Of a DNA stretch of 64,000 nucleotides, positions 1 to 64,000 are shown piece after piece. The stretch is from the NCBI RefSeq assembly GCF_001308875.1, contig NZ_KQ465121.1, positions 1-64,000 on the forward strand, written 5' to 3'. This stretch comes from Lysinibacillus sp. ZYM-1. GTDB taxonomy: Bacteria; Bacillota; Bacilli; Bacillales_A; Planococcaceae. A program made the translations under genes and the position numbers. Positions within the stretch are counted from its first letter, which is position 1, and each line of letters starts with the position of its first letter. The notes under the pieces were generated by a model. That model was not told the origin of the DNA. It saw only the letters and a program-made list of their open reading frames with translations, and did not search any database.

Positions 1-38
1 GCCCGTAGTGGAAATCAACGGCTTTACTTTATTTCATT

Positions 39-95
39 GTAAAAGAAAAAAGACTGTAGGCAAACTCTCAAATTTTTTGAGTTTGTCTACAGTCT
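39..95 (-). terminator. Rho-independent terminator of the rocB operon
   Basis: Bases 51-67 pair with 79-95 (16 Watson-Crick pairs and one G-U). Read on the minus strand the stem is followed by a T-rich tract, the complement of the A-rich run at 39-50. It lies about 65 bases past the rocB stop and most likely ends the four-gene minus-strand operon. Confidence 0.8.
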
Positions 96-97
96 GA

Positions 98-120
98 GTT
101 GATACTATGAAAGTATCAAC
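98..120. repeat. Short perfect inverted repeat
   Basis: GTTGATACT at 98-106 and AGTATCAAC at 112-120 form a 9-bp stem with a 5-base loop, directly beside the rocB terminator. There is only a weak T tract on the plus side. It may assist termination or be an operator; the sequence does not decide. Confidence 0.5.
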
Positions 121-160
121 TTTATATTGTATTCAATTTGAGATGAAAACATTTATCTAA

Positions 161-1765
161 TTAAATTAGACTTTTTATAAGCGTGTCAATCATAACGGGC
201 ATTTCTTTAAAAGCACTATCTACATGTAATCTTTCTGTTTTTTGATGCGCATCCTTTCCAAATGGTCCTACATTTAAGACAGGACCTTGTAATGCGGTCA
301 TTTCTTTAAATGGAATACTATACGTATCGCCCCATACAGGCGTGTTGCGTTCGAAAGCTAACCACTCATCTGATTCATCTGTATAGTTAACATAACTTAA
401 ATCACAAATTCCATTAAAATAGTGTATTTGCTCCACTTCAATATCAAATGTTTGTGCCGTTTTCTTCATCAATTCAATCGATTTTATTACAAGTGGATGA
501 TTGGACGAATTTATTGCAGGGTAATAAGGTGGTGCATATAACAAAACAGTTGCAGGTGCTAATTCCTGACAACGTATCATGAGTTGATCAACGATGCGTA
601 TTGACTTTTCACGGTCATCCCAAGTGCTATGCTGAAGTACTTGATGTTTGATGGAATTGACTTCTTCAACACCTAACTTTTGGATAGCGTGTTCCAAAAG
701 TGCATCGTATCGTAATACGCTTACTTTCCCCACACCTTGTACTTTTTCTCGTGTACATATTTGCAAATACTGTTCGTTACAAGCAGTCATTGCTTGTAAT
801 GCGACTTGTTCGAATATATCCATTACTTCTGCAGCAGTACGTTTTAATAAAAATACATTATAAAGAGCAGCAGCACGATATGGTGTTTGTGTAGAATATT
901 CCATTTTTAAATCTTTCAGCTGTAAAGATACAGGTAGTGGCGTGCTTTCTCCCAAGTCTGTTTCACGGAAAAGAGGATTCCACTCCATATGCTGTGTCAT
1001 GTAAGAAGCAATGAAATTGGCTGTCATTCCCTTTAAAGGTTCGCCGACATGTGTTTCTTTACCATAAAACAGCGCAGCAGGCATTATTTTACCAATTGTG
1101 CCTGAATAAATATATTCATTGGTATCAGATGGCCCTTGCGAAAAGGACGGTTCACTATTTAAAAATAATTGATAAGTTAAATCATGTTGTTCACGAATTC
1201 TCACAAGCTCAACAACAGCAGCTCTCATCCCCGCTGAATTTACTTCTTCATCTGGGACCGCAGTTAAAATCAGATTAATTGGCCATTGCTCAAAGCTTGC
1301 CTTTTCAATTAGCTGCATGTGTAAAGCCAGTCCCATTTTCATATCCATCGTGCCACGACCAAACAAATAATTGCCTGATTCCAAATCAATTCTAGCTGCA
1401 TCTGGTAAATCCTTTTTGTATTTAGGTTCCATTAGCTTTTTTGTCAATTCCTCAGGAAAAAAAGCTAGTGGTTCTAATTCTCCGTACTCTTCGGTATGCA
1501 CCGTATCAAAATGACTAATTAACACTACCGTTTCTGTTGCTGTAGGATGTTTATATAATGCCGTAACAGCGTTTCTTCCAAGACCTGCATCATGCAATTC
1601 AATGAGCTCTGGACGTTTATCAAAATATGGAAGCGCTAACAATTTATTTTTCAATTTATAGGAAAATTCATTTTCCCCCTCGGTCAATGTTCTACTGTCC
1701 CAGCTGACAATTTCACATAGTAGTGCTCGTAGTTTTTCTGGTGTATTCCACATGTAATGATTCAT
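161..1765 (-). CDS. rocB: RocB-like M20 family deacylase/peptidase
   Basis: This 534-residue protein matches the M20 metallopeptidase family and resembles B. subtilis RocB, a predicted N-deacylase of arginine and ornithine use. The metal-site motif SHFDTVH puts His85 and Asp87 in place. GRGTMDMK carries the bridging Asp141, and PDEEVNS supplies the acidic pair near residue 173. There is no signal peptide, so it is cytoplasmic. ATG at 1765 follows AAAGGAG at good spacing. It is the last gene of a minus-strand operon behind two guanidino hydrolases and a permease, which suggests it removes an acyl or peptide blocking group from an arginine derivative. The substrate is inferred, and RocB itself has no well-established reaction. 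Confidence 0.8.
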   Translation of the reverse strand: MNHYMWNTPEKLRALLCEIVSWDSRTLTEGENEFSYKLKNKLLALPYFDKRPELIELHDAGLGRNAVTALYKHPTATETVVLISHFDTVHTEEYGELEPLAFFPEELTKKLMEPKYKKDLPDAARIDLESGNYLFGRGTMDMKMGLALHMQLIEKASFEQWPINLILTAVPDEEVNSAGMRAAVVELVRIREQHDLTYQLFLNSEPSFSQGPSDTNEYIYSGTIGKIMPAALFYGKETHVGEPLKGMTANFIASYMTQHMEWNPLFRETDLGESTPLPVSLQLKDLKMEYSTQTPYRAAALYNVFLLKRTAAEVMDIFEQVALQAMTACNEQYLQICTREKVQGVGKVSVLRYDALLEHAIQKLGVEEVNSIKHQVLQHSTWDDREKSIRIVDQLMIRCQELAPATVLLYAPPYYPAINSSNHPLVIKSIELMKKTAQTFDIEVEQIHYFNGICDLSYVNYTDESDEWLAFERNTPVWGDTYSIPFKEMTALQGPVLNVGPFGKDAHQKTERLHVDSAFKEMPVMIDTLIKSLI

Positions 1766-1801
1766 AAAAATTCTCCTTTAAATCTAATTCGTTAGAGGTT
1801 T

Positions 1802-3229
1802 TTAACGAATATCTAATGACTCTTCACTTTTATTATCTGTAGTAGCAGTAGGCGCTTTTTTTAATTTCAATTGATAAAAAATCATACAAGCAATAAAGAA
1901 GCCAATGCCATATAATAAGCCAATTCTTTGTGTTGGATCAAATGCTAAAAAAATCAAAATCAATAAACAAAAGACAATGCAAAATATAGGAATTAATGGA
2001 AATAACGGTGTTTTAAACTTTAGATCAGCCAAATTTCCACCAGACTTTATATAACGATAGCGGAACATTAATTGAGAAGCACATATACCCATCCATGAAA
2101 TAGTGACGGATATTCCTGCCACTGACATTAATAAAACAAATACCGCATCTGCTTCCATCACACTTGTTAATAATGATAAGAGAGAGAAAACCATCGTAAA
2201 GATAAGCGCATTTAGAGGAACTTTATTTTTAGTAAGACGCCCAAATAATTTTGGCGCCATTCCCTCCTGTGACATAGAGAATAATAAACGAGTTGACGCA
2301 TACAGACATGAATTACCAACTGATAATATCGCCGTTAAAATAACAAAATTCATAATGCCTGCCGCATATGGTACACCCGCTATATTCATCAACGTCACAA
2401 ATGGACTCTCCATTAGTCCAAGCTCTGACGATGGGAAAATGGCTGATAATACGATAATAGACGCAATATAAAAAACGATAATTCTAAAAAGAATTGTCCG
2501 AATAGCTCTTGGGATATTTTTTTCAGGATTCTCGGTTTCACCAGCTGCAATACCTACAAGTTCTGATCCCTGATAAGAGAAAATAACATTCATCATTGTG
2601 ACAAAAATAATGGAAATACCTGCTGGGAATAAGCCAGACGGTGCTAAATTTGTCATATGAGGTGTTGGACGATCTGCTAACGGAATCAAACCAAAGATAG
2701 CCGCCCCACCTATGATGATAAAGGCAATTACTGCAATTACTTTGATGCTGGCAAACCAAAATTCTGCTTCAGCAAATCCCTTTGTTGTTAAAGCATTTAA
2801 GACAAATAAAAGAACCATAAATACAGCACACCATATCCAAATGGGTACGTCTGGAAACCAATGTTGCATTAAGATTCCGGCAGCTGTAAATTCAACACCT
2901 GCAGTTGCTGCTGATCCGACAAAGTACATCCAGCCTAATGAAAATCCGGCTGAAGGGCTAATGTAACGTGTTGCATATGTTTGAAAGGAACCTGTAACAG
3001 GCATGTAAACAGCTAATTCTCCTAGACAATTCATGACCATAAACAAAATTAAGCCACCAAATAGGTAACCAATAAGCGCACCACCTGGACCAGCTTGATT
3101 GATGGTATAGCCAACATTTAAAAATAATCCTGTTCCGATAACCCCGCCAAGAGAAAGCATTAATAAATGACGACTTTTCATTGAACGGTTTAATTGTTGA
3201 TTGTGAAGTTGATCCCCTTTATCCAACAT
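1802..3229 (-). CDS. APC-family amino-acid permease (arginine/ornithine type)
   Basis: This 475-residue membrane protein has about twelve hydrophobic segments. The first shows the APC signature GGVIGTGLFLNVG near residue 29, as in RocC, RocE and LysP-type amino acid:proton symporters. The N-terminus is short, hydrophilic and cytoplasmic. It lies 37 bases upstream of rocB and downstream of the DDAH gene, with a 13-bp stem-loop in the gap before it. The context points to uptake of arginine, ornithine or a methylated arginine. Specificity cannot be read from the sequence. The Shine-Dalgarno before ATG 3229 (GTAGGGATGG) is weak, so translation may be low or partly coupled. Confidence 0.85.
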   Translation of the reverse strand: MLDKGDQLHNQQLNRSMKSRHLLMLSLGGVIGTGLFLNVGYTINQAGPGGALIGYLFGGLILFMVMNCLGELAVYMPVTGSFQTYATRYISPSAGFSLGWMYFVGSAATAGVEFTAAGILMQHWFPDVPIWIWCAVFMVLLFVLNALTTKGFAEAEFWFASIKVIAVIAFIIIGGAAIFGLIPLADRPTPHMTNLAPSGLFPAGISIIFVTMMNVIFSYQGSELVGIAAGETENPEKNIPRAIRTILFRIIVFYIASIIVLSAIFPSSELGLMESPFVTLMNIAGVPYAAGIMNFVILTAILSVGNSCLYASTRLLFSMSQEGMAPKLFGRLTKNKVPLNALIFTMVFSLLSLLTSVMEADAVFVLLMSVAGISVTISWMGICASQLMFRYRYIKSGGNLADLKFKTPLFPLIPIFCIVFCLLILIFLAFDPTQRIGLLYGIGFFIACMIFYQLKLKKAPTATTDNKSEESLDIR

Positions 3230-3291
3230 CCATCCCTACTTCCCATATATTGTAAAAATACTAAATATTCTGATATTTATAGAACAAAAGC

Positions 3292-3326
3292 ACCCAATCA
3301 ATTTATCTCTTTTAAATTGATTGGGT
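3292..3326 (-). terminator. Intra-operon stem-loop between DDAH and permease genes
   Basis: Bases 3292-3304 and 3314-3326 form a perfect 13-bp stem with a 9-base loop just after the DDAH stop. On the minus strand it is followed by GCTTTTGTTC, a weak T tract. It probably lets only part of transcription into the permease and rocB genes, or it stabilises the upstream message. Confidence 0.55.
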
Positions 3327-3339
3327 TACGGTAGTCTTA

Positions 3340-4101
3340 CTAAAAGCGTAGTGATAAGCAGCTTAAGCCACCATCATGTTTTCTGAATTCAGACATCTCA
3401 AGTTCAATCGTTTGATAGCCTAGGTCGAGTAACTTACGATTGGTTTCTGGGTATCCTGCTGGAATAATAATATAATCATTTACTTGAATACAGTTAGCTG
3501 AGTATTCATTTTCTTTTGGAATAATAATTTTTTCATAGGATTCAAATGCCGGATGATCCACGAACTCACCAGCTAGCACCATACGATTATCTCCTACATA
3601 TGCAATACCAGTTTTTAAATGGAAGAATTCTTTTAATGGGATAATAGTTGCCTCATACCCCTCTTGTTCAACGATTTCCTTAAATTGTTGGGCTCCTTCT
3701 TCATTTGTACGGTCTGAAATTCCTACGTAAAATTTCTTCTCTGCCTGTAATACATCTCCTCCATCAAGCGTTCCAGATCCTTTAATATAATAAATTTTAT
3801 CGTAAAATTGCTTTACAGCAGGTTCGATATCTTCAATTTCACGATTACGAGCAGCAGCTCCAGGATTTGAAATGATTGCAAATTCTGATGTTAAAACAGC
3901 CGTATCCTCTACAAATGTTGAATCAGGAAATGCTTCATTCGCTGGTAATTGTGTCACCTCAACTCCACATTTCTTTAAAGCCTCTACATACTTTTCATGC
4001 TGTTCAAATAATTTTTCTAATATAGGTTTTCCTAAATCACTAGTGGTTAAACCGTTTACGAAACTAGTACCTGGATTTTTAACAATAACATTTTTAAACA
4101 T
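3340..4101 (-). CDS. Dimethylarginine dimethylaminohydrolase (DDAH)
   Basis: This 253-residue protein belongs to the guanidino-modifying superfamily and looks like DDAH, which hydrolyses asymmetric dimethylarginine or monomethylarginine to citrulline plus dimethylamine or methylamine. The family landmarks are all present: FPDSTFVEDT near residue 58 (substrate-binding acids), DGGDV with Asp113, HLKTG with His161, and catalytic Cys248 in GGLSCLSL at the extreme C-terminus. Length and spacing match bacterial DDAH (about 254 residues). It is cytoplasmic with no signal peptide. It follows the arginine deiminase-like gene by 16 bases in the same operon. ATG 4101 follows AAGGAG. Plain arginine deiminase activity cannot be excluded, but the short length favours DDAH. 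Confidence 0.85.
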   Translation of the reverse strand: MFKNVIVKNPGTSFVNGLTTSDLGKPILEKLFEQHEKYVEALKKCGVEVTQLPANEAFPDSTFVEDTAVLTSEFAIISNPGAAARNREIEDIEPAVKQFYDKIYYIKGSGTLDGGDVLQAEKKFYVGISDRTNEEGAQQFKEIVEQEGYEATIIPLKEFFHLKTGIAYVGDNRMVLAGEFVDHPAFESYEKIIIPKENEYSANCIQVNDYIIIPAGYPETNRKLLDLGYQTIELEMSEFRKHDGGLSCLSLRF

Positions 4102-4117
4102 ATTCTTCTCTCTCCTT

Positions 4118-4990
4118 TTATGTTCTTACTACGGGACAAGTCAGGCATGTTGGCCCACCTGTTCCTTTTACAGAAATTTGATCACCTTTATATTCAAATA
4201 CCGTTGCTCCAGCATCAATTAGCTGTTGCTTTGTGGTCGTGTTTCCTTCAGGAATAACGCAAACCCTTGGTGCAAGCGCTAACACATTACAGCCAAGTGT
4301 ATCGTATTCATCCTTAGGTACTTCCAATAACTGAATGCCCTTTTCAATTAGAAGTTGGCGGAAAAATACTGGCATTAAACGGGAATGTACAACCGCTAAA
4401 TCTTTATCCACGATACTAATGAAAGACATTAGATGTAAGCATTCAGCTTCACCTAAATCATGTGGTAGCTGTACAACAATAAACTCATCTACCATTTCAG
4501 CTGTCATTTCTTTTAGCTGACGAATGGCTTCATCGTTTGTTCGATAGCCCCTACCTACAGCAAGAGTTCGATCATCCAACCAAACAATATCTCCTCCATC
4601 TGCTACGGCATCTCCAGTGAGTTCTCCGATTAAGGAAATACCCTTGTCCTGTAAAAATGCTTTGTATACGGATGCTTCTGGCTGTCTTAATTTTTTACCA
4701 GACTTCAATAAAATGGCACCATTCGGCGTAAATTTCACTGGATCATGTGCATAAAGTGAGTCTAATCCCACCACATCTGACATTGGTAAATAATCAATCG
4801 TGTCAACATACTTTTCAAGAATCTCAACAAATTCTGCATATTCATTTAATGCTTCTTCAAAGTTGGGTTCAGATAAGTAATTAAAAGTTTTCCATTCATC
4901 ACTAAGATGATTCTGGCTTTGGAAAGCATCTTTTGGATGTTTTACTATTACGTGTTTTAAAGGTGCATACATTGATGAACAATAATGCAT
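4118..4990 (-). CDS. Arginine deiminase/amidinotransferase-superfamily hydrolase
   Basis: This is a second guanidino-modifying enzyme, about 290 residues, not a duplicate of its DDAH neighbour. Counted from the upstream GTG, visible landmarks are His85-Asp86, DGGDIV (134-139), His189 in CLHLM and Cys285 in GGPTCLTCP. These fit the pentein catalytic set. The usual HxD pair of arginine deiminase reads His-Leu-Met here, so one acid is missing. The size resembles single-domain arginine dihydrolase-type enzymes that release ammonia or urea from arginine. The frame also offers GTG at 4999, but AAGGGG lies 8 bases before ATG 4990, which is preferred. It is the first gene of the operon. The exact substrate is unknown; free arginine is the best guess. 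Confidence 0.75.
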   Translation of the reverse strand: MHYCSSMYAPLKHVIVKHPKDAFQSQNHLSDEWKTFNYLSEPNFEEALNEYAEFVEILEKYVDTIDYLPMSDVVGLDSLYAHDPVKFTPNGAILLKSGKKLRQPEASVYKAFLQDKGISLIGELTGDAVADGGDIVWLDDRTLAVGRGYRTNDEAIRQLKEMTAEMVDEFIVVQLPHDLGEAECLHLMSFISIVDKDLAVVHSRLMPVFFRQLLIEKGIQLLEVPKDEYDTLGCNVLALAPRVCVIPEGNTTTKQQLIDAGATVFEYKGDQISVKGTGGPTCLTCPVVRT

Positions 4991-5002
4991 TCCCTTCACC
5001 CC

Positions 5003-5040
5003 TTTTCCGTGTAGTGGAAAACGTTTCCGTTTAGAGGAAA
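5003..5040. promoter_or_regulatory. Tandem palindromic operators, likely for the IclR regulator
   Basis: Two copies of a TTTCC-N7-GGAAA palindrome lie at 5003-5021 and 5024-5040, with centres 20 bases apart (two helical turns). The junction TGGAAA-ACG-TTTCC at 5015-5028 resembles the TGGAAA-N3-TTTCCA operators known for IclR-family proteins. They sit just downstream of the minus-strand promoter, where a bound repressor would block transcription of the operon. Confidence 0.65.
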
Positions 5041-5052
5041 GTTTATATGAAA

Positions 5053-5081
5053 AATATATGCGTTTTATGTTATACTGTCAA
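5053..5081 (-). promoter_or_regulatory. Sigma-A promoter of the arginine-type operon
   Basis: On the minus strand the -35 is TTGACA (5076-5081) and the -10 is TATATT (5053-5058), separated by exactly 17 bases. The start would fall near 5046, immediately before the tandem palindromes. A consensus-strength promoter with operators downstream implies regulation by repression. Confidence 0.8.
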
Positions 5082-5234
5082 TATATTTAGAAAACTTTTT
5101 ATTTTTAATTTCTTTTTTAAACATCTTCAATTACACCCTGTTAGCATTTGTCCCGATTTTTAAAGATGCGAATCTTCTATATTAGCCACTCTCTTATTGG
5201 GACAAAATCACATCTGTTTAATGAAGTTATGGCT

Positions 5235-5264
5235 TTGCATAAATCCTTATAGGCACGGTAATAT
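5235..5264 (+). promoter_or_regulatory. Possible sigma-A promoter of the iclR gene
   Basis: TTGCAT (5235-5240) and TAATAT (5259-5264) are separated by 18 bases on the plus strand, about 60 bases before the IclR start. Upstream, TTTGTCCC (5147-5154) and GGGACAAA (5199-5206) form an 8-bp inverted repeat with a 44-base gap, which may be another regulatory site. Confidence 0.4.
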
Positions 5265-5321
5265 TGGAACTAGACGTAGATGGAGAATAAAAATAAAATA
5301 GGATAATGGGAGGTGGGACAA

Positions 5322-6065
5322 ATGCAATTATTAGAGCGGGCTATGACTATTGCGAAGGTTTTAGCTTCTGAAGCAAATGACAGTAGCTTGTCCATTTCAG
5401 AGCTTTCAACAAAATGTGATTTACCACTAAGTACTTTACATAGAATTTTAAAGGCGATGATTAAACAAGGAATGATTGAGCAAGATGAGCAAACCAAACA
5501 CTATCGACTGGGGACAATATGGATGGAACTAGGTTTGCAAGTATATGATACGATGGATTATATTAGTAAAATCCGACCTGAGTTAGAGCGATTAGCAAGA
5601 GATGTTGAGGAAAGTGTCTATTTAAGTAAGCCAGCAGGTTTGGACACGATTATTATAGAAAGAATAGACAGCGCTGCCAATCCGATTCGTATTTATGACC
5701 AACTGGGTATTCGTATACCTCTACATATCGGTGCAGCCAATAAAGCTATTCTCGCCTCTATGTCTGCCCCTCAATCTAAGGAAATATTAGAACAACTAGT
5801 AACTAAAGATGAGATGTCTGAATTGGAGGAACAGCTTCGTCAAATTCGGCAACAAGGTTATGCGATTAGCCATGGAGAACGAACTGCTGGTACCTCCTCC
5901 ATTGCAGTTTCCGTCTTGGATGGTTTTGGCGAAGTAATCGGTGCAGTAAGCATCGGCTTCGTCAACTTTAATATCTCTCAAGATCATATTCAAACACTTA
6001 TTGAACGTTTAGTTGATACCGGTAAACGTGTATCAACTAAACTTGGTTACCGAGGAAAAAATTAG
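5322..6065 (+). CDS. IclR-family transcriptional regulator
   Basis: This protein of about 247 residues has an N-terminal winged helix-turn-helix (LSTKCDLPLSTLHRILKAM) and a C-terminal IclR effector-binding domain of about 170 residues. The normal family length is 240-280. GTG 5313 is also in frame, but it lies inside the Shine-Dalgarno GGGAGGTG. ATG 5322, 8 bases downstream of GGAGG, is the likely start. It is divergent from the guanidino hydrolase operon, with tandem palindromes between them, so it most likely controls that operon in response to arginine, a methylarginine or a breakdown product. The ligand is unknown. IclR members can repress or activate; operators downstream of the promoter favour repression here. 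Confidence 0.9.
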   Translation: MQLLERAMTIAKVLASEANDSSLSISELSTKCDLPLSTLHRILKAMIKQGMIEQDEQTKHYRLGTIWMELGLQVYDTMDYISKIRPELERLARDVEESVYLSKPAGLDTIIIERIDSAANPIRIYDQLGIRIPLHIGAANKAILASMSAPQSKEILEQLVTKDEMSELEEQLRQIRQQGYAISHGERTAGTSSIAVSVLDGFGEVIGAVSIGFVNFNISQDHIQTLIERLVDTGKRVSTKLGYRGKN

Positions 6066-6156
6066 AGGGGTTGATTAACTTAAAGAAACTCACTCTAGTT
6101 TTGTTCACCGATTTTGCCTGTAAAGGTTTTTTTCTTGAAAGGTTATGTGAAAACTA

Positions 6157-6185
6157 TTGCACTGAACGCCATCGTATGTTAAATT
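6157..6185 (+). promoter_or_regulatory. Sigma-A promoter of rpmB
   Basis: TTGCAC (6157-6162) and TAAATT (6180-6185) are 17 bases apart, with TG one base before the -10 (extended -10). The leader of about 65 bases contains a GGTAT/ATACC stem-loop and ends in the strong ribosome-binding site AAGGAGGG. Confidence 0.65.
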
Positions 6186-6254
6186 ATTATGGTATGTGAA
6201 ATACCGAACTGAAATAATAATCTTTCAGCTACAACAGTAAGGAGGGAATACAAC

Positions 6255-6443
6255 ATGCCAAAACAATGTGTAATCACTGGACGTAAAGCTCGTACTGGTA
6301 ACAACCGTTCCCACGCTATGAACGCTAGCAAACGTACTTGGGGTGCTAACCTTCAAAAAGTTCGTATCTTAGTTGACGGTAAACCAAAACGTGTATGGGT
6401 TTCTGCTCGTGCATTAAAATCAGGTAAAATCGAGCGCGTTTAA
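6255..6443 (+). CDS. rpmB: 50S ribosomal protein L28
   Basis: This 62-residue basic protein is nearly identical in pattern to B. subtilis L28, including [17 protein letters not shown] and the [12 protein letters not shown] tail. L28 is a late-assembling component of the large ribosomal subunit. Only one cysteine (Cys5) is present, so this is the zinc-free form. ATG 6255 follows AAGGAGGG. It is transcribed alone, with its own promoter and a strong terminator, and converges with spoVM, thiN and rpe, the same relative arrangement as in B. subtilis. Confidence 0.98.
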
Positions 6444-6454
6444 TCGCTGCTTCT

Positions 6455-6496
6455 AAAAAATCGATTTCGCATTGAGCGCAAATCGATTTTTTTCTT
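6455..6496 (+). terminator. Terminator of rpmB
   Basis: Bases 6455-6467 pair with 6480-6492 (13 bp, A/T-flanked TCGATTT core), capped by CGC/GCG, and run into a T tract. It starts 12 bases after the rpmB stop. Confidence 0.85.
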
Positions 6497-6516
6497 TGGA
6501 TATAAAACAAAGAATG

Positions 6517-6549
6517 AAAAAATCCGACTACCTTTAGTCGGATTTTTTT
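6517..6549 (-). terminator. Terminator of the spoVM/thiN side, bidirectional
   Basis: Bases 6517-6530 and 6535-6548 form a 14-bp stem with a 4-base loop, flanked by A and T tracts on both sides. It can therefore end transcription arriving from either direction between the convergent rpmB and spoVM genes. The spoVM stop codon (6534-6536) lies inside the loop and stem. Confidence 0.8.
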
Positions 6550-6635
6550 ACTTTCTTATCTTTTTTAAATAGGTTAATACACGTGCGCGTGATACTACTA
6601 ACAAATTTCGGCAATTGGAACGTATATACTTTCAG
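6534..6635 (-). CDS. spoVM: Stage V sporulation protein M (SpoVM), CTG start
   Basis: This tiny gene would be missed by length-filtered and ATG/GTG/TTG-only gene finders. The 33-residue product begins MKVYTFQLPKF, against MKFYTIKLPKF in B. subtilis SpoVM, and is followed by an amphipathic helix with a basic end. SpoVM recognises the convex forespore membrane and anchors the SpoIVA coat base. It lies exactly where spoVM lies in B. subtilis, between thiN and rpmB. The only in-frame start is CTG 6635, about 8 bases after AAGGGGGA. The tail (KKDKKVKKSD) is about 7 residues longer than the 26-residue B. subtilis protein and runs into the terminator stem. The identity rests on motif plus synteny. 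Confidence 0.82.
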   Translation of the reverse strand: MKVYTFQLPKFVSSITRTCINLFKKDKKVKKSD

Positions 6636-6653
6636 GACTCTCTCCCCCTTACG

Positions 6654-7307
6654 CTAATCTATGCTTCTTATCATTAAACATATGCCTCTTGAGAAAGATA
6701 TAGACCCTGAAGTTCCTATTATTTCATTACTTGTAAATCGAGATGTTCCTAAAGAAATTTCTTCTTTCGTTGTTTCATATTTTACTTGTCTCAATGTCAC
6801 ATCTTTAATGGGCTCTTCATGAGCAAAGAAGGACAAGTATCGGTATCGATTATCTGCATAAATAGCATGTGTACCTGGTAGTAAAAATTGCAACATATTT
6901 GTTTGATTGATAATCTTCAACGCAATGTGTGGGTGCTCTTTCTGTAATCGGTAAATGGAACGAACGGCTGCTTCATAATGATCTAAGCGCCCTCCCGTAA
7001 CACCTGTCAAGATAATTTCTTGTGGTGCATAAGTAAATGCTTTGAGCAATGCTAAATCCGTATCTGTTTCATTTTTCTCTTCCTGAAAACGTTGCTGATC
7101 ATTTGTCTGTGCCATCACCAGCTGATATTCCTCTTCTGTTAAAGAATCAAAATCGCCCACAATGGCATGTGGGGTAATCCCATGCTCTATTAAATATAAA
7201 GCCCCACGATCTGCACCAATAAACACAATATCCTGTTGTTGTTGAAACGATGAGAACGAACAAAGTTCTTGTTTTGGACCACCTGCACAAACAACGACCG
7301 TTGTCAT
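6654..7307 (-). CDS. thiN: Thiamine pyrophosphokinase
   Basis: This 217-residue protein transfers pyrophosphate from ATP to thiamine, giving the cofactor thiamine diphosphate. The N-terminal half carries the family motifs FIGADRGALYL and AIVGDFDSL (acidic Mg/ATP site), then DTDLALLKA and TGVTGGRLDH (thiamine and nucleotide contacts). The C-terminal half is the beta-sandwich thiamine-binding domain. Its start overlaps the end of rpe by 4 bases, so the two are translationally coupled, and spoVM follows. This is the same order as B. subtilis yloS. It is soluble and cytoplasmic. Confidence 0.95.
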   Translation of the reverse strand: MTTVVVCAGGPKQELCSFSSFQQQQDIVFIGADRGALYLIEHGITPHAIVGDFDSLTEEEYQLVMAQTNDQQRFQEEKNETDTDLALLKAFTYAPQEIILTGVTGGRLDHYEAAVRSIYRLQKEHPHIALKIINQTNMLQFLLPGTHAIYADNRYRYLSFFAHEEPIKDVTLRQVKYETTKEEISLGTSRFTSNEIIGTSGSISFSRGICLMIRSID

Positions 7308-7972
7308 CCTTTAATCGCAGCCTCACCAGCTGCTAAAATTTCTTGAAGTGCCGCTTTTCGATCCTCTTTACTATAAATGGCTGAACCCGCTACAAAGATC
7401 GTCGCCCCTGCCTGTGCACATGGAACAATCGTTTCTGCTGTAATACCTCCATCTATTTCAATGGCGATATCCAAACCAAGATCTTTAATCAGTGTAGATA
7501 ATGCCTCGATTTTAGGCACAACAGAATGAATGAACTTTTGTCCACCGAAGCCTGGATTGACAGTCATTAGTAATACCATATCGATATCTTCTAAGACATG
7601 TTGAATAGACTCTATAGGTGTGTGTGGATTTAATACGACGCCCGCTTTTACACCATACGAACGGATTAATTGAATTGTTCGATGTAAGTGACGGCATGCT
7701 TCAACATGAACCGTAATATAGTCTGCTCCAGCTTGTGCAAATTGTTCAATGTATTGATCAGGATTTTCAATCATTAAATGCACATCTAACGGTAAATCTG
7801 TTAATGGACGAATAGCATCTAATACAATCGAACCAAATGAAATATTCGGCACAAAATGACCATCCATGACATCAATATGAATTAGTTGTGCACCAGCTTG
7901 TTCTACCTCTTTAACTTCTTCACCTAATTTTGCAAAATTCGCTGCTAAAATTGATGGGGCTATTTGTATCAT
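7304..7972 (-). CDS. rpe: Ribulose-phosphate 3-epimerase
   Basis: This 222-residue TIM-barrel enzyme interconverts ribulose 5-phosphate and xylulose 5-phosphate in the pentose phosphate pathway. Diagnostic segments include IDVMDGHFVPN (metal and catalytic acids), DVHLMIENPD, NPGFGGQKF (phosphate loop) and IEIDGGI with the second catalytic Asp. The length is standard. It sits 2 bases after rsgA and overlaps thiN by 4, in a conserved housekeeping run. Confidence 0.97.
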   Translation of the reverse strand: MIQIAPSILAANFAKLGEEVKEVEQAGAQLIHIDVMDGHFVPNISFGSIVLDAIRPLTDLPLDVHLMIENPDQYIEQFAQAGADYITVHVEACRHLHRTIQLIRSYGVKAGVVLNPHTPIESIQHVLEDIDMVLLMTVNPGFGGQKFIHSVVPKIEALSTLIKDLGLDIAIEIDGGITAETIVPCAQAGATIFVAGSAIYSKEDRKAALQEILAAGEAAIKG

Positions 7973-7974
7973 TA

Positions 7975-8859
7975 TTAATACCTCGGCTTTCGATCCATAA
8001 TTTCTTGCATAAATTGTTCATAATGCTTGTAGCGATAGTCACGAATTTCACCTGTTTCTACCGCTGCCTTGACTGCACATTTTGGCTCTTTCAAGTGTAA
8101 ACAGCCTCTGAATTTACAATCATCCGCTACTCTAATCATTTCAGGAAAACAAGCGCCTAATTCCTCTTTATCGATATCATCAAAATCAAAAGAACTAAAT
8201 CCAGGAGTATCTGCCAACAAACCATCACAGACCTCAATAAGTTCTACGTGACGCGTCGTATGTTTTCCGCGACCCAAACTTTGCGAAATAATCCCTGTTT
8301 TTAAGTTTAAATCAGGAATCAGTGTATTTAGCAAGGTTGATTTGCCCACACCAGATTGGCCCGCCAAAACAGTTGTTTTCTCTTTTAAAATAGGCTGCAG
8401 TCGTTCCACTAATTCTTCTTCATCTTTATAAGTTTGAAGAACCGTATAACCCATATTTTGATAATCCGCTATATAACTTTTTAATTCATCATGTTCACCA
8501 TTTTCTAGTAAATCCATCTTTGTTAGACAAATAATGGGATGTACATGGAAGGATTCTAAAACAACTAAAAAGCGATCGAGTAAAATGGTATTGAAATTAG
8601 GTTCTTTTACAGAAAACACCAAAATACCTTGGTCAATATTAGCAATTGGTGGGCGAACCAATTCATTTTGACGTTCTAAAATCTTCTGAATGGTGCCATC
8701 CGAACCTTCTATTTCCATTGTATATTCTACAATATCACCGACAAGAGGGGATTCTCCACGATTACGAAAGACCCCTCGTCCTCGACATTGAATAAGTTGA
8801 TGACCATCATAAACATAATAATAACCGCTTAATGCTTTTCTTATTTGGCCTTGCGCCAT
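7975..8859 (-). CDS. rsgA: Ribosome small-subunit-dependent GTPase RsgA
   Basis: This 294-residue protein (B. subtilis YloQ/CpgA) is a circularly permuted GTPase that checks maturation of the 30S subunit. An N-terminal OB fold (about residues 1-70) is followed by motifs in permuted order: TKMD (G4), then GQSGVGKSTLLN (P-loop), then DTPGFSSF (G3). A C-terminal zinc-binding segment contains Cys and His in CKFRGCLHLKEPKC. The gene follows prkC by 12 bases. RsgA is a known substrate of PrkC in B. subtilis, which fits the linkage. Confidence 0.96.
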   Translation of the reverse strand: MAQGQIRKALSGYYYVYDGHQLIQCRGRGVFRNRGESPLVGDIVEYTMEIEGSDGTIQKILERQNELVRPPIANIDQGILVFSVKEPNFNTILLDRFLVVLESFHVHPIICLTKMDLLENGEHDELKSYIADYQNMGYTVLQTYKDEEELVERLQPILKEKTTVLAGQSGVGKSTLLNTLIPDLNLKTGIISQSLGRGKHTTRHVELIEVCDGLLADTPGFSSFDFDDIDKEELGACFPEMIRVADDCKFRGCLHLKEPKCAVKAAVETGEIRDYRYKHYEQFMQEIMDRKPRY

Positions 8860-8871
8860 CCAATTCCCTCC

Positions 8872-10860
8872 TTAATCGAAATCATTATAATTAACCTTTT
8901 CTTCTAAAATTATTTCTGAGTCACGGATAATTCTATAACTCGCCTCTTTACCTTCTTCAATAACAAGTTGTATATTGTAAGGTGTATCATTTAAAATTTC
9001 AAAATCATCAACTGGATCAGAAAATGTATGATTTTTATCTTGAATTTCAATGCGAATTTTTTGAGGTACACCCTCTTCTGTAGGTTTATACTCAATGACT
9101 ACAGGTTTGAGTATTGGTTTATCAGGCTTTTTAGCAGGTCCCTTACTGATGACAACCGATATAACAGAACCTTCCTCTACCATAGTACCTGCTTTAGTCA
9201 ATTGTGAGATCACACTGCCAGCTGGGATCGACTCATGATAGTCTGCACGTGATTCACGCCAACTCAGACCCACTCTTTTCACATAAGCATCCATATCTGC
9301 TTCCGTATAATTTGCAACATTTTCAACCCTTACCATTCTTACTCCTTGACTTACTTTAAAGGTGATCGTTTCTTCTTTCGCTACTACTTCTGTATTTGCA
9401 GGAATACTTTGCTCAATAATTCTGCCTTCAGGTTCACGAGAAGGAACTTCCTCTTTGTTTACTTCTTTATACTTACCTTTTATTAAAGTTTCGACCTGAC
9501 TATAATTCTGTCCTACATAATTATCAACGGTCGTCATCTCTACACCCAAGCTAACAATTAAATCGATCTCAGAGCCTTTTGCTCGCATCGAATTTTTTGC
9601 TGGATCCGTTTCAATGACCTTACCTTTTTCAATGTCTTCATGATTTCGCTCCTGGGGCTCCTCACCAACAACAAATCCCTCTGCTTCTAATTTTCTTGTA
9701 GCGTCCACTACTGTTAAATTTGTCACATCAGGTATAGCCACGTTTTTCGGGCTAAATAAATCTTTTGCGAATAAAAAGAATAGGAAGATGATAATTACTG
9801 CAATGAATAAACCAGCCACATACTTTGGCCATTTTTTCTTCTTTGTTTTAACAGGAACAGGTTTTTCTACTGCTTTTTTAGGCTGTGCCTGAGATGGTGA
9901 TTTAAACTCCAGAATCGGTTCAATAACTCTTGTTTTGGTTAAATCTTCATCTTTCTTTAGAACTTCCTCTTTAATGATTGGAATGGCCTTTGTTACATCA
10001 TTGTCCACAGGTATGACAAATTTTGGTTCATTTATTCGAGATGATGATAATACAGTTTCCAAATCATCATACATTTCTTCTACTGTATTGTAGCGATGAG
10101 ATGCATCTTTGGCAGTAGCTTTGAGCACCACATTTTCCAAGCTTTGTGGGATGGTTCCATCAAAAGCACGAACAGAAGGCGTTTCTGCTTGTAAATGCTT
10201 AAGTGCAATAGAAACAGCCGACTCACCGGAAAATGGTAATTCACCTGTCAATAATTCGTACAAAACAATACCCAGTGCATAAATGTCAGATTGATTCGTA
10301 GCTGTACCGCCTCGAGCTTGCTCTGGTGATAAATAATGCACTGTCCCCAGCACAGAATTCGTTTGGGTAAATGATGTAGCGCTTAACGTCATAGCAATTC
10401 CAAAATCTGTTATTTTTACATTACCCTCTGCATCCATTAAAATATTTTGTGGTTTAATATCACGGTGAATAATATGGTTTTCATGGGCATTAGCAATAGC
10501 AGAAGTTAATTGCTTCATAATATGCACACTTCTAGCAGGAGAAATTGGTGCAAATTCTTGTATGTACTGCTTTAAAGTTTTTCCTTGAACAAATTCCATC
10601 ACAATATAATGTAGATCTCCATCGTCACCTACATCATAAACACTAACAATATTTGGATGTGTAAGACTTGTGGCAGACAGTGCCTCACGTTGAAAACGTC
10701 GATGTAATTCATCCTCATTGGAAAAATCATAGCGTAATATTTTTATGGCTACATCTCGATTTAATATCATATCATGAGCTAAATAAACATTGGACATACC
10801 ACCGCCACCAATGAGTTCTATAATTTTATAACGGTCACTAATTCTTTTACCTACAAGCAT
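8872..10860 (-). CDS. prkC: Serine/threonine protein kinase with PASTA domains
   Basis: This 662-residue membrane kinase senses muropeptides or cell-wall precursors. It has a Hanks-type kinase domain (about residues 11-270): a glycine-rich loop IGGGGMSNVY, Lys40, HRDIKPQN with Asp134, and DFG at 152-154. A basic juxtamembrane linker precedes one transmembrane helix (about 345-366), followed by three extracellular PASTA repeats (about 373-580) and a short C-terminal domain. In B. subtilis PrkC controls germination and stationary-phase physiology and phosphorylates translation GTPases. Only 2 bases separate it from the phosphatase gene prpC upstream, so the pair is co-transcribed. Confidence 0.97.
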   Translation of the reverse strand: MLVGKRISDRYKIIELIGGGGMSNVYLAHDMILNRDVAIKILRYDFSNEDELHRRFQREALSATSLTHPNIVSVYDVGDDGDLHYIVMEFVQGKTLKQYIQEFAPISPARSVHIMKQLTSAIANAHENHIIHRDIKPQNILMDAEGNVKITDFGIAMTLSATSFTQTNSVLGTVHYLSPEQARGGTATNQSDIYALGIVLYELLTGELPFSGESAVSIALKHLQAETPSVRAFDGTIPQSLENVVLKATAKDASHRYNTVEEMYDDLETVLSSSRINEPKFVIPVDNDVTKAIPIIKEEVLKKDEDLTKTRVIEPILEFKSPSQAQPKKAVEKPVPVKTKKKKWPKYVAGLFIAVIIIFLFFLFAKDLFSPKNVAIPDVTNLTVVDATRKLEAEGFVVGEEPQERNHEDIEKGKVIETDPAKNSMRAKGSEIDLIVSLGVEMTTVDNYVGQNYSQVETLIKGKYKEVNKEEVPSREPEGRIIEQSIPANTEVVAKEETITFKVSQGVRMVRVENVANYTEADMDAYVKRVGLSWRESRADYHESIPAGSVISQLTKAGTMVEEGSVISVVISKGPAKKPDKPILKPVVIEYKPTEEGVPQKIRIEIQDKNHTFSDPVDDFEILNDTPYNIQLVIEEGKEASYRIIRDSEIILEEKVNYNDFD

Positions 10861-10862
10861 TC

Positions 10863-11615
10863 TTACACCTCCTCATCCTTTTTTGTTAGTAGCACGAGGG
10901 AGATATTATCTTCTCCCCCGCTTGCATTTGCTAATTCTACTAGTTTACGTCCTTTTTCATCTATAGAATCTGGATACGTAATAATCGAAGCCATTTCATA
11001 GACAGTTAATTTATTGCTTAATCCATCTGAACAAATGAGTAAATACGATTTTGGTGCCAACTCTACTTCATAAAAATCTGGTTCTATTGTTTCCTCTGTA
11101 CCCATAGCTTTTAAGATGAAATTTTTCTTTGGATGCGTCAAAGCTTCCTCTTCACTAATTTCACCGTTTTCAACAAGTACATTAACATATGAATGATCTC
11201 TTGTTATTTGTTGTGCACCATCTTCAAAGAAATAATACACGCGACTATCCCCAACATGTGCAATGAAGCAATGTTGCTCTTCTATTAACACCGCAATAAA
11301 CGTCGTGCCCATTCCTTTACAGTCTTCATGTGATAAAGAATAGTCATATATATTTTTATTTAATTGTTTTACTGTTTGCAATAACCATTCTTTCTTTGAT
11401 GTTGTTGATACAAAATGATGTGTGTCTGCCTGTAAAAAAAAGGTTTCCATCTGCTTTATCGCCATATCACTTGCTACATCTCCAGCATTATGACCACCCA
11501 TGCCATCCGCTACAAGTGCTAGTGCAAGCCCATCAGGACGTTTAAAAAATGCAGCACGGTCTTCATTAATTGATCGTTTTAAACCAATATCACTTTCGAC
11601 TGTGTATTCCAACAC
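10863..11615 (-). CDS. prpC: PP2C-type protein phosphatase
   Basis: This 250-residue soluble metal-dependent phosphatase reverses PrkC phosphorylation. The PPM motifs are clear: INEDR at 16-20 (Asp19), VADGMGGHNAGDVAS with Asp37, GDSRVYYF, a DHSYV loop, ICSDGLSN and a final GGEDNISLVLL with the last metal ligand. The length equals B. subtilis PrpC. The gene follows rlmN by 3 bases and precedes prkC by 2, the usual phosphatase-kinase order. Confidence 0.97.
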   Translation of the reverse strand: MLEYTVESDIGLKRSINEDRAAFFKRPDGLALALVADGMGGHNAGDVASDMAIKQMETFFLQADTHHFVSTTSKKEWLLQTVKQLNKNIYDYSLSHEDCKGMGTTFIAVLIEEQHCFIAHVGDSRVYYFFEDGAQQITRDHSYVNVLVENGEISEEEALTHPKKNFILKAMGTEETIEPDFYEVELAPKSYLLICSDGLSNKLTVYEMASIITYPDSIDEKGRKLVELANASGGEDNISLVLLTKKDEEV

Positions 11616-11618
11616 TGG

Positions 11619-12761
11619 TCACCTCGTTTCTTCAGATCTCTCTTGCGCACGTAATTGACCACACGCAGCTGCAATGTCAGAACCTTGCTCCCGGCGGATC
11701 GTTACGTTTATACCATTTTTCTTTAACGTTTTTTCAAACGCAAAAATTTGGCTACGAGACGTACGAACATAATCCCGTTCTGGTACGTAGTTTACAGGAA
11801 TTAAATTTACGTGACATTTAATTCCTTTTATTAAAGCAGATAGCTCCTCTGCAATTTCTACAGAATCATTTTCACCAGACATTAAACCATACTCAAAACT
11901 CACACGTCTGCCAGTTTTTTTAGTATAGTAACGAACGGCTTCCATTAATTCATCTAATTTATAAGCACGCGCAATTGGCATAAGCTTTTGACGAGCCTCT
12001 TGATTTGGTGCATGAAGAGACACCGCAAAGTTAATTTGTAATTGTTCATCAGCAAATTGGTAAATTTTAGGTACAATACCTGATGTTGATACAGTGATGT
12101 GTCGAGCACCAATATTTAACCCTTTTTCATGATTGATCACTTTTAAGAAGTTCATCATTGCATCATAATTATCGAAAGGCTCTCCAATTCCCATAATAAC
12201 AATATGTGATACTCGCTCGCCCACTTCATCTAAAGTTTGCTGTACTTTTACAACTTGCTCCACAATTTCTCCAGCCAATAAATGTCGCTTCAAACCACCT
12301 AAAGTTGAGGCACAAAATGTACATCCAATACGGCATCCTACCTGTGTTGTTACACAAACAGAGTTGCCGTATTCATGGCGCATTAGTACTGTTTCTATAG
12401 AGTAACCATCTTGCAATTGAAATAAAAATTTAATAGTACCATCTTTAGACTCTTGCTTGATAATGGTTGATAATGTCGATAATGCAAAATTTGCAGACAG
12501 CTTGTCCCGTAATCCCTTTGCAAGGTTTGACATCTCTTCAAACGTTTTAACTCTTTTATTATATAACCAGTCAAAAATCTGAGCTGCACGGAAAGGCTTT
12601 TCTCCATTTTCCTTTAGCCAATCTTCTAATTGATGTGGCTGGAATGAATAAATGGATTCTTTTAAATCTGGTTTTTCTTTTTTCACCCGTCGAACTGGTT
12701 TTTCTTCTGCTTCATCAACTAAATCGTTGATACGTTCATTAAATTTCTCTTGATCCACCAT
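11619..12761 (-). CDS. rlmN: Dual-specificity 23S rRNA/tRNA methyltransferase RlmN
   Basis: This 380-residue radical SAM enzyme methylates C2 of A2503 in 23S rRNA and A37 in some tRNAs. The CxxxCxxC cluster motif is Cys143, Cys147 and Cys150 in [10 protein letters not shown] glycine-rich SAM segment and the conserved C-terminal Cys in IAAACGQL complete the site. About 35 extra charged residues precede the family core. The start is nevertheless firm because its ATG overlaps the rsmB stop (TAATG) after AAGGAG. Confidence 0.96.
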
Positions 12762-14122
12762 TAGTTGGATTCTCCTTTTTTACGAAAGGCGGCAACGAAG
12801 AAACCGTCACTGCCAAAGTCTTGTGGAAAGACTTGAAGCATGCCATTGGCTTGCTTTTCCGCTAATTTTGTCGGTAAAGATTCTAGTTGTATTGCTTCCA
12901 TTTCTGGATGCGCTGTTAAAAAGGCTTTTACTGTACCTTCATTTTCTTGTTTATCGACTGTACATGTACTGTACACAAGCTTACCCTCAATTTTCAATAC
13001 TTTTGTAGCTGCATCCAGTAATGCTAGTTGGATTGTTTGAAGATTTTTTAAATCTTCTTCTCGCTTCGTATATTTAATATCTGGCTTACGTCGCATAACC
13101 CCCAGTCCACTACAAGGTGCATCCACTAAAATTGCATCATATGACTCTGCTTGTAAAAAATCTGGTGCTTTACGTCCGTCAATCGGGGCAGTTTCAATAA
13201 TATCAAGCCCTAGACGTTCTGTATTATGGTCGATTAAATCTAATTTATGTGGATGAAGGTCTGTTGCTAAAATAGAGCCTTCATTTTTCATGATTTCAGC
13301 TAAATGTGTTGTTTTTCCTCCTGGTGCGGCACACATATCAAAAACACGCATACCTGGGGATGGATTTAATACTTTGGCTGGTATCATCGAACTCTCATCT
13401 TGTATGGTAAAAAGCCCCTCTTTAAATGCATTTGTACGGGCAGGCTGACCATTTGTTATGTGTAAGCATTCTGGCATAACGTCGCTTTGTTTTGCTGTTA
13501 AACCTTCTGCTTCAAGTTCTGCCATCGCTTGCTTAACAGTTACTTTTGTTGTATTCACACGGACGGTTTGCATAGGTGGCACATTATTTTCATGTAACAT
13601 TCCTGTAGCTACATCTAGACCATAGTTATCAACAAAACGTTGTACTAGCCATATTGGATGACTTGTTTCAATAGCAAGACGCTCTATCGGATTTTCTATG
13701 TCATTTGTAGAAGGAACACCTTGACGTAGCACAGATCTTAAAATACCATTGACCGTCGAAGCAATACCACGATGCCCTCGGCGCTTCGCAATTTCTACCG
13801 CCTCATTAACAGCAGCATGCGCTGGAATACGCGTTAAATAATGCATTTGATATAAAGATATTCGCAATAACCATCGAACCCAATGATCTATAGAACCACG
13901 GATAAAAGGCTCTAAATAATAATCCAGTGTCATTTTATGTTGCAATGTACCATATGTTAATTCTGTTAATAAAGCGCGATCCTTCGCCTCTATCTTATGT
14001 CGTTTAATGGTTTCATTTAGAAGTAAATTGCTATAGGCTTGATTTTTATCAACTGCTAACAGAATAGATAATGCAGCGTCTCGCACATTTCCATCCCAAA
14101 TAACTACACTTTTTTTACTCAT
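12761..14122 (-). CDS. rsmB: 16S rRNA (cytosine-967-C5) methyltransferase
   Basis: This 453-residue protein has an N-terminal NusB-like RNA-binding domain (about 1-140) and a C-terminal Rossmann methyltransferase of the NOL1/NOP2/sun family. SAM and catalytic motifs are visible: [24 protein letters not shown] (Cys of motif IV) and [12 protein letters not shown] (nucleophilic Cys of motif VI). It methylates C5 of cytosine 967 in 16S rRNA. The start overlaps the fmt stop by 4 bases and its stop overlaps the rlmN start. Confidence 0.96.
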
Positions 14123-15060
14123 TTAAATTGGTCCCCAATCTGTAATTTAGAACCTGTACCACGTAAATATTCCTCAGCTGTCATGCGCTTTTTACCTGCA
14201 GGTTGTACATCATATAATGCTAGTGTTGTCCCATTGCCTGCCGCTACTTCAAAATGGTCTTTTGCAATCGCTACAACAGTTCCAGGAATAGTATCATGCT
14301 TGCTATTGCCAATAGTCGCCCACCAAACTTTAAAATTACCATCTTCAAAAGTAGTATAAGCTACTGGCCATGGATGAAGCCCGCGTACTTGATTGTAAAG
14401 AGTTGTGGCATCCTTTGTCCAATCAATACGTTCTTGGTCTCTCGAAATATTGCTGGCAAAGGTAACTTGCGCTTCATCTTGCACTGTACGGCTATTTGTT
14501 CCATTAATAATAGATGGAAGTGTCTCTTTTAATAAATCACGGCCAACAATACTTAGCTTATCAAAAAATCTACCCGTATAATCATCTTGTTCAATAGGGA
14601 TAGCTCTTTGAGAAATAATATCACCTGCATCAAGCTTTTCTTCCATATACATGATTGTTACGCCCGTTTCTTTTTCCCCATCCATAATAGCTTGGTGAAT
14701 AGGAGCGCCTCCACGATATTTTGGTAATAAGGAAGCATGGACATTAATGCAGCCAAGTACAGGAGCATCTAATAGTTCTTTTGGCAAAATTTGTCCAAAA
14801 GCAGCTGTAATGACTAGATCTGGCTGTAAGGTAAGAATCTGTTGTAGTTCCTCAGAGCCACGTAGTTTTTCTGGTTGTATAATAGGTAAGCCTAGCTCCA
14901 AAGCTGCTGCCTTTACAGGTGGTGGTGTCAATACACGTTTACGCCCCACTGGTCGATCAGGTTGCGTAACGACTGCTTTAATATCGTATCCTTCATCATG
15001 TAGCATACGCAAAATGGGTGCGGAGAAATCAGGTGTCCCCATAAAAATAATAGAAGTCAT
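14119..15060 (-). CDS. fmt: Methionyl-tRNA formyltransferase
   Basis: It adds a formyl group from 10-formyl-THF to initiator Met-tRNA. The N-terminal catalytic domain starts [16 protein letters not shown] and contains the formyltransferase signature [15 protein letters not shown] (Asn and His of the active site). The C-terminal OB-fold tRNA-binding domain follows from about residue 205. An upstream in-frame start at 15093 would add 11 residues and overlap def by 32 bases. AGGAGG 6 bases before ATG 15060 shows that 313 residues is the real length. It is co-transcribed with def, its functional partner. Confidence 0.96.
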
Positions 15061-15061
15061 T

Positions 15062-15556
15062 TTATTCCTCCTCTTCAGCGTACATTTCTTCAAGTTCTTC
15101 TTGTGTTACAATACGTTTTATTTTTGAATTAAATAGCACGCCATCTAAATGATCAATTTCATGTAAGATTGCACGAGCATCAAAGCCTCCAGCTTCTAAT
15201 TCATAGACACGTCCTTCACGGTCGCATGCTTCAATTTTCACATAGTTAGGGCGTTCTACCTCACCATATAATTCTGGGAAACTCAAGCAACCTTCAATAT
15301 CTATTTCAGCTCCGTCCGTTTCAATAACAGTTGGATTTATCATTTCTAAAATATCGCGTTCCTCACCTAGCTCTACAATCGCTACTCGTAAACCTATATT
15401 AATTTGAGGTGCGGCAATCCCAACACCATCATATTCCACCATTGTGTCATACAAATCATCCAGTAATGTAATAATTTCATCATTAATTTCTGTCACTTCT
15501 GAACACGGTGTTGAAAGTACTTGCGCTGGATGTTCAACTACTTTTTTTATTGCCAT
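15062..15556 (-). CDS. def: Peptide deformylase
   Basis: This 164-residue Fe/Zn hydrolase removes the N-formyl group from nascent proteins. All three signatures are present: GVGIAAPQ (44-51), EGCLS with metal ligand Cys90, and HEIDHLDG with ligands His132 and His136 and catalytic Glu133. The short length and motif 2 form indicate a type 1-like enzyme. It lies directly before fmt with 1 base between stop and start. An 84-base gap separates it from priA, where no clear promoter was recognised. Confidence 0.97.
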
Positions 15557-15640
15557 TATTATATCCTCATTTCTGCTTTAAGCTAGAGCTATACCGTTTA
15601 TTTAATTGATATATGCCCTTTTAGTAAAACGGCTCTCATC

Positions 15641-18052
15641 TTATATGGTAGACGGATCTAAATCTACCGTCATTAATATTCCTTGTTTGATCCAATCTGC
15701 TCGATACATAGCAAGCAAACGCTGTAAAACCGGAATTAGATTTGGTTCAATTTTATATTTTATCAAACATTGATAACGATATCTATTTTGGAGTCGAGCA
15801 ATACTTGCAGTCGTCGGGCCAATAATGGCTACTTGATTCGATAAATTTCCACGTAACCAATCTGCCATACGACCAGCGTATTCCGCAGCCATCATCACAT
15901 CTTCATGAGAAATTTGCACGAGTGCCACATAATAATAGGGAGGATAGCTAGAACGACGCCGTAGAAACATCTCTCGTTCATAAAATGGTTCATAATCCTG
16001 CGTTTTAGCTAATTCGATTGCGTAATGCTCAGGTGTATAGGTCTGAATAATTACCTCTCCAGGTTTATCATGTCGTCCTGCTCTCCCACTTACCTGTGTT
16101 AATAGCTGGAATGTACGTTCCGCTGCACGGTAATCTGGTAAATGTAAGGAGGTATCGGCGCTGAGTACACCTACAAGTGTAATATTCGGAAAATCAAGCC
16201 CTTTCGCAATCATTTGAGTACCAAGTAAAATATCTGCTTGTCCCTCTCCAAAAACCCCTAAAATTTCTTCATGTGCCCCTTTATGCTTCGTTGTATCAAC
16301 ATCCATACGCAATACTCTTGCTTCTGGAAACAGCTTAAATAATTCTTCCTCTACTTTTTGTGTACCTGTACCAAAATAACGAATATGATCACTTTGGCAT
16401 TGCGGACAGATTTGAGGAACATGTTCCTCATAACCGCAATAATGGCATTTCAATTTTTCTGTTGTGCGATGATAGGTTAAAGAGATGTCACAATTGGGAC
16501 ATTGTACAACTGTCCCACAATCCCGACATAGCACAAAAGACGAGTAGCCACGCCGATTTAAAAATAACACCATTTGCTCTTTTTTCTCTAATCTTAAACG
16601 GATGGCTTCAATAAGTGATTGCGAAAACATGGATCGATTTCCTTGTCGAAGCTCTTCACGCATGTCTGCAATAAAAACGGTTGGTAAGGATTGATGTAAT
16701 GCTCTCAGCTTTAATGAAAGTAGCGTATAAACACCTTTTTTAGCTCTTGCAAATGATTCTAATCCTGGTGTAGCACTGCCCAAAATAACAGGACAATTAT
16801 AATACTCACTACGCCAAATGGCCACATCTCTTGCATGGTAACGTGGTGAGTCTTCTTGTTTATAAGTAGATTCATGCTCTTCATCCAAAATTATGAGTCC
16901 AATATTCGTAAAGGGTGCAAAAATAGCTGAACGAGCACCAACTACTACGCTCACTTTCCCTTGCTGGATTTTGCGCCATTCATCATACTTTTCGCCAACA
17001 GACAGTCCGCTATGCATAACCGCAACCATCTCGCCAAAACGACTGCGGAAACGCTCTGTCATTTGAGGGGTTAAAGAGATTTCAGGTACGAGCATAATAG
17101 CTTCTTTGCCTTCGTCAAGTACCTTTTGTATAGCTTGTAAATAAACCTCTGTCTTACCGCTCCCTGTTACACCATGCAACAAAAATGTTTGCGCTTGTTG
17201 CTGCTCCATCGTTGCAATAATGGCCTGTAGAGCAACCTGCTGCTCATCAGTTAATTGTAAAGCATGCGTACGTGCAACTTCCTTTGTAAATGGATCACGA
17301 TACACTTCCTCTTGAATAAATTGTGCAGCGCCTTTGTCAATAACACCTTCTAAAACTGATGAAGAAATTCCTGCTTCCTCACAAATTTGTTGTGGTGACA
17401 AAACTTCCCCTAAATGCTGACCCATCCATTCTAGTAGTAGACGTTGTTTTACAGCTCTAGTTGATTGCTCTAATGCTTTTTCAATCACTTTAGGCTCTTC
17501 TATAATTTTCACCATACGTATTTCTTTAACTTGGCCCTGTTGTTTCACAACATTTTCAATGGTCACCTTATTTTCGGCAACTAATTGCTTTAATAATGGG
17601 AGTAAATCTGCCCGTTCAAATTCTTTAAAATTAATTTGTTGTCGCTTACCAAAAATCACTTGCACTTCATTCGGTAGATCTTGAGCTTCATGTATTTTTA
17701 TAATTTTTTCATATTTTGCACGTAATGCTGAAGGTAACATTACTTGTAAAGCATCTATTTCATAGCAAATCGTGTGATTCTTCAACCACTTCGCCATTTG
17801 CAGCAATTCTGCAGTTAATACTGGCTCCATATCTAAAATTTGAGTGATTGATTTTAATTTATTGAGTGGTACGGCTGTTTCGGTTTTTAATCCCACTACA
17901 AAGCCTAAAACATTTCTAGGACCAAACGGAACTTTTACACGACAGCCCTTTTCTATTACGTTTACCCATTCAGGAGGTACTTGATAATCGAAAGGACGGT
18001 CGACATGGTAAGTCGAGACGTCTACAATGACTTCCGCTATCAATAAGCTCAT
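15641..18052 (-). CDS. priA: Primosomal protein N' (replication restart helicase PriA)
   Basis: This 803-residue superfamily 2 helicase reloads the replicative helicase at collapsed forks. It has an N-terminal DNA 3'-end-binding domain, a helicase core with P-loop GVTGSGKTEVY (near residue 295) and the Walker B box DEEH, and a zinc-binding insertion with eight cysteines. The cysteines lie in paired CxxC motifs between CRDCGTVVQCPNC and CPQC. The second RecA lobe contains QVSGRAGR. Its ATG overlaps the coaBC stop by 4 bases. The length is typical for Bacillales. Confidence 0.97.
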   Translation of the reverse strand: MSLLIAEVIVDVSTYHVDRPFDYQVPPEWVNVIEKGCRVKVPFGPRNVLGFVVGLKTETAVPLNKLKSITQILDMEPVLTAELLQMAKWLKNHTICYEIDALQVMLPSALRAKYEKIIKIHEAQDLPNEVQVIFGKRQQINFKEFERADLLPLLKQLVAENKVTIENVVKQQGQVKEIRMVKIIEEPKVIEKALEQSTRAVKQRLLLEWMGQHLGEVLSPQQICEEAGISSSVLEGVIDKGAAQFIQEEVYRDPFTKEVARTHALQLTDEQQVALQAIIATMEQQQAQTFLLHGVTGSGKTEVYLQAIQKVLDEGKEAIMLVPEISLTPQMTERFRSRFGEMVAVMHSGLSVGEKYDEWRKIQQGKVSVVVGARSAIFAPFTNIGLIILDEEHESTYKQEDSPRYHARDVAIWRSEYYNCPVILGSATPGLESFARAKKGVYTLLSLKLRALHQSLPTVFIADMREELRQGNRSMFSQSLIEAIRLRLEKKEQMVLFLNRRGYSSFVLCRDCGTVVQCPNCDISLTYHRTTEKLKCHYCGYEEHVPQICPQCQSDHIRYFGTGTQKVEEELFKLFPEARVLRMDVDTTKHKGAHEEILGVFGEGQADILLGTQMIAKGLDFPNITLVGVLSADTSLHLPDYRAAERTFQLLTQVSGRAGRHDKPGEVIIQTYTPEHYAIELAKTQDYEPFYEREMFLRRRSSYPPYYYVALVQISHEDVMMAAEYAGRMADWLRGNLSNQVAIIGPTTASIARLQNRYRYQCLIKYKIEPNLIPVLQRLLAMYRADWIKQGILMTVDLDPSTI

Positions 18053-19053
18053 TGCTCCTCACCCTTTAGAATATGAGACCATAATGTTCGGGCAAATTGC
18101 TGTGGGTTAGTCGTAGCAATTATCTGCCCATTTAGCTGTGCTTTCTCACTGAAGTCAATCCAACGTTCCGATTGAATGTTGAGCATTGGTTCACCAAGCA
18201 CTTTTTGACCAAATGTGACAGCCTTGATTCCGTCTACCGAAACAAGTGGCGTTTTCTCCATTGTCGGTACATTCGCTGCATGTATCAAGAGTACTTGTGG
18301 ATCTTGATCCTTATAGTCTTCAAGCTGCTGTATAAAATCATTCAAACTACCATTTTCTATTTGTATAACACGTGCTCCTAGTGCCCTCGCCTCATTAGCT
18401 AAAGCCTGTCCAATGACACCATTCGCTTGTGGACTAATAATATGCTGTTCATCCAAAGGTACATGCAAGCCACCAACTGTCACTACTACCGTTTTATCTG
18501 TAAGTGGTTGGGTTTTCTCTGAAAAAAAATCCTTAACAATAGCCGTTATTTTTTCTGGTTCTTCTAAACGTCCCTTACCGACATAACCACATGCTAAAAA
18601 CCCTTCTGAAGGCTCTATAAATTGATAGCCATCTGCTGCTAATCTATCTAAATTACGCTTTACTGCTGGATGGTCATACATGTGTACATTCATTGCTGGA
18701 GCTATCCATACAGGAGCAGTAGTTGCAAGTAAGGTTGTTGTTGCCATATCATCTGCAATACCATTAGCCATTTTTCCAATAACATTGGCAGTTGCAGGGG
18801 CAACTAAAATCAAATCAGCCCAATCCGCTAAGTCAATATGGGCAATCACACTTGAATCTTTTTCATCAAACGTGTCAAAATAAACATCATTTTTGGACAT
18901 CACTTGAAAGCTTAATGGATTCACAAACTGTCTAGCAGAGGCAGTCATAATAACTTTTACGTTTGCCCCTGCTTGTGATAGCTTGCTAACAAGAGCAACA
19001 GCTTTATATACGGCAATCCCGCCTGAAACACATAGTAAAATATTTTTATTCAT
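18049..19053 (-). CDS. coaBC: CoaBC-like: intact CoaC decarboxylase, degenerate CoaB half
   Basis: The first 180 residues are a complete flavoprotein phosphopantothenoylcysteine decarboxylase (CoaC): SGGIAVYKA, catalytic His72 in HIDLADWAD, PAMNVHMYDHP, and Cys155 in the ACGYVGKGRL flap. The second part should be the CTP-dependent CoaB ligase but is only about 150 residues rather than about 220. Its usual GGT(R/K)EPID reads GGLHVPLD (194-201) and the usual SSGxMG reads QANGVIG. No KxKK-like lysine motif is visible. An in-frame start at 19116 adds 21 unlikely residues; ATG 19053 is the conserved start. The stop still overlaps priA, so this is not an obvious recent frameshift. CoaB function may lie elsewhere. 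Confidence 0.85.
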   Translation of the reverse strand: MNKNILLCVSGGIAVYKAVALVSKLSQAGANVKVIMTASARQFVNPLSFQVMSKNDVYFDTFDEKDSSVIAHIDLADWADLILVAPATANVIGKMANGIADDMATTTLLATTAPVWIAPAMNVHMYDHPAVKRNLDRLAADGYQFIEPSEGFLACGYVGKGRLEEPEKITAIVKDFFSEKTQPLTDKTVVVTVGGLHVPLDEQHIISPQANGVIGQALANEARALGARVIQIENGSLNDFIQQLEDYKDQDPQVLLIHAANVPTMEKTPLVSVDGIKAVTFGQKVLGEPMLNIQSERWIDFSEKAQLNGQIIATTNPQQFARTLWSHILKGEEQ

Positions 19054-19079
19054 GCTAGGTGTCTTCCCTTCAAATGATA

Positions 19080-19108
19080 AGCTCCCAAAGGAGGATTCCC
19101 TGGGAGCT
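19080..19108 (-). repeat. Stem-loop between rpoZ and coaBC
   Basis: AGCTCCCA (19080-19087) and TGGGAGCT (19101-19108) form a perfect 8-bp stem with a 13-base loop, just upstream of the coaBC start. There is no T tract on the minus strand. It may affect coaBC translation or be an RNA-processing site. Confidence 0.5.
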
Positions 19109-19153
19109 CTCGGCATACTGTATAATCAAATCTACTGCTGACTAACATTAAAG

Positions 19154-19381
19154 TTAGATTTCGTCTTCGTACACAGTTGACTCATCCTGTGTTACTTTTG
19201 TAAGTACACCTGCTGCTACTTCTTCAAGTGCTTTTCCTACATATTTATAGGAAACATACTTGTGTAAACGTTCCGTATTTTGCTCTTCTTGCATTTGACG
19301 AGCACGTTTTGAAGCAAGGCTCACTAATGAATATTTTGAATCGATTTCCTTTTTTAAAGCATCTACTGATGGGTATAACAT
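19154..19381 (-). CDS. rpoZ: RNA polymerase omega subunit
   Basis: This 75-residue protein matches the omega family: an N-terminal LYPSVDALKKEIDSKYSL helix, the conserved SKRARQM segment, and a C-terminal acidic tail after the SYKYVGKALEEVAAG helix. Omega helps assemble and stabilise RNA polymerase. It follows gmk by 3 bases, the same order as in B. subtilis. Confidence 0.95.
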   Translation of the reverse strand: MLYPSVDALKKEIDSKYSLVSLASKRARQMQEEQNTERLHKYVSYKYVGKALEEVAAGVLTKVTQDESTVYEDEI

Positions 19382-19384
19382 TGT

Positions 19385-20002
<618 letters not shown>

Positions 20003-20045
20003 TTATTCTCTATATCTCCCTTAATTTATAACAGACACGCGCAAG

Positions 20046-20921
20046 TTATTCGATATTTTGAACTTGCTCACGCATCTTTTCTAAAATTGTTTTCGCCTGA
20101 ACAACAGCAACCGCTGCTTCTGTAGATTGATTTTTTGAACCAATTGTATTGATCTCTCGATGAATTTCCTGCATTAAAAAGTCTAATTTCCGGCCGACTG
20201 AAATCGTTTCAAGTAAAGTTTCTTCCAGTTGATTAAAATGACTATCTAATCTGTCTAATTCTTCGGAGATGTCAACACGTTCTGCAAAAATCGCTACTTC
20301 TGCTAGTAAACGGTCATCTAACAAAGTTCCATCTGCTACTTCTGCAATTCGATCTACTAATCGTGTACGATATTTTTCAACAGCAAGAGATGAGCATGAA
20401 CGTATTTGATTCACCTGTTCCTTTAACTGTTCCTTATATTGTACAACAACTTCCTGCAATTCTTGCCCCTCACGCTCACGCATAAGAACGAGTTGTTCAA
20501 TCGCATGTGAAATCGCTTGTTCAACGGCACTAAGCAAATCCTCTGGTGTCAGTTGTGGTTTTTGCTGTACGAGTGCTTGCTCTAACGATAAAAGCTCCTG
20601 CATCGTCCATTTTTCTTCTAGTGGTACCTTACTTGCTAATTGCTCTTTTGCCTTACGATACGCTTCAATTAATGACCAATTAATCTCAATAGATTGCTCT
20701 ACATTATCTAAGTCCTTCACATATACCATCACATCAATTTTGCCGCGTGACAAAGCTTGAGAAATAAGTTTCTTTGCAAAAATTTCCGCCTCAAGCCATT
20801 CCTTCGGAAATTTAGCATTAATTTCTAAAAAGCGATGGTTGACCGAGCGCATTTCTACGGTTAATTGAAAGTCTCTAGTTGTTGTGACACCTCTGCCAAA
20901 ACCAGTCATACTACGCACCAA
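20046..20921 (-). CDS. yloC: YicC/YloC family endoribonuclease
   Basis: This 291-residue protein begins RSMTGFGRG, the signature of the YicC/YloC family, and ends with the conserved C-terminal DUF1732 segment FLMQEIHREINTIGSKNQS. Family members are reported to be RNA endonucleases. The middle is rich in Glu and Gln helices. The chosen start is TTG 20921, about 10 bases after AAAGGTG; GTG 20918 is a close alternative. It heads the gmk-rpoZ-coaBC run. Confidence 0.92.
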   Translation of the reverse strand: MVRSMTGFGRGVTTTRDFQLTVEMRSVNHRFLEINAKFPKEWLEAEIFAKKLISQALSRGKIDVMVYVKDLDNVEQSIEINWSLIEAYRKAKEQLASKVPLEEKWTMQELLSLEQALVQQKPQLTPEDLLSAVEQAISHAIEQLVLMREREGQELQEVVVQYKEQLKEQVNQIRSCSSLAVEKYRTRLVDRIAEVADGTLLDDRLLAEVAIFAERVDISEELDRLDSHFNQLEETLLETISVGRKLDFLMQEIHREINTIGSKNQSTEAAVAVVQAKTILEKMREQVQNIE

Positions 20922-20954
20922 GGTTCGTCACACCTTTCTTTGCATACTGGGAAT

Positions 20955-20963
20955 ATTATAACA
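20955..20963 (-). promoter_or_regulatory. Extended -10 promoter upstream of yloC
   Basis: On the minus strand TGTTATAAT gives an extended -10 (TGnTATAAT) about 35 bases before the yloC start. No good -35 is visible at 17-18 bases, as is common for extended -10 promoters. Confidence 0.5.
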
Positions 20964-21181
20964 TAAGCTTTAATCGAATATGACGACTCTCCAAAAAAAA
21001 TTGAATCGAATAAAAGCTAATTCTACCACAATTGAAGCTATATTTTAATATTCACCTAAAAAATGCTATGATAAACATACAATTAATGCATTTGCAGAAG
21101 CTAATTGACATAAATTAAATGCATTCAGAAAAAAATACGAAAGTACCAAGATGCTTGTTATCATTGGAAAGAGGAATTCAT

Positions 21182-22876
21182 ATGGCATTTGACGGCTTAT
21201 TTACTTATTCAATAACAGCCGACCTACAACAACTAGTGACAGGTCGGATTACAAAAATACATCAACCTAACGCTCAAGAGGTTGTTTTCCAAGTTCGTGC
21301 TAACGGAAAAAATCATAAATTGCTTTTTTCTATTCATTCTTCTTATGCACGAGTGCATCTTACAGAGCAAACGATTGATAACCCTGCAGAACCTCCTATG
21401 TTTTGTATGCTGTTGCGCAAGCATTTAGAGGGTGGTTTTATTTCCTCCATTAAACAGCTTGGTTTTGATCGTATTATAATAGTAGAAATCGAAAGTAAAA
21501 ATGAAATTGGTGACCCTATTGTCAGAGAACTGCATGCTGAAATTATGGGTAGACATAGTAATCTACTTTTAATTGATAAAGAGCAAGATAAAATTGTTGA
21601 TAGTTTAAAGCACTTACCTCCATCTGTAAATAGTTTTCGTACGGTATTACCTGGTCAACCTTATCTAGCTCCACCAACACAAAATAAATGGAATCCCTTA
21701 CTAGTTACAGACGAAGAGTTATCAACATTTTTTTCGGAAACCAAAACTGCCAAAGAAGTCGTGACACAATTTACTGGTTTTTCACCTCTTCATGCTGAGG
21801 AATTATTGTACCGCATGTCATCAACATCGAATCGAGTACAATGTTTCAAAGACTTTATAGCTGCTTTTGCAAATGGCGGTACGAGTCCTATGTATGTATG
21901 GGCTAATCACAAAACTTACTTCTCACCAATAGAGTTAACCCACTTACATGGGGATGTTACAGTTTATCCGAATGTTCATGAACTTCTTGATCGTGTATTC
22001 TTTGCACGTGCGGAGCGGGACCGCGTCAAGCAGCAAGCAGGTGATTTAGAAAGATGGCTACAAAATGAAATTGATAAACTGTCTTTAAAAACGAAAAAAC
22101 TGACAAAGGATTTTGAGCGCGCCTCAAAGCTCGATCAATTCCAGCTATATGGTGAGCTATTAATGGCCAATATTTATGCTTTTGAAAAAGGGGTCAAAGA
22201 AGTAACAGTCACAAATTATTACAGTGAAGATAGTGAAGAGATTACCATTCAGGTCAGTGAGCGTAAAACGCCTATAGAAAATGCTCAAAGCTATTATACG
22301 AAATATACGAAAGCAAAAAATGCATTAATCATGGTGCAAGAACAACTTGAAAAAACAAAAGAAGAAATATCTTACTTTGAAATGCTGGCACAACAAGTTC
22401 AACAAGCCTCCCCTGGGGATATTGAAGAAATTCGTGAAGAACTTGCTGAGCAAGGCTACTTGAAACTACGCCATTCAAAGAAAAAGAAAAAGCCCGTAAA
22501 ACCGGAGCCCGAACACTATGTTTCCTCTACAGGAATGGGCATCTCTGTAGGCAAGAACAACAAGCAAAATGATATGCTGACATTTAAAATAGCCAAACGT
22601 ACAGATATCTGGTTACACACGAAGGATATTCCAGGTTCCCATGTTGTGATCCATTCTAGTGAACCTGATGAAACAACTTTGCGTGAAGCAGCCACATTAG
22701 CTGCCTATTTTTCAAAAGCAAGAGACTCTTCTTCTGTTCCAGTGGATTACACAGAAATTCGCCAGGTCAAGAAACCAAATGGGGCCAAACCTGGTTTTGT
22801 GATTTACTTCGAACAAAAAACTTTGTATATCGATCCTGATGAAGCTGTCATTTTACAACTAAAAAAGCAGTCGTAA
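21182..22876 (+). CDS. rqcH: Ribosome quality control factor RqcH (NFACT family, FbpA)
   Basis: This protein of about 564 residues is the bacterial homologue of Rqc2/NEMF. It binds peptidyl-tRNA on split 50S subunits and recruits tRNA-Ala to add C-terminal alanine tails. An NFACT-N domain begins AFDGLFTYSI, two helix-hairpin-helix and coiled-coil regions lie around 280-420, and the NFACT-R domain contains DIWLHTKDIPGSHVVI. A 21-residue upstream extension from 21119 is possible, but AGAGGA before ATG 21182 and family alignment favour the shorter start. It is divergent from yloC. A polybasic KKKKKP stretch follows the coiled coil. Confidence 0.95.
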   Translation: MAFDGLFTYSITADLQQLVTGRITKIHQPNAQEVVFQVRANGKNHKLLFSIHSSYARVHLTEQTIDNPAEPPMFCMLLRKHLEGGFISSIKQLGFDRIIIVEIESKNEIGDPIVRELHAEIMGRHSNLLLIDKEQDKIVDSLKHLPPSVNSFRTVLPGQPYLAPPTQNKWNPLLVTDEELSTFFSETKTAKEVVTQFTGFSPLHAEELLYRMSSTSNRVQCFKDFIAAFANGGTSPMYVWANHKTYFSPIELTHLHGDVTVYPNVHELLDRVFFARAERDRVKQQAGDLERWLQNEIDKLSLKTKKLTKDFERASKLDQFQLYGELLMANIYAFEKGVKEVTVTNYYSEDSEEITIQVSERKTPIENAQSYYTKYTKAKNALIMVQEQLEKTKEEISYFEMLAQQVQQASPGDIEEIREELAEQGYLKLRHSKKKKKPVKPEPEHYVSSTGMGISVGKNNKQNDMLTFKIAKRTDIWLHTKDIPGSHVVIHSSEPDETTLREAATLAAYFSKARDSSSVPVDYTEIRQVKKPNGAKPGFVIYFEQKTLYIDPDEAVILQLKKQS

Positions 22877-22882
22877 AGATAG

Positions 22883-22917
22883 AAACCGAGATGGATTTTC
22901 TCGGTTTTTTCTTTTTT
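22883..22917 (+). terminator. Terminator of rqcH
   Basis: AAACCGAGA (22883-22891) pairs with TCTCGGTTT (22899-22907) and is followed by a long T-rich tract. Confidence 0.88.
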
Positions 22918-23128
22918 TCATTTGTTAGCACGTAATCAGTACTATAAAACGATGAAAACAGCCACATCTTGATTGATTCTTACAGACAATCTTCCTTATT
23001 ATAATAATGATTAAAAAACATATGAATCATCTGAACTGTTTCTTACTACAGTTATTGACTTCTACCTTTTAGCAAAGCAAAATCAAAATATAAAAGATTG
23101 AATAGCATTTTGGAAAGGGCGTATCAAT

Positions 23129-24814
23129 ATGTCTGTAGGCAAAAAATTAAGTTTCGGATTCTTTACCATTATTCTCACGTTAATCATTTCATTAATGATT
23201 ATGTTCATGCTATTTTCACACATCGAAAAGAAGATTGAAAATGCATTGGACGGTCACGTAGCCCTTGTGGAATTAGCAGATGATATTCAATTTGAGATGG
23301 CCATGCAAGGTCTTTTTATTCGCTCAATTTTCATTGAAGACAATCCTGCTAATAAAGAGAGCTTCATAGAACATGCAAATTTACTTGATAAGTATGTAGC
23401 TGAAATCAAAGAAAAATCAAATTCATCTGAAATGGATACATATGCAAATGAATTAAATACGTATAATGATGCTTTTAATAAATCGGCTAATGATGCACTC
23501 ACACTTTTTGAAGCAGGTAACTTGGAAGGAGCTTTACAAAAGGTCAATGGTGAAGTACAGCGAGCTAATAAAGCCATCCAAGATGTATCAGATAAAATTG
23601 CGAACTATCAAAAGGGACAACTTGAAAAGGTTACACAAGAATCTAAACAAGCAGTTTTTAGCTCTCAAATTATCTCAATTATCGCCATAATTATTGGTGT
23701 CGTCCTTGGTATTTTCCTAATGGTTTATATACAGCGAACTATTTCGCGACCATTAAAAACGGTAGTCCATGCGGCAAACCATATTGCAAACGGGGAATTA
23801 TATCATCAAGATGTAACTTACCATGCTAAAGATGAAATTGGTCAACTTTCAACGGCCTTTAATTCGATGAAGGGCAACCTGAAAACCTTATTGACACATA
23901 TTCAAGACAATACTGAGCATTTAACTGCCTCTGTAGAAGAACTTTCGGCTTCTACAGAAGATATTACTGCCTCAGCCGACGAGATAACAGTGCGTATTAA
24001 CGAAACAGCCATTGCAGCTGAAACTGCTACAATCGCAGCCAACGAAAGTGCTCATGCAATGGATGAAACAGCGGTTGGCGTCCAACGTATAGCCGAAGCA
24101 ACACAACAACTTCATCATAATGCTGTAACAACCTCTAAATTAGCAACAAATGGGAACAGCACAGTAGAAGATGCTCAACAACAAATGAGTGTTATCCATG
24201 ACTCAACACAGATAATCAACAACCTTGTTCAAAAATTAAGTAAACAATCCGAAGAGATTAGCCAAATTACTACTGTTATTACAGCAATCACCGATCAAAC
24301 TAATTTATTGGCACTCAATGCAGCTATTGAAGCAGCACGTGCTGGAGAGCATGGGAAGGGATTTGCTGTTGTCGCAGATGAGGTCCGTAAACTCGCTGAA
24401 GAATCCAAACAATCTGCTAATCAAATTGTTACCTTAACGCAGGAGATTCAAGAAGATACGCAAAATGTAGAAAAAGCTGTTTTAGATGGCATCCACTCAG
24501 TCACAGACGGTGTCAAAATCATTGGTCATGCTGGTCAAGCATTTGAGGCAATCGTAAAAGCCATTAATGCAATGACAGATCAAATAGAAGATATATCAGC
24601 AACTTCTGAAGAAATTTCAGCTAGCGCAGAACAAGTAGCAGCTTCAGTCGCAGAAATTGCTCACGGTGCTTCGACTACCTCAACCAGCACCCAAATAGTA
24701 GCCTCAGCTAGCAGAGAACAAACACTCACGATGCAGCAAGTTAACCAGGTTGCCGCACATCTAAGTGAAAAGTCCTTAGATTTACAGCATCAAATTAATC
24801 AGTTTAAACTTTAA
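23129..24814 (+). CDS. Methyl-accepting chemotaxis protein
   Basis: This 561-residue transmembrane chemoreceptor has a first membrane helix (about 10-30). An extracellular all-helical ligand domain of about 145 residues follows, of the four-helix-bundle (4HB_MCP) type. After the second membrane helix (about 180-203) come a HAMP domain and a long cytoplasmic coiled coil. The signalling tip contains [20 protein letters not shown] and [16 protein letters not shown], which bind CheA and CheW. The ligand is unknown. It is monocistronic, with a ribosome-binding site GGAAAGGG and its own terminator. Its position next to peptide importers might hint at peptide or amino-acid sensing, but that is speculation. 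Confidence 0.93.
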
Positions 24815-24827
24815 TGAAGCAAATGGT

Positions 24828-24859
24828 GCATTCTCTATACTGGGAATGCGCTATTTTTT
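24828..24859 (+). terminator. Terminator of the chemoreceptor gene
   Basis: GCATTC (24828-24833) pairs with GAATGC (24844-24849), followed by a T tract at 24854-24859. Confidence 0.7.
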
Positions 24860-25649
24860 GTTCATATTGTCATGTAGATCTTCTGAAAGACATATTAAAA
24901 TCCCTTTATTGAGATATTTGCACAGGACTTGAACGTTAAATAATCAGATTTTTAGTAATTATTTGCATAATCAATCCTCGTCAGTAAGACAAATGACATC
25001 CTCAAAAAAACAATACTAAATAAATGGATTAGATTGGAAGAAAACATACATGAATCAAGCATTTTATATACTAGCTCTTTGATGAATAAAACTTAATACG
25101 TTTGCATATATGCATGTATACTCTAATTTCAAGGAAATTATTTCAAAAGAATATATTTGGGACAACTGATGTTTCATTAAATCCAATTTTTCCTTAGTAT
25201 GGGTACATTTTTTCATAGATTTACTCTATTATTCCTTTTTCTAATCAACAACTGTTTAATCCTAGAAAAATACAAAACAAGTTTCTTATATATCATTAAT
25301 AGATAGAAATAATCATGTTCCGCTATCGTTAATTACAATAAATCACCTGCAAATGAAACTAATTCACTGAGTTTTACTTAGATTTTCTACAAATCTATGC
25401 AAATCCCTCAAGGTATTACATCTATGACTTTTGTATCATTTTTCAAATATTGATATTATTATCTAAAAAATAGGAATTTTCTATATAGTAAATCATTTTT
25501 TTATTTTTATTCTATTTTTGATATTCAGAATAGGTAATTATCAAATTTTTAATATACACATGCTCTATTTCTTTAGCGTGTTAAATCGGAAAAATTTATT
25601 ATTCTCTTAACTGTCAGATAATACTATATAAATTTGAATCTTTTTTATT
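24860..25649. other. AT-rich gene-free region upstream of oppA
   Basis: About 790 bases with no credible gene, very AT-rich and with stops in all frames. A CodY-like site with four mismatches (AATTTTC followed by TATATAGT) lies near 25484. I see no strong stem-loop or riboswitch motif. It is probably an extended regulatory region for oppA. Confidence 0.5.
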
Positions 25650-25677
25650 TTGTGCACAATGATTTTTTTGGTATATT
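25650..25677 (+). promoter_or_regulatory. Possible sigma-A promoter of oppA
   Basis: TTGTGC (25650-25655) and TATATT (25672-25677) are 16 bases apart, about 50 bases before the oppA start. The -35 is imperfect. Confidence 0.45.
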
Positions 25678-25725
25678 AAATAGGAGCTTCACAAAAGGCT
25701 TAAAAATTGTATAAGGGGGATTCAT

Positions 25726-27390
25726 ATGAATAAAAACAAAAAGTTTTTATTACTAACAGTCCTTGCAGTATTTTCATTAGTACTTGCTGCATGTGGCTTC
25801 GGTGGAGATTCGTCTGAAAAATCAAAAGACGACGGTAAAGATGCTGGTTCATCTGAAACAACTTCATCAGGTGGCGAATTAAACTTAGTAGTAGCTTCTG
25901 AGCCACCATCATTACATCCGGGATTAGCAACAGATACAACTTCTAGTGCAATTCTTACAAACGTATTTGAAAATTTAACATCTCTAGATGAAAATGCTAA
26001 ACCAGTTGCTGCTGCCGCTTCTGACTGGACAATTAGCGATGACCAAAAAACTTACACGTTCACATTACGTGATAATAAATGGTCCAATGGAGATCCAGTA
26101 ACGGCAAAGGATTTCGAATACGCATGGAAATGGGCATTAAACCCAGATAATCTTTCTGAGTATGCTTCAATCTTTTACTCAATTAAAGGCGCTGCTGCTT
26201 ACAACAGTGGTGAAGGTTCTGCTGATGACGTAGGTGTTAAAGCGGAAGATGACAAAACTTTAGTAGTTACTTTAGAAAACCCAACTCCTTACTTCTTAGA
26301 ATTAACAGCATTCAAAACATATGCACCGTTAAATCAAAAAGTAGTTGAGGGTAATGAAAACTGGTACGCTGATGCTGGTGATGACTATGTAACAAACGGA
26401 CCATTCACTTTAAATGAATGGAGACACAACGATACAATCGTATTAAAGAAAAACCCAGAATACTGGGATGCTGATAAAGTTTCTTTAGAAACTGTTAATA
26501 TCGGTATGGTTGAATCTGAAACAACTGCAGCTACAATGTTTAAAGCTGGAGAAATTGACTATCTTGGTGCTCCATACCAAACTATTGGACTTGATGTAAT
26601 TGATGGATTCAAAGCAGATGGTTCATTAAAAATTGCTGACCAAGCTTCTGTATATGTCTATAAATTAAATACAAAAGATAAATTTACTGGAAACGCTAAC
26701 ATTCGAAAAGCGTTAACATTAGCAATGAATCGTCAAGGTTTAATCGACAATATCACTAAAGGGGAGCAAAAACCTGCATTAGGTATGGTTCCAATCGCTG
26801 TTAGTGGTTTTGAAGAGGACCGTGGTTACTATAAGGATAATGATATTGAAGGCGCAAAAGCTGCACTTGAAGCTGGTATGCAAGAACTTGGTATTAAAGA
26901 TCCATCAGAAATCACTGTTAACATTTCTTTCAACACAAGTGAAGGACATGCTGCAATCGCTCAATTTATACAAGAGGGCTGGACAAAAAACCTTGGTATT
27001 AAGGTAGGTCTTGATAACTCAGAATGGCAAGTTTACCTTGAGAAGCTTAACCAATTAGATTACCAAGCTGGACGTCTAGGCTGGACAGGTGACTATAACG
27101 ACGCATATACATTCTTAGAAATCTATGACACTGCTGACAACGGTAATAATGATACTGGTTGGGAAAATGCAGAATATAAAAAATTATTAGATCAATCTAA
27201 TTTAGAAACAGATCCAGCTAAACGTCTTGATCTTCTAAAACAAGCAGAGGCAATCCTAATGAATGAATTACCTGCTGCTCCTATCTACTACTACACTAAT
27301 CTTTCTGTAGTACAAGATAACGTGAAAAACATTCAAGCGGATGTTCTAGGTAACATTCCACTTAAAGAGGTTGTAGTAGAAAAAAAATAA
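25726..27390 (+). CDS. oppA: Oligopeptide ABC transporter substrate-binding lipoprotein OppA
   Basis: This 554-residue lipoprotein has a signal peptide ending in the lipobox LAAC (Cys at about residue 23), so it is anchored outside the membrane. A Ser/Gly/Asp-rich linker precedes a family 5 peptide-binding fold with typical segments such as FTLRDNKWSNGDPVTAKDFEYAW and NIRKALTLAMNR. It captures oligopeptides for OppBCDF, and in Bacillus such systems also import signalling peptides. ATG 25726 follows AAGGGGGA. A stem-loop with a T tract after the gene likely makes oppA more abundant than the permease genes. The length is close to B. subtilis OppA (545). Confidence 0.95.
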   Translation: MNKNKKFLLLTVLAVFSLVLAACGFGGDSSEKSKDDGKDAGSSETTSSGGELNLVVASEPPSLHPGLATDTTSSAILTNVFENLTSLDENAKPVAAAASDWTISDDQKTYTFTLRDNKWSNGDPVTAKDFEYAWKWALNPDNLSEYASIFYSIKGAAAYNSGEGSADDVGVKAEDDKTLVVTLENPTPYFLELTAFKTYAPLNQKVVEGNENWYADAGDDYVTNGPFTLNEWRHNDTIVLKKNPEYWDADKVSLETVNIGMVESETTAATMFKAGEIDYLGAPYQTIGLDVIDGFKADGSLKIADQASVYVYKLNTKDKFTGNANIRKALTLAMNRQGLIDNITKGEQKPALGMVPIAVSGFEEDRGYYKDNDIEGAKAALEAGMQELGIKDPSEITVNISFNTSEGHAAIAQFIQEGWTKNLGIKVGLDNSEWQVYLEKLNQLDYQAGRLGWTGDYNDAYTFLEIYDTADNGNNDTGWENAEYKKLLDQSNLETDPAKRLDLLKQAEAILMNELPAAPIYYYTNLSVVQDNVKNIQADVLGNIPLKEVVVEKK

Positions 27391-27429
27391 TTAATCATAT
27401 TATTTTATTTCGGTTTTTAGCTCTACAGC

Positions 27430-27474
27430 AAAGAGCTGCCTCGTAGCCACTACGGCGCGAGTCAGCTCTTTTTA
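27430..27474 (+). terminator. Attenuating terminator between oppA and oppB
   Basis: AAAGAGCTG plus CTCG (27430-27443) pair with CGAG plus CAGCTCTTT (27458-27471), with one mismatch, and then T residues. Such partial terminators after binding-protein genes keep the lipoprotein in excess over the permease. Confidence 0.8.
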
Positions 27475-27490
27475 AAATACGAAGGCATAT

Positions 27491-27505
27491 ATTTGTCTGA
27501 AAATT
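27491..27505. promoter_or_regulatory. CodY-box-like site upstream of oppB
   Basis: The 15-mer matches the CodY consensus AATTTTCWGAAAATT at 13 of 15 positions. It lies 25 bases before the oppB start. CodY represses peptide and amino-acid uptake genes in Bacillaceae when branched-chain amino acids and GTP are plentiful. Confidence 0.55.
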
Positions 27506-27529
27506 GACAAATAGAAGGAGGAGTTTTAT

Positions 27530-28459
27530 GTGATTAAATATATTTTGAAAAGGCTGATGTATATACTTCTCGCGCTTTTCGTCATCGTAACGGTTACGTT
27601 TTTCTTAATGCGTCTCGCTCCCGGTAGTCCTTTTGCGAGTGAACGTAATTTCCCACCTCAAATTGAGGAGAAGTTAAACGAAACGTATGGATTAAATAAC
27701 CCTTGGTATGTACAATATAAAGATTATTTAATCGATACGGCCACTTTCAATTTCGGTGAGTCAATGAAATATAAAGCGCGTTCTACAAATGATATGATTT
27801 CTGAAAGTTTCCCTGTTTCTTTGACATTAGGGATTGAAGCTATGCTATTAGCAATTGGATTCGGTATTTTAATTGGCGTAGTTTCCGCGCTATATCATAA
27901 TAAGTTCCCGGATTATTTGGCAACGTCCTTTGCGGTGCTATTTATATCAGTACCTTCATTTATTTTGGCAGGTTTAATGCAGTATTTCTTAGCCTTTAAA
28001 CTAGGTTGGTTCCCTATCGGTGGATGGAAGGGCTTTGTTTATAGTATATTACCAGCCTTTGCAATCGCTTTCTCGCACATGGGCTTTATCGCAAAATTAA
28101 CACGTTCAAGTATGCTTGAGCAAAACAATAGTGATTATGTAAAAATGGCTCGTGCGAAAGGTATTGGTAAATGGACAATCGTATTCCGCCATACATTACG
28201 AAACGCCCTTCTACCAGTTGTAACGTACCTTGGTCCATTAACTGCTGGTGTTGTAACAGGTAGTTTCATTGTTGAGCAAATTTTTGCTATTCCAGGACTT
28301 GGCAAACACTTCGTTCAAAGTATTACAAACCGTGACTATACAGTAATTATGGGTACGACGGTGTTCTATTCCATCATCCTTTTATTTGCAGTATTAATCG
28401 TAGATATTCTATATAGTGTGATTGATCCGCGTATTAAACTGAAAGGAGCGAAAAAGTAA
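27530..28459 (+). CDS. oppB: Oligopeptide ABC transporter permease OppB
   Basis: This 309-residue inner-membrane protein has six predicted helices. It has the DppB/OppB N-terminus (YILKRLMYILLALFVIVTVTF, first helix), a periplasmic loop, and the EAA coupling motif around ARAKGIGKWTIVFRHTLRNALLP that contacts the ATPases. The start is GTG 27530 with GAAGGAGGAG upstream. An ATG two bases earlier is out of frame and meets TGA at once. Its stop overlaps the oppC start (TAATG). It pairs with OppC to form the channel. Confidence 0.94.
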   Translation: MIKYILKRLMYILLALFVIVTVTFFLMRLAPGSPFASERNFPPQIEEKLNETYGLNNPWYVQYKDYLIDTATFNFGESMKYKARSTNDMISESFPVSLTLGIEAMLLAIGFGILIGVVSALYHNKFPDYLATSFAVLFISVPSFILAGLMQYFLAFKLGWFPIGGWKGFVYSILPAFAIAFSHMGFIAKLTRSSMLEQNNSDYVKMARAKGIGKWTIVFRHTLRNALLPVVTYLGPLTAGVVTGSFIVEQIFAIPGLGKHFVQSITNRDYTVIMGTTVFYSIILLFAVLIVDILYSVIDPRIKLKGAKK

Positions 28460-29379
28460 TGACACAGCAACAAATTGAAAAAGATAAGTTTAAGATTGTT
28501 GGTGGCAATCATGAAGCAACGGATAAATTAGCTGATAAATCTGTCTCCTTTTGGAAAGAAGTATTTCTCCGTTTCTCTCATAATAAAATGGCCGTTATCG
28601 GGATAATTATTTTAGTCATTGTTATTTTAATGGCTATTTTCGCACCTATGTTTTCCCAATATAAATCAAGTGACCAGCTAGGTGTTTACAATGCACCTCC
28701 CTCTGCACAATTTTGGTTTGGGACGGATGATCTAGGTCGTGATATTTTCGTTCGTATTTGGGAAGGAGCTCGTATTTCCCTATTTATCGGAATTGCTGCA
28801 GCGATTATTGACTTAATTATTGGCGTTATTTGGGGAAGTATTTCAGGTTTATCAGGTGGTCGTGTTGATAATATTATGATGCGTATTGCCGATGTTTTAA
28901 CAGCTGTACCTTACCTTTTAGTTGTAATCGTACTGTTAGTTGTCATGCAACCTGGGCTATTCCCTATGATTGTTGCCCTGTCCATCACTGGATGGATTAC
29001 CATGGCACGTATCGTTCGTGGTGAAGTATTATCTATTAAAAACCAAGAATATGTTCTTGCTGCTCGTACATTAGGTGCTAGTACAAGTCACTTAATTATT
29101 AAACACTTAGTTCCGAATGCTCTTGGTGCCATTTTAGTAACGATGACTTTAACAATTCCATCTGCTATTTTCACTGAATCATTCTTAAGTTACCTTGGTC
29201 TTGGGGTCCCTGCTCCAACAGCTTCCTGGGGTACAATGGCTTCTGAGGGTAATAAAGCCATTGCGAATGCTCCATGGCGCTTGATTTTCCCAGCGGTATT
29301 TATCTCACTAACAATCTTTGCGTTTAACGCAGTTGGTGACGGCTTACGTGACGCACTAGATCCAAAACTACGTAAATAA
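28459..29379 (+). CDS. oppC: Oligopeptide ABC transporter permease OppC
   Basis: This 306-residue membrane protein has an N-terminal cytoplasmic tail (about 1-40) followed by six helices. The family signatures are FGTDDLGRDIFVRIWEGAR and the EAA motif AARTLGASTSHLIIKHLVPN. It forms the channel with OppB. Its ATG shares a base with the oppB stop codon, so the two are translationally coupled. Confidence 0.94.
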   Translation: MTQQQIEKDKFKIVGGNHEATDKLADKSVSFWKEVFLRFSHNKMAVIGIIILVIVILMAIFAPMFSQYKSSDQLGVYNAPPSAQFWFGTDDLGRDIFVRIWEGARISLFIGIAAAIIDLIIGVIWGSISGLSGGRVDNIMMRIADVLTAVPYLLVVIVLLVVMQPGLFPMIVALSITGWITMARIVRGEVLSIKNQEYVLAARTLGASTSHLIIKHLVPNALGAILVTMTLTIPSAIFTESFLSYLGLGVPAPTASWGTMASEGNKAIANAPWRLIFPAVFISLTIFAFNAVGDGLRDALDPKLRK

Positions 29380-29392
29380 GGAGGTGGCCGAA

Positions 29393-30448
29393 ATGAGTAA
29401 AACAATTTTAGAAGTAAAAGATTTAAAAATTAACTTTAAAACATATGCAGGGCTTGTCCATGCAGTTCGTGGTGTAAACTTCGATTTAAAAGAAGGTGAA
29501 ACACTAGCAATCGTGGGTGAATCTGGTTCTGGTAAGAGTGTTACGAGTAACGCCTTAATGAAATTAATTCCACAGCCACCTGGTATTTATGAGTCAGGAC
29601 AAATTTTATTTAACGGCCGTGATTTAATTCCACTAACTGATAAAGAAATGACAAAAGTACGCGGGAACGAAATCGCTATGATCTTCCAAGATCCGATGAC
29701 AAGTTTGAATCCAACGATGAAGGTCGGACGTCAAATAACCGAAGTAATTTTACAACATAAAAAAGTTTCAAAGGCTGATGCTAAAAAACGTGCAATTGAA
29801 CTTTTATCACAGGTAGGCATTCCCTTCCCAGAAAAACGTTATAAACAATATCCACATGAATTTTCAGGCGGGATGCGTCAACGCGTTGTTATCGCCATTG
29901 CACTTGCGGCTGATCCAAAGCTGCTTATTGCCGATGAGCCAACAACAGCATTGGACGTTACGATTCAAGCACAAATTTTAGAATTAATGAAAGAAATCCA
30001 AAAAAGTTCGAAAACATCTATCATCTTCATTACCCACGACTTAGGTGTTGTGGCTAACGTTGCTGACCGTGTAGCAGTTATGTATGCTGGTCAAATCGTT
30101 GAATATGGTACTGTCAATGATATTTTCTATAATCCAAAGCACCCATACACATGGGGTCTACTAGGTTCAATGCCTGATTTAGATAATGATACAGATGAGT
30201 TATTGCGCACGATTCCTGGTTCACCACCGGATCTTACAAACCCACCTAAAGGTGATGCATTTGCAGCACGTAACGAGTTCGCAATGGCTATTGATTATGA
30301 ACAAGAGCCACCGATGTTCCAAGTAAGCGACACTCATTTTGCAAAAACTTGGTTGTTACATCCTGACGCGCCAAAAATTCCACTTCCAGATGCGGTTGCT
30401 AAACGTATTGAGGGCTTTTTAGCGAAGGAGGCAGAATTCAATGACTAA
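29393..30448 (+). CDS. oppD: Oligopeptide ABC transporter ATPase OppD
   Basis: This ATPase of about 351 residues has Walker A GESGSGKSV, the signature FSGGMRQRV, Walker [13 protein letters not shown] and the switch His in FITHDLGV. The C-terminal oligopeptide extension lacks the four-cysteine pattern found in AppD and AppF: the matching stretch reads GDAFAARNEFAMAID. GTG 29384 is in frame, but AAGGAGG lies 8 bases before ATG 29393, which is preferred. It overlaps oppF by 8 bases. Confidence 0.94.
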   Translation: MSKTILEVKDLKINFKTYAGLVHAVRGVNFDLKEGETLAIVGESGSGKSVTSNALMKLIPQPPGIYESGQILFNGRDLIPLTDKEMTKVRGNEIAMIFQDPMTSLNPTMKVGRQITEVILQHKKVSKADAKKRAIELLSQVGIPFPEKRYKQYPHEFSGGMRQRVVIAIALAADPKLLIADEPTTALDVTIQAQILELMKEIQKSSKTSIIFITHDLGVVANVADRVAVMYAGQIVEYGTVNDIFYNPKHPYTWGLLGSMPDLDNDTDELLRTIPGSPPDLTNPPKGDAFAARNEFAMAIDYEQEPPMFQVSDTHFAKTWLLHPDAPKIPLPDAVAKRIEGFLAKEAEFND

Positions 30449-31367
30449 AACGGGTGCAAAAAAAATACTTGAAATTAAAAACGTAAAGCAATATTTCGGT
30501 TCACCAAGCAACCCTATTAAAGCTGTTGACGACATTAGCTTTGATGTCTATGAAGGTGAAACACTTGGCCTTGTTGGTGAATCAGGCTGTGGTAAATCGA
30601 CGACTGGTCGCTCGATCATTCGTCTTTATGATATTACAGGTGGCGAAATTATTTTCGACGGTGAAAATGTCCATGGTAAAAAATCAAAAAGCGATTTGAA
30701 GAAATTTAACCGCCAAATGCAAATGATTTTCCAAGACCCTTACGCTTCTTTAAACCCTCGTATGACAGCTGGTGAAATCATTGGTGAAGCCTTTGATATT
30801 CATGGCCTTTACAAGGATAAAAAGGAACGTCGTGAGAAAATTCAAGAGTTACTTGAAGCTGTTGGTTTAAACAAAGAGCACGCGAATCGTTACGCACACG
30901 AATTCTCTGGTGGTCAACGTCAACGTATTGGGATTGCCCGTGCACTAAGCTTAGATCCTAAGTTTATCATTGCCGATGAGCCAATTTCTGCGCTTGACGT
31001 ATCTATCCAAGCACAAGTTGTTAACTTACTAAAAGAATTACAAAAAGAGCGTGGCTTAACCTATCTTTTCATTGCCCATGACCTTTCTATGGTAAAATAC
31101 ATCAGTGATCGCATTGCTGTAATGTACCGTGGTAAAATCATGGAAATCGGTAAAGCAGATGATATTTACAATCACCCTGTTCATCCGTATACAAAATCTT
31201 TACTATCAGCTATCCCACTTCCTGATCCAATGTCAGAGAAACGCCGTCAACGTATTCAATACAAGCATACAGAAGTTGATGAAAGTGCTTCTTACCACGA
31301 AGTAGGCGATCAACACTATGTTTATGGTACTGCTGATTTAGTAAAAACTTGGGTTTCTAACCGATAA
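30441..31367 (+). CDS. oppF: Oligopeptide ABC transporter ATPase OppF
   Basis: This 308-residue partner ATPase has the same length as B. subtilis OppF. Walker A is GESGCGKST, the signature FSGGQRQRIGIARAL, Walker B FIIADEPISALD, and the switch His is in IAHDLSMV. It also lacks the C-terminal cysteine cluster motif. The start ATG 30441 has GAAGGAGG 10 bases upstream, inside the end of oppD. It is the last gene of the operon, followed by a strong terminator. Confidence 0.94.
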   Translation: MTKTGAKKILEIKNVKQYFGSPSNPIKAVDDISFDVYEGETLGLVGESGCGKSTTGRSIIRLYDITGGEIIFDGENVHGKKSKSDLKKFNRQMQMIFQDPYASLNPRMTAGEIIGEAFDIHGLYKDKKERREKIQELLEAVGLNKEHANRYAHEFSGGQRQRIGIARALSLDPKFIIADEPISALDVSIQAQVVNLLKELQKERGLTYLFIAHDLSMVKYISDRIAVMYRGKIMEIGKADDIYNHPVHPYTKSLLSAIPLPDPMSEKRRQRIQYKHTEVDESASYHEVGDQHYVYGTADLVKTWVSNR

Positions 31368-31374
31368 AAATTTT

Positions 31375-31416
31375 AACTCCTATCAACAGTATAATTACTG
31401 TGATGGGAGTTTTTTA
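31375..31416 (+). terminator. Terminator of the opp operon
   Basis: AACTCC plus TATCA (31375-31385) pairs with TGATG plus GGAGTT (31401-31411), followed by a T tract, 8 bases after the oppF stop. Confidence 0.8.
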
Positions 31417-31613
31417 ATTTAATTCTTTATTACCCATGTTCCTCAGTAATGTAAACCTAAATAAATTCATAACCTATCGGTACGTTGAATTCACCTCACT
31501 CCTTTATTCTATATGAAAAATATAGTAAATAAATACCATTTTTGTAAAATATATTTAAAAATATTAGAGAATATATTAAAATATAGTTAATACGAATAAA
31601 GGGGTGTATTCAA

Positions 31614-31745
31614 ATGAAAAAATATATGAAACTTATTCTTGCGACAGGTTGTTTAACAATATTTTTATTTAGCATCGGTTCAACAACTGCGTCCGCATAT
31701 CCAGGTCCATGTCATAGTCCAAAGCCTTGTGTGATTAGACCATAA
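31614..31745 (+). CDS. Putative secreted 43-residue cysteine/proline peptide
   Basis: I do not recognise a family. The frame encodes a short basic start (MKKYMK), a hydrophobic core of about 15 residues and a type I signal-peptidase site ending ASA. The predicted mature peptide is YPGPCHSPKPCVIRP: 15 residues with two cysteines six apart that could form a disulfide, and five prolines. AAAGGGG lies about 9 bases before the ATG. A possible weak promoter (TTTAAA, 17 bases, TAAAAT) lies about 35-60 bases upstream, and a terminator follows 8 bases after the stop. It is thus a complete unit between the ends of two peptide importers. It could be a signalling or Phr-like peptide, a small antimicrobial or a spurious frame. 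The first is inference from context. Confidence 0.6.
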   Translation: MKKYMKLILATGCLTIFLFSIGSTTASAYPGPCHSPKPCVIRP

Positions 31746-31753
31746 TGTTTGAT

Positions 31754-31785
31754 AAAAGGCAGCTGAATGCTGTCTTTTATTTTAT
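31754..31785 (+). terminator. Terminator after the small secreted peptide gene
   Basis: AAAAGGCAGC (31754-31763) pairs with GCTGTCTTTT (31769-31778) with one G-U pair, a 5-base loop and further T residues. Its presence supports real transcription of the peptide gene. Confidence 0.75.
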
Positions 31786-31885
31786 TGATTTTAAACCTAA
31801 TCAAACAATATTTCTGGGTTGATATTTTTTCTGGAATAACTAGCTGCTTTAATATGTATTAAACTATAATACTTTTATAAAATTC

Positions 31886-31925
31886 GGCACCTTTAAATGC
31901 AATTATTTTTACATTTAAAGGTGCC
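31886..31925 (-). terminator. Terminator of the app operon
   Basis: A perfect 14-bp stem, 31886-31899 with 31912-31925, lies 40 bases past the appC stop. On the minus strand it is followed by GAATTTTAT. It could also stop plus-strand transcripts. Confidence 0.75.
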
Positions 31926-31965
31926 CTATTTTCTTGTCTCTTCATTCAATTCATTTGATATTCAA

Positions 31966-32874
31966 TTACCTTCTTGATTTTGGATTTAATGCATCTTTTA
32001 AACCTTCACCGATAAAGTTTATCGACAAAATCACTAACGTAATAGCAGTGGCAGGCGGTACCCACATCCAAAGCTTATCCTTTAATACATCTGAGTTTCT
32101 AGCTTCGAACAGCATATTACCCCAACTTGGCGTATCTGCTGGTACACCAAATCCTAGGAAGCTTAAACCAGATTCAGCAACGATCGTTACTGCCATTATC
32201 AACGTTGCTTGTACAATAATCGTCGAAGCAACGTTCGGTAGTAAATGCTTAGTAATGACCTTGGAAGACTTACATCCAATTGATTGGGATGCTAAAATAT
32301 ATTCATTTTCCTTTTCAGCAAGTACCCTACTTCGTACAACCCTCGCAACACCACCCCACGCTAACAGCGAAATAACAATAATTAAAGTCCATAGGCCTGA
32401 TATTTTTCCAACCACAATCGAGTTTAATACAATTACAAATACCATAAATGGGAACATTAATACAAAGTCAGTAAATCTCATTAATATTTGGTCAATCTTT
32501 CCACCAAAGTACCCTGAAATGGCACCAACTGTTGTTCCAATTAAAACAATAAATAACATACAGCTTAATCCTACTGTTAATGATGATCTACCAGCATAGA
32601 GCATTCTTGTAAATACATCTCGTCCATTCGTATCTGTGCCCAACCAGTTTTCACTTGATGGCGGTTGACTTATTTTTGTAAAATCTACACGGACAATATC
32701 TTTCGTGGTGATGTATGGTGCAAGGAACGATAGAATGATTACAATTAATAAAAATAGAAGACTAATCATGGCTAATTTATTTTTAAAGAACTTCCTTCTT
32801 GCGATCACCCATGGTGAGGGGCTTTTTTTTGGCGATTTCGGCGTTAAAACTTCTTGATCTGTTACCAATGTCAT
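31966..32874 (-). CDS. appC: Peptide ABC transporter permease AppC
   Basis: This 302-residue OppC-type permease has a cytoplasmic N-terminus (about 1-30), a first helix, the LGTDTNGRDVFTRMLYAGR segment, and the EAA loop ASQSIGCKSSKVITKHLLPN. It is the last gene of a five-gene unit in the order appD-appF-appA-appB-appC, the same as in B. subtilis. GGAGGGGG precedes the ATG. It forms the channel with AppB. Confidence 0.92.
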   Translation of the reverse strand: MTLVTDQEVLTPKSPKKSPSPWVIARRKFFKNKLAMISLLFLLIVIILSFLAPYITTKDIVRVDFTKISQPPSSENWLGTDTNGRDVFTRMLYAGRSSLTVGLSCMLFIVLIGTTVGAISGYFGGKIDQILMRFTDFVLMFPFMVFVIVLNSIVVGKISGLWTLIIVISLLAWGGVARVVRSRVLAEKENEYILASQSIGCKSSKVITKHLLPNVASTIIVQATLIMAVTIVAESGLSFLGFGVPADTPSWGNMLFEARNSDVLKDKLWMWVPPATAITLVILSINFIGEGLKDALNPKSRR

Positions 32875-32886
32875 ATTTCCCCCTCC

Positions 32887-33852
32887 TTAATCCAATCTAA
32901 TTCGTGGATCTACTACACCATATAATAAATCCGCAACCAAATTCCCAAAAAGTGTCAAAAGCGAAAGTAACATAGTGATCGACATCATGACTGCATAATC
33001 CCTTCTTCCAACAGATTCTAGGAAGAGAGCACCTATTCCAGGATACGTAAAGATTGTTTCTGTTATCACTGCACCACTGATTAATGTTGCGATATCAAAA
33101 CCAAGGAACGTAATAAGTGGAATAATGGAGTTACGTAAAATATGTTTGTTGTAAATTTTAGATTCTTTTGTTCCCTTTGCTCTTGCAGTTCTTACAAAAT
33201 CTTTTCTACTATTTTCGATAATGTCATTTCGTAAAAATTGTGTATAGGAAGCTGTCCCCATTAATCCCAATATAAGCGCAGGTAAGAGAACATGGTGGAG
33301 TTTACTTACAAAGTAATCTAAAGTTCCTGGCTCTAAACCCACACCTACAGAACCATTGAATGGAAACCATCCCAATTTAAATGAGAAAAAGTAAATAGCA
33401 ACAATCCCCGCAACAAATGATGGAATTGCTAAAGCTAGATAATTGTACGTTCCAATCAAATTGTCACCAAGTGTATAAGGTTTTCTACCAGCATACATGC
33501 CCATAATAAATGCAAATATGTAGGTAATAACTAATGATGTAAATGCTAAGAATATGGTATTAGGAATACGCTGTACAATAATCTCTGCAGCAGGTTTTTT
33601 ATAAACAGTTGATTTGCCAAAATCCCCTTGTACAAAACTAACAATCCATCTACCATATTGCTGGATAATTGGATCGTTATAGCCTAATTTTTCTCTCATT
33701 TCTTCGATGTATTGTGGATTCGTATTAGAAGGATCAATTTCACCAGCAAATGCATCTCCTGGCATCATTTTTGCTAAAAAGAATACCACCAACGAAATAA
33801 GGAGTAACAATGGGATCATGCCAAGCAGTCGTCGAAGTGTATATTGAAGCAT
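32887..33852 (-). CDS. appB: Peptide ABC transporter permease AppB
   Basis: This OppB-type permease of about 321 residues begins LQYTLRRLLGMIPLLLLISLVVFF (first helix). Its EAA coupling motif lies in ARAKGTKESKIYNKHILRNS. A longer frame opens at 33873, but AAGGAG 7 bases before ATG 33852 marks the start. It follows appA across a hairpin-containing gap of 91 bases and precedes appC by 12. Confidence 0.92.
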   Translation of the reverse strand: MLQYTLRRLLGMIPLLLLISLVVFFLAKMMPGDAFAGEIDPSNTNPQYIEEMREKLGYNDPIIQQYGRWIVSFVQGDFGKSTVYKKPAAEIIVQRIPNTIFLAFTSLVITYIFAFIMGMYAGRKPYTLGDNLIGTYNYLALAIPSFVAGIVAIYFFSFKLGWFPFNGSVGVGLEPGTLDYFVSKLHHVLLPALILGLMGTASYTQFLRNDIIENSRKDFVRTARAKGTKESKIYNKHILRNSIIPLITFLGFDIATLISGAVITETIFTYPGIGALFLESVGRRDYAVMMSITMLLSLLTLFGNLVADLLYGVVDPRIRLD

Positions 33853-33881
33853 GTAACGTCTCCTTATCTTCAAATTTACTA

Positions 33882-33907
33882 ACTAAGTCCTCAACGGAGG
33901 ACTTAGT
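33882..33907 (-). repeat. Stem-loop between appA and appB
   Basis: ACTAAGTCCTC (33882-33892) and GAGGACTTAGT (33897-33907) form a perfect 11-bp stem with a 4-base loop, without a T tract. It may protect the appA message from 3' decay or lower appB/appC expression, the counterpart of the oppA-oppB terminator. Confidence 0.65.
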
Positions 33908-33943
33908 AGTAGGAATATAGACTTTTCTTTATAAGTCTAAAAA

Positions 33944-35674
33944 TTATTCTTGGACATTCCACTTATAAACGTCTGTTTGGAAACCAACAGCGTTGATATG
34001 AACACCTTGTAAGCGATTATTAATGCCGTATAAATCCATGTTTTCCCATAATGGAAGGGCAGGTAATTCTTCGTTGAAATGTTTTTGCCATTCAACATAT
34101 GTTTTCATACGTGTGTCTTTGTCAAATGCTTCTTCACTTAAGCCTTTATTTAATAATTCTTGGTTCTTCGCGTCTACCCAACGACCATAGTTCCACTCTG
34201 CGTCATTGCCCCATAAACCTGATGGATCTGGATCTGCTCCAGTACTCCATGCCCCGAAGAATGCTTCTAATGCTGCATCATCGTTATCTTTCATATCATT
34301 GTATAAGTTAAACTCAATTAAACTACCTGTAGCTTGTTCTGTTTTCACACCGATATCATTCCATGATTGGATGATGGCTTGAGAACGGCCTTCAAATGCT
34401 GCTGAACCAGCATAGTGACCAAATGAAATCTTAAATGGTTGACCATTTGGATCTTCTACAAAGCCATCACCATCTTTATCTACATAGCCTGCAGATGTTA
34501 ATAGCTCTTTTGCTTTTTCAGTATTAAATTCATATTGATTTAAATCTGATTCTGGAGCAGCAGTCCAGAAAGTAGTTGGAATCACTGTATTGGCAACTGC
34601 AGCTTTTCCTTCTAAGAAAGCATCGATCATTGCTGGACGGTTAATAGCATATAATAATGCTTGACGTAATTCTTTTGATTTAAATTTATCAACATCTGCC
34701 ACATTTTTTAGCGTAGCTTTATCGCGGTGACCAAAACGAAGACCAATGTATGAATAACTAACACCATTTGTTTCTTCAATACGTACGTTATCTAATGCTG
34801 TTAATTCTTTTACTGACTGTGGTTTAATAGCCATGATGTCAATTTCTCCGTTTTGGAACGCACCTGCTGCTAATGATGGGTCAATTACTTTTACAATGAC
34901 ACCATCTAGTTGTGGTTTGCCTTTCCAGTAATCATCAAAACGCTCTAATTCAGAATACTCACCATCTACAACCTTTTTCACTTTAAATGGTCCTAAGCCA
35001 ACAGGATTTTCACGAACCTGTTTAGATTCCGCTAAATCTTTTACAGCAATACCTTCATAATGTTTCTTCGGCATTGGGTTTGACCATAGGTTTTCTAAGT
35101 TATTAATTTTCACTTGTTCAAACGTAATTTTCACAGTGTATGGATCAACAACTTCAATACCTTCGATTTTGTCAGCCTTACCTTCTTTTTTAGCTTTTGC
35201 ACCTTTAATTCCTTCTGCATAATTGTAACGAGGTCCATCATAATCTGGATCCGCAAGAGTTTCTAATGCAAATACCCAGTCATCAACTGTTAATTCTTCA
35301 CCGTTATGCCATTTCACGCCTTTTTGGAATGTAAATGTATACGTTAATTTATCCTCACTGATTTCCCAAGAAGCTAAGTTAGGAACGTATTCTAAGTCAT
35401 CATTTACATCATAAATACCTTCCATTGTAAAACCTTGAATATAGCTATCTACAATACTACCTGAATACGCTGGGTCATATACGCCCTCTGGAGCAGTATC
35501 TGTACCAAATGTTACAACTCCACCTTTTGCAGCCGTATCTGTTGTTGCGGTTGTGTCCCCGCTAGGTTTCTTTTCACTTTCTTTTTCTGTTGATGATGAG
35601 TCATTATTACATGCTGCTAAAAATAATGCCATAACTAGCAAAAGCATGAATGACCATAATGCTGATTTCTTCAT
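33944..35674 (-). CDS. appA: Peptide ABC transporter substrate-binding lipoprotein AppA
   Basis: This 576-residue lipoprotein has a hydrophobic signal ending in the lipobox LAAC (Cys at about residue 22), then a Ser/Thr/Glu/Lys-rich linker and a family 5 peptide-binding fold. Recognisable segments are FQKGVKWHNGEELTVDDWVF and ELRQALLYAINRPAM. It is encoded inside the app operon after the two ATPases. A second peptide receptor distinct from OppA implies different peptide length or sequence preference, which cannot be read from the sequence. Confidence 0.92.
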   Translation of the reverse strand: MKKSALWSFMLLLVMALFLAACNNDSSSTEKESEKKPSGDTTATTDTAAKGGVVTFGTDTAPEGVYDPAYSGSIVDSYIQGFTMEGIYDVNDDLEYVPNLASWEISEDKLTYTFTFQKGVKWHNGEELTVDDWVFALETLADPDYDGPRYNYAEGIKGAKAKKEGKADKIEGIEVVDPYTVKITFEQVKINNLENLWSNPMPKKHYEGIAVKDLAESKQVRENPVGLGPFKVKKVVDGEYSELERFDDYWKGKPQLDGVIVKVIDPSLAAGAFQNGEIDIMAIKPQSVKELTALDNVRIEETNGVSYSYIGLRFGHRDKATLKNVADVDKFKSKELRQALLYAINRPAMIDAFLEGKAAVANTVIPTTFWTAAPESDLNQYEFNTEKAKELLTSAGYVDKDGDGFVEDPNGQPFKISFGHYAGSAAFEGRSQAIIQSWNDIGVKTEQATGSLIEFNLYNDMKDNDDAALEAFFGAWSTGADPDPSGLWGNDAEWNYGRWVDAKNQELLNKGLSEEAFDKDTRMKTYVEWQKHFNEELPALPLWENMDLYGINNRLQGVHINAVGFQTDVYKWNVQE

Positions 35675-35729
35675 TCTTATCCCCCCGTAAATTTTATTTT
35701 GTCATGAACTAATATTCACCTTTTTTAGC

Positions 35730-36719
35730 TTAATATAAATGGCAAGCAACACTATGCCCTGACTTCACCTCCTTTAAGACTGGTTTAGTTAATGAACATT
35801 CCGCCATTGCCTTTGGGCATCTTGGGTGAAATGGACAGCCTTTTGGCGGATTAGCAGGACTTGGTATATCTCCCTCTAAAACAATACGGCTATTTTTCAT
35901 TCTTGGATCTGGTACTGGTATGGCAGAGATTAATGCCTGTGTATAAGGATGTAATGGCTCATCATAAATATGTTCCTTATCTGCTATTTCTACAATATTT
36001 CCTAGATACATTACACCGATTCGATCACTCATATGCTTGACCACGCTTAAATCATGCGCGATAAATAAGAATGTTAAATCAAACTCATCTTGTAGTTCTT
36101 TTAATAGATTCAGAACTTGTGATTGAACCGATACATCTAATGCTGAAACAGGTTCATCGGCAATGATAAGTTTCGGTCTAAGTGCTAGTGCTCTAGCAAT
36201 TCCAATACGCTGACGTTGACCGCCTGAGAACTCATGGGCATATTTATAATAAGCATCTTCAGGTAAGCCAACTTTTCTTAATAGCTCTATTACTTCATCT
36301 TTTAATGATTTCAATGATTTGTTACTGAAATTCATAATTGGTTCTGCAACAATATCACCAACCATTTGCATCGGGTTTAGTGATGCATATGGATCCTGAA
36401 ATACCATTTGAATATCTTTTCGTATATCCCTTAAAGATTTTCCTCTCAGTTTTGTAATGTCTTGACCATCAAAGATAATTCTCCCATCAGTTGCGTCTAG
36501 TAATCTTAAAATAGTGCGTCCAGTTGTAGATTTCCCACAACCTGATTCACCCACTAGCCCTAACGTTTCTCCATTTTTAATCGAAAAAGAGATGTTATCA
36601 ACTGCCTTTACATGACCAACAGTATGTCTTAAAAATCCACCTTTAATGGGGTAGTATGTCTTCAAATCAATAATTTCCAATAAGTTTTCTTTGTCTTGTT
36701 TCACGACTGTTTCATTCAT
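35730..36719 (-). CDS. appF: Peptide ABC transporter ATPase AppF
   Basis: This 329-residue ATPase has Walker [10 protein letters not shown], the signature FSGGQRQRIGIARAL, Walker B LIIADEPVSALD and the switch His in IAHDLSVV. The C-terminus carries a cysteine motif (GCPFHPRCPKAMAEC, then a fourth Cys in VACHLY) of the type reported to bind an iron-sulfur cluster in some dipeptide transporter ATPases. It lies 4 bases after appD. Confidence 0.92.
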   Translation of the reverse strand: MNETVVKQDKENLLEIIDLKTYYPIKGGFLRHTVGHVKAVDNISFSIKNGETLGLVGESGCGKSTTGRTILRLLDATDGRIIFDGQDITKLRGKSLRDIRKDIQMVFQDPYASLNPMQMVGDIVAEPIMNFSNKSLKSLKDEVIELLRKVGLPEDAYYKYAHEFSGGQRQRIGIARALALRPKLIIADEPVSALDVSVQSQVLNLLKELQDEFDLTFLFIAHDLSVVKHMSDRIGVMYLGNIVEIADKEHIYDEPLHPYTQALISAIPVPDPRMKNSRIVLEGDIPSPANPPKGCPFHPRCPKAMAECSLTKPVLKEVKSGHSVACHLY

Positions 36720-36723
36720 GCTG

Positions 36724-37719
36724 TCAGCTCACACCCTCTCTAGTATTGCAACCCTTGTAAAGTAAACATGAAACTTCATGACCCTCATCTATAAAGGACA
36801 GCTTCGGTGTTACCTTGCTGCATTCAGACATAGCCGAAGGACATCTGTCTACAAAACGGCAACCTAACTGAGGCATATTTTTTAAAGAAGGCACAATCCC
36901 TTGAATTGTTGTTAGTTTTTCAACTTCTTCATCGATTCTTGGAATAGAGGCCATTAATAGTTTTGTATATGGATGTTGAGGATTGTGGAATAAACTATCC
37001 ACATCTGTTCGTTCAACAATTTTCCCAGCATACATGATGATCACTTCGTCACACATTTCTGCTACAACACCTAGATCATGTGTAATAAGAACAATGGACA
37101 TATCATTTTTTGTTTGAATCGTTTTCAATAACTCTAAGATTTGAGCTTGTACCGTCACATCAAGCGCTGTTGTAGGTTCATCAGCAATTAATAATTTAGG
37201 GTGGCAGGCAATAGCAATAGCAATCATTACCCTTTGTCTCATACCACCAGATAATTGGTGAGGGTACTCATTGATAATATGATCAGCTCGTGGAATACCG
37301 ACTTGTTTTAATAATTCAATTGCCCTATTTTTAGCCTCTGCCTTTGACATATTAGAGTGATTTAAAATAATCTCTTCGATTTGTGAGCCTATTGTAAAAA
37401 CTGGATTTAAAGATGTCATGGGCTCTTGGAAAATCATACTAATATCTTTTCCTCTAATCTTATTCATTTCATCACTTGAATACTTTTCTATGCTCTTGCC
37501 TTGAAATTTTATTTCTCCGCCAGTGATTTTACCAATTCCTTTTGGAAGAAGTTGCATGACTGAAAGTGACATCACACTTTTTCCACACCCTGATTCACCG
37601 ACTACCCCCACAATTTGCCCCGGTTTGACGGTAAAAGAAACATCATCAACAGCATGATAAATCTCCCCATCTATATCAAATCCGGTTTTAAGGTTTTTCA
37701 CTTCTAACATTAAGCTCAT
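36724..37719 (-). CDS. appD: Peptide ABC transporter ATPase AppD
   Basis: This 331-residue ATPase is the first gene of the app operon. Walker A is GESGCGKSV, the signature LSGGMRQRV, Walker [13 protein letters not shown], and the switch His is in LITHDLGV. Like AppF it has a four-cysteine C-terminal motif ([15 protein letters not shown], then VSCLLY), unlike OppD of this window. The 880-base AT-rich region upstream holds a CodY-like site. Confidence 0.92.
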
Positions 37720-38493
37720 TTAGTATCACACCTTTAATTTTTTTACTAAAAATCACTACATCCTTTATGTAAGTAATAGAATCATATGTCTAAAATGTAT
37801 TCTTTAAGTAAAAGATGTAACTAGAAATTAGCTCTTTAAGATTTCTCACAAGATTAAATATTCCGAAAAATAAAGACAAATGATGTTAAACCTATTTCAA
37901 AATTATATTCGGTAAAAAAAACACTAAATCTTAAAGCGACTGTCTACTTACGCATAATAATGACCCTATTTTCCAAATATAAAAGTAACTGGATTGGTAT
38001 ATAATATTCTGACAATTAGGCGTAATGCTATTTTATCTGGAAATAATACATTTAATCAAGTGAATTTTTACAATTCTTATAATCTTATATACAAAATAAT
38101 CCATACATCTATTCCAATTCAAATTGATTCTTTTTCTTTCTTCTACACTGAACATTTGTTCATTTTTAGCTTTATTCACCTAAAGTATCATTTTTTTATT
38201 TTACTAATATAACAACAGCATAAACATACGTTCCTATTGCATCAATCTAAATTTTACTTTTATTAGGAAAACATGAATATAAAAGGGTTTTATCTTTTTC
38301 GCTAACTAACAAAATGATTCTAAATTTTCAAATTTATTATTAATGAATAATTTTATCTGTTACAGTGTTAAATAAATGAAGTGCATTATACTACATTAAA
38401 AAAATAATTTATTTTTACAATTTCTTTATTCTTCGTCCCATACTTCTTTACATTTAACAAATATAATTTTCTTTTCAGGACGTAAAAAAAAAC
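37720..38493. other. AT-rich gene-free region between app and pyr operons
   Basis: About 770 bases without a credible gene. A 72-codon plus-strand frame at 37994-38212 has no ribosome-binding site and a composition expected from AT-rich noise. The left part must hold the app promoter. TTGTCT and TTTAAT 15 bases apart on the minus strand flank the CodY-like site and are only a weak candidate. Confidence 0.5.
37857..37871. promoter_or_regulatory. CodY-box-like site upstream of appD
   Basis: The 15-mer matches AATTTTCWGAAAATT at 12 of 15 positions. It lies about 140 bases upstream of appD, overlapping the only weak promoter candidate. Regulation of both peptide importers by CodY would be coherent. 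Confidence 0.45.
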
Positions 38494-38531
38494 AAAAAAA
38501 CAACTATCAACAAAAATATCGATAGTTGTTT
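38494..38531 (-). terminator. Terminator of the pyr operon
   Basis: AAACAACTATC (38498-38508) pairs with GATAGTTGTTT (38521-38531). On the minus strand a run of T residues follows. It lies about 75 bases past the pyrE stop. Confidence 0.85.
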
Positions 38532-38604
38532 TGTATGCATTTTTTTAATTTTATATTCCAGTAACTCTATTTTTCACGGCTACTTTAAGAAGATTACTGT
38601 AATA

Positions 38605-39234
38605 TTATAGCTCTCCTGCTTTTAACTTTCCATGCCACTCTTTTAAGAATGGAATATCTTCTTCTTTGATAGCACCTGATTCATTTGCTGCTTCAATTAA
38701 ATAATCGAAGTTTGTTAACGATACATATTGGATGCCAGCCTCATCAAATGCTTGTTCAGCTCGTGGAAGATTGTAAGTGTAGACACAAACAACTCCTAGT
38801 ACTTCACAACCTGCTGCACGCAATGCTTCAACTGCTGTAATCGAAGAACCACCTGTAGATACGATGTCTTCCACCACAACGACTTTTTGACCTGCTGCGT
38901 ATTTTCCTTCGATTTGATTGCCACGGCCATGTTCTTTCGCTTTTGAGCGTACATAAACCATTGGTAATTCCAAAATATCGCTTACCCATGCTGCATGTGG
39001 AATACCTGCTGTAGCCGTTCCTGCTACAATTTCTGTCGCTCCAAAGTTCTCTTTAATAACAGCTGCTAAGCCATTCGCTAGTTGTTTACGAATAACAGGG
39101 TCAGAGATTGTTAGACGTGTGTCACAATATATAGGTGATTTAATACCAGATGCCCATGTAAATAAATCTGTTGGATTTAATTCTACAGCACCAACCTTTA
39201 ACATAGCGTGTGCAATTTCATTTTGTAATGTCAT
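38605..39234 (-). CDS. pyrE: Orotate phosphoribosyltransferase
   Basis: This 209-residue enzyme joins orotate to PRPP to make orotidine 5'-monophosphate. The type I phosphoribosyltransferase PRPP loop is VVVVEDIVSTGGSS, and the flexible loop carries KAKEHGRGNQIEG. It is the last gene of the pyrimidine operon, 3 bases after pyrF. The product is cytoplasmic and probably dimeric, as in the family. Confidence 0.97.
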   Translation of the reverse strand: MTLQNEIAHAMLKVGAVELNPTDLFTWASGIKSPIYCDTRLTISDPVIRKQLANGLAAVIKENFGATEIVAGTATAGIPHAAWVSDILELPMVYVRSKAKEHGRGNQIEGKYAAGQKVVVVEDIVSTGGSSITAVEALRAAGCEVLGVVCVYTYNLPRAEQAFDEAGIQYVSLTNFDYLIEAANESGAIKEEDIPFLKEWHGKLKAGEL

Positions 39235-39237
39235 AAT

Positions 39238-41623
<2,386 letters not shown>

Positions 41624-41624
41624 A

Positions 41625-44600
41625 TTAGTGTACTACCTCCGCTTTTGGCATTTCTTCTGCTGTAAATGTCATGGATTCAATGACACGTACCATTGCTTCT
41701 GCCGTATCTAAAGATGTTAGACAAGGTACCCCATTTTCTACAGACTCACGACGAATTCGGAAACCATCACGAGCGGGTTGCTTACCTTTTGTTAATGTGT
41801 TGACTACAAGTTGAGCTTCACCATTTTGGATAAGGTCAATCAGTGTTTGTCCCTTCGCACCAATCTTGCCAACAACATCTGTGCGCACTCCTGAAGCTTC
41901 AAATGCTTTTGCTGTCCCTTCAGTCGCTACAATGCGATAGCCTACTGTTGAGAAACGTTTTGCTAATGCGATCGCTTCTTCTTTATCTTTATCAGATACT
42001 GTAAATAATACTGTGCCTTCTGTGCGAATTTCCATACCAGCTGCAACTAAGCCTTTATAAAGGGCTTTTTCTAATGTTGCATCTTTGCCCATTACTTCTC
42101 CAGTTGATTTCATTTCAGGGCCTAATGTTATATCTACACGACGTAGTTTGGCAAATGAGAACACTGGGACTTTCACAAATACACCTTTTTGCTCAGGTGC
42201 TAATCCTGTTGGATAGCCTTGCTCTACAATAGATTTCCCTAGAATTGCTTTCGTTGCAATATTTGCCATAGGGATATTTGTAATTTTACTTAAGAATGGT
42301 ACTGTACGTGATGAACGTGGGTTCACCTCAATGACATATACCCCGCCTTGAGAAATTACATATTGAATGTTCATTAAGCCAACGATTCCAAGACCTTTTG
42401 CAAGACGCGTTGTATAGTCTACTAATGTATCTTTTTGTTGCTGTGTTAATTTTTGTGGTGGGTAAACCGAGATAGAGTCACCAGAGTGTACCCCTGCGCG
42501 CTCAATATGCTCCATAATCCCTGGAATTAATACACTTTCACCGTCACAGATAGCATCTACTTCAATTTCCTGACCTGTTAAATAACGGTCCACTAATACC
42601 GGATGATCTGGTGATGCTTCCACTGCGTTCTCCATATAGTGGTGTAATTCTTCTTGATTATAGACAATTTCCATTGCACGTCCACCAAGTACATAAGAAG
42701 GACGAACAAGAACTGGGAAGCCTAGTCGCTCACCAATGGCAATTGCTTCATCTGTAGAAACCGCTGTTTCACCCTGTGGCTGTGGAATGTTTAAATCACG
42801 TAAAGCTTGCTCAAATTTATCGCGATTTTCAGCGCGGTCGATATCCTCTAAAGAAGTGCCTAAGATTTTTACACCATTTGCAGCTAATTTATCAGCAAGA
42901 TTAATCGCTGTTTGACCACCGAACTGAACAACAACACCGATTGGTTGTTCTAAGTCGATAATATGCATTACATCCTCGATTGTTAATGGCTCGAAGTATA
43001 ATTTATCTGAAATCGAGAAGTCAGTAGACACCGTTTCTGGATTTGAATTGATGATAATTGCTTCATAGCCAGCTTCTTGAATGGCCCATACTGAGTGTAC
43101 AGTGGCATAGTCAAATTCTACCCCTTGACCGATGCGGATTGGACCTGAACCAAGTACTATTACAGATGGTTTTTCTGACTTAATTGATTCGTTTTCTTCC
43201 TCATATGTGCCATAGAAATATGGGGTTTCTGATTCAAACTCTGCCGCACATGTGTCAACCATTTTATAGACTGGAATAATTCCCTGCTCTTTACGATATG
43301 CATAGATGGCTTCTTCAGTTGTGCCCCAAAGCTCAGCTATTTTCTTATCTGCAAAGCCTAAACGTTTTGCCGTACGTAGCACCTCTTTATCATCTTTATG
43401 ATCAGCAAGTGTTTGTTCCATATCTACGATGTTTTTGAATTTATTTAAGAAAAATAAGTCAATGGCTGACCATTCATGGATTTGCTCAATTGTCACACCG
43501 CGACGTATTGCTTCACCTATGAAGAATAAGCGTTCATCTCCAGCCTTGCGGATACGTTTTTCAATCCAAGAATCGGAGTTTTCTTCAGCATGTTTTAGCT
43601 CTAAGTGTACTTGACCTGTCTCAAGTGAACGAACCGCTTTTAACATTGCTTCCTCGAATGTACGGCCTAGTGCCATAACTTCACCAGTAGCTTTCATTTG
43701 CGTGCCAAGATTACGCTTTGCTGATTCGAATTTATCGAATGGCCAACGTGGGATTTTTGCGACGATATAGTCAAGAGCAGGCTCAAAACAAGCATATGTT
43801 GACCCTGTTACAGGGTTTTTAATTTCATCTAATGTTAAACCAACCGCAATTTTCGCTGCAAGCTTGGCAATAGGATAGCCTGTTGCTTTAGAAGCTAACG
43901 CAGAAGAGCGTGATACACGCGGATTTACTTCAATCACATAGTAATTAAAGCTATATGGATCTAGTGCTAGCTGTACGTTACAGCCACCTTCAATTTTTAG
44001 AGCACGAATAATATCTAATGAAATATTACGTAGCATTTGGTTTTCACGATCAGAAAGTGTTTGGGTTGGTGCTACTACAATGGAATCTCCTGTATGAATA
44101 CCTACTGGATCCACATTTTCCATGTTACAAACAACGATGGCATTGTCTACCGCATCACGCATTACTTCATATTCAATTTCTTTAAAGCCAGCGATTGATT
44201 TTTCAAGTAAACATTGTGTAACTGGCGAATATTTCAGACCTGATGTCACAATTTCTTCTAAGTCTTGGTCATTATAGCAAATACCGCCGCCTGTACCTCC
44301 TAGCGTGAATGCAGGACGTACAATTACTGGATAACCGATTTTTGCGACAAAGTTTTTCGCTTCATCTAAGTTATGGATAATATCAGATTCTGGAACTGGT
44401 GCACCTAGTTCATACATTAAGTTACGGAATAAATCACGGTCTTCTGCTTTATGAATAGCATCTAGTTTTGTACCAAGGATTTCTATACCAAGCTCATCTA
44501 AAATACCTGATTTGTCTAACTCGATCGCCATATTTAGACCTGTTTGACCACCAAGTGTTGGCAAAATAGCATCTGGACGTTCTTTACGTAGAATACGAGA

Positions 44601-44822
44601 TACAAAATCAAGAGTAATCGGCTCAATATAAACTTTGTCAGCAATTTCTGTATCTGTCATGATTGTGGCAGGGTTTGAGTTGATTAAAATAACACGGTAG
44701 CCCTCTTCTTTTAATGACAAACAAGCTTGTGTTCCTGCGTAGTCAAATTCTGCTGCTTGTCCGATGACGATTGGGCCTGAGCCGATTACTAAAATTGTTT
44801 CAATATCTGTACGTTTAGGCAT
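41625..44822 (-). CDS. carB: Carbamoyl-phosphate synthase large subunit
   Basis: This 1065-residue enzyme has two homologous ATP-grasp halves. The N-terminal half starts [21 protein letters not shown] and phosphorylates bicarbonate. The C-terminal half starts [19 protein letters not shown] and phosphorylates carbamate. An oligomerisation region lies between them, and a C-terminal MGS-like domain binds allosteric effectors. The start overlaps carA by 8 bases. As the only car pair seen here, inside the pyr operon, it is the pyrimidine-regulated form. Confidence 0.98.
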
Positions 44823-45915
44823 GTTGTTTCCCCTTTCCTGCTTCTACTTCCATCATTTCGATGAACTCATCAAATAAGTGGTTTGAATCTTCTGGTCCTG
44901 GTGATGCTTCTGGGTGGTATTGTACCGTGAAAATCGGATATTTTTTATGACGTACACCTTCACATGTACCGTCATTTAATGCGATATGTGTTAATTCTAA
45001 ATCAGTATCTTTTAATGATTCAATGTCAATTGCATAACCATGATTTTGAGATGTTAAATCTGTACGGCCCGTGCGTAAATCCTTTACTGGATGATTGCCA
45101 CCGCGGTGTCCAAACGGTAATTTGAAGGATTTTGCTCCACTCGCTAATGAAAAGATTTGATGCCCTAAGCAAATACCGAACATTGGCACTTTTCCGATTA
45201 AGTTACGTACCGTTTCTATACCTTCTTGGACATCTTCAGGATTCCCTGGCCCGTTTGAAAGCATGATGCCATCTGGATGCCAAGCTAAAATTTCCTCAGC
45301 TGACGTATTGTAAGGGACTACTAGTACGTCACAATCACGTTTGTTTAATTCTCGAAGGATACCGTGTTTCATGCCGTAATCAATTAAGACAACTCGTTTA
45401 CCTCGTCCAGGTGATGGATAGGCTGCTTTTGGCGATACTTCACGTACATGATGTGTAATGGCCGGTGTCGCTTGCAATTGTGCCACAATCTCTTCCACAT
45501 TTACTTCTTCATCAGCAGCTGTCAAAATCGCCTTCACTGAGCCTTTACTGCGAATAATACGCGTTAATTTTCGAGTATCAATGCCCTCAATACCTGGGAT
45601 ATCTTTTGATGTCAAATAATCATCTACTGTTAAATCGCAACGGAAGTTAGAAGGCGTTTTAGCTAGCTCACGTACAACAAATCCACGTATAGCCGGCATA
45701 ATTGATTCAAAATCATCTCGGTTAATGCCATAATTTCCTACCAATGGATACGTCAATGTGATAATTTGACCGTAGAATGAAGGGTCTGAAATAGTTTCTT
45801 GATAACCCGTCATACCTGTCGTAAATACGACCTCACCTTGTGAAGCGCGATCACTCCCAAATGCTGTACCTGTAAACACTGTGCCATCTTCTAAAACTAG
45901 TAAACGTTTTTTCAT
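44815..45915 (-). CDS. carA: Carbamoyl-phosphate synthase small subunit
   Basis: This 366-residue glutamine amidotransferase supplies ammonia to CarB. The N-terminal small-subunit domain is followed by a class I glutaminase with nucleophilic Cys in [10 protein letters not shown] and catalytic His and Glu in [10 protein letters not shown]. Its ATG overlaps the pyrC stop region. Confidence 0.98.
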
Positions 45916-47192
45916 TACTCTGCCTCCTGATATACGATATTTCCTTCAAAAATTGTTAGGACTGGCCAACCCTTTGCAACCCAACCATTGAATGGTGTAT
46001 TGCGTCCTTTTGACACAAAGCCTTCAGCATCTATTGTTTGCTCTTTCTGAATATCTATTAAACTCATATCCGCTGAAGCACCTACTTCTAATGTGCCATA
46101 TGGTAGATCAAAAATCTCAGCTGCCTTCACTGACATCCAGTCGATTAATTGTTTTAAAGTCCATTTTCCTGTTTCAACAAATTGTGTGTATAACAGTGGG
46201 AAAGCTGTTTCGAAACCTACAATGCCGAATGGTGCACCAACCATACCGCAGCATTTTTCTTCCACTGTATGTGGTGCATGGTCTGTCGCAATACAATCGA
46301 TAGTTCCATCTAGTAGTGCGGCATGTAGTGAATCCTTATCATCAGCCCCACGTAATGGCGGATTCATTTTCCAGTTCGCATCATCAGATGGAATATCCAT
46401 TTCTTCTAGTAATAAGTGATGGGGACAAACTTCTGCTGTGACACGAATCCCTGCTGCCTTGGCATCTCTTACGGCACGAACAGATTCTTTTGTTGATACG
46501 TGACAAACATGGTAGCGGGCACCGGCTGCTTCAGCTAGTAGAACATCTCGTGCAATTTGAACTGATTCGCAAATGGAAGGGATCCCTGGAAGACCAAGCT
46601 CCTTATTACGCTTTCCTTCATGCATGACCCCATCATAAATTAATGAATTATCCTCACAGTGAGCCACAACTACCATATCGTGTTGTGCAGCCTCTTTCAT
46701 TTGCTCGTACATTGTCGAGGCAAGCTGAATGCCTACGCCATCATCTGAGAATGCTACAGCTCCATGTGCTTTTAGCTCTTCAATGTTTGTTCGAACCTCA
46801 CCTGAGATATCCTTTGTTAGCGAACCATATGGGAGTACTCGAATAACAGCACTTTCTTTAATCAATCCATTAATAAGTTGCATGTTTTCTACTGAATCTG
46901 GTACCGGTTTTGTATTTGGCATGGCACAAATTGTTGTAAAACCACCTTTTGCTGCGGATGCTGACCCTGTTGCAATTGTCTCCTTATGCTCAAAGCCTGG
47001 CTCACGTAAATGTGTATGCACATCGACAAAACCTGGTGCCACAATGAAACCATTACCTTCAATGATTTCTGCACCTGCTACCGTTACATCCTGGCCAATC
47101 GCTGTAATCTTTCCTTCTGCCATTGCGATATTGACTGTTTGCAGCTCACCTTGCTCATTTAACATTTGGACATTTTGAAGTACTTTTGTCAT
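45915..47192 (-). CDS. pyrC: Dihydroorotase
   Basis: This 425-residue class I dihydroorotase cyclises carbamoyl-aspartate. Metal ligands appear in [10 protein letters not shown], in the later VVAHCED and YHVCHVST His residues, and in the catalytic ATDHAPH. It is encoded between pyrB (1 base gap) and carA. In many bacteria this class associates with aspartate transcarbamylase. Confidence 0.97.
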
Positions 47193-47193
47193 G

Positions 47194-48075
47194 TTATTCT
47201 CTCCCCTTTAAAATTGTTTCCACAATTGCCATCCGTGTGTAAACTCCATTTCGCACCTGCTCGAAAATCCGAGAGCGTTCACACTCTACAAGCTCAGAAG
47301 CAATTTCTACATCACGATTCACTGGTGCTGGATGCATAATAATAGCTGATTCTTTCATTTGCTTTTCTCGTTCAATTGTTAAGCCATATTCTTGATGGTA
47401 GCCTTCTTTCGAAAAGCTTTTATTTACTTTATGACGCTCATGTTGCACACGTAGTAACATGATGACATCACTTACTTCGATTAAATCATCCCATGAATGA
47501 TGCGCTTCAAACCCTCCTGACCATTCTTCCGGACAAAGGAAGTGAACATTAGCCCCTAAGCGTTGCAATGCATTGGCATTTGACTTTGCAACTCGGCTAT
47601 GTGAAATATCCCCAACAATCGTGATATTCAGCCCTTCAAAATAGCCAAACTCTTTTTTAATTGTATATAGATCCAATAATGATTGTGATGGATGCTGACC
47701 TGCACCGTCCCCTGCATTGATGATTGCCACATTAATACCGTTCAGTAGCTCATTATAATATTCATCTTCTGATGCTCGAATAATGACTGCATCTAAACCA
47801 ATCATTTCTAAAGTTTTGACCGTATCGTACAATGTCTCCCCTTTAGTAACACTCGAAAATCCAGCATCGAAAGGGATGATATGGCAGCCAATTTTGTGTT
47901 CAGCCATTTCAAAGCTTGATTTTGTCCGAGTACTCGGTTCAAAAAATAGATTGGCAACATTGTGTGTCCGAGATAACGATGATGTTTCCCCATTTTCAAA
48001 CGCTTGCGCAAGATCTAGGATGTGGTTAATCTCTTCTGTTGTTAAATGTTCCATCGATAATAAGTTCTTCATCAT
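47194..48075 (-). CDS. pyrB: Aspartate carbamoyltransferase catalytic subunit
   Basis: This 293-residue protein condenses carbamoyl phosphate with aspartate, the committed step. The carbamoyl-phosphate motif [14 protein letters not shown] and the aspartate-loop LLRVQHERH are present. No regulatory subunit gene is seen, as in other Bacillales. Two ATGs are adjacent: GGAGG is 4 bases before the first and 7 before the second (48072), so the mature start may be the second. It is preceded by a PyrR-type attenuator. Confidence 0.97.
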
Positions 48076-48134
48076 GTGACCTCCATAAGGTTGTGTGTCA
48101 TGAACGTCTATTTATGTGTGACGTTCTTTTCATA

Positions 48135-48250
48135 AAGTAAAAGCCCCGTTGATGTCATCAACGAGGCATAAGGAGGCGTGACAAACTATAGTAGGAAATG
48201 ATCCCTACTTAGCTTATCCACAACTTCCCTTTTTTTGCCTCTCTGGACAA
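48135..48250 (-). promoter_or_regulatory. PyrR-regulated attenuator between pyrP and pyrB
   Basis: On the minus strand the RNA carries the PyrR-binding sequence TCCAGAGAGGC (complement of 48237-48247). Downstream is a terminator stem GCCTCGTTGATG pairing with CATCAACGGGGC (48143-48166) and a T-rich tract. UMP-bound PyrR would stabilise the anti-antiterminator and favour termination before pyrB. Confidence 0.85.
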
Positions 48251-48267
48251 TTCATTAAAAGGTACTA

Positions 48268-49578
48268 CTATGAATTTTTATTTTGATTGTATGGTACAGG
48301 TTTTTCGGCTTCTTTCTTACCTGGCAATACGGCATTCAATAGGACACCGATAATTGCTGCTAGTGCCATTCCTTCAATACTCAATGATTCTGAAATGACG
48401 AATTTTGCCCCGCCGATCCCAATGACTAAAATCACTGAAGCTATAACTAGGTTACGACTATTCCCAAAATCAATATGATTATCTACTAGCATACGTAAAC
48501 CACTAGCTGCGATAATACCGAAGAGCAAGATGGAAACACCACCAAGTACTGCGGTTGGGATAGTTGCGATCACTGCCATTGCTTTCCCGAAGAATGATAG
48601 TAATATGGCTACAACTGCAGCACCTGCAATAACGTACACACTATATACGCGTGTAATTGCTAGAACCCCAATATTTTCACCGTAAGTTGTTTTTGGAGGA
48701 CCTCCGATTAATGCACTTACTAATGTGCCAAGTCCATCACCTAATAGTGAGCGGTGTAAACCCGGTTCCTTAATGTAATCGCGATTGACTACTTTCCCTA
48801 ATACAAGCTGGTGACCAATATGTTCAGAAATCGTTACAATTACGATTGGCACCATGATAAGAAGGATTTTTGTTGTTATTTCAAACTCATAATGCACACC
48901 TGGTAGTAAGAAATCAGGCATAGAGAAGAAATTTGCTTTGGCAATCGGTGTATAATCAACAATGTCGACAATCATGGAGTAAATGTACCCTACTACTAAA
49001 CCCATTAAAATTGGCATTGTACTTAAAATTCCTTTAAAGAAAATCGTGAAAATAATCGCTGTAAAGACTGTGACTAAAGCTGCTGAGAAATGTAAAAAGC
49101 TATACTCTCCATTGACGTTCATCGCCATATTCACGGCTGTACCCGATAGACCTAGTCCAATAACCATGATTACTGGTCCAACTACGATCGGTGGTAAAAT
49201 TTTCATTATCCACTTATAACCACTTTTCCAAATGATTAAAGATACAATGCCGTACGTGATCCCGACAGCCATGGCGCCAATCATGGCGTTTCCTGGGTTT
49301 ACACTGGAGCCATCCTGATTTAAACCGCCAGCTGCCAATAATATTGGAGCAATAAAGGCGAAGGATGATCCTAAGTAAGCCGGTACCTGAAATTTCGTAA
49401 TTAATAGGAAGAATAATGTAGCAATCCCGCTCGTTAAAAGAGCAATCGCCGGACTAAGACCTACTAACTGTGGCACTAAGATCGTTGATCCAAACATCGC
49501 AAACATATGCTGGAAACTTAATGTCACTAGCTGAATTGGGGTTGGTTTATCCTTAATATCTAAAACTGCATTTGACAT
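48268..49578 (-). CDS. pyrP: Uracil permease
   Basis: This 436-residue nucleobase:cation symporter (NCS2/UraA family) has about fourteen membrane segments. Family features include the N-terminal TLSFQHMFAMFGSTILVP and the substrate-site EHIGHQLVLGK, where the Glu binds uracil in UraA. It imports uracil for salvage and is controlled with the biosynthetic genes. It lies 14 bases after pyrR, with no attenuator between them. Confidence 0.96.
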   Translation of the reverse strand: MSNAVLDIKDKPTPIQLVTLSFQHMFAMFGSTILVPQLVGLSPAIALLTSGIATLFFLLITKFQVPAYLGSSFAFIAPILLAAGGLNQDGSSVNPGNAMIGAMAVGITYGIVSLIIWKSGYKWIMKILPPIVVGPVIMVIGLGLSGTAVNMAMNVNGEYSFLHFSAALVTVFTAIIFTIFFKGILSTMPILMGLVVGYIYSMIVDIVDYTPIAKANFFSMPDFLLPGVHYEFEITTKILLIMVPIVIVTISEHIGHQLVLGKVVNRDYIKEPGLHRSLLGDGLGTLVSALIGGPPKTTYGENIGVLAITRVYSVYVIAGAAVVAILLSFFGKAMAVIATIPTAVLGGVSILLFGIIAASGLRMLVDNHIDFGNSRNLVIASVILVIGIGGAKFVISESLSIEGMALAAIIGVLLNAVLPGKKEAEKPVPYNQNKNS

Positions 49579-49592
49579 ACTGTTTCCTCACT

Positions 49593-50312
<720 letters not shown>

Positions 50313-50355
50313 ATTAAAGGTGAATATTTAATTAGGTTGTTCATTCACTGTCGTT

Positions 50356-50384
50356 AGTATAGACTTTCTTAACGTATCCGTCAA
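50356..50384 (-). promoter_or_regulatory. Sigma-A promoter of the pyr operon
   Basis: TTGACG (50379-50384) and TATACT (50356-50361) on the minus strand are exactly 17 bases apart. The -35 overlaps the stop codon of the upstream rluD-like gene. Transcription would begin near 50349 and give a leader of about 200 bases to pyrR. Confidence 0.85.
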
Positions 50385-51292
50385 TGCTTATTTCGTAATT
50401 CATTTAATAATTGCTCATAATCAGCAGGAAGTGGTGTTTCAAACTCCAAGTATTCACCTGATGAAGGATGATCGAAGCCAAGCGTTGCTGCATGAAGAAC
50501 TTGTCCACCAAAATCAATTGTCTTTTTCGGTCCATACTTTGGATCCCCTACAAGTGGGAAGCCGATATAATTCATATGAACACGAATTTGATGTGTTCGT
50601 CCTGTTTCTAAGCGACACTCTACAAGCGTATAGTCACCGAAGCGCTCTACCACTTGGAAGTGTGTAACAGCATGCTTACCCTTATCAACAATAGCCTGTT
50701 TTTGGCGATCTTTCTGGTCACGACCGATTGGCGCATCGATAGTCCCTTTATCGTGTGCAATATGCCCGTGTACAAGAGCAATATATTTACGAGTAACCGT
50801 TTTATTGACTAACTGATTCACTAACGATTCATGAGCTGCATCGTTTTTGGCAACCATTAATAAGCCTGATGTATCTTTATCAATACGATGGACAATACCC
50901 GGACGCAAAATACCATTGATGCCAGATAAATCTTTACATTGATACATCAACCCATTAACCAGCGTCCCTGTCATATGCCCTGGTGCCGGATGAACGACCA
51001 TACCCTTTGGTTTATTCACAACAAGAACATCAGCATCCTCATAGACAATATCAAGCGCTAAATTTTCTGCAACGACATCAAGGGGTTCGGCTTCAGGTAC
51101 ATCTATAGCAATAATGTCCCCAATTTTTACTTTATATTTTGCTTTCACAGCATCACCATTTACCTTGATATTCCCCTCACTAATCCAGTTACCAATTTGT
51201 GAGCGTGACCACTCTGATTGTAAACTAGAAAGTGCTTTATCAATGCGCTCTCCTTGCTGCTGTTCTTCGATTGTATATGTTACTTGCGTCAT
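50381..51292 (-). CDS. RluD-family 23S rRNA pseudouridine synthase
   Basis: This 303-residue protein corresponds to B. subtilis YlyB by position and sequence. An N-terminal S4 RNA-binding domain (about 15-75) is followed by a RluA-type catalytic domain with the catalytic Asp in VHRIDKDTSGLLM and the GRTHQIRVH motif. RluD-type enzymes modify helix 69 of 23S rRNA; the target here is inferred. The start overlaps the lspA stop by 4 bases. Confidence 0.93.
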   Translation of the reverse strand: MTQVTYTIEEQQQGERIDKALSSLQSEWSRSQIGNWISEGNIKVNGDAVKAKYKVKIGDIIAIDVPEAEPLDVVAENLALDIVYEDADVLVVNKPKGMVVHPAPGHMTGTLVNGLMYQCKDLSGINGILRPGIVHRIDKDTSGLLMVAKNDAAHESLVNQLVNKTVTRKYIALVHGHIAHDKGTIDAPIGRDQKDRQKQAIVDKGKHAVTHFQVVERFGDYTLVECRLETGRTHQIRVHMNYIGFPLVGDPKYGPKKTIDFGGQVLHAATLGFDHPSSGEYLEFETPLPADYEQLLNELRNKH

Positions 51293-51768
51293 TGTTTCAC
51301 CTGTTTCTTCTCTTTTTTATCTTCCATAATTAATCCAATCATTAATATAACAACAGCAATTGTTAATGCAGCATCTGCCACATTAAAAATCGGGAAATCA
51401 TAATTAATAATCGGAATCAAAACATCTACAAAATCGACCACTTCACCTCTAAATAAACGATCGATAAAATTCCCTATTGCTCCACCAAGTAAAAGCATTA
51501 AGCCCACTTGAAAAATCGGCTTCCCTTTGGCTTCTTTATGATAAAAATAGAGAATGGCACAAATGACGACAACCGTCACAATACTAAACAACCACATTTG
51601 CCCCTCTAGCATCCCCCAGGCTGCACCTCTATTTCGATGAGATAAAATGCCAAACCATGGGTCTAAAACAGCGATACGTTCACCATACTCCATATTTTTC
51701 ACAATTAGCCACTTTGTCCATTGATCCAATAATATGACAAAAGCAGCTAATCCGTAATATTTATACAC
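51289..51768 (-). CDS. lspA: Lipoprotein signal peptidase (signal peptidase II)
   Basis: This four-helix membrane aspartic protease cleaves prolipoproteins such as OppA and AppA of this window. The catalytic Asp residues lie in GNFIDRLFRGEVVDFVD and NVADAALTI, and DQWTKW sits in the first helix. An ATG at 51774 is only one base from GGAGG. GTG 51768, 7 bases from it, is the likely start (159 residues). In B. subtilis the upstream gene is ylyA and then ileS. Here the acetate-type symporter set is inserted instead. Confidence 0.94.
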   Translation of the reverse strand: MYKYYGLAAFVILLDQWTKWLIVKNMEYGERIAVLDPWFGILSHRNRGAAWGMLEGQMWLFSIVTVVVICAILYFYHKEAKGKPIFQVGLMLLLGGAIGNFIDRLFRGEVVDFVDVLIPIINYDFPIFNVADAALTIAVVILMIGLIMEDKKEKKQVKQ

Positions 51769-51883
51769 AAACATTCCTCCGTTCGCTCAACATCTAACCT
51801 ATTCTACCATATCAGCACCATTCACAATAACTAATATCTCATCAAAATATGGCGGATTCGAAATCTCTTGCAAATACAAAAAA

Positions 51884-51921
51884 GCTATTCCAATCACTTT
51901 TCAAGTAATAGAAATAGCCAT
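51884..51921 (-). terminator. Terminator of the symporter genes
   Basis: GCTATT (51886-51891) pairs with AATAGC (51915-51920), with partial pairing inside. On the minus strand a run of T residues follows, 12 bases after the symporter stop. Confidence 0.65.
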
Positions 51922-51932
51922 AACTTATTGTA

Positions 51933-53501
51933 TTATACTGTTTCAGATTCCTTTGAATGGACCCGCTTCATAAACTCATTGACATCAGCAGGTACCTTTC
52001 GATCTAATAGAGACACAATAATAACTGATAAGAAGCCTACAGGAACAGTCACAATTCCTGGAATTTTAAATTGTAAGAAACTCGGTAAAGTTCCTGGTAA
52101 AAAGATCATCCACATGGACACACCAAGCCCAATAAGTAATCCTGCAATGGCACCCTTCTCTGTCATGCCTCTCCACCAAATACCTAGAATGAATATTGGC
52201 GTAAATGTACTTGCTGCTACTGTAAAGGCTAGCGCTACTAAATGACCGATGGATGCATCCTTTACAAGGAGTCCAAGTGCCCCATATAAAATACCTAATA
52301 ATACAATGGCTACTTTTCCAGCTATGACACGCTGTTTTTGCGTAATGTCCTTCTTCATAATGTTAGCATATAAATCATGAGCGAGTGCCCCAGAGCTTGT
52401 AATAAAGAGCCCTGAAAGATTGGAGAAAATAGCAGCAAATGCACCCGCTATAACTAAGCCCAGTAACCATTTTCCACCTAGGGCAAGTGCTGTAGTAGGT
52501 ATCACCATATTGTTCCCGCCAAGCACTAGATCGCGCATAACCTCTTCACTAGCTGTTCCTGAGATGAAAATTGATCGACCAACAACCCCTAAATAAACAG
52601 CTAATAAAAAGAACGTACTAGCGATCCCGATAGCCATCAGGGCAGATTTACGAGCTGCTTTGGCACTTGGATTTGTATAAAAACGCAATAAAATATGAGG
52701 AAGTCCAATAGTTCCTAAGGCTAAACCAATAGTCATGCTAATAGTTTGCCAGAATGTAGGGAAATAAAAGCCTGTCCCTGTCCATGCCGCACCATCAAAA
52801 TTGACATCATTTCCATCTAATGCATATGGTGAAGTTCCTGTAATAGGACCGCTAAAGGAATTGATGGCCGCAAGAATTTTATCGTAATGCAAGCCACTAT
52901 ATACTGCTGCCACTAACATTACAATAAAAGCCCCAAGTCGAATCCATAGCTCTAAAGCTTGGTTGATGGTTGTTCCTTTCATTCCACCAATACCTACATA
53001 AAAAATCATTACTACACAGGTAAAGATAATGCCAAATTCATAGGAAGTACCGAAAAACATACTTAAAATTTGAGCAGCACCTAGTAATTGGGGAGCCGCA
53101 TAAAAGCCTGAGATTGCTAAAACTACAGCAACCGCTACAAGTCGTGCTCGTTTACTATGAAATCGATAGGCCAAAAAATCAGCTACCGTAAATGCTCCAA
53201 AACGTCTCAAAGGACCGGCTACGAAAATAGCTAATAAAGTTAAACCGATTGAGAAACAAAAAGCATAATAGGCCCCATCATACCCTAGTTGGAATGTTAA
53301 ACCAGCGATACCAAGGAATGTTGCTGCACTTAAATAATCCCCACCAATTGCAGAACCATTCGTAAACCAGCCAAAGCTTCGTCCTCCTACAAAGAAATCC
53401 GATGCTGTTGCATTTCTTTTTGTTAAATACGTAATGTATACAATCGTTCCCATTAATGCAATAGTCATTAACATCTTTGGTTCTAAAAGAGCTTCCATCA
53501 T
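51933..53501 (-). CDS. Sodium:solute symporter, ActP/YwcA-type (acetate or short carboxylate)
   Basis: This 522-residue SSS-family transporter has about thirteen helices. It opens with the ActP-like segment NATASDFFVGGRSFGWFTNGSAIGGDYLSAATFLG (residues 30-65), where sodium and substrate contacts usually lie. GLPHILLRFYTNP and ASTFTPIFILGIWWRG are also typical. It is paired with a DUF485 protein gene 24 bases upstream, as in yjcH-actP and ywcB-ywcA. The substrate is probably acetate or another short monocarboxylate. A divergent AraC-type regulator gene suggests inducible expression. Confidence 0.88.
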   Translation of the reverse strand: MMEALLEPKMLMTIALMGTIVYITYLTKRNATASDFFVGGRSFGWFTNGSAIGGDYLSAATFLGIAGLTFQLGYDGAYYAFCFSIGLTLLAIFVAGPLRRFGAFTVADFLAYRFHSKRARLVAVAVVLAISGFYAAPQLLGAAQILSMFFGTSYEFGIIFTCVVMIFYVGIGGMKGTTINQALELWIRLGAFIVMLVAAVYSGLHYDKILAAINSFSGPITGTSPYALDGNDVNFDGAAWTGTGFYFPTFWQTISMTIGLALGTIGLPHILLRFYTNPSAKAARKSALMAIGIASTFFLLAVYLGVVGRSIFISGTASEEVMRDLVLGGNNMVIPTTALALGGKWLLGLVIAGAFAAIFSNLSGLFITSSGALAHDLYANIMKKDITQKQRVIAGKVAIVLLGILYGALGLLVKDASIGHLVALAFTVAASTFTPIFILGIWWRGMTEKGAIAGLLIGLGVSMWMIFLPGTLPSFLQFKIPGIVTVPVGFLSVIIVSLLDRKVPADVNEFMKRVHSKESETV

Positions 53502-53525
53502 TCAACATTTCCCCCTTTGATTCAA

Positions 53526-53861
53526 CTACTTATTGGCTATATCGTATTTTTTTAGGCGCTTCTCGTACATGGCAGTATGCACATAAGCAATAATAAATGC
53601 CATTGCCATCATCACAACAGTTGTCACAAACCATGTAACTGTTATTCCACCCCAAACTTTCTTAAAGGCAAACGCTGGAGCAAACCAATTCATAACAGGG
53701 ATACTAAAAATCAAAATAAAGTAAAATACCGATAAAGCTAAACCTGTTGTAAATTCATCTTTCATAATTTTATTTGTTGCTGCATCTAGAGGTGGAAGAT
53801 CCTTTACATCAATGGTCCCTGCCTCCACGTATTCATAATCATGACTCCCTACTTCCGCCAT
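53526..53861 (-). CDS. DUF485 membrane protein, symporter partner
   Basis: This 111-residue protein has two membrane helices (about 42-62 and 74-97) and an acidic, soluble N-terminus. DUF485 proteins are almost always encoded directly before ActP-type symporters, as here. They may be small subunits or assembly factors, but the role is not established. AAAGGGGGAG precedes the ATG. Confidence 0.9.
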   Translation of the reverse strand: MAEVGSHDYEYVEAGTIDVKDLPPLDAATNKIMKDEFTTGLALSVFYFILIFSIPVMNWFAPAFAFKKVWGGITVTWFVTTVVMMAMAFIIAYVHTAMYEKRLKKYDIANK

Positions 53862-53892
53862 TGCAAACTCCCCCTTTTCTGTATCAGTAAAT

Positions 53893-53907
53893 AATTATCT
53901 GAAATTT
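53893..53907. promoter_or_regulatory. CodY-box-like site upstream of the DUF485-symporter genes
   Basis: AATTATCTGAAATTT matches AATTTTCWGAAAATT at 13 of 15 positions and lies 32-46 bases before the DUF485 start. A CodY site here would place the symporter under nutrient control. Confidence 0.45.
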
Positions 53908-53945
53908 CAAATTATTATTTACTACAATTATTCTATTCTATTTCA

Positions 53946-53974
53946 ACAGCAATATAGATATAAAATATTGCTGT
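53946..53974. promoter_or_regulatory. Palindromic operator candidate in the divergent region
   Basis: ACAGCAATAT (53946-53955) and ATATTGCTGT (53965-53974) form a perfect 10-bp inverted repeat with a 9-base spacer. A further ATTGCT half lies near 53988. It lies midway between the divergent symporter and AraC-type genes, so the AraC-type protein is the natural candidate to bind it. Confidence 0.55.
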
Positions 53975-54064
53975 ATTAGTACAAAAAATTGCTATTTTAA
54001 GTTAAAATATTTCTATCTTTTTTATTCTTAGGGGGCTGGTAGCATTTTAAAGGTGGTATGGTTT

Positions 54065-55270
54065 ATGGAAAGCTCATTTGACAAGCAACAAATGAGTGAT
54101 TGGTTAGAAGAGGTTTTGCCAAACGCTTTAGAGGAATGTAAAGAGCCAAAGCCAATAGATGAGGCCATTATTGTCTATGAAGTCAATCGGTTATTTGATT
54201 GGGTAAAAATTAATCGACTAAAAAGAAATTATCCTAATAGTATAATTGTCCCGATTGTTACAGAACACCTCACCTACTCGACTGGTATAGCAATTGAATT
54301 AGTTTTACCTGCACTTCTCATAAAACCATTACAAAAATCAAAATTTTTACGTATTGTAAAAAAGCTGTACACGTCATATCAGGATAAAAAGGCTAGTACA
54401 CTTACAATGCTCGAACTATCACAACAAATATCTCTGCACCATACTTCTCCCTTCCGAGAAGCATTTTTAAAACGTCTAATACGGGGGGAAATCGATGACG
54501 AGCAAGAAATCATACAATCTGCATCCTTTTTATCAACAAACTGTATTCCTAATATTGTGTTCTTAATACAGGGCTATGTTGATGTAAATGAAAAGAAAGC
54601 TATTCCACATGATGCATGTAGTATCATTACAACTGTTATTCGCCAGAAATTTGCTGATAAAGCGCCATTGTCTTTTTTACATTTTGAACGCTATTTACTT
54701 CTTCTACTGCGAATTCCTAATGACTATAACTCATTTAAACATTGGCCAGAAGGCAAAGCATCTTTATTAGAGGTCATCGAGACACTAAAGAAGGACCATT
54801 GTATCCATCTTTTTATGGGAGTTGGAGGTGTATTTCAGGATGCTATGCAAGTGAAGGAATCCTATAGTCAGGCACGAAAAGCACGAAGAAAACCGCCTAT
54901 CGATAACATTCATATACGTTATTACGAAGATTTAACCAAACATCAACAGCTTCAAAAAGCCATTCAATTTATAGAAGAGCATTTTGATGAACAACTTACA
55001 ATAAGTGATGTTGCTAAATCTATAAGCTTTAGTCCAACACATTTTAGCCGGCTATTTAAAAAAGAGACGGGTCGTAATTTTGTGGACTATGTTGCCTTTA
55101 CGCGTATTATCAAAACTTTACCCTTTTTACGAAAGTTCGATTATACAGTTGAAAAAATTTCCTCTACCTGTGGGTTCAATACGCCCAATTACTACAGTCT
55201 AACCTTTAAAAAATATGTTGGGATTTCGCCAACAGACTACCGTAATACGAAAGAAATTTTATTTAAATAG
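54065..55270 (+). CDS. AraC-family regulator with receiver-like N-terminus
   Basis: This protein of about 401 residues ends in a two-helix-turn-helix AraC/XylS DNA-binding domain (last 100 residues: LTISDVAKSISFSPTHFSRLFKK and a second helix ending GISPTDYR). The first 100 residues look like a receiver-type fold, but I see no clear phospho-acceptor Asp. The middle, with GVGGVFQDAMQVKESYSQARKA, resembles YesN/PucR-type regulators. GTG 54053 is in frame but lies inside the ribosome-binding site AAAGGTGG; ATG 54065 is preferred. It is divergent from the symporter pair and probably activates it. No cognate histidine kinase gene is adjacent, so the signal is unknown. Confidence 0.85.
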   Translation: MESSFDKQQMSDWLEEVLPNALEECKEPKPIDEAIIVYEVNRLFDWVKINRLKRNYPNSIIVPIVTEHLTYSTGIAIELVLPALLIKPLQKSKFLRIVKKLYTSYQDKKASTLTMLELSQQISLHHTSPFREAFLKRLIRGEIDDEQEIIQSASFLSTNCIPNIVFLIQGYVDVNEKKAIPHDACSIITTVIRQKFADKAPLSFLHFERYLLLLLRIPNDYNSFKHWPEGKASLLEVIETLKKDHCIHLFMGVGGVFQDAMQVKESYSQARKARRKPPIDNIHIRYYEDLTKHQQLQKAIQFIEEHFDEQLTISDVAKSISFSPTHFSRLFKKETGRNFVDYVAFTRIIKTLPFLRKFDYTVEKISSTCGFNTPNYYSLTFKKYVGISPTDYRNTKEILFK

Positions 55271-55284
55271 GTTGCTAATCTTTA

Positions 55285-55364
55285 AAGAATCTGCAAAAAC
55301 CTTATGAAAAAAGCAAGCCCCATAAAGGAGACTTGCTTATATGCTACATAGAATGCAGATTCTT
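55285..55364. repeat. Nested inverted repeat at the AraC-gene/ileS junction
   Basis: AAGAATCTGC (55285-55294) and GCAGATTCTT (55355-55364) are perfect 10-bp arms that enclose the ileS terminator hairpin. The whole could fold as a branched structure or cruciform between two convergent genes and may block read-through both ways. Confidence 0.6.
55307..55338 (-). terminator. Terminator of ileS
   Basis: AAGCAAG (55311-55317) pairs with CTTGCTT (55332-55338), extended by CCCC/GGAG pairing. On the minus strand six T residues follow. It lies about 45 bases past the ileS stop. Confidence 0.8.
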
Positions 55365-55382
55365 ATTATTCATTGATTCCAC

Positions 55383-58151
55383 TTAAATGTAATATTTTTC
55401 TACCACTTCTGCACAGCGAGTACAAACTGTTGGATGTGCCTCATTAGCACCAACTGTTTCTGAAATGGACCAACAACGATCACACTTCTCACCTGTTGCC
55501 TTCTCAACAACAATAGATACATGTTCAAGTACTAAAGCATTAGTTGGTGCTTCCTCGATTGTAGCTATCTCAAATGCAGAAACGATGGATAGTTGTGCAA
55601 AGTCAATGTTCGCATCGTTCAATAATGCCACAACATCTTCTTTTGCATACACTGTCACTTTTGCTTCAAGAGATTTACCAATCGTTTTAGCATTACGAGC
55701 CTCTTCTAAAGCTTTTAAAATATCGTCACGCACATCAATGATTTTTTCCCATTTTGCACGAAGACTTTCAAAATTCGCTTGTACATCTACCTCTGGGAAG
55801 TCCGTTAATTGAACAGAAGCTTCCTCTACAGTACCTTGAGCATGTAAGTAAGACCACATTTCGTCTGTAGTATGAGGGATAATTGGCGTCATAATTTTAA
55901 CTAAAGTCATTAATGTATCATAAATGACAGTTTGCATCGCGCGACGATCTTTATTGTCAGTACCTTCGATGTAAACAATATCTTTTGCAATATCTAAATA
56001 GAATGAAGATAACTCTACTGCTACAAAATTATTCACTACATGGTATACAGCAGCGAAATCATAACGATCATATGCAGCACGCACAGTCTTCAAAACATCC
56101 TGTAAGCGCATATACACATATTGATCCATTTCACGAAGGTCTGCATAGGCTACTCGATCTTTCTTTGGATCGAAATCAGCAATATTGCCGTGTAAGAAAC
56201 GGAATGTATTACGAATTTTACGATATACTTCTGATACCTGCTTCAACATATCCATAGAAATTCGCACATCAGCTGTGTAGTCTACAGATGCAACCCATAG
56301 ACGAAGAATATCTGCCCCATATTGATCCATTACCTTTTGTGGAATGATTACATTCCCTAATGATTTACTCATTTTACGACCATCACCATCAAGAACGAAA
56401 CCATGTGTTAAAAGCCCTTTGTATGGAGCAAAGCCGTTAATAGCTACAGATGTAATAAGAGAAGAGTTAAACCAACCACGGTGTTGGTCAGAGCCTTCTA
56501 AATATAGATCAGCTGGGTATTTCATGCCACGCTCTACAAGTACACCTTGGTGTGAAGAACCTGAGTCAAACCATACGTCCATAATGTCATTTTCTTTTGT
56601 AAATTCTCCGTTCGGGCTACCCGGATGTGTAAAGCCTTCTGGTAACAACTCTTTTGCTGTTTTTTGGAACCAAATATTTGAGCCATGCTCACGGAATAAT
56701 GCTGAGATATGGCTAATTGTTTCAGGTGTAATAATTGGTTCACCATTTTCAGCGTAGAAAATCGGAATTGGCACACCCCAAGCACGTTGACGAGATATTA
56801 CCCAGTCTCCACGGTCACGAATCATATTGTAAAGGCGTGTTTCGCCCCAAGCTGGTGTGAATGCAGTCGCTTTAACAGCCTCAAGTAATTCACCACGGAA
56901 CGCTTCAACAGATGCAAACCATTGTGGTGTTGCACGATAAATAACTGGTTTTTTTGTACGCCAATCATGTGGGTAAGAGTGCGTAATGAAACCAAGGCTT
57001 TCTAATGCGCCTACTTCTTTTAGCTTTTCTGTTACTAGTTTATTGGCATCATTATAAAATACGCCCTCAAACCCAGGTGCTTCATCCGTATAGCAGCCAC
57101 TATTATCAAGTGGGCTAAGAATATCTAAGCCATATTGTTTACTAATATGATAATCGTCTTCCCCGTGTCCAGGAGCTGTGTGAACACAGCCAGTACCTGC
57201 GTCAGCAGTAACGTGTTCCCCTATCATCACAAGAGATTCACGATCATAGAAAGGATGCTGAGCGACAATACGATCTAATGCCTCACCCTTCACTTCTTGA
57301 ATGACCTCAAACGCTTCCCATTCAAGAGCAGTTGCCACTGTTTCTAATAAATCTTTTGCAATGATGAATTTTTTATTTGCTACTGCAACGACAACATAGA
57401 TAAATTCTGGATTTAATGAGATCCCTAAGTTTGCTGGTAATGTCCAAGGAGTTGTTGTCCAAATGATAAATTTAGCATCTGTTGGTACGACACCCTTTGC
57501 ATCTTTAATAGCAAAGCTTACATAAATGGATGGCGATTTAATATCTTTATATTCAATTTCTGCTTCAGCAAGAGCAGATTCAGAAGACGGTGACCAATAC
57601 ACTGGCTTTAACCCTTTATAGATATAGCCTTTTTCTGCCATCTTACCAAATACTTCAATTTGGCGAGCTTCAAACTCAGGTTTTAATGTAATGTAAGGAT
57701 TTTCCCAATTACCACGAATACCTAAACGACGGAATTGAGCTCTTTGATTGTTAATTTGCTCATATGCATATTCTTCACAAAGTTGACGGAAAGCTGCTAC
57801 TGACATTTCTTTTCGTTTTACACCTTTATTTGTCAATGCTTGTTCGATAGGTAGACCATGCGTATCCCAGCCAGGAATATAATTAACATGGTAGCCAGTC
57901 ATTGAACGATGACGTGTAATCATGTCCTTCAATACTTTATTCAATGCATGTCCAATATGAATATCACCGTTTGCATATGGAGGACCATCATGCAGTACAT
58001 ATTCAGGGCGACCTTCTGTACGTTCCATTTGTAATTTGTTAATATCGATCTCATTCCATTTTTCTTGCATTTTCGGCTCATTTGCTGGTAAATTTCCACG
58101 CATTGGGAAATCTGTTTTTGGCATTAATAAAGTATCTTTGTATTCAACCAT
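55383..58151 (-). CDS. ileS: Isoleucyl-tRNA synthetase
   Basis: This 922-residue class I synthetase charges tRNA-Ile. HIGH lies at 65-68 in GDIHIGHAL and KMSKS near residue 597. An editing (CP1) domain lies between them and removes Val-tRNA-Ile. A C-terminal zinc site has CDRCW and CTRC. This is the shorter bacterial type common in Bacillus, the one usually sensitive to mupirocin. Expression is governed by the T-box leader upstream. Confidence 0.98.
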
Positions 58152-58254
58152 TAAAAAATTCCTCCTTTATTTTACATAAAGCATATCGACGCATTTCTCA
58201 TACGACAGTTATTGGCAAACTTATCTAAAACGATTCGCGGACAAATAAAAAAAG

Positions 58255-58522
58255 CCCTCAATCCCACAAAGGGACGAGAAGCTTCTACTCGCGGTACCAC
58301 CCTACTTGTAGCACAATTAATATAGCTTGCACTACCTCTTTAAAGCACATTAACGCCGTGCATCACGAAATAACTTACTTTTTTCAGTTATTTAGCTCAG
58401 AAGTGATGTTCATTGTTAGTTGCTTGTTTGGGCTTCCACTATCCCCAAATCGCTTCACCACACCTAACAAATACTGTCTTCGTCTTTGCTTCTATGCATA
58501 TGTCTGTACAACATAATTACTA
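58255..58522 (-). ncRNA. Isoleucine T-box riboswitch leader of ileS
   Basis: The minus-strand leader contains the T-box core AGGGTGGTACCGCG (complement of 58293-58306), which pairs with the uncharged tRNA 3' end. Next comes a terminator-like helix and a long T run (complement of 58254-58260). Stem I lies upstream with the specifier ATC (complement of 58405-58407), an isoleucine codon, and an apical GGGGATAGTGGAAGCCC segment. Uncharged tRNA-Ile would stabilise the antiterminator and switch on ileS. Confidence 0.93.
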
Positions 58523-58528
58523 TTACAA

Positions 58529-58557
58529 AGTATATGAAATTCAAACAATCGCGTCAA
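58529..58557 (-). promoter_or_regulatory. Sigma-A promoter of the ileS T-box transcript
   Basis: TTGACG (58552-58557) and TATACT (58529-58534) on the minus strand are exactly 17 bases apart. Transcription would start near 58522, giving a leader of about 370 bases before ileS. Confidence 0.85.
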
Positions 58558-58597
58558 GTTTCATTTATAATCGTTCGCCATGATATTAAAAGGAAAG

Positions 58598-59122
58598 CTA
58601 AATATCTTCGGATTCTTGTGCTTCATCCACTGATGCTTGAATTTCCGTTAAATCAATATCGTATTGAAGCAAATGATCCCAATCATCCGCATTTAATAAA
58701 TCAAGCTGTGCCTCAACAAGCATCTTGAAACGATTACGGAACACTTTAGATTGCTTTTTAAGCTCATCGATTTCAATTGTCACCTTACGCGCTTTCGTTA
58801 AGGCGTCATTGACGATTCGATCAGCATTTTTCTCAGCCTCTTTGACAATGAGCTTTGCCTCTTTTTGAGAATTTCTTCGTACTTCGTCTGCAGCTTCTTG
58901 TGCAACAACAATGGACTTCTGTAAAGTCTCTTCCAAAGAGCTAAAATGCCTCGCTTGTTCTAAGGACATTTCTAGTTGCTTATCAACTTCCTTTTTTTCG
59001 CGCAGCAAAATTTCATAGTCTTTAATGATTTGGTCTAAAAATTCGTTTACTTCATCTTCAGCATAGCCTCTGAAGGCTTTTGTAAACTCCTTATTATGTA
59101 TATCAATAGGTGATAATGGCAT
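58598..59122 (-). CDS. divIVA: Cell-division pole/septum organiser DivIVA
   Basis: This protein of about 174 residues has the DivIVA N-terminal membrane-binding domain (PLSPIDIHNKEFTKAFRGY, then DEDEVNEFL-like EDEVNEFLDQI) followed by a long coiled coil (about 30-150) and an acidic tail. It marks negatively curved membrane at septa and poles and recruits Min proteins and RacA-type anchors. A frame extension to 59182 is unlikely: AAGGAGAGAAGGA precedes ATG 59122. It ends the ylm cluster. Confidence 0.94.
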   Translation of the reverse strand: MPLSPIDIHNKEFTKAFRGYAEDEVNEFLDQIIKDYEILLREKKEVDKQLEMSLEQARHFSSLEETLQKSIVVAQEAADEVRRNSQKEAKLIVKEAEKNADRIVNDALTKARKVTIEIDELKKQSKVFRNRFKMLVEAQLDLLNADDWDHLLQYDIDLTEIQASVDEAQESEDI

Positions 59123-59217
59123 ACAATCCTTCTCTCCTTTTCGTGTACATTCGTATCTCCTATTATACAATTGTTCCAACAACTTAGCAGTAAAAATTAA
59201 TGAAATTTACTTTACTT

Positions 59218-60006
59218 TTAGCTTTTTTGGGCCAATCGACCGACTTGTAGACGGATTTTATCTTTCTTTGTACGGCCTTCCGTCATAATTATTTTCATAC
59301 GACCGCTTCCTCGTATTGATAAAATATCCCCTTCCTGTAATTCAAAAGCAACAGCATCACGCTCTGTCCAATTTACTCGCACTTTTTTACCAGTAATGAA
59401 AGCTTGTGCCTTTTGACGTGACACTTTTAAAACGGTTGCAATAATAACATCTAATCGCATAGAGGTAACTGTGTGTGCTTCCTCCAACCATTCTTCTTCA
59501 TTAATAAGGAGAGGCTCTTGTTCTTTAAGGGATTCTACATGTACCTTTACTTTACCAATACCTGTTAAATGTAATCGTACATATTCTGCCACTTCTTGTG
59601 CGACGACAAATTGTATCTGATGCTCATTTACACGAATATCACCGAATTTGCCGCGATTTAAACCTAATGATAATAAGGCTCCTAAAACATCCGGATGGCG
59701 TATTTGTACAAATTTAACAGGATAATGAAGTGTAAAAGCCATCAGTTGAAAGTCTTCATCAGTAGGTTCATAATAGGCTGGAAAAATGAGCATACGCTGT
59801 CTCTCCGCCTCGTTAAATAATCCTGCACATAACATGTTCATTGTGGCATCCTGCCCAATAACAGATGTCACTATGAAGCGCTGCCTTGGATCAAGAAAAT
59901 CTGTCAGCTTGGGCGCATAACGATCTTCAACCTCTCGCTGCCAACTTATTACCTGTTCAATAAAAGGTTGTTCATCTTTTCGAAAATGCTGAATCAAGTG
60001 CTCCAT
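59218..60006 (-). CDS. ylmH: S4-domain RNA-binding protein YlmH
   Basis: This 262-residue protein has a C-terminal S4 domain (about 180-245: RLDVIIATVLKVSRQKAQAFITGKKVRVNW). The N-terminal two thirds are the YlmH-specific domain. In B. subtilis YlmH binds 50S-peptidyl-tRNA complexes and takes part in ribosome quality control, which ties it to RqcH of this window. GAGGAGAC precedes the ATG. It follows yggT after a terminator-like hairpin. Confidence 0.92.
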   Translation of the reverse strand: MEHLIQHFRKDEQPFIEQVISWQREVEDRYAPKLTDFLDPRQRFIVTSVIGQDATMNMLCAGLFNEAERQRMLIFPAYYEPTDEDFQLMAFTLHYPVKFVQIRHPDVLGALLSLGLNRGKFGDIRVNEHQIQFVVAQEVAEYVRLHLTGIGKVKVHVESLKEQEPLLINEEEWLEEAHTVTSMRLDVIIATVLKVSRQKAQAFITGKKVRVNWTERDAVAFELQEGDILSIRGSGRMKIIMTEGRTKKDKIRLQVGRLAQKS

Positions 60007-60038
60007 CTCGTTGTCTCCTCTTTCTTCTTCGTTCCTAT

Positions 60039-60188
60039 TTACTTAGTTGATTGGATGAACATAGTATTGCCAATCATTAGTGCCTCGACACCATTACGGT
60101 AAAATTTTTCAGGTTCGTTCGAATAGCCCCCCGTTAAAATTACCTGACGCTTCCATTTTGTTGAATCCAGGTAAATAAAAAATCCCCA
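60039..60188 (-). pseudogene. Orphan open frame with protein-like content, no clear start
   Basis: I do not recognise this sequence. The frame between a TAG and a TAA has 49 sense codons. It includes VILTGGYSNEPEKFYRNG followed by VEALMIGNTMFIQSTK, whose composition looks more like a protein than AT-rich noise. There is no ATG before residue 38 and no ribosome-binding site. Its first codons lie in the terminator-like hairpin at 60179-60206, and it contains a TTACCTG/CAGGTAA inverted repeat (60140-60146, 60168-60174). It ends 32 bases before ylmH. It may be the 3' remnant of a lost gene, or chance. Confidence 0.3.
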
Positions 60189-60206
60189 CTAAAACGTGAG
60201 GATTTT
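60175..60206 (-). terminator. Terminator-like hairpin between yggT and ylmH
   Basis: AAAATCCCCAC (60179-60189) and GTGAGGATTTT (60196-60206) pair with one mismatch. On the minus strand a T-rich run follows. It implies that ylmH and divIVA are partly uncoupled from the upstream sepF-yggT message. Confidence 0.7.
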
Positions 60207-60210
60207 ATTT

Positions 60211-60492
60211 CTATACAAACATAAGAAATATTTTTTGAATGACTATCACAAGCCCTCTTTCAATAAAATTCAGCATAAAGATAGCCACAATTGGTGAAAT
60301 ATCAATCATACCAAGCGGCGGGATAAACTTTCGGAATATCCCCAAATAAGGCTCACACACTTTTTCAAGCATTCGTCCAATGGCTGAATTTTGAGCGGCA
60401 GGCACCCAAGACATTAAGATATATGCAATTAGCATAAATGAATAAATCCTAAATGCTATTGATACATAACCAAGTATTATAAAAAAAGTCAT
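60211..60492 (-). CDS. YggT family membrane protein (YlmG)
   Basis: This 93-residue protein has two hydrophobic hairpin segments and the YggT core SWVPAAQNSAIGRMLEKVCEPYLGIFRKFIPP. YggT/YlmG proteins are encoded beside sepF in many Gram-positives and are thought to help membrane or division organisation; the precise role is unsettled. The Shine-Dalgarno GAGGA is about 12 bases from the ATG. Confidence 0.9.
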   Translation of the reverse strand: MTFFIILGYVSIAFRIYSFMLIAYILMSWVPAAQNSAIGRMLEKVCEPYLGIFRKFIPPLGMIDISPIVAIFMLNFIERGLVIVIQKIFLMFV

Positions 60493-60512
60493 ATAAACTA
60501 CAATCCTCGCTA

Positions 60513-61013
60513 TTAATTATCGTCTAAAATAAAGTTTGTAATTTCACCAGTCACTTCTACACTATCTGGGGTGCAAAGGAAAATATCTTTACCGATACGT
60601 TGGATATCCCCTGCAAGGGCGTAGACTGTGCCACTTAAAAAATCAATAATGCGCTTACCTTGCTCTCGTTCAATACGTTGTAAATTAACGATTGCTGCGC
60701 GTTTATTTTTTAAATGTTCCGCGATATCTTGTGCTTCTGCATAGACTCTAGGCTCTATTAAGACAACTTTTGCTCCCTTTGAACTCATTGCCGCTTGTAA
60801 ACTGACAATGTTGTTAGGAGTAGCTGTACTTTGAGGCACAATTTCATGGATAGATGCCTTACGTTCTTTGATTGTTTTTTTAGGCTTTACTGAATGAATC
60901 GGTTGCTGTTGTTGTATGGGTTGTTGTTGCTGCTGAATAGGAGCTTGCGTGATTTCTTCTTCTAATTCTTCTTCAAGGTAAAAGAAGTTTTTAATTTTAT
61001 TTTTCATGCTCAT
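60513..61013 (-). CDS. sepF: Cell-division protein SepF
   Basis: This protein of about 166 residues anchors FtsZ to the membrane and bundles it. It has an N-terminal amphipathic membrane-binding helix ([19 protein letters not shown]), a glutamine-rich linker with QQQQQ and QQQQ runs (about 27-40), and the SepF core domain (about 80-160) containing [21 protein letters not shown]. The frame opens at 61061, but AGAGGGG before ATG 61013 and the conserved helix fix the start. It overlaps ylmE by 17 bases. Confidence 0.94.
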
Positions 61014-61701
61014 CCTGTTCCCCTCTTTCATTTCCAACAAGAGCCGTTCCGACTCGAACAAAAGTAGCCCCTTCCTCTACCGCAATTTCAAAGTCATTAG
61101 ACATGCCCATTGATAACTCGGTACAAGGTGCGTGTGCGAATCCTTGCTCGGCTATTTGCTGTTGACATTGTTTTAATTGCTTAAAAACAGAGCGAATAAG
61201 TGCTTCGTCTTCTGTGTTTGGTGCCATTGTCATTAAACCGACAACTTGGACTTTTGCAAAACTCTTCAATGATTCTACAAAAGGTAAAACTTCTTCCATT
61301 CTTAAACCATGTTTTGATTCTTCCCCTGAAACATTTACTTGTATAAAACATTTAACAGGTTTTTCTGCTCTTTTTTCAATTTCTTCTGCCAAACTCAAAC
61401 GATCTAATGAATGTAAATAATCAATGCTGTTAATCACTTGTTTTACTTTACGTGTTTGTAGAGACCCGATATAATGCCAATTGACATTTGCTTGAATCGC
61501 TGCAATTTTACCATTTAAGCCCTCAGGTCTGTTTTCTCCTAAATGAGTCAGTCCGGCTTCGATTGCTTCTTGTGTTCTTTCTACAGAAACCTCTTTCGTC
61601 ACAGCAATTATTTGGACATTATTGGCTTCACGATTGACTCTTGTTTCTGCTGCTGTTATTAAATCATTTAGTTTGTTTAAATTTGTTAAGATTTTTGTCA
61701 C
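60997..61701 (-). CDS. ylmE: YggS-family PLP-binding protein (YlmE)
   Basis: This pyridoxal-phosphate homeostasis protein has a TIM-barrel fold. The PLP-lysine lies in IIAVTKEVS, followed by [17 protein letters not shown] and [22 protein letters not shown] (phosphate site). It binds PLP without a known catalytic reaction. The open frame extends to ATG 61779 but without a ribosome-binding site. GTG 61701, behind a weak GGGA, gives the N-terminus seen in relatives (about 234 residues). The exact start is uncertain. Confidence 0.9.
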
Positions 61702-61791
61702 TGTTTTTCCCAACTTTACAACAATAGTTTCTCTTATTGTAACAAGCAATGCTTGATTTATCAATGAATAGCCTGACATATGTCAGTACTA

Positions 61792-62028
61792 TTAGGAAAG
61801 TGCCTTTACCAAAATGACATCCTTGCCAACAACAAGCACATCTTTCATATACACTTTTCTTACAGATTCTTCTCCTTTAAAAAAACCTAGATATTTTCGA
61901 GGCTCTGCAATTAAAAATGCTGTCACATAGCCCGTTTCTTTTGATACTTCAGCATCTACCACAAATCCTATAAATCGTCCATTTCCTGCTTCAATTACTT
62001 CTTTTTGCTGTAACATTGAGAAACGCAA
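61792..62028 (-). CDS. ylmC: YlmC/YmxH family PRC-barrel protein
   Basis: This protein of about 78 residues is a PRC-barrel domain (LQQKEVIEAGNGRFIGFVVDAEV, then AFLIAEPR). Family members are linked to sporulation and the sigE-sigG neighbourhood, but their function is not known. The frame opens at ATG 62049, inside the Shine-Dalgarno region. AGAGGAGG 7 bases before TTG 62028 gives MRFSMLQQKEVI, matching B. subtilis YlmC, so TTG is preferred. Confidence 0.88.
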   Translation of the reverse strand: MRFSMLQQKEVIEAGNGRFIGFVVDAEVSKETGYVTAFLIAEPRKYLGFFKGEESVRKVYMKDVLVVGKDVILVKALS

Positions 62029-62134
62029 TAAAATACCTCCTCTATCCATTACTTTCGTCTATTTTATGTTTCTCTATCATCAAACTTTGCTATCTCTTTA
62101 TATTTATGTATCAATCGTTCATTGAATGAAGATA

Positions 62135-62165
62135 AAATGCGCACCGAATAATTCGATGCGCATTT
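62135..62165 (-). terminator. Terminator of sigG
   Basis: AAATGCGCACCGAAT (62135-62149) pairs with ATTCGATGCGCATTT (62151-62165), a stem of about 14 bp with one A-C mismatch. T residues follow on the minus strand. It separates the sporulation sigma gene from the ylmC-divIVA cluster. Confidence 0.85.
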
Positions 62166-62167
62166 TT

Positions 62168-62941
62168 TTATTTGTAATCTTTTTGCATAGTTTCAATTGC
62201 ATTTTTTTCAAGACGCGAAATTTGGGCTTGAGAAATCCCTAATTCCTTAGCAATTTCAGTTTGTGTCTCTCCATAATAAAAACGTTTTGCCACGATCATT
62301 TGCTGACGTTCATCTAGCTTTTGCAAGCTTTCCTTTACCGACACGTAGGCAACCCATTGATCCTCTGATACATCATCATCACGCAATTGGTCCATCATAT
62401 AAACAGCGTCTCCGCCATCTGAATAAATGGGCTCTTGTAAGGACACTGGGTCTTGAATGGCATCTAAAGCAAATAAAACATCTTCTTTTTTCATGTCAAT
62501 CATGTCAGCAATTTCCTCAATCGTTGGCTCTCGCAAATTATCGGTTATCCACTGTTCTTTTGCCTGCATTGCCTTATACGCAATATCCCTTAAAGAACGG
62601 GATACTCGTAATGCATGATGATCACGCAGATGGCGACGAATTTCACCAATAATCATTGGTACAGCATATGTCGAAAATCTAACATTATGCTTTAAATCAA
62701 AATGATCAATGGCTTTCATGAGGCCAATACAGCCAACTTGAAATAAATCATCTGCCTGTTCACCTCTATAGGCAAATCTACCGACAATACTTAGCACTAA
62801 CCTTAAATTGCACATTACAAGCTCTTCTCTGATTTCAGTTTCACCAGCTTGCAAACGAATGAAGAGTTCCTTCATTTCCTCGTGCTTTAAAATTGGCAAA
62901 GTCGATGTATCTAAGCCGCAAAGATCTACTTTTGTTCGCAT
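62168..62941 (-). CDS. sigG: RNA polymerase sporulation sigma factor SigG
   Basis: This 257-residue sigma-70 family protein directs late forespore transcription. Region 2 includes NLRLVLSIVGRFAYRGEQADDLFQVGCIGLMKAIDHF (core and -10 binding). Regions 3 and 4 end in the helix-turn-helix ETQTEIAKELGISQAQISRLEKNA. The N-terminal RTKVDLCGLDTSTLPIL is the SigG-specific segment. GGAGGAA precedes ATG 62941. A near-consensus sigma-F promoter lies upstream, matching the known activation order. Confidence 0.97.
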   Translation of the reverse strand: MRTKVDLCGLDTSTLPILKHEEMKELFIRLQAGETEIREELVMCNLRLVLSIVGRFAYRGEQADDLFQVGCIGLMKAIDHFDLKHNVRFSTYAVPMIIGEIRRHLRDHHALRVSRSLRDIAYKAMQAKEQWITDNLREPTIEEIADMIDMKKEDVLFALDAIQDPVSLQEPIYSDGGDAVYMMDQLRDDDVSEDQWVAYVSVKESLQKLDERQQMIVAKRFYYGETQTEIAKELGISQAQISRLEKNAIETMQKDYK

Positions 62942-62984
62942 ATTCGATTCCTCCGGATGTTATTCTCTGACTAAACCGTGACAT

Positions 62985-63013
62985 CAGTTTGTCCGAGAGA
63001 AACAAGAATATGC
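62985..63013 (-). promoter_or_regulatory. Sigma-F-type promoter of sigG
   Basis: On the minus strand GCATA (63009-63013) fits the sigma-F -35 GYWTA. GGACAAACTG (62985-62994) fits the -10 GGNNANAHTR fully, with a 14-base spacer (consensus about 15). The start would be near 62978, 37 bases before sigG. Confidence 0.7.
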
Positions 63014-63055
63014 ACAAAAGCTCCGACCAATTTTAGGTAGGTTAAATTTCCCTTT

Positions 63056-63763
63056 CTAAGAAATTGGTTGATTTAAATTTTCACGTAAATCTTGAATAAT
63101 TTTCTTCTCTAAGCGGGAAATATATGATTGCGATATACCTAAATGATCTGCCACTTCTTTTTGTGTCATTTCCACTTTTCCATTGAGACCAAAACGGCAT
63201 TCCATAATATATCGTTCACGTGCACCTAATAAATTAATGGCATGGAACATATGCTGACGTTCGATTTTCTTCTCCACATTATCAAGAATAATATGCTCTT
63301 CTGTTCCTAAAATATCTGATAGTAATAATTCATTTCCATCTGCATCAGAGTTTAGTGGCTCATCTAATGAAACTTCACCCTTCATACGACTTGTTTTTCG
63401 TAAATGCATTAAAATTTCATTTTCAATGCAGCGTGATGCGTATGTTGCAAGCTTAATATTTTTATCCGTATTGAACGTTTCAATCGCCTTTATTAACCCG
63501 ATAGAACCAATGCTGATTAGATCTTCAATTGGCGTTCCCGTATTGTCAAAACGTCTAGCAATATAAACAACAAGACGTAAATTACGTTCAATTAGTGTAT
63601 CTCTAGCTCGTAAATCACCGTTCATAAAGGATGCAATGACTGTAACTTCTTCTTCTCGACTTAGTGGCACTGGCAATGAATCATTTCCCCCTATATAGTA
63701 CGTTTCACGACTCCGAAACTTACTCCAAAATTTTTTCAAGCTAGCAAGTAGCCTAAGAAGCAA
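63056..63763 (-). CDS. sigE: RNA polymerase sporulation sigma factor SigE (pro-form)
   Basis: This 235-residue precursor of the mother-cell sigma factor has an N-terminal pro-sequence of about 28 residues, rich in Leu, Lys and Trp, preceding the ETYYIGG site that SpoIIGA cleaves. Region 2 (LIERNLRLVVYIARRFDNTG, EDLISIGSIGLIKAIETF) and the final helix-turn-helix (QKEVADHLGISQSYISRLEKK) are intact. The start is TTG 63763 after AGAGGGGGA. It lies 13 bases downstream of spoIIGA, its processing protease. Confidence 0.97.
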   Translation of the reverse strand: MLLRLLASLKKFWSKFRSRETYYIGGNDSLPVPLSREEEVTVIASFMNGDLRARDTLIERNLRLVVYIARRFDNTGTPIEDLISIGSIGLIKAIETFNTDKNIKLATYASRCIENEILMHLRKTSRMKGEVSLDEPLNSDADGNELLLSDILGTEEHIILDNVEKKIERQHMFHAINLLGARERYIMECRFGLNGKVEMTQKEVADHLGISQSYISRLEKKIIQDLRENLNQPIS

Positions 63764-63776
63764 TAGTTCTCCCCCT

Positions 63777-64000
63777 CTATGAGTTATTTGAAAGCGCTGA
63801 AAAATGTAAAATTGCTGCTGTGCTATGTGGAAAATTTTTAGCTTTTTTTGTTAAAACGATATATTCATTCGATTTCACTTGAGAAGGCTCCCCTTTTATA
63901 TGCCATTCCTCAAAGCGAAAACCAAGTACAACGGTTTGCTGCTGCACGGTATTGACATGAATAAATCGTATATAACGCTGATAATCTTCTGTAAACATAG
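63777..64000 (-). CDS. spoIIGA: Sigma-E processing peptidase SpoIIGA (3' end only)
   Basis: The 5' part lies outside the window; about 74 C-terminal codons are visible. The fragment begins with RYIRFIHVNTV, followed by VLGFRFEEW. This fits the C-terminal aspartic-protease-like domain of SpoIIGA, and the position directly before sigE is diagnostic. SpoIIGA is a septal membrane protease that activates pro-sigma-E. The identity rests on synteny plus weak motif match. Confidence 0.85.
   Translation of the reverse strand, partial: MFTEDYQRYIRFIHVNTVQQQTVVLGFRFEEWHIKGEPSQVKSNEYIVLTKKAKNFPHSTAAILHFSALSNNS

What the first reader, a model, noticed from the sequence alone, without database searches (positions are those of the whole stretch)
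31614..31785. Uncatalogued 43-residue secreted peptide gene lodged between two peptide importers
The frame has a ribosome-binding site, a textbook signal peptide ending ASA, a 15-residue mature peptide with two cysteines and five prolines, and its own terminator. It lies in the convergent gap between the opp and app operons. Exported peptides re-imported by Opp-type systems are known in Bacillus (Phr peptides). This one is cysteine-containing and unlike the linear Phr pentapeptides. Its role as a signal, bacteriocin-like peptide or wall peptide is open.
Basis: partly seen in the sequence, partly recalled or inferred. Interest (0 to 1): 0.72.

Follow-up and report, generated by a model that had tools for sequence, protein, structure and literature searches.

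The report
Secreted two-cysteine loop peptide gene
This short gene is conserved in some related soil bacteria and encodes a peptide that is predicted to be exported and cut to 15 residues with a likely disulfide loop; several relatives in other genera carry a sequence matching the binding site of the sporulation switch Spo0A in front of the gene, so the peptide would probably be a signal that cells send out as they begin to sporulate.

Summary
A 43-codon frame at 31614-31745 has a ribosome-binding site, a signal peptide ending ASA, a two-cysteine tail (YPGPCHSPKPCVIRP) and a terminator. The frame is intact downstream of oppF in 8 of 32 Lysinibacillus-genus genomes and decayed in one; codon changes fit purifying selection.

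It belongs to an unnamed family. Of 34 sequences tabulated, 33 have exactly two Cys in the mature part, mostly with a 3-6 residue loop and a 4-residue tail. The core PGPCxSPKPC recurs behind a different signal peptide.

An exact Spo0A box (TGTCGAA) precedes 9 of 21 genes first tested, 8 of the 9 at -95 to -98. None of the six genes of the window subgroup has it, nor do five more members read later, so Spo0A control of the window gene is not shown.

The Opp re-import idea is weakened: only one of 14 loci outside the genus abuts an Opp operon, and Rap and RNPP_C receptors are undetected in the window genome. I favour a sporulation-onset extracellular signal (0.37) over a Phr-like imported signal, a sibling toxin or a metal/wall peptide. 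Function is untested.

The parts
31598..31606 (+). Shine-Dalgarno AAAGGGGTG, 7 nt before the ATG
   Evidence: sequence
31577..31582 (+). candidate -10 (TAAAAT) at -37 from the ATG, the position where G014, G025, G003 and G007 have TATAAT; an equally good match, TATATT, lies at -42
   Evidence: weak, the promoter scan finds no excess over shuffles
31614..31697 (+). signal peptide, 28 residues ending ASA
   Evidence: cleavage inferred from the A-x-A rule, no predictor was run
31698..31742 (+). mature peptide YPGPCHSPKPCVIRP, two Cys around a 5-residue loop, 4-residue tail
   Evidence: identical in G018 and G013
31743..31745 (+). stop codon TAA
31751..31781 (+). intrinsic terminator hairpin of the peptide gene
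   Evidence: (-16.6 kcal/mol, z -4.27)
31375..31411 (+). hairpin plus T run after oppF, terminator-like, separating the peptide gene from the opp operon
   Evidence: read by eye; not listed by the scan
30441..31367 (+). oppF, upstream neighbour in all 8 carriers found in the genus
31966..32874 (-). appC (Opp4C), convergent neighbour
   Evidence: 423.6 bits, cut-off 350

Best explanation
It is a conserved single-gene peptide locus whose product is predicted to be exported by Sec, cut after ASA and likely closed by a disulfide into a small loop with a free four-residue tail, and it would probably act outside the cell as a signal made around the onset of sporulation. Shown: the gene, its conservation in some congeners, a codon pattern of purifying selection, the two-Cys architecture of the family, and an exact Spo0A box at a nearly fixed place in part of the family. 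Inferred: export, cleavage and disulfide. Untested: Spo0A control of any member, signalling, and the receptor. The window gene itself has lost or never had the box. The differing cores and tails (CVIRP, CHKPCLERT, CYDNN and others) would be the specificity code. With known intracellular receptors undetected in this genome, a surface sensor is more likely than an imported one.
For: Frame conserved and selected. 33 of 34 tabulated members have exactly two Cys in the mature part and 23 of those 33 have exactly four residues after the second. The core PGPC[HY]SPKPC occurs under two kinds of signal peptide (P0004, P0013). Exact TGTCGAA in 9 of 21 upstream regions against a shuffle mean of 0.11 (maximum 2 in 2000), 8 of 9 at -95 to -98; background 0.02 per 250 nt in 15 loci. 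The best -10 match follows 55-61 bp after the box in 7 of 10 genes with an exact box (G101b, found by the box itself, included). Several paralogues with different cores in one genome (G012, G101, G178). Mature parts are short, hydrophilic and on average near-neutral (mean net charge 0.21, GRAVY -0.63; window peptide +2 and -0.56). No maturation, exporter or receptor gene recurs among the 27 nearest flanking proteins of at least 110 residues at 14 loci outside the genus.
Against: No Spo0A box in the window gene or its five closest homologues (0 of 6). Over the 19 gene copies read in other genera, only 9 have the box, two of which (G101b and its copy in G102) were found by it; five members of other sub-types (L210 second gene, G152b, G178b, G101c, G093b) have none. 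The box-plus-RBS pattern also occurs before unrelated genes and matches in 160 of 261 genomes. No receptor candidate. Presence in 8 of 32 with one decayed copy means it is dispensable. One member (G178) lacks Cys. In G025, G003 and G007 the mature part changes more than the signal peptide. No expression data.
Confidence: 0.37

Rival explanations
1. A Phr-like signal that is re-imported by the neighbouring Opp or App system and binds an intracellular receptor.
For: Directly downstream of oppF in all 8 carriers found in the genus; a second, independent Opp-adjacent locus in G092/G093; size and signal peptide like Phr precursors; PF11131 PhrC_PhrF touches 2 of 21 members.
Against: RapH_N in 0 of 32 genomes while B. 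subtilis rings; RNPP_C absent from the window genome (no control genome passed that cut-off); 13 of 14 loci examined in other genera are not beside Opp genes; the PF11131 match of P0008 covers only the signal peptide and is under the cut-off (24.6 against 25 bits); a disulfide loop is unlike linear pentapeptides.
Confidence: 0.15
2. A sibling-killing or antimicrobial peptide made at sporulation onset, like the Bacillus subtilis cannibalism factors.
For: Spo0A box in part of the family; two Cys; fast turnover of cores and tandem copies; immunity genes under 110 codons were not searched for at the loci of other genera.
Against: In the window gap the only other frames are of 31 codons or fewer; no maturation or exporter gene among the nearest flanking proteins elsewhere; mature parts are hydrophilic and on average near-neutral, not amphipathic and cationic.
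Confidence: 0.18
3. A secreted metal-binding, redox or cell-wall/spore-surface peptide without a signalling role.
For: Two Cys in 33 of 34 members, His in the CHSPKPC and CHKPC cores.
Against: His and loop length are not conserved; cores diverge strongly between paralogues in one genome; no metal or redox gene recurs nearby, though a catalase, a periplasmic-binding (Peripla_BP_2) protein and a MerR gene each occur once.
Confidence: 0.18
4. A chance frame or a decaying relic without function in this strain.
For: Absent from 23 of 32 genus genomes, decayed in G026; the window gene lacks the box found in part of the family.
Against: Mature part identical in three species while the signal peptide differs; pN/pS near 0.3; intact RBS and terminator.
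Confidence: 0.05

Closest known systems
Phr peptides of Rap-Phr (PF11131 PhrC_PhrF)
   Same: about 40-residue precursor, Sec signal peptide, short C-terminal product, several paralogues per genome (features of Phr recalled)
   Different: two Cys and a likely loop, no linear pentapeptide, RapH_N undetected in the genus, Pfam match of relatives confined to the signal peptide and below cut-off, none for the window peptide
RRNPP quorum-sensing systems as defined for RRNPP_detector (PMC10075063, passages seen)
   Same: secreted propeptide of 10-100 aa with a Sec signal
   Different: no adjacent TPR receptor recognised at the window or at 14 other loci examined
Spo0A-induced cannibalism factors Sdp and Skf (recalled)
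   Same: under Spo0A (here only the box, in part of the family), secreted, disulfide-containing
   Different: no operon with processing genes seen; hydrophilic and shorter
Leaderless communication peptides with RopB-type receptors, reported also for L. sphaericus (PMC10518010, passages seen)
   Same: peptide signalling in the same genus
   Different: that class is leaderless and predicted to be highly hydrophobic; most are 8-10 residues, L. sphaericus being named as a length exception

Membership tests
Rap-Phr | Rap receptor (RapH_N, PF18801) encoded in the genome | tested here: not met
   0 of 32 genus genomes, B. subtilis control positive
Rap-Phr | PF11131 match over the curated cut-off | tested here: not met
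   window 0; best member 24.6 bits against 25, signal peptide only
RRNPP system | adjacent TPR receptor gene | tested here: not met
   window: neighbours are oppF and appC. Other genera: none of the 27 nearest flanking proteins of at least 110 residues at 14 loci hits a TPR or receptor family at E 1e-5; 6 of the 27 hit no family
RRNPP system | RNPP_C receptor (PF18768) in the genome | tested here: not met
   none in G000; over cut-off in 5 of 32, of which one (G025) carries the peptide. No control genome passed the cut-off, so sensitivity is uncertain
RRNPP system | Sec-exported short propeptide | tested here: inconclusive
   A-x-A motif and hydrophobic core read from sequence (29 of 34 have A-x-A at the cut I chose); no signal-peptide predictor available
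Spo0A regulon | 0A box TGTCGAA upstream of the window gene | tested here: not met
   best match near -96 has 3 mismatches. In the family: 9 of 21 exact
Spo0A regulon | Spo0A present | tested here: met
   256 of 261 family genomes including G000, so not discriminating
Bacteriocin or cannibalism operon | co-encoded immunity, processing or export genes | tested here: inconclusive
   none at the window; elsewhere only proteins of at least 110 residues were examined
Opp-imported signal | loss of response without Opp | not testable with these tools
   needs mutants

The most novel reading that the evidence does not exclude
An undescribed class of peptide pheromones in Planococcaceae: Spo0A-driven, disulfide-looped, with a variable core and a four-residue tail as the recognition code, working without a Rap/RRNPP-type receptor, of which the window gene is a promoter-rewired member parked beside the peptide importers.
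Probability: 0.3. Interest if true: 0.75.

Novelty: new variant of a known kind. Interest (0 to 1): 0.5.

Why it matters
The genus lacks detectable Rap phosphatases (RapH_N in 0 of 32 genomes), the devices that let Bacillus subtilis feed cell-cell signals into sporulation (recalled). A family of exported peptides, part of which has a Spo0A box at a nearly fixed place, would be a candidate for how these sporulating soil bacteria talk at that decision, and it gives a short, synthesisable molecule to test. It is also an example of a gene family that Pfam and NCBIfam leave nameless.

Tried and rejected
Opp linkage as proof of import: rejected, because the linkage does not hold at 13 of 14 loci examined in other genera. 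Phr membership by PF11131: rejected, the match is only the signal peptide. RNA element instead of protein: Rfam gives nothing over a gathering score and the codons show synonymous excess. Plasmid-borne spread: no plasmid match. G567 tandem peptides (L223): set aside as probably unrelated, beside phage- and transposase-like genes. Weak hits inside long frames were dropped as ordinary signal peptides of larger proteins; some weak hits in small frames (for example G177, G135, G078) were not opened. No structure was predicted.

Caveats on counts. The 34 sequences include one found by a scan that required two Cys (second gene of L210), one found by the box pattern (G101b), and one (G152) without a usable start codon, probably decayed; discount these three in strict counts. 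The 13 further proteins first listed (sequences) show two Cys each by eye, but some of them repeat or nearly repeat tabulated members (P0022, P0024, P0029) and the profile already contained the Cys columns. The 21 upstream regions are not independent (G092 and G093 are nearly identical, others are close relatives) and the G152 region there was cut at a wrong start. In one search the script took a wrong frame for oppF in G022, so that flank was scanned from slightly inside oppF.

On re-checking, 'most relatives' for the box was too strong and small immunity genes had not been looked for; I lowered the best explanation from 0.40 to 0.37, the interest from 0.52 to 0.50, and raised the toxin rival from 0.17 to 0.18.

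Papers: searches listed no title that describes this peptide family. I saw search listings, the abstract and section list of PMC10569065, and passages of PMC10518010, PMC3485338 and PMC10075063; no paper was read whole.

Full report
Observation. The frame at 31614-31745 is as described: ribosome-binding site, 28-residue signal peptide ending ASA, a 15-residue tail YPGPCHSPKPCVIRP and a terminator. It sits in the gap between the oppF end (31367) and the convergent appC end (31966); the flanking genes match oligopeptide ABC importer families. No Pfam or NCBIfam family matches the peptide at E 0.001 and Rfam reports nothing over a gathering score.

Conservation in the genus. Among the 32 genus genomes held, the oppF 3' flank was scanned in all (33 oppF copies). 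The peptide gene is present in 8 (G000, G018, G013, G025, G003, G007, G014, G012), each time directly downstream of oppF. G012 has two tandem genes with different cores, and G026 has a decayed copy without a start and with a broken frame. Named matches are L. boronitolerans, L. xylanilyticus and Lysinibacillus sp. FJAT-14745. An oppD-oppF tree scatters the carriers among non-carriers, so repeated loss, or transfer, is likely. G000, G018 and G013 have an identical mature part while the signal peptide differs (pN 0.11-0.14 between G000 and the two); in the G025/G003/G007 group the reverse holds. Over the six genomes compared, summed pN/pS is 0.34 (signal) and 0.29 (mature), consistent with a translated, selected product.

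Linkage to importers. In G000, G018, G013, G014 and G012 the convergent neighbour is app; in G025, G003 and G007 it is another solute-binding-protein operon, read by eye as Opp-type. Of the 24 genomes without an intact gene, 20 show one of these same two kinds of convergent neighbour and 4 (G008, G030, G029, G015) show something else (my reading), so the site usually lies between two importers whether or not the peptide is there. Outside the genus I examined 14 loci: one (G092, also in sister G093 with a transposase-like ORF in between) faces an Opp-type operon end; the others adjoin catalase, clpP, squalene-hopene cyclase, a germination gene, DUF3231, MerR, a subtilase and other genes. Distant ABC ATPase matches 2-3 kb away in L216 and L218 (27-36% identity) were not counted. 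Lysinibacillus was the discovery locus, so one of 14 is only suggestive.

The family. Iterated profile searches of 261 family genomes (asked for the order, searched the same number), a class sample of 398 and the protein database reveal an unnamed family with named members in Lysinibacillus, Solibacillus, Metasolibacillus, Sporosarcina, Paenisporosarcina, 'Bacillus ndiopicus' and Lederbergia. Of 34 tabulated sequences, 33 have exactly two Cys in the mature part, the loop is 3-6 residues in 30 of those 33, and 23 of 33 have exactly four residues after the second Cys. Cores fall into recurrent types: PGPCHSPKPC, GPCKPGEKFCHI, GPWPGCxxNKPCYDN, CHKPCLERT, PKPICTNNGHCYYP. P0004 and P0013 carry PGPC[HY]SPKPC behind a signal peptide like that of Solibacillus-named P0012 and P0014; their own sources are unnamed, so that this core reaches beyond the genus is likely but not proven. 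Three of the 34 should be discounted in strict counts (see tried and rejected).

Promoter. TGTCGAA, the core of the Spo0A box (PMC3485338, passages seen), occurs exactly in 9 of 21 upstream regions (shuffles: mean 0.11, maximum 2 of 2000), 8 of the 9 at -95 to -98 from the ATG and one at -103. G014 has TGTCAAA at -95. Background in 15 loci is 0.02 per 250 nt. In G012 a second box-like heptamer TGTAGAA follows 10 bp downstream. In 7 of 10 genes with an exact box the best -10 match lies 55-61 bp after it (this set includes G101b, which was found by the box). Against this: the window gene and its five nearest homologues lack the box (0 of 6), as do G098, G152, G094, G092 and G093 and five further members of other sub-types, and the pattern used as bait also precedes unrelated genes. 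Spo0A itself is nearly universal (256 of 261), so its presence discriminates nothing.

Mechanism. I commit to an exported loop peptide acting as an extracellular signal around sporulation onset. Export, cleavage and the disulfide are inferred from sequence; Spo0A control is inferred for part of the family and not supported for the window gene; receptor and effect are unknown. Receptors of the Rap type are undetected in the genus and RNPP_C is absent from the window genome, which argues against the import route but does not exclude a divergent receptor. Hydrophilic mature parts of near-neutral mean charge (the window peptide is +2) and the absence of visible processing genes argue against a membrane-active toxin; small immunity genes were not sought at the other loci.

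Limits. Statistics on homologous promoters are not independent. The interest score reflects a real and unnamed family with a strong regulatory signature in part of its members, but with an unproven function and with the window copy lacking the signature.

Noticed in passing
L134 6132-6524 (L. xylanilyticus, G003): Downstream of the peptide gene lies a decayed duplicate of the oppF 3' end followed by a frame resembling a second, broken peptide gene; G007 has a shorter oppF remnant.
   Followed up: partly
L223 8062-8370 and 11088-11340 (G567, another family of the class): Two tandem pairs of MKKF... secreted peptides, three of the four with two Cys, near phage-terminase-like and transposase-like genes; probably a separate family.
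   Followed up: partly
L215 9107-13351 (G101): A large subtilase gene is the next gene, about 1 kb from a two-Cys peptide gene; a possible processing protease, one instance only.
   Followed up: no
G000:C2:68741-68841 (L170): An exact Spo0A box at -95 before a lipoprotein gene that reads like a solute-binding protein, with nearly the same upstream sequence in G013, G027, G026, G011, G031, G018 and G002.
   Followed up: partly
L260 (G025), L261 (G016), L262 (G020), L263 (G029), L264 (G023): RNPP_C receptor candidates over the cut-off occur in five genus genomes and could be paired with peptides of their own.
   Followed up: no
window 31934-32599: A 221-codon frame on + lies antisense to appC; likely spurious.
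   Followed up: no
window 31886-31925: A 17-pair hairpin oriented as the terminator of the app operon.
   Followed up: no
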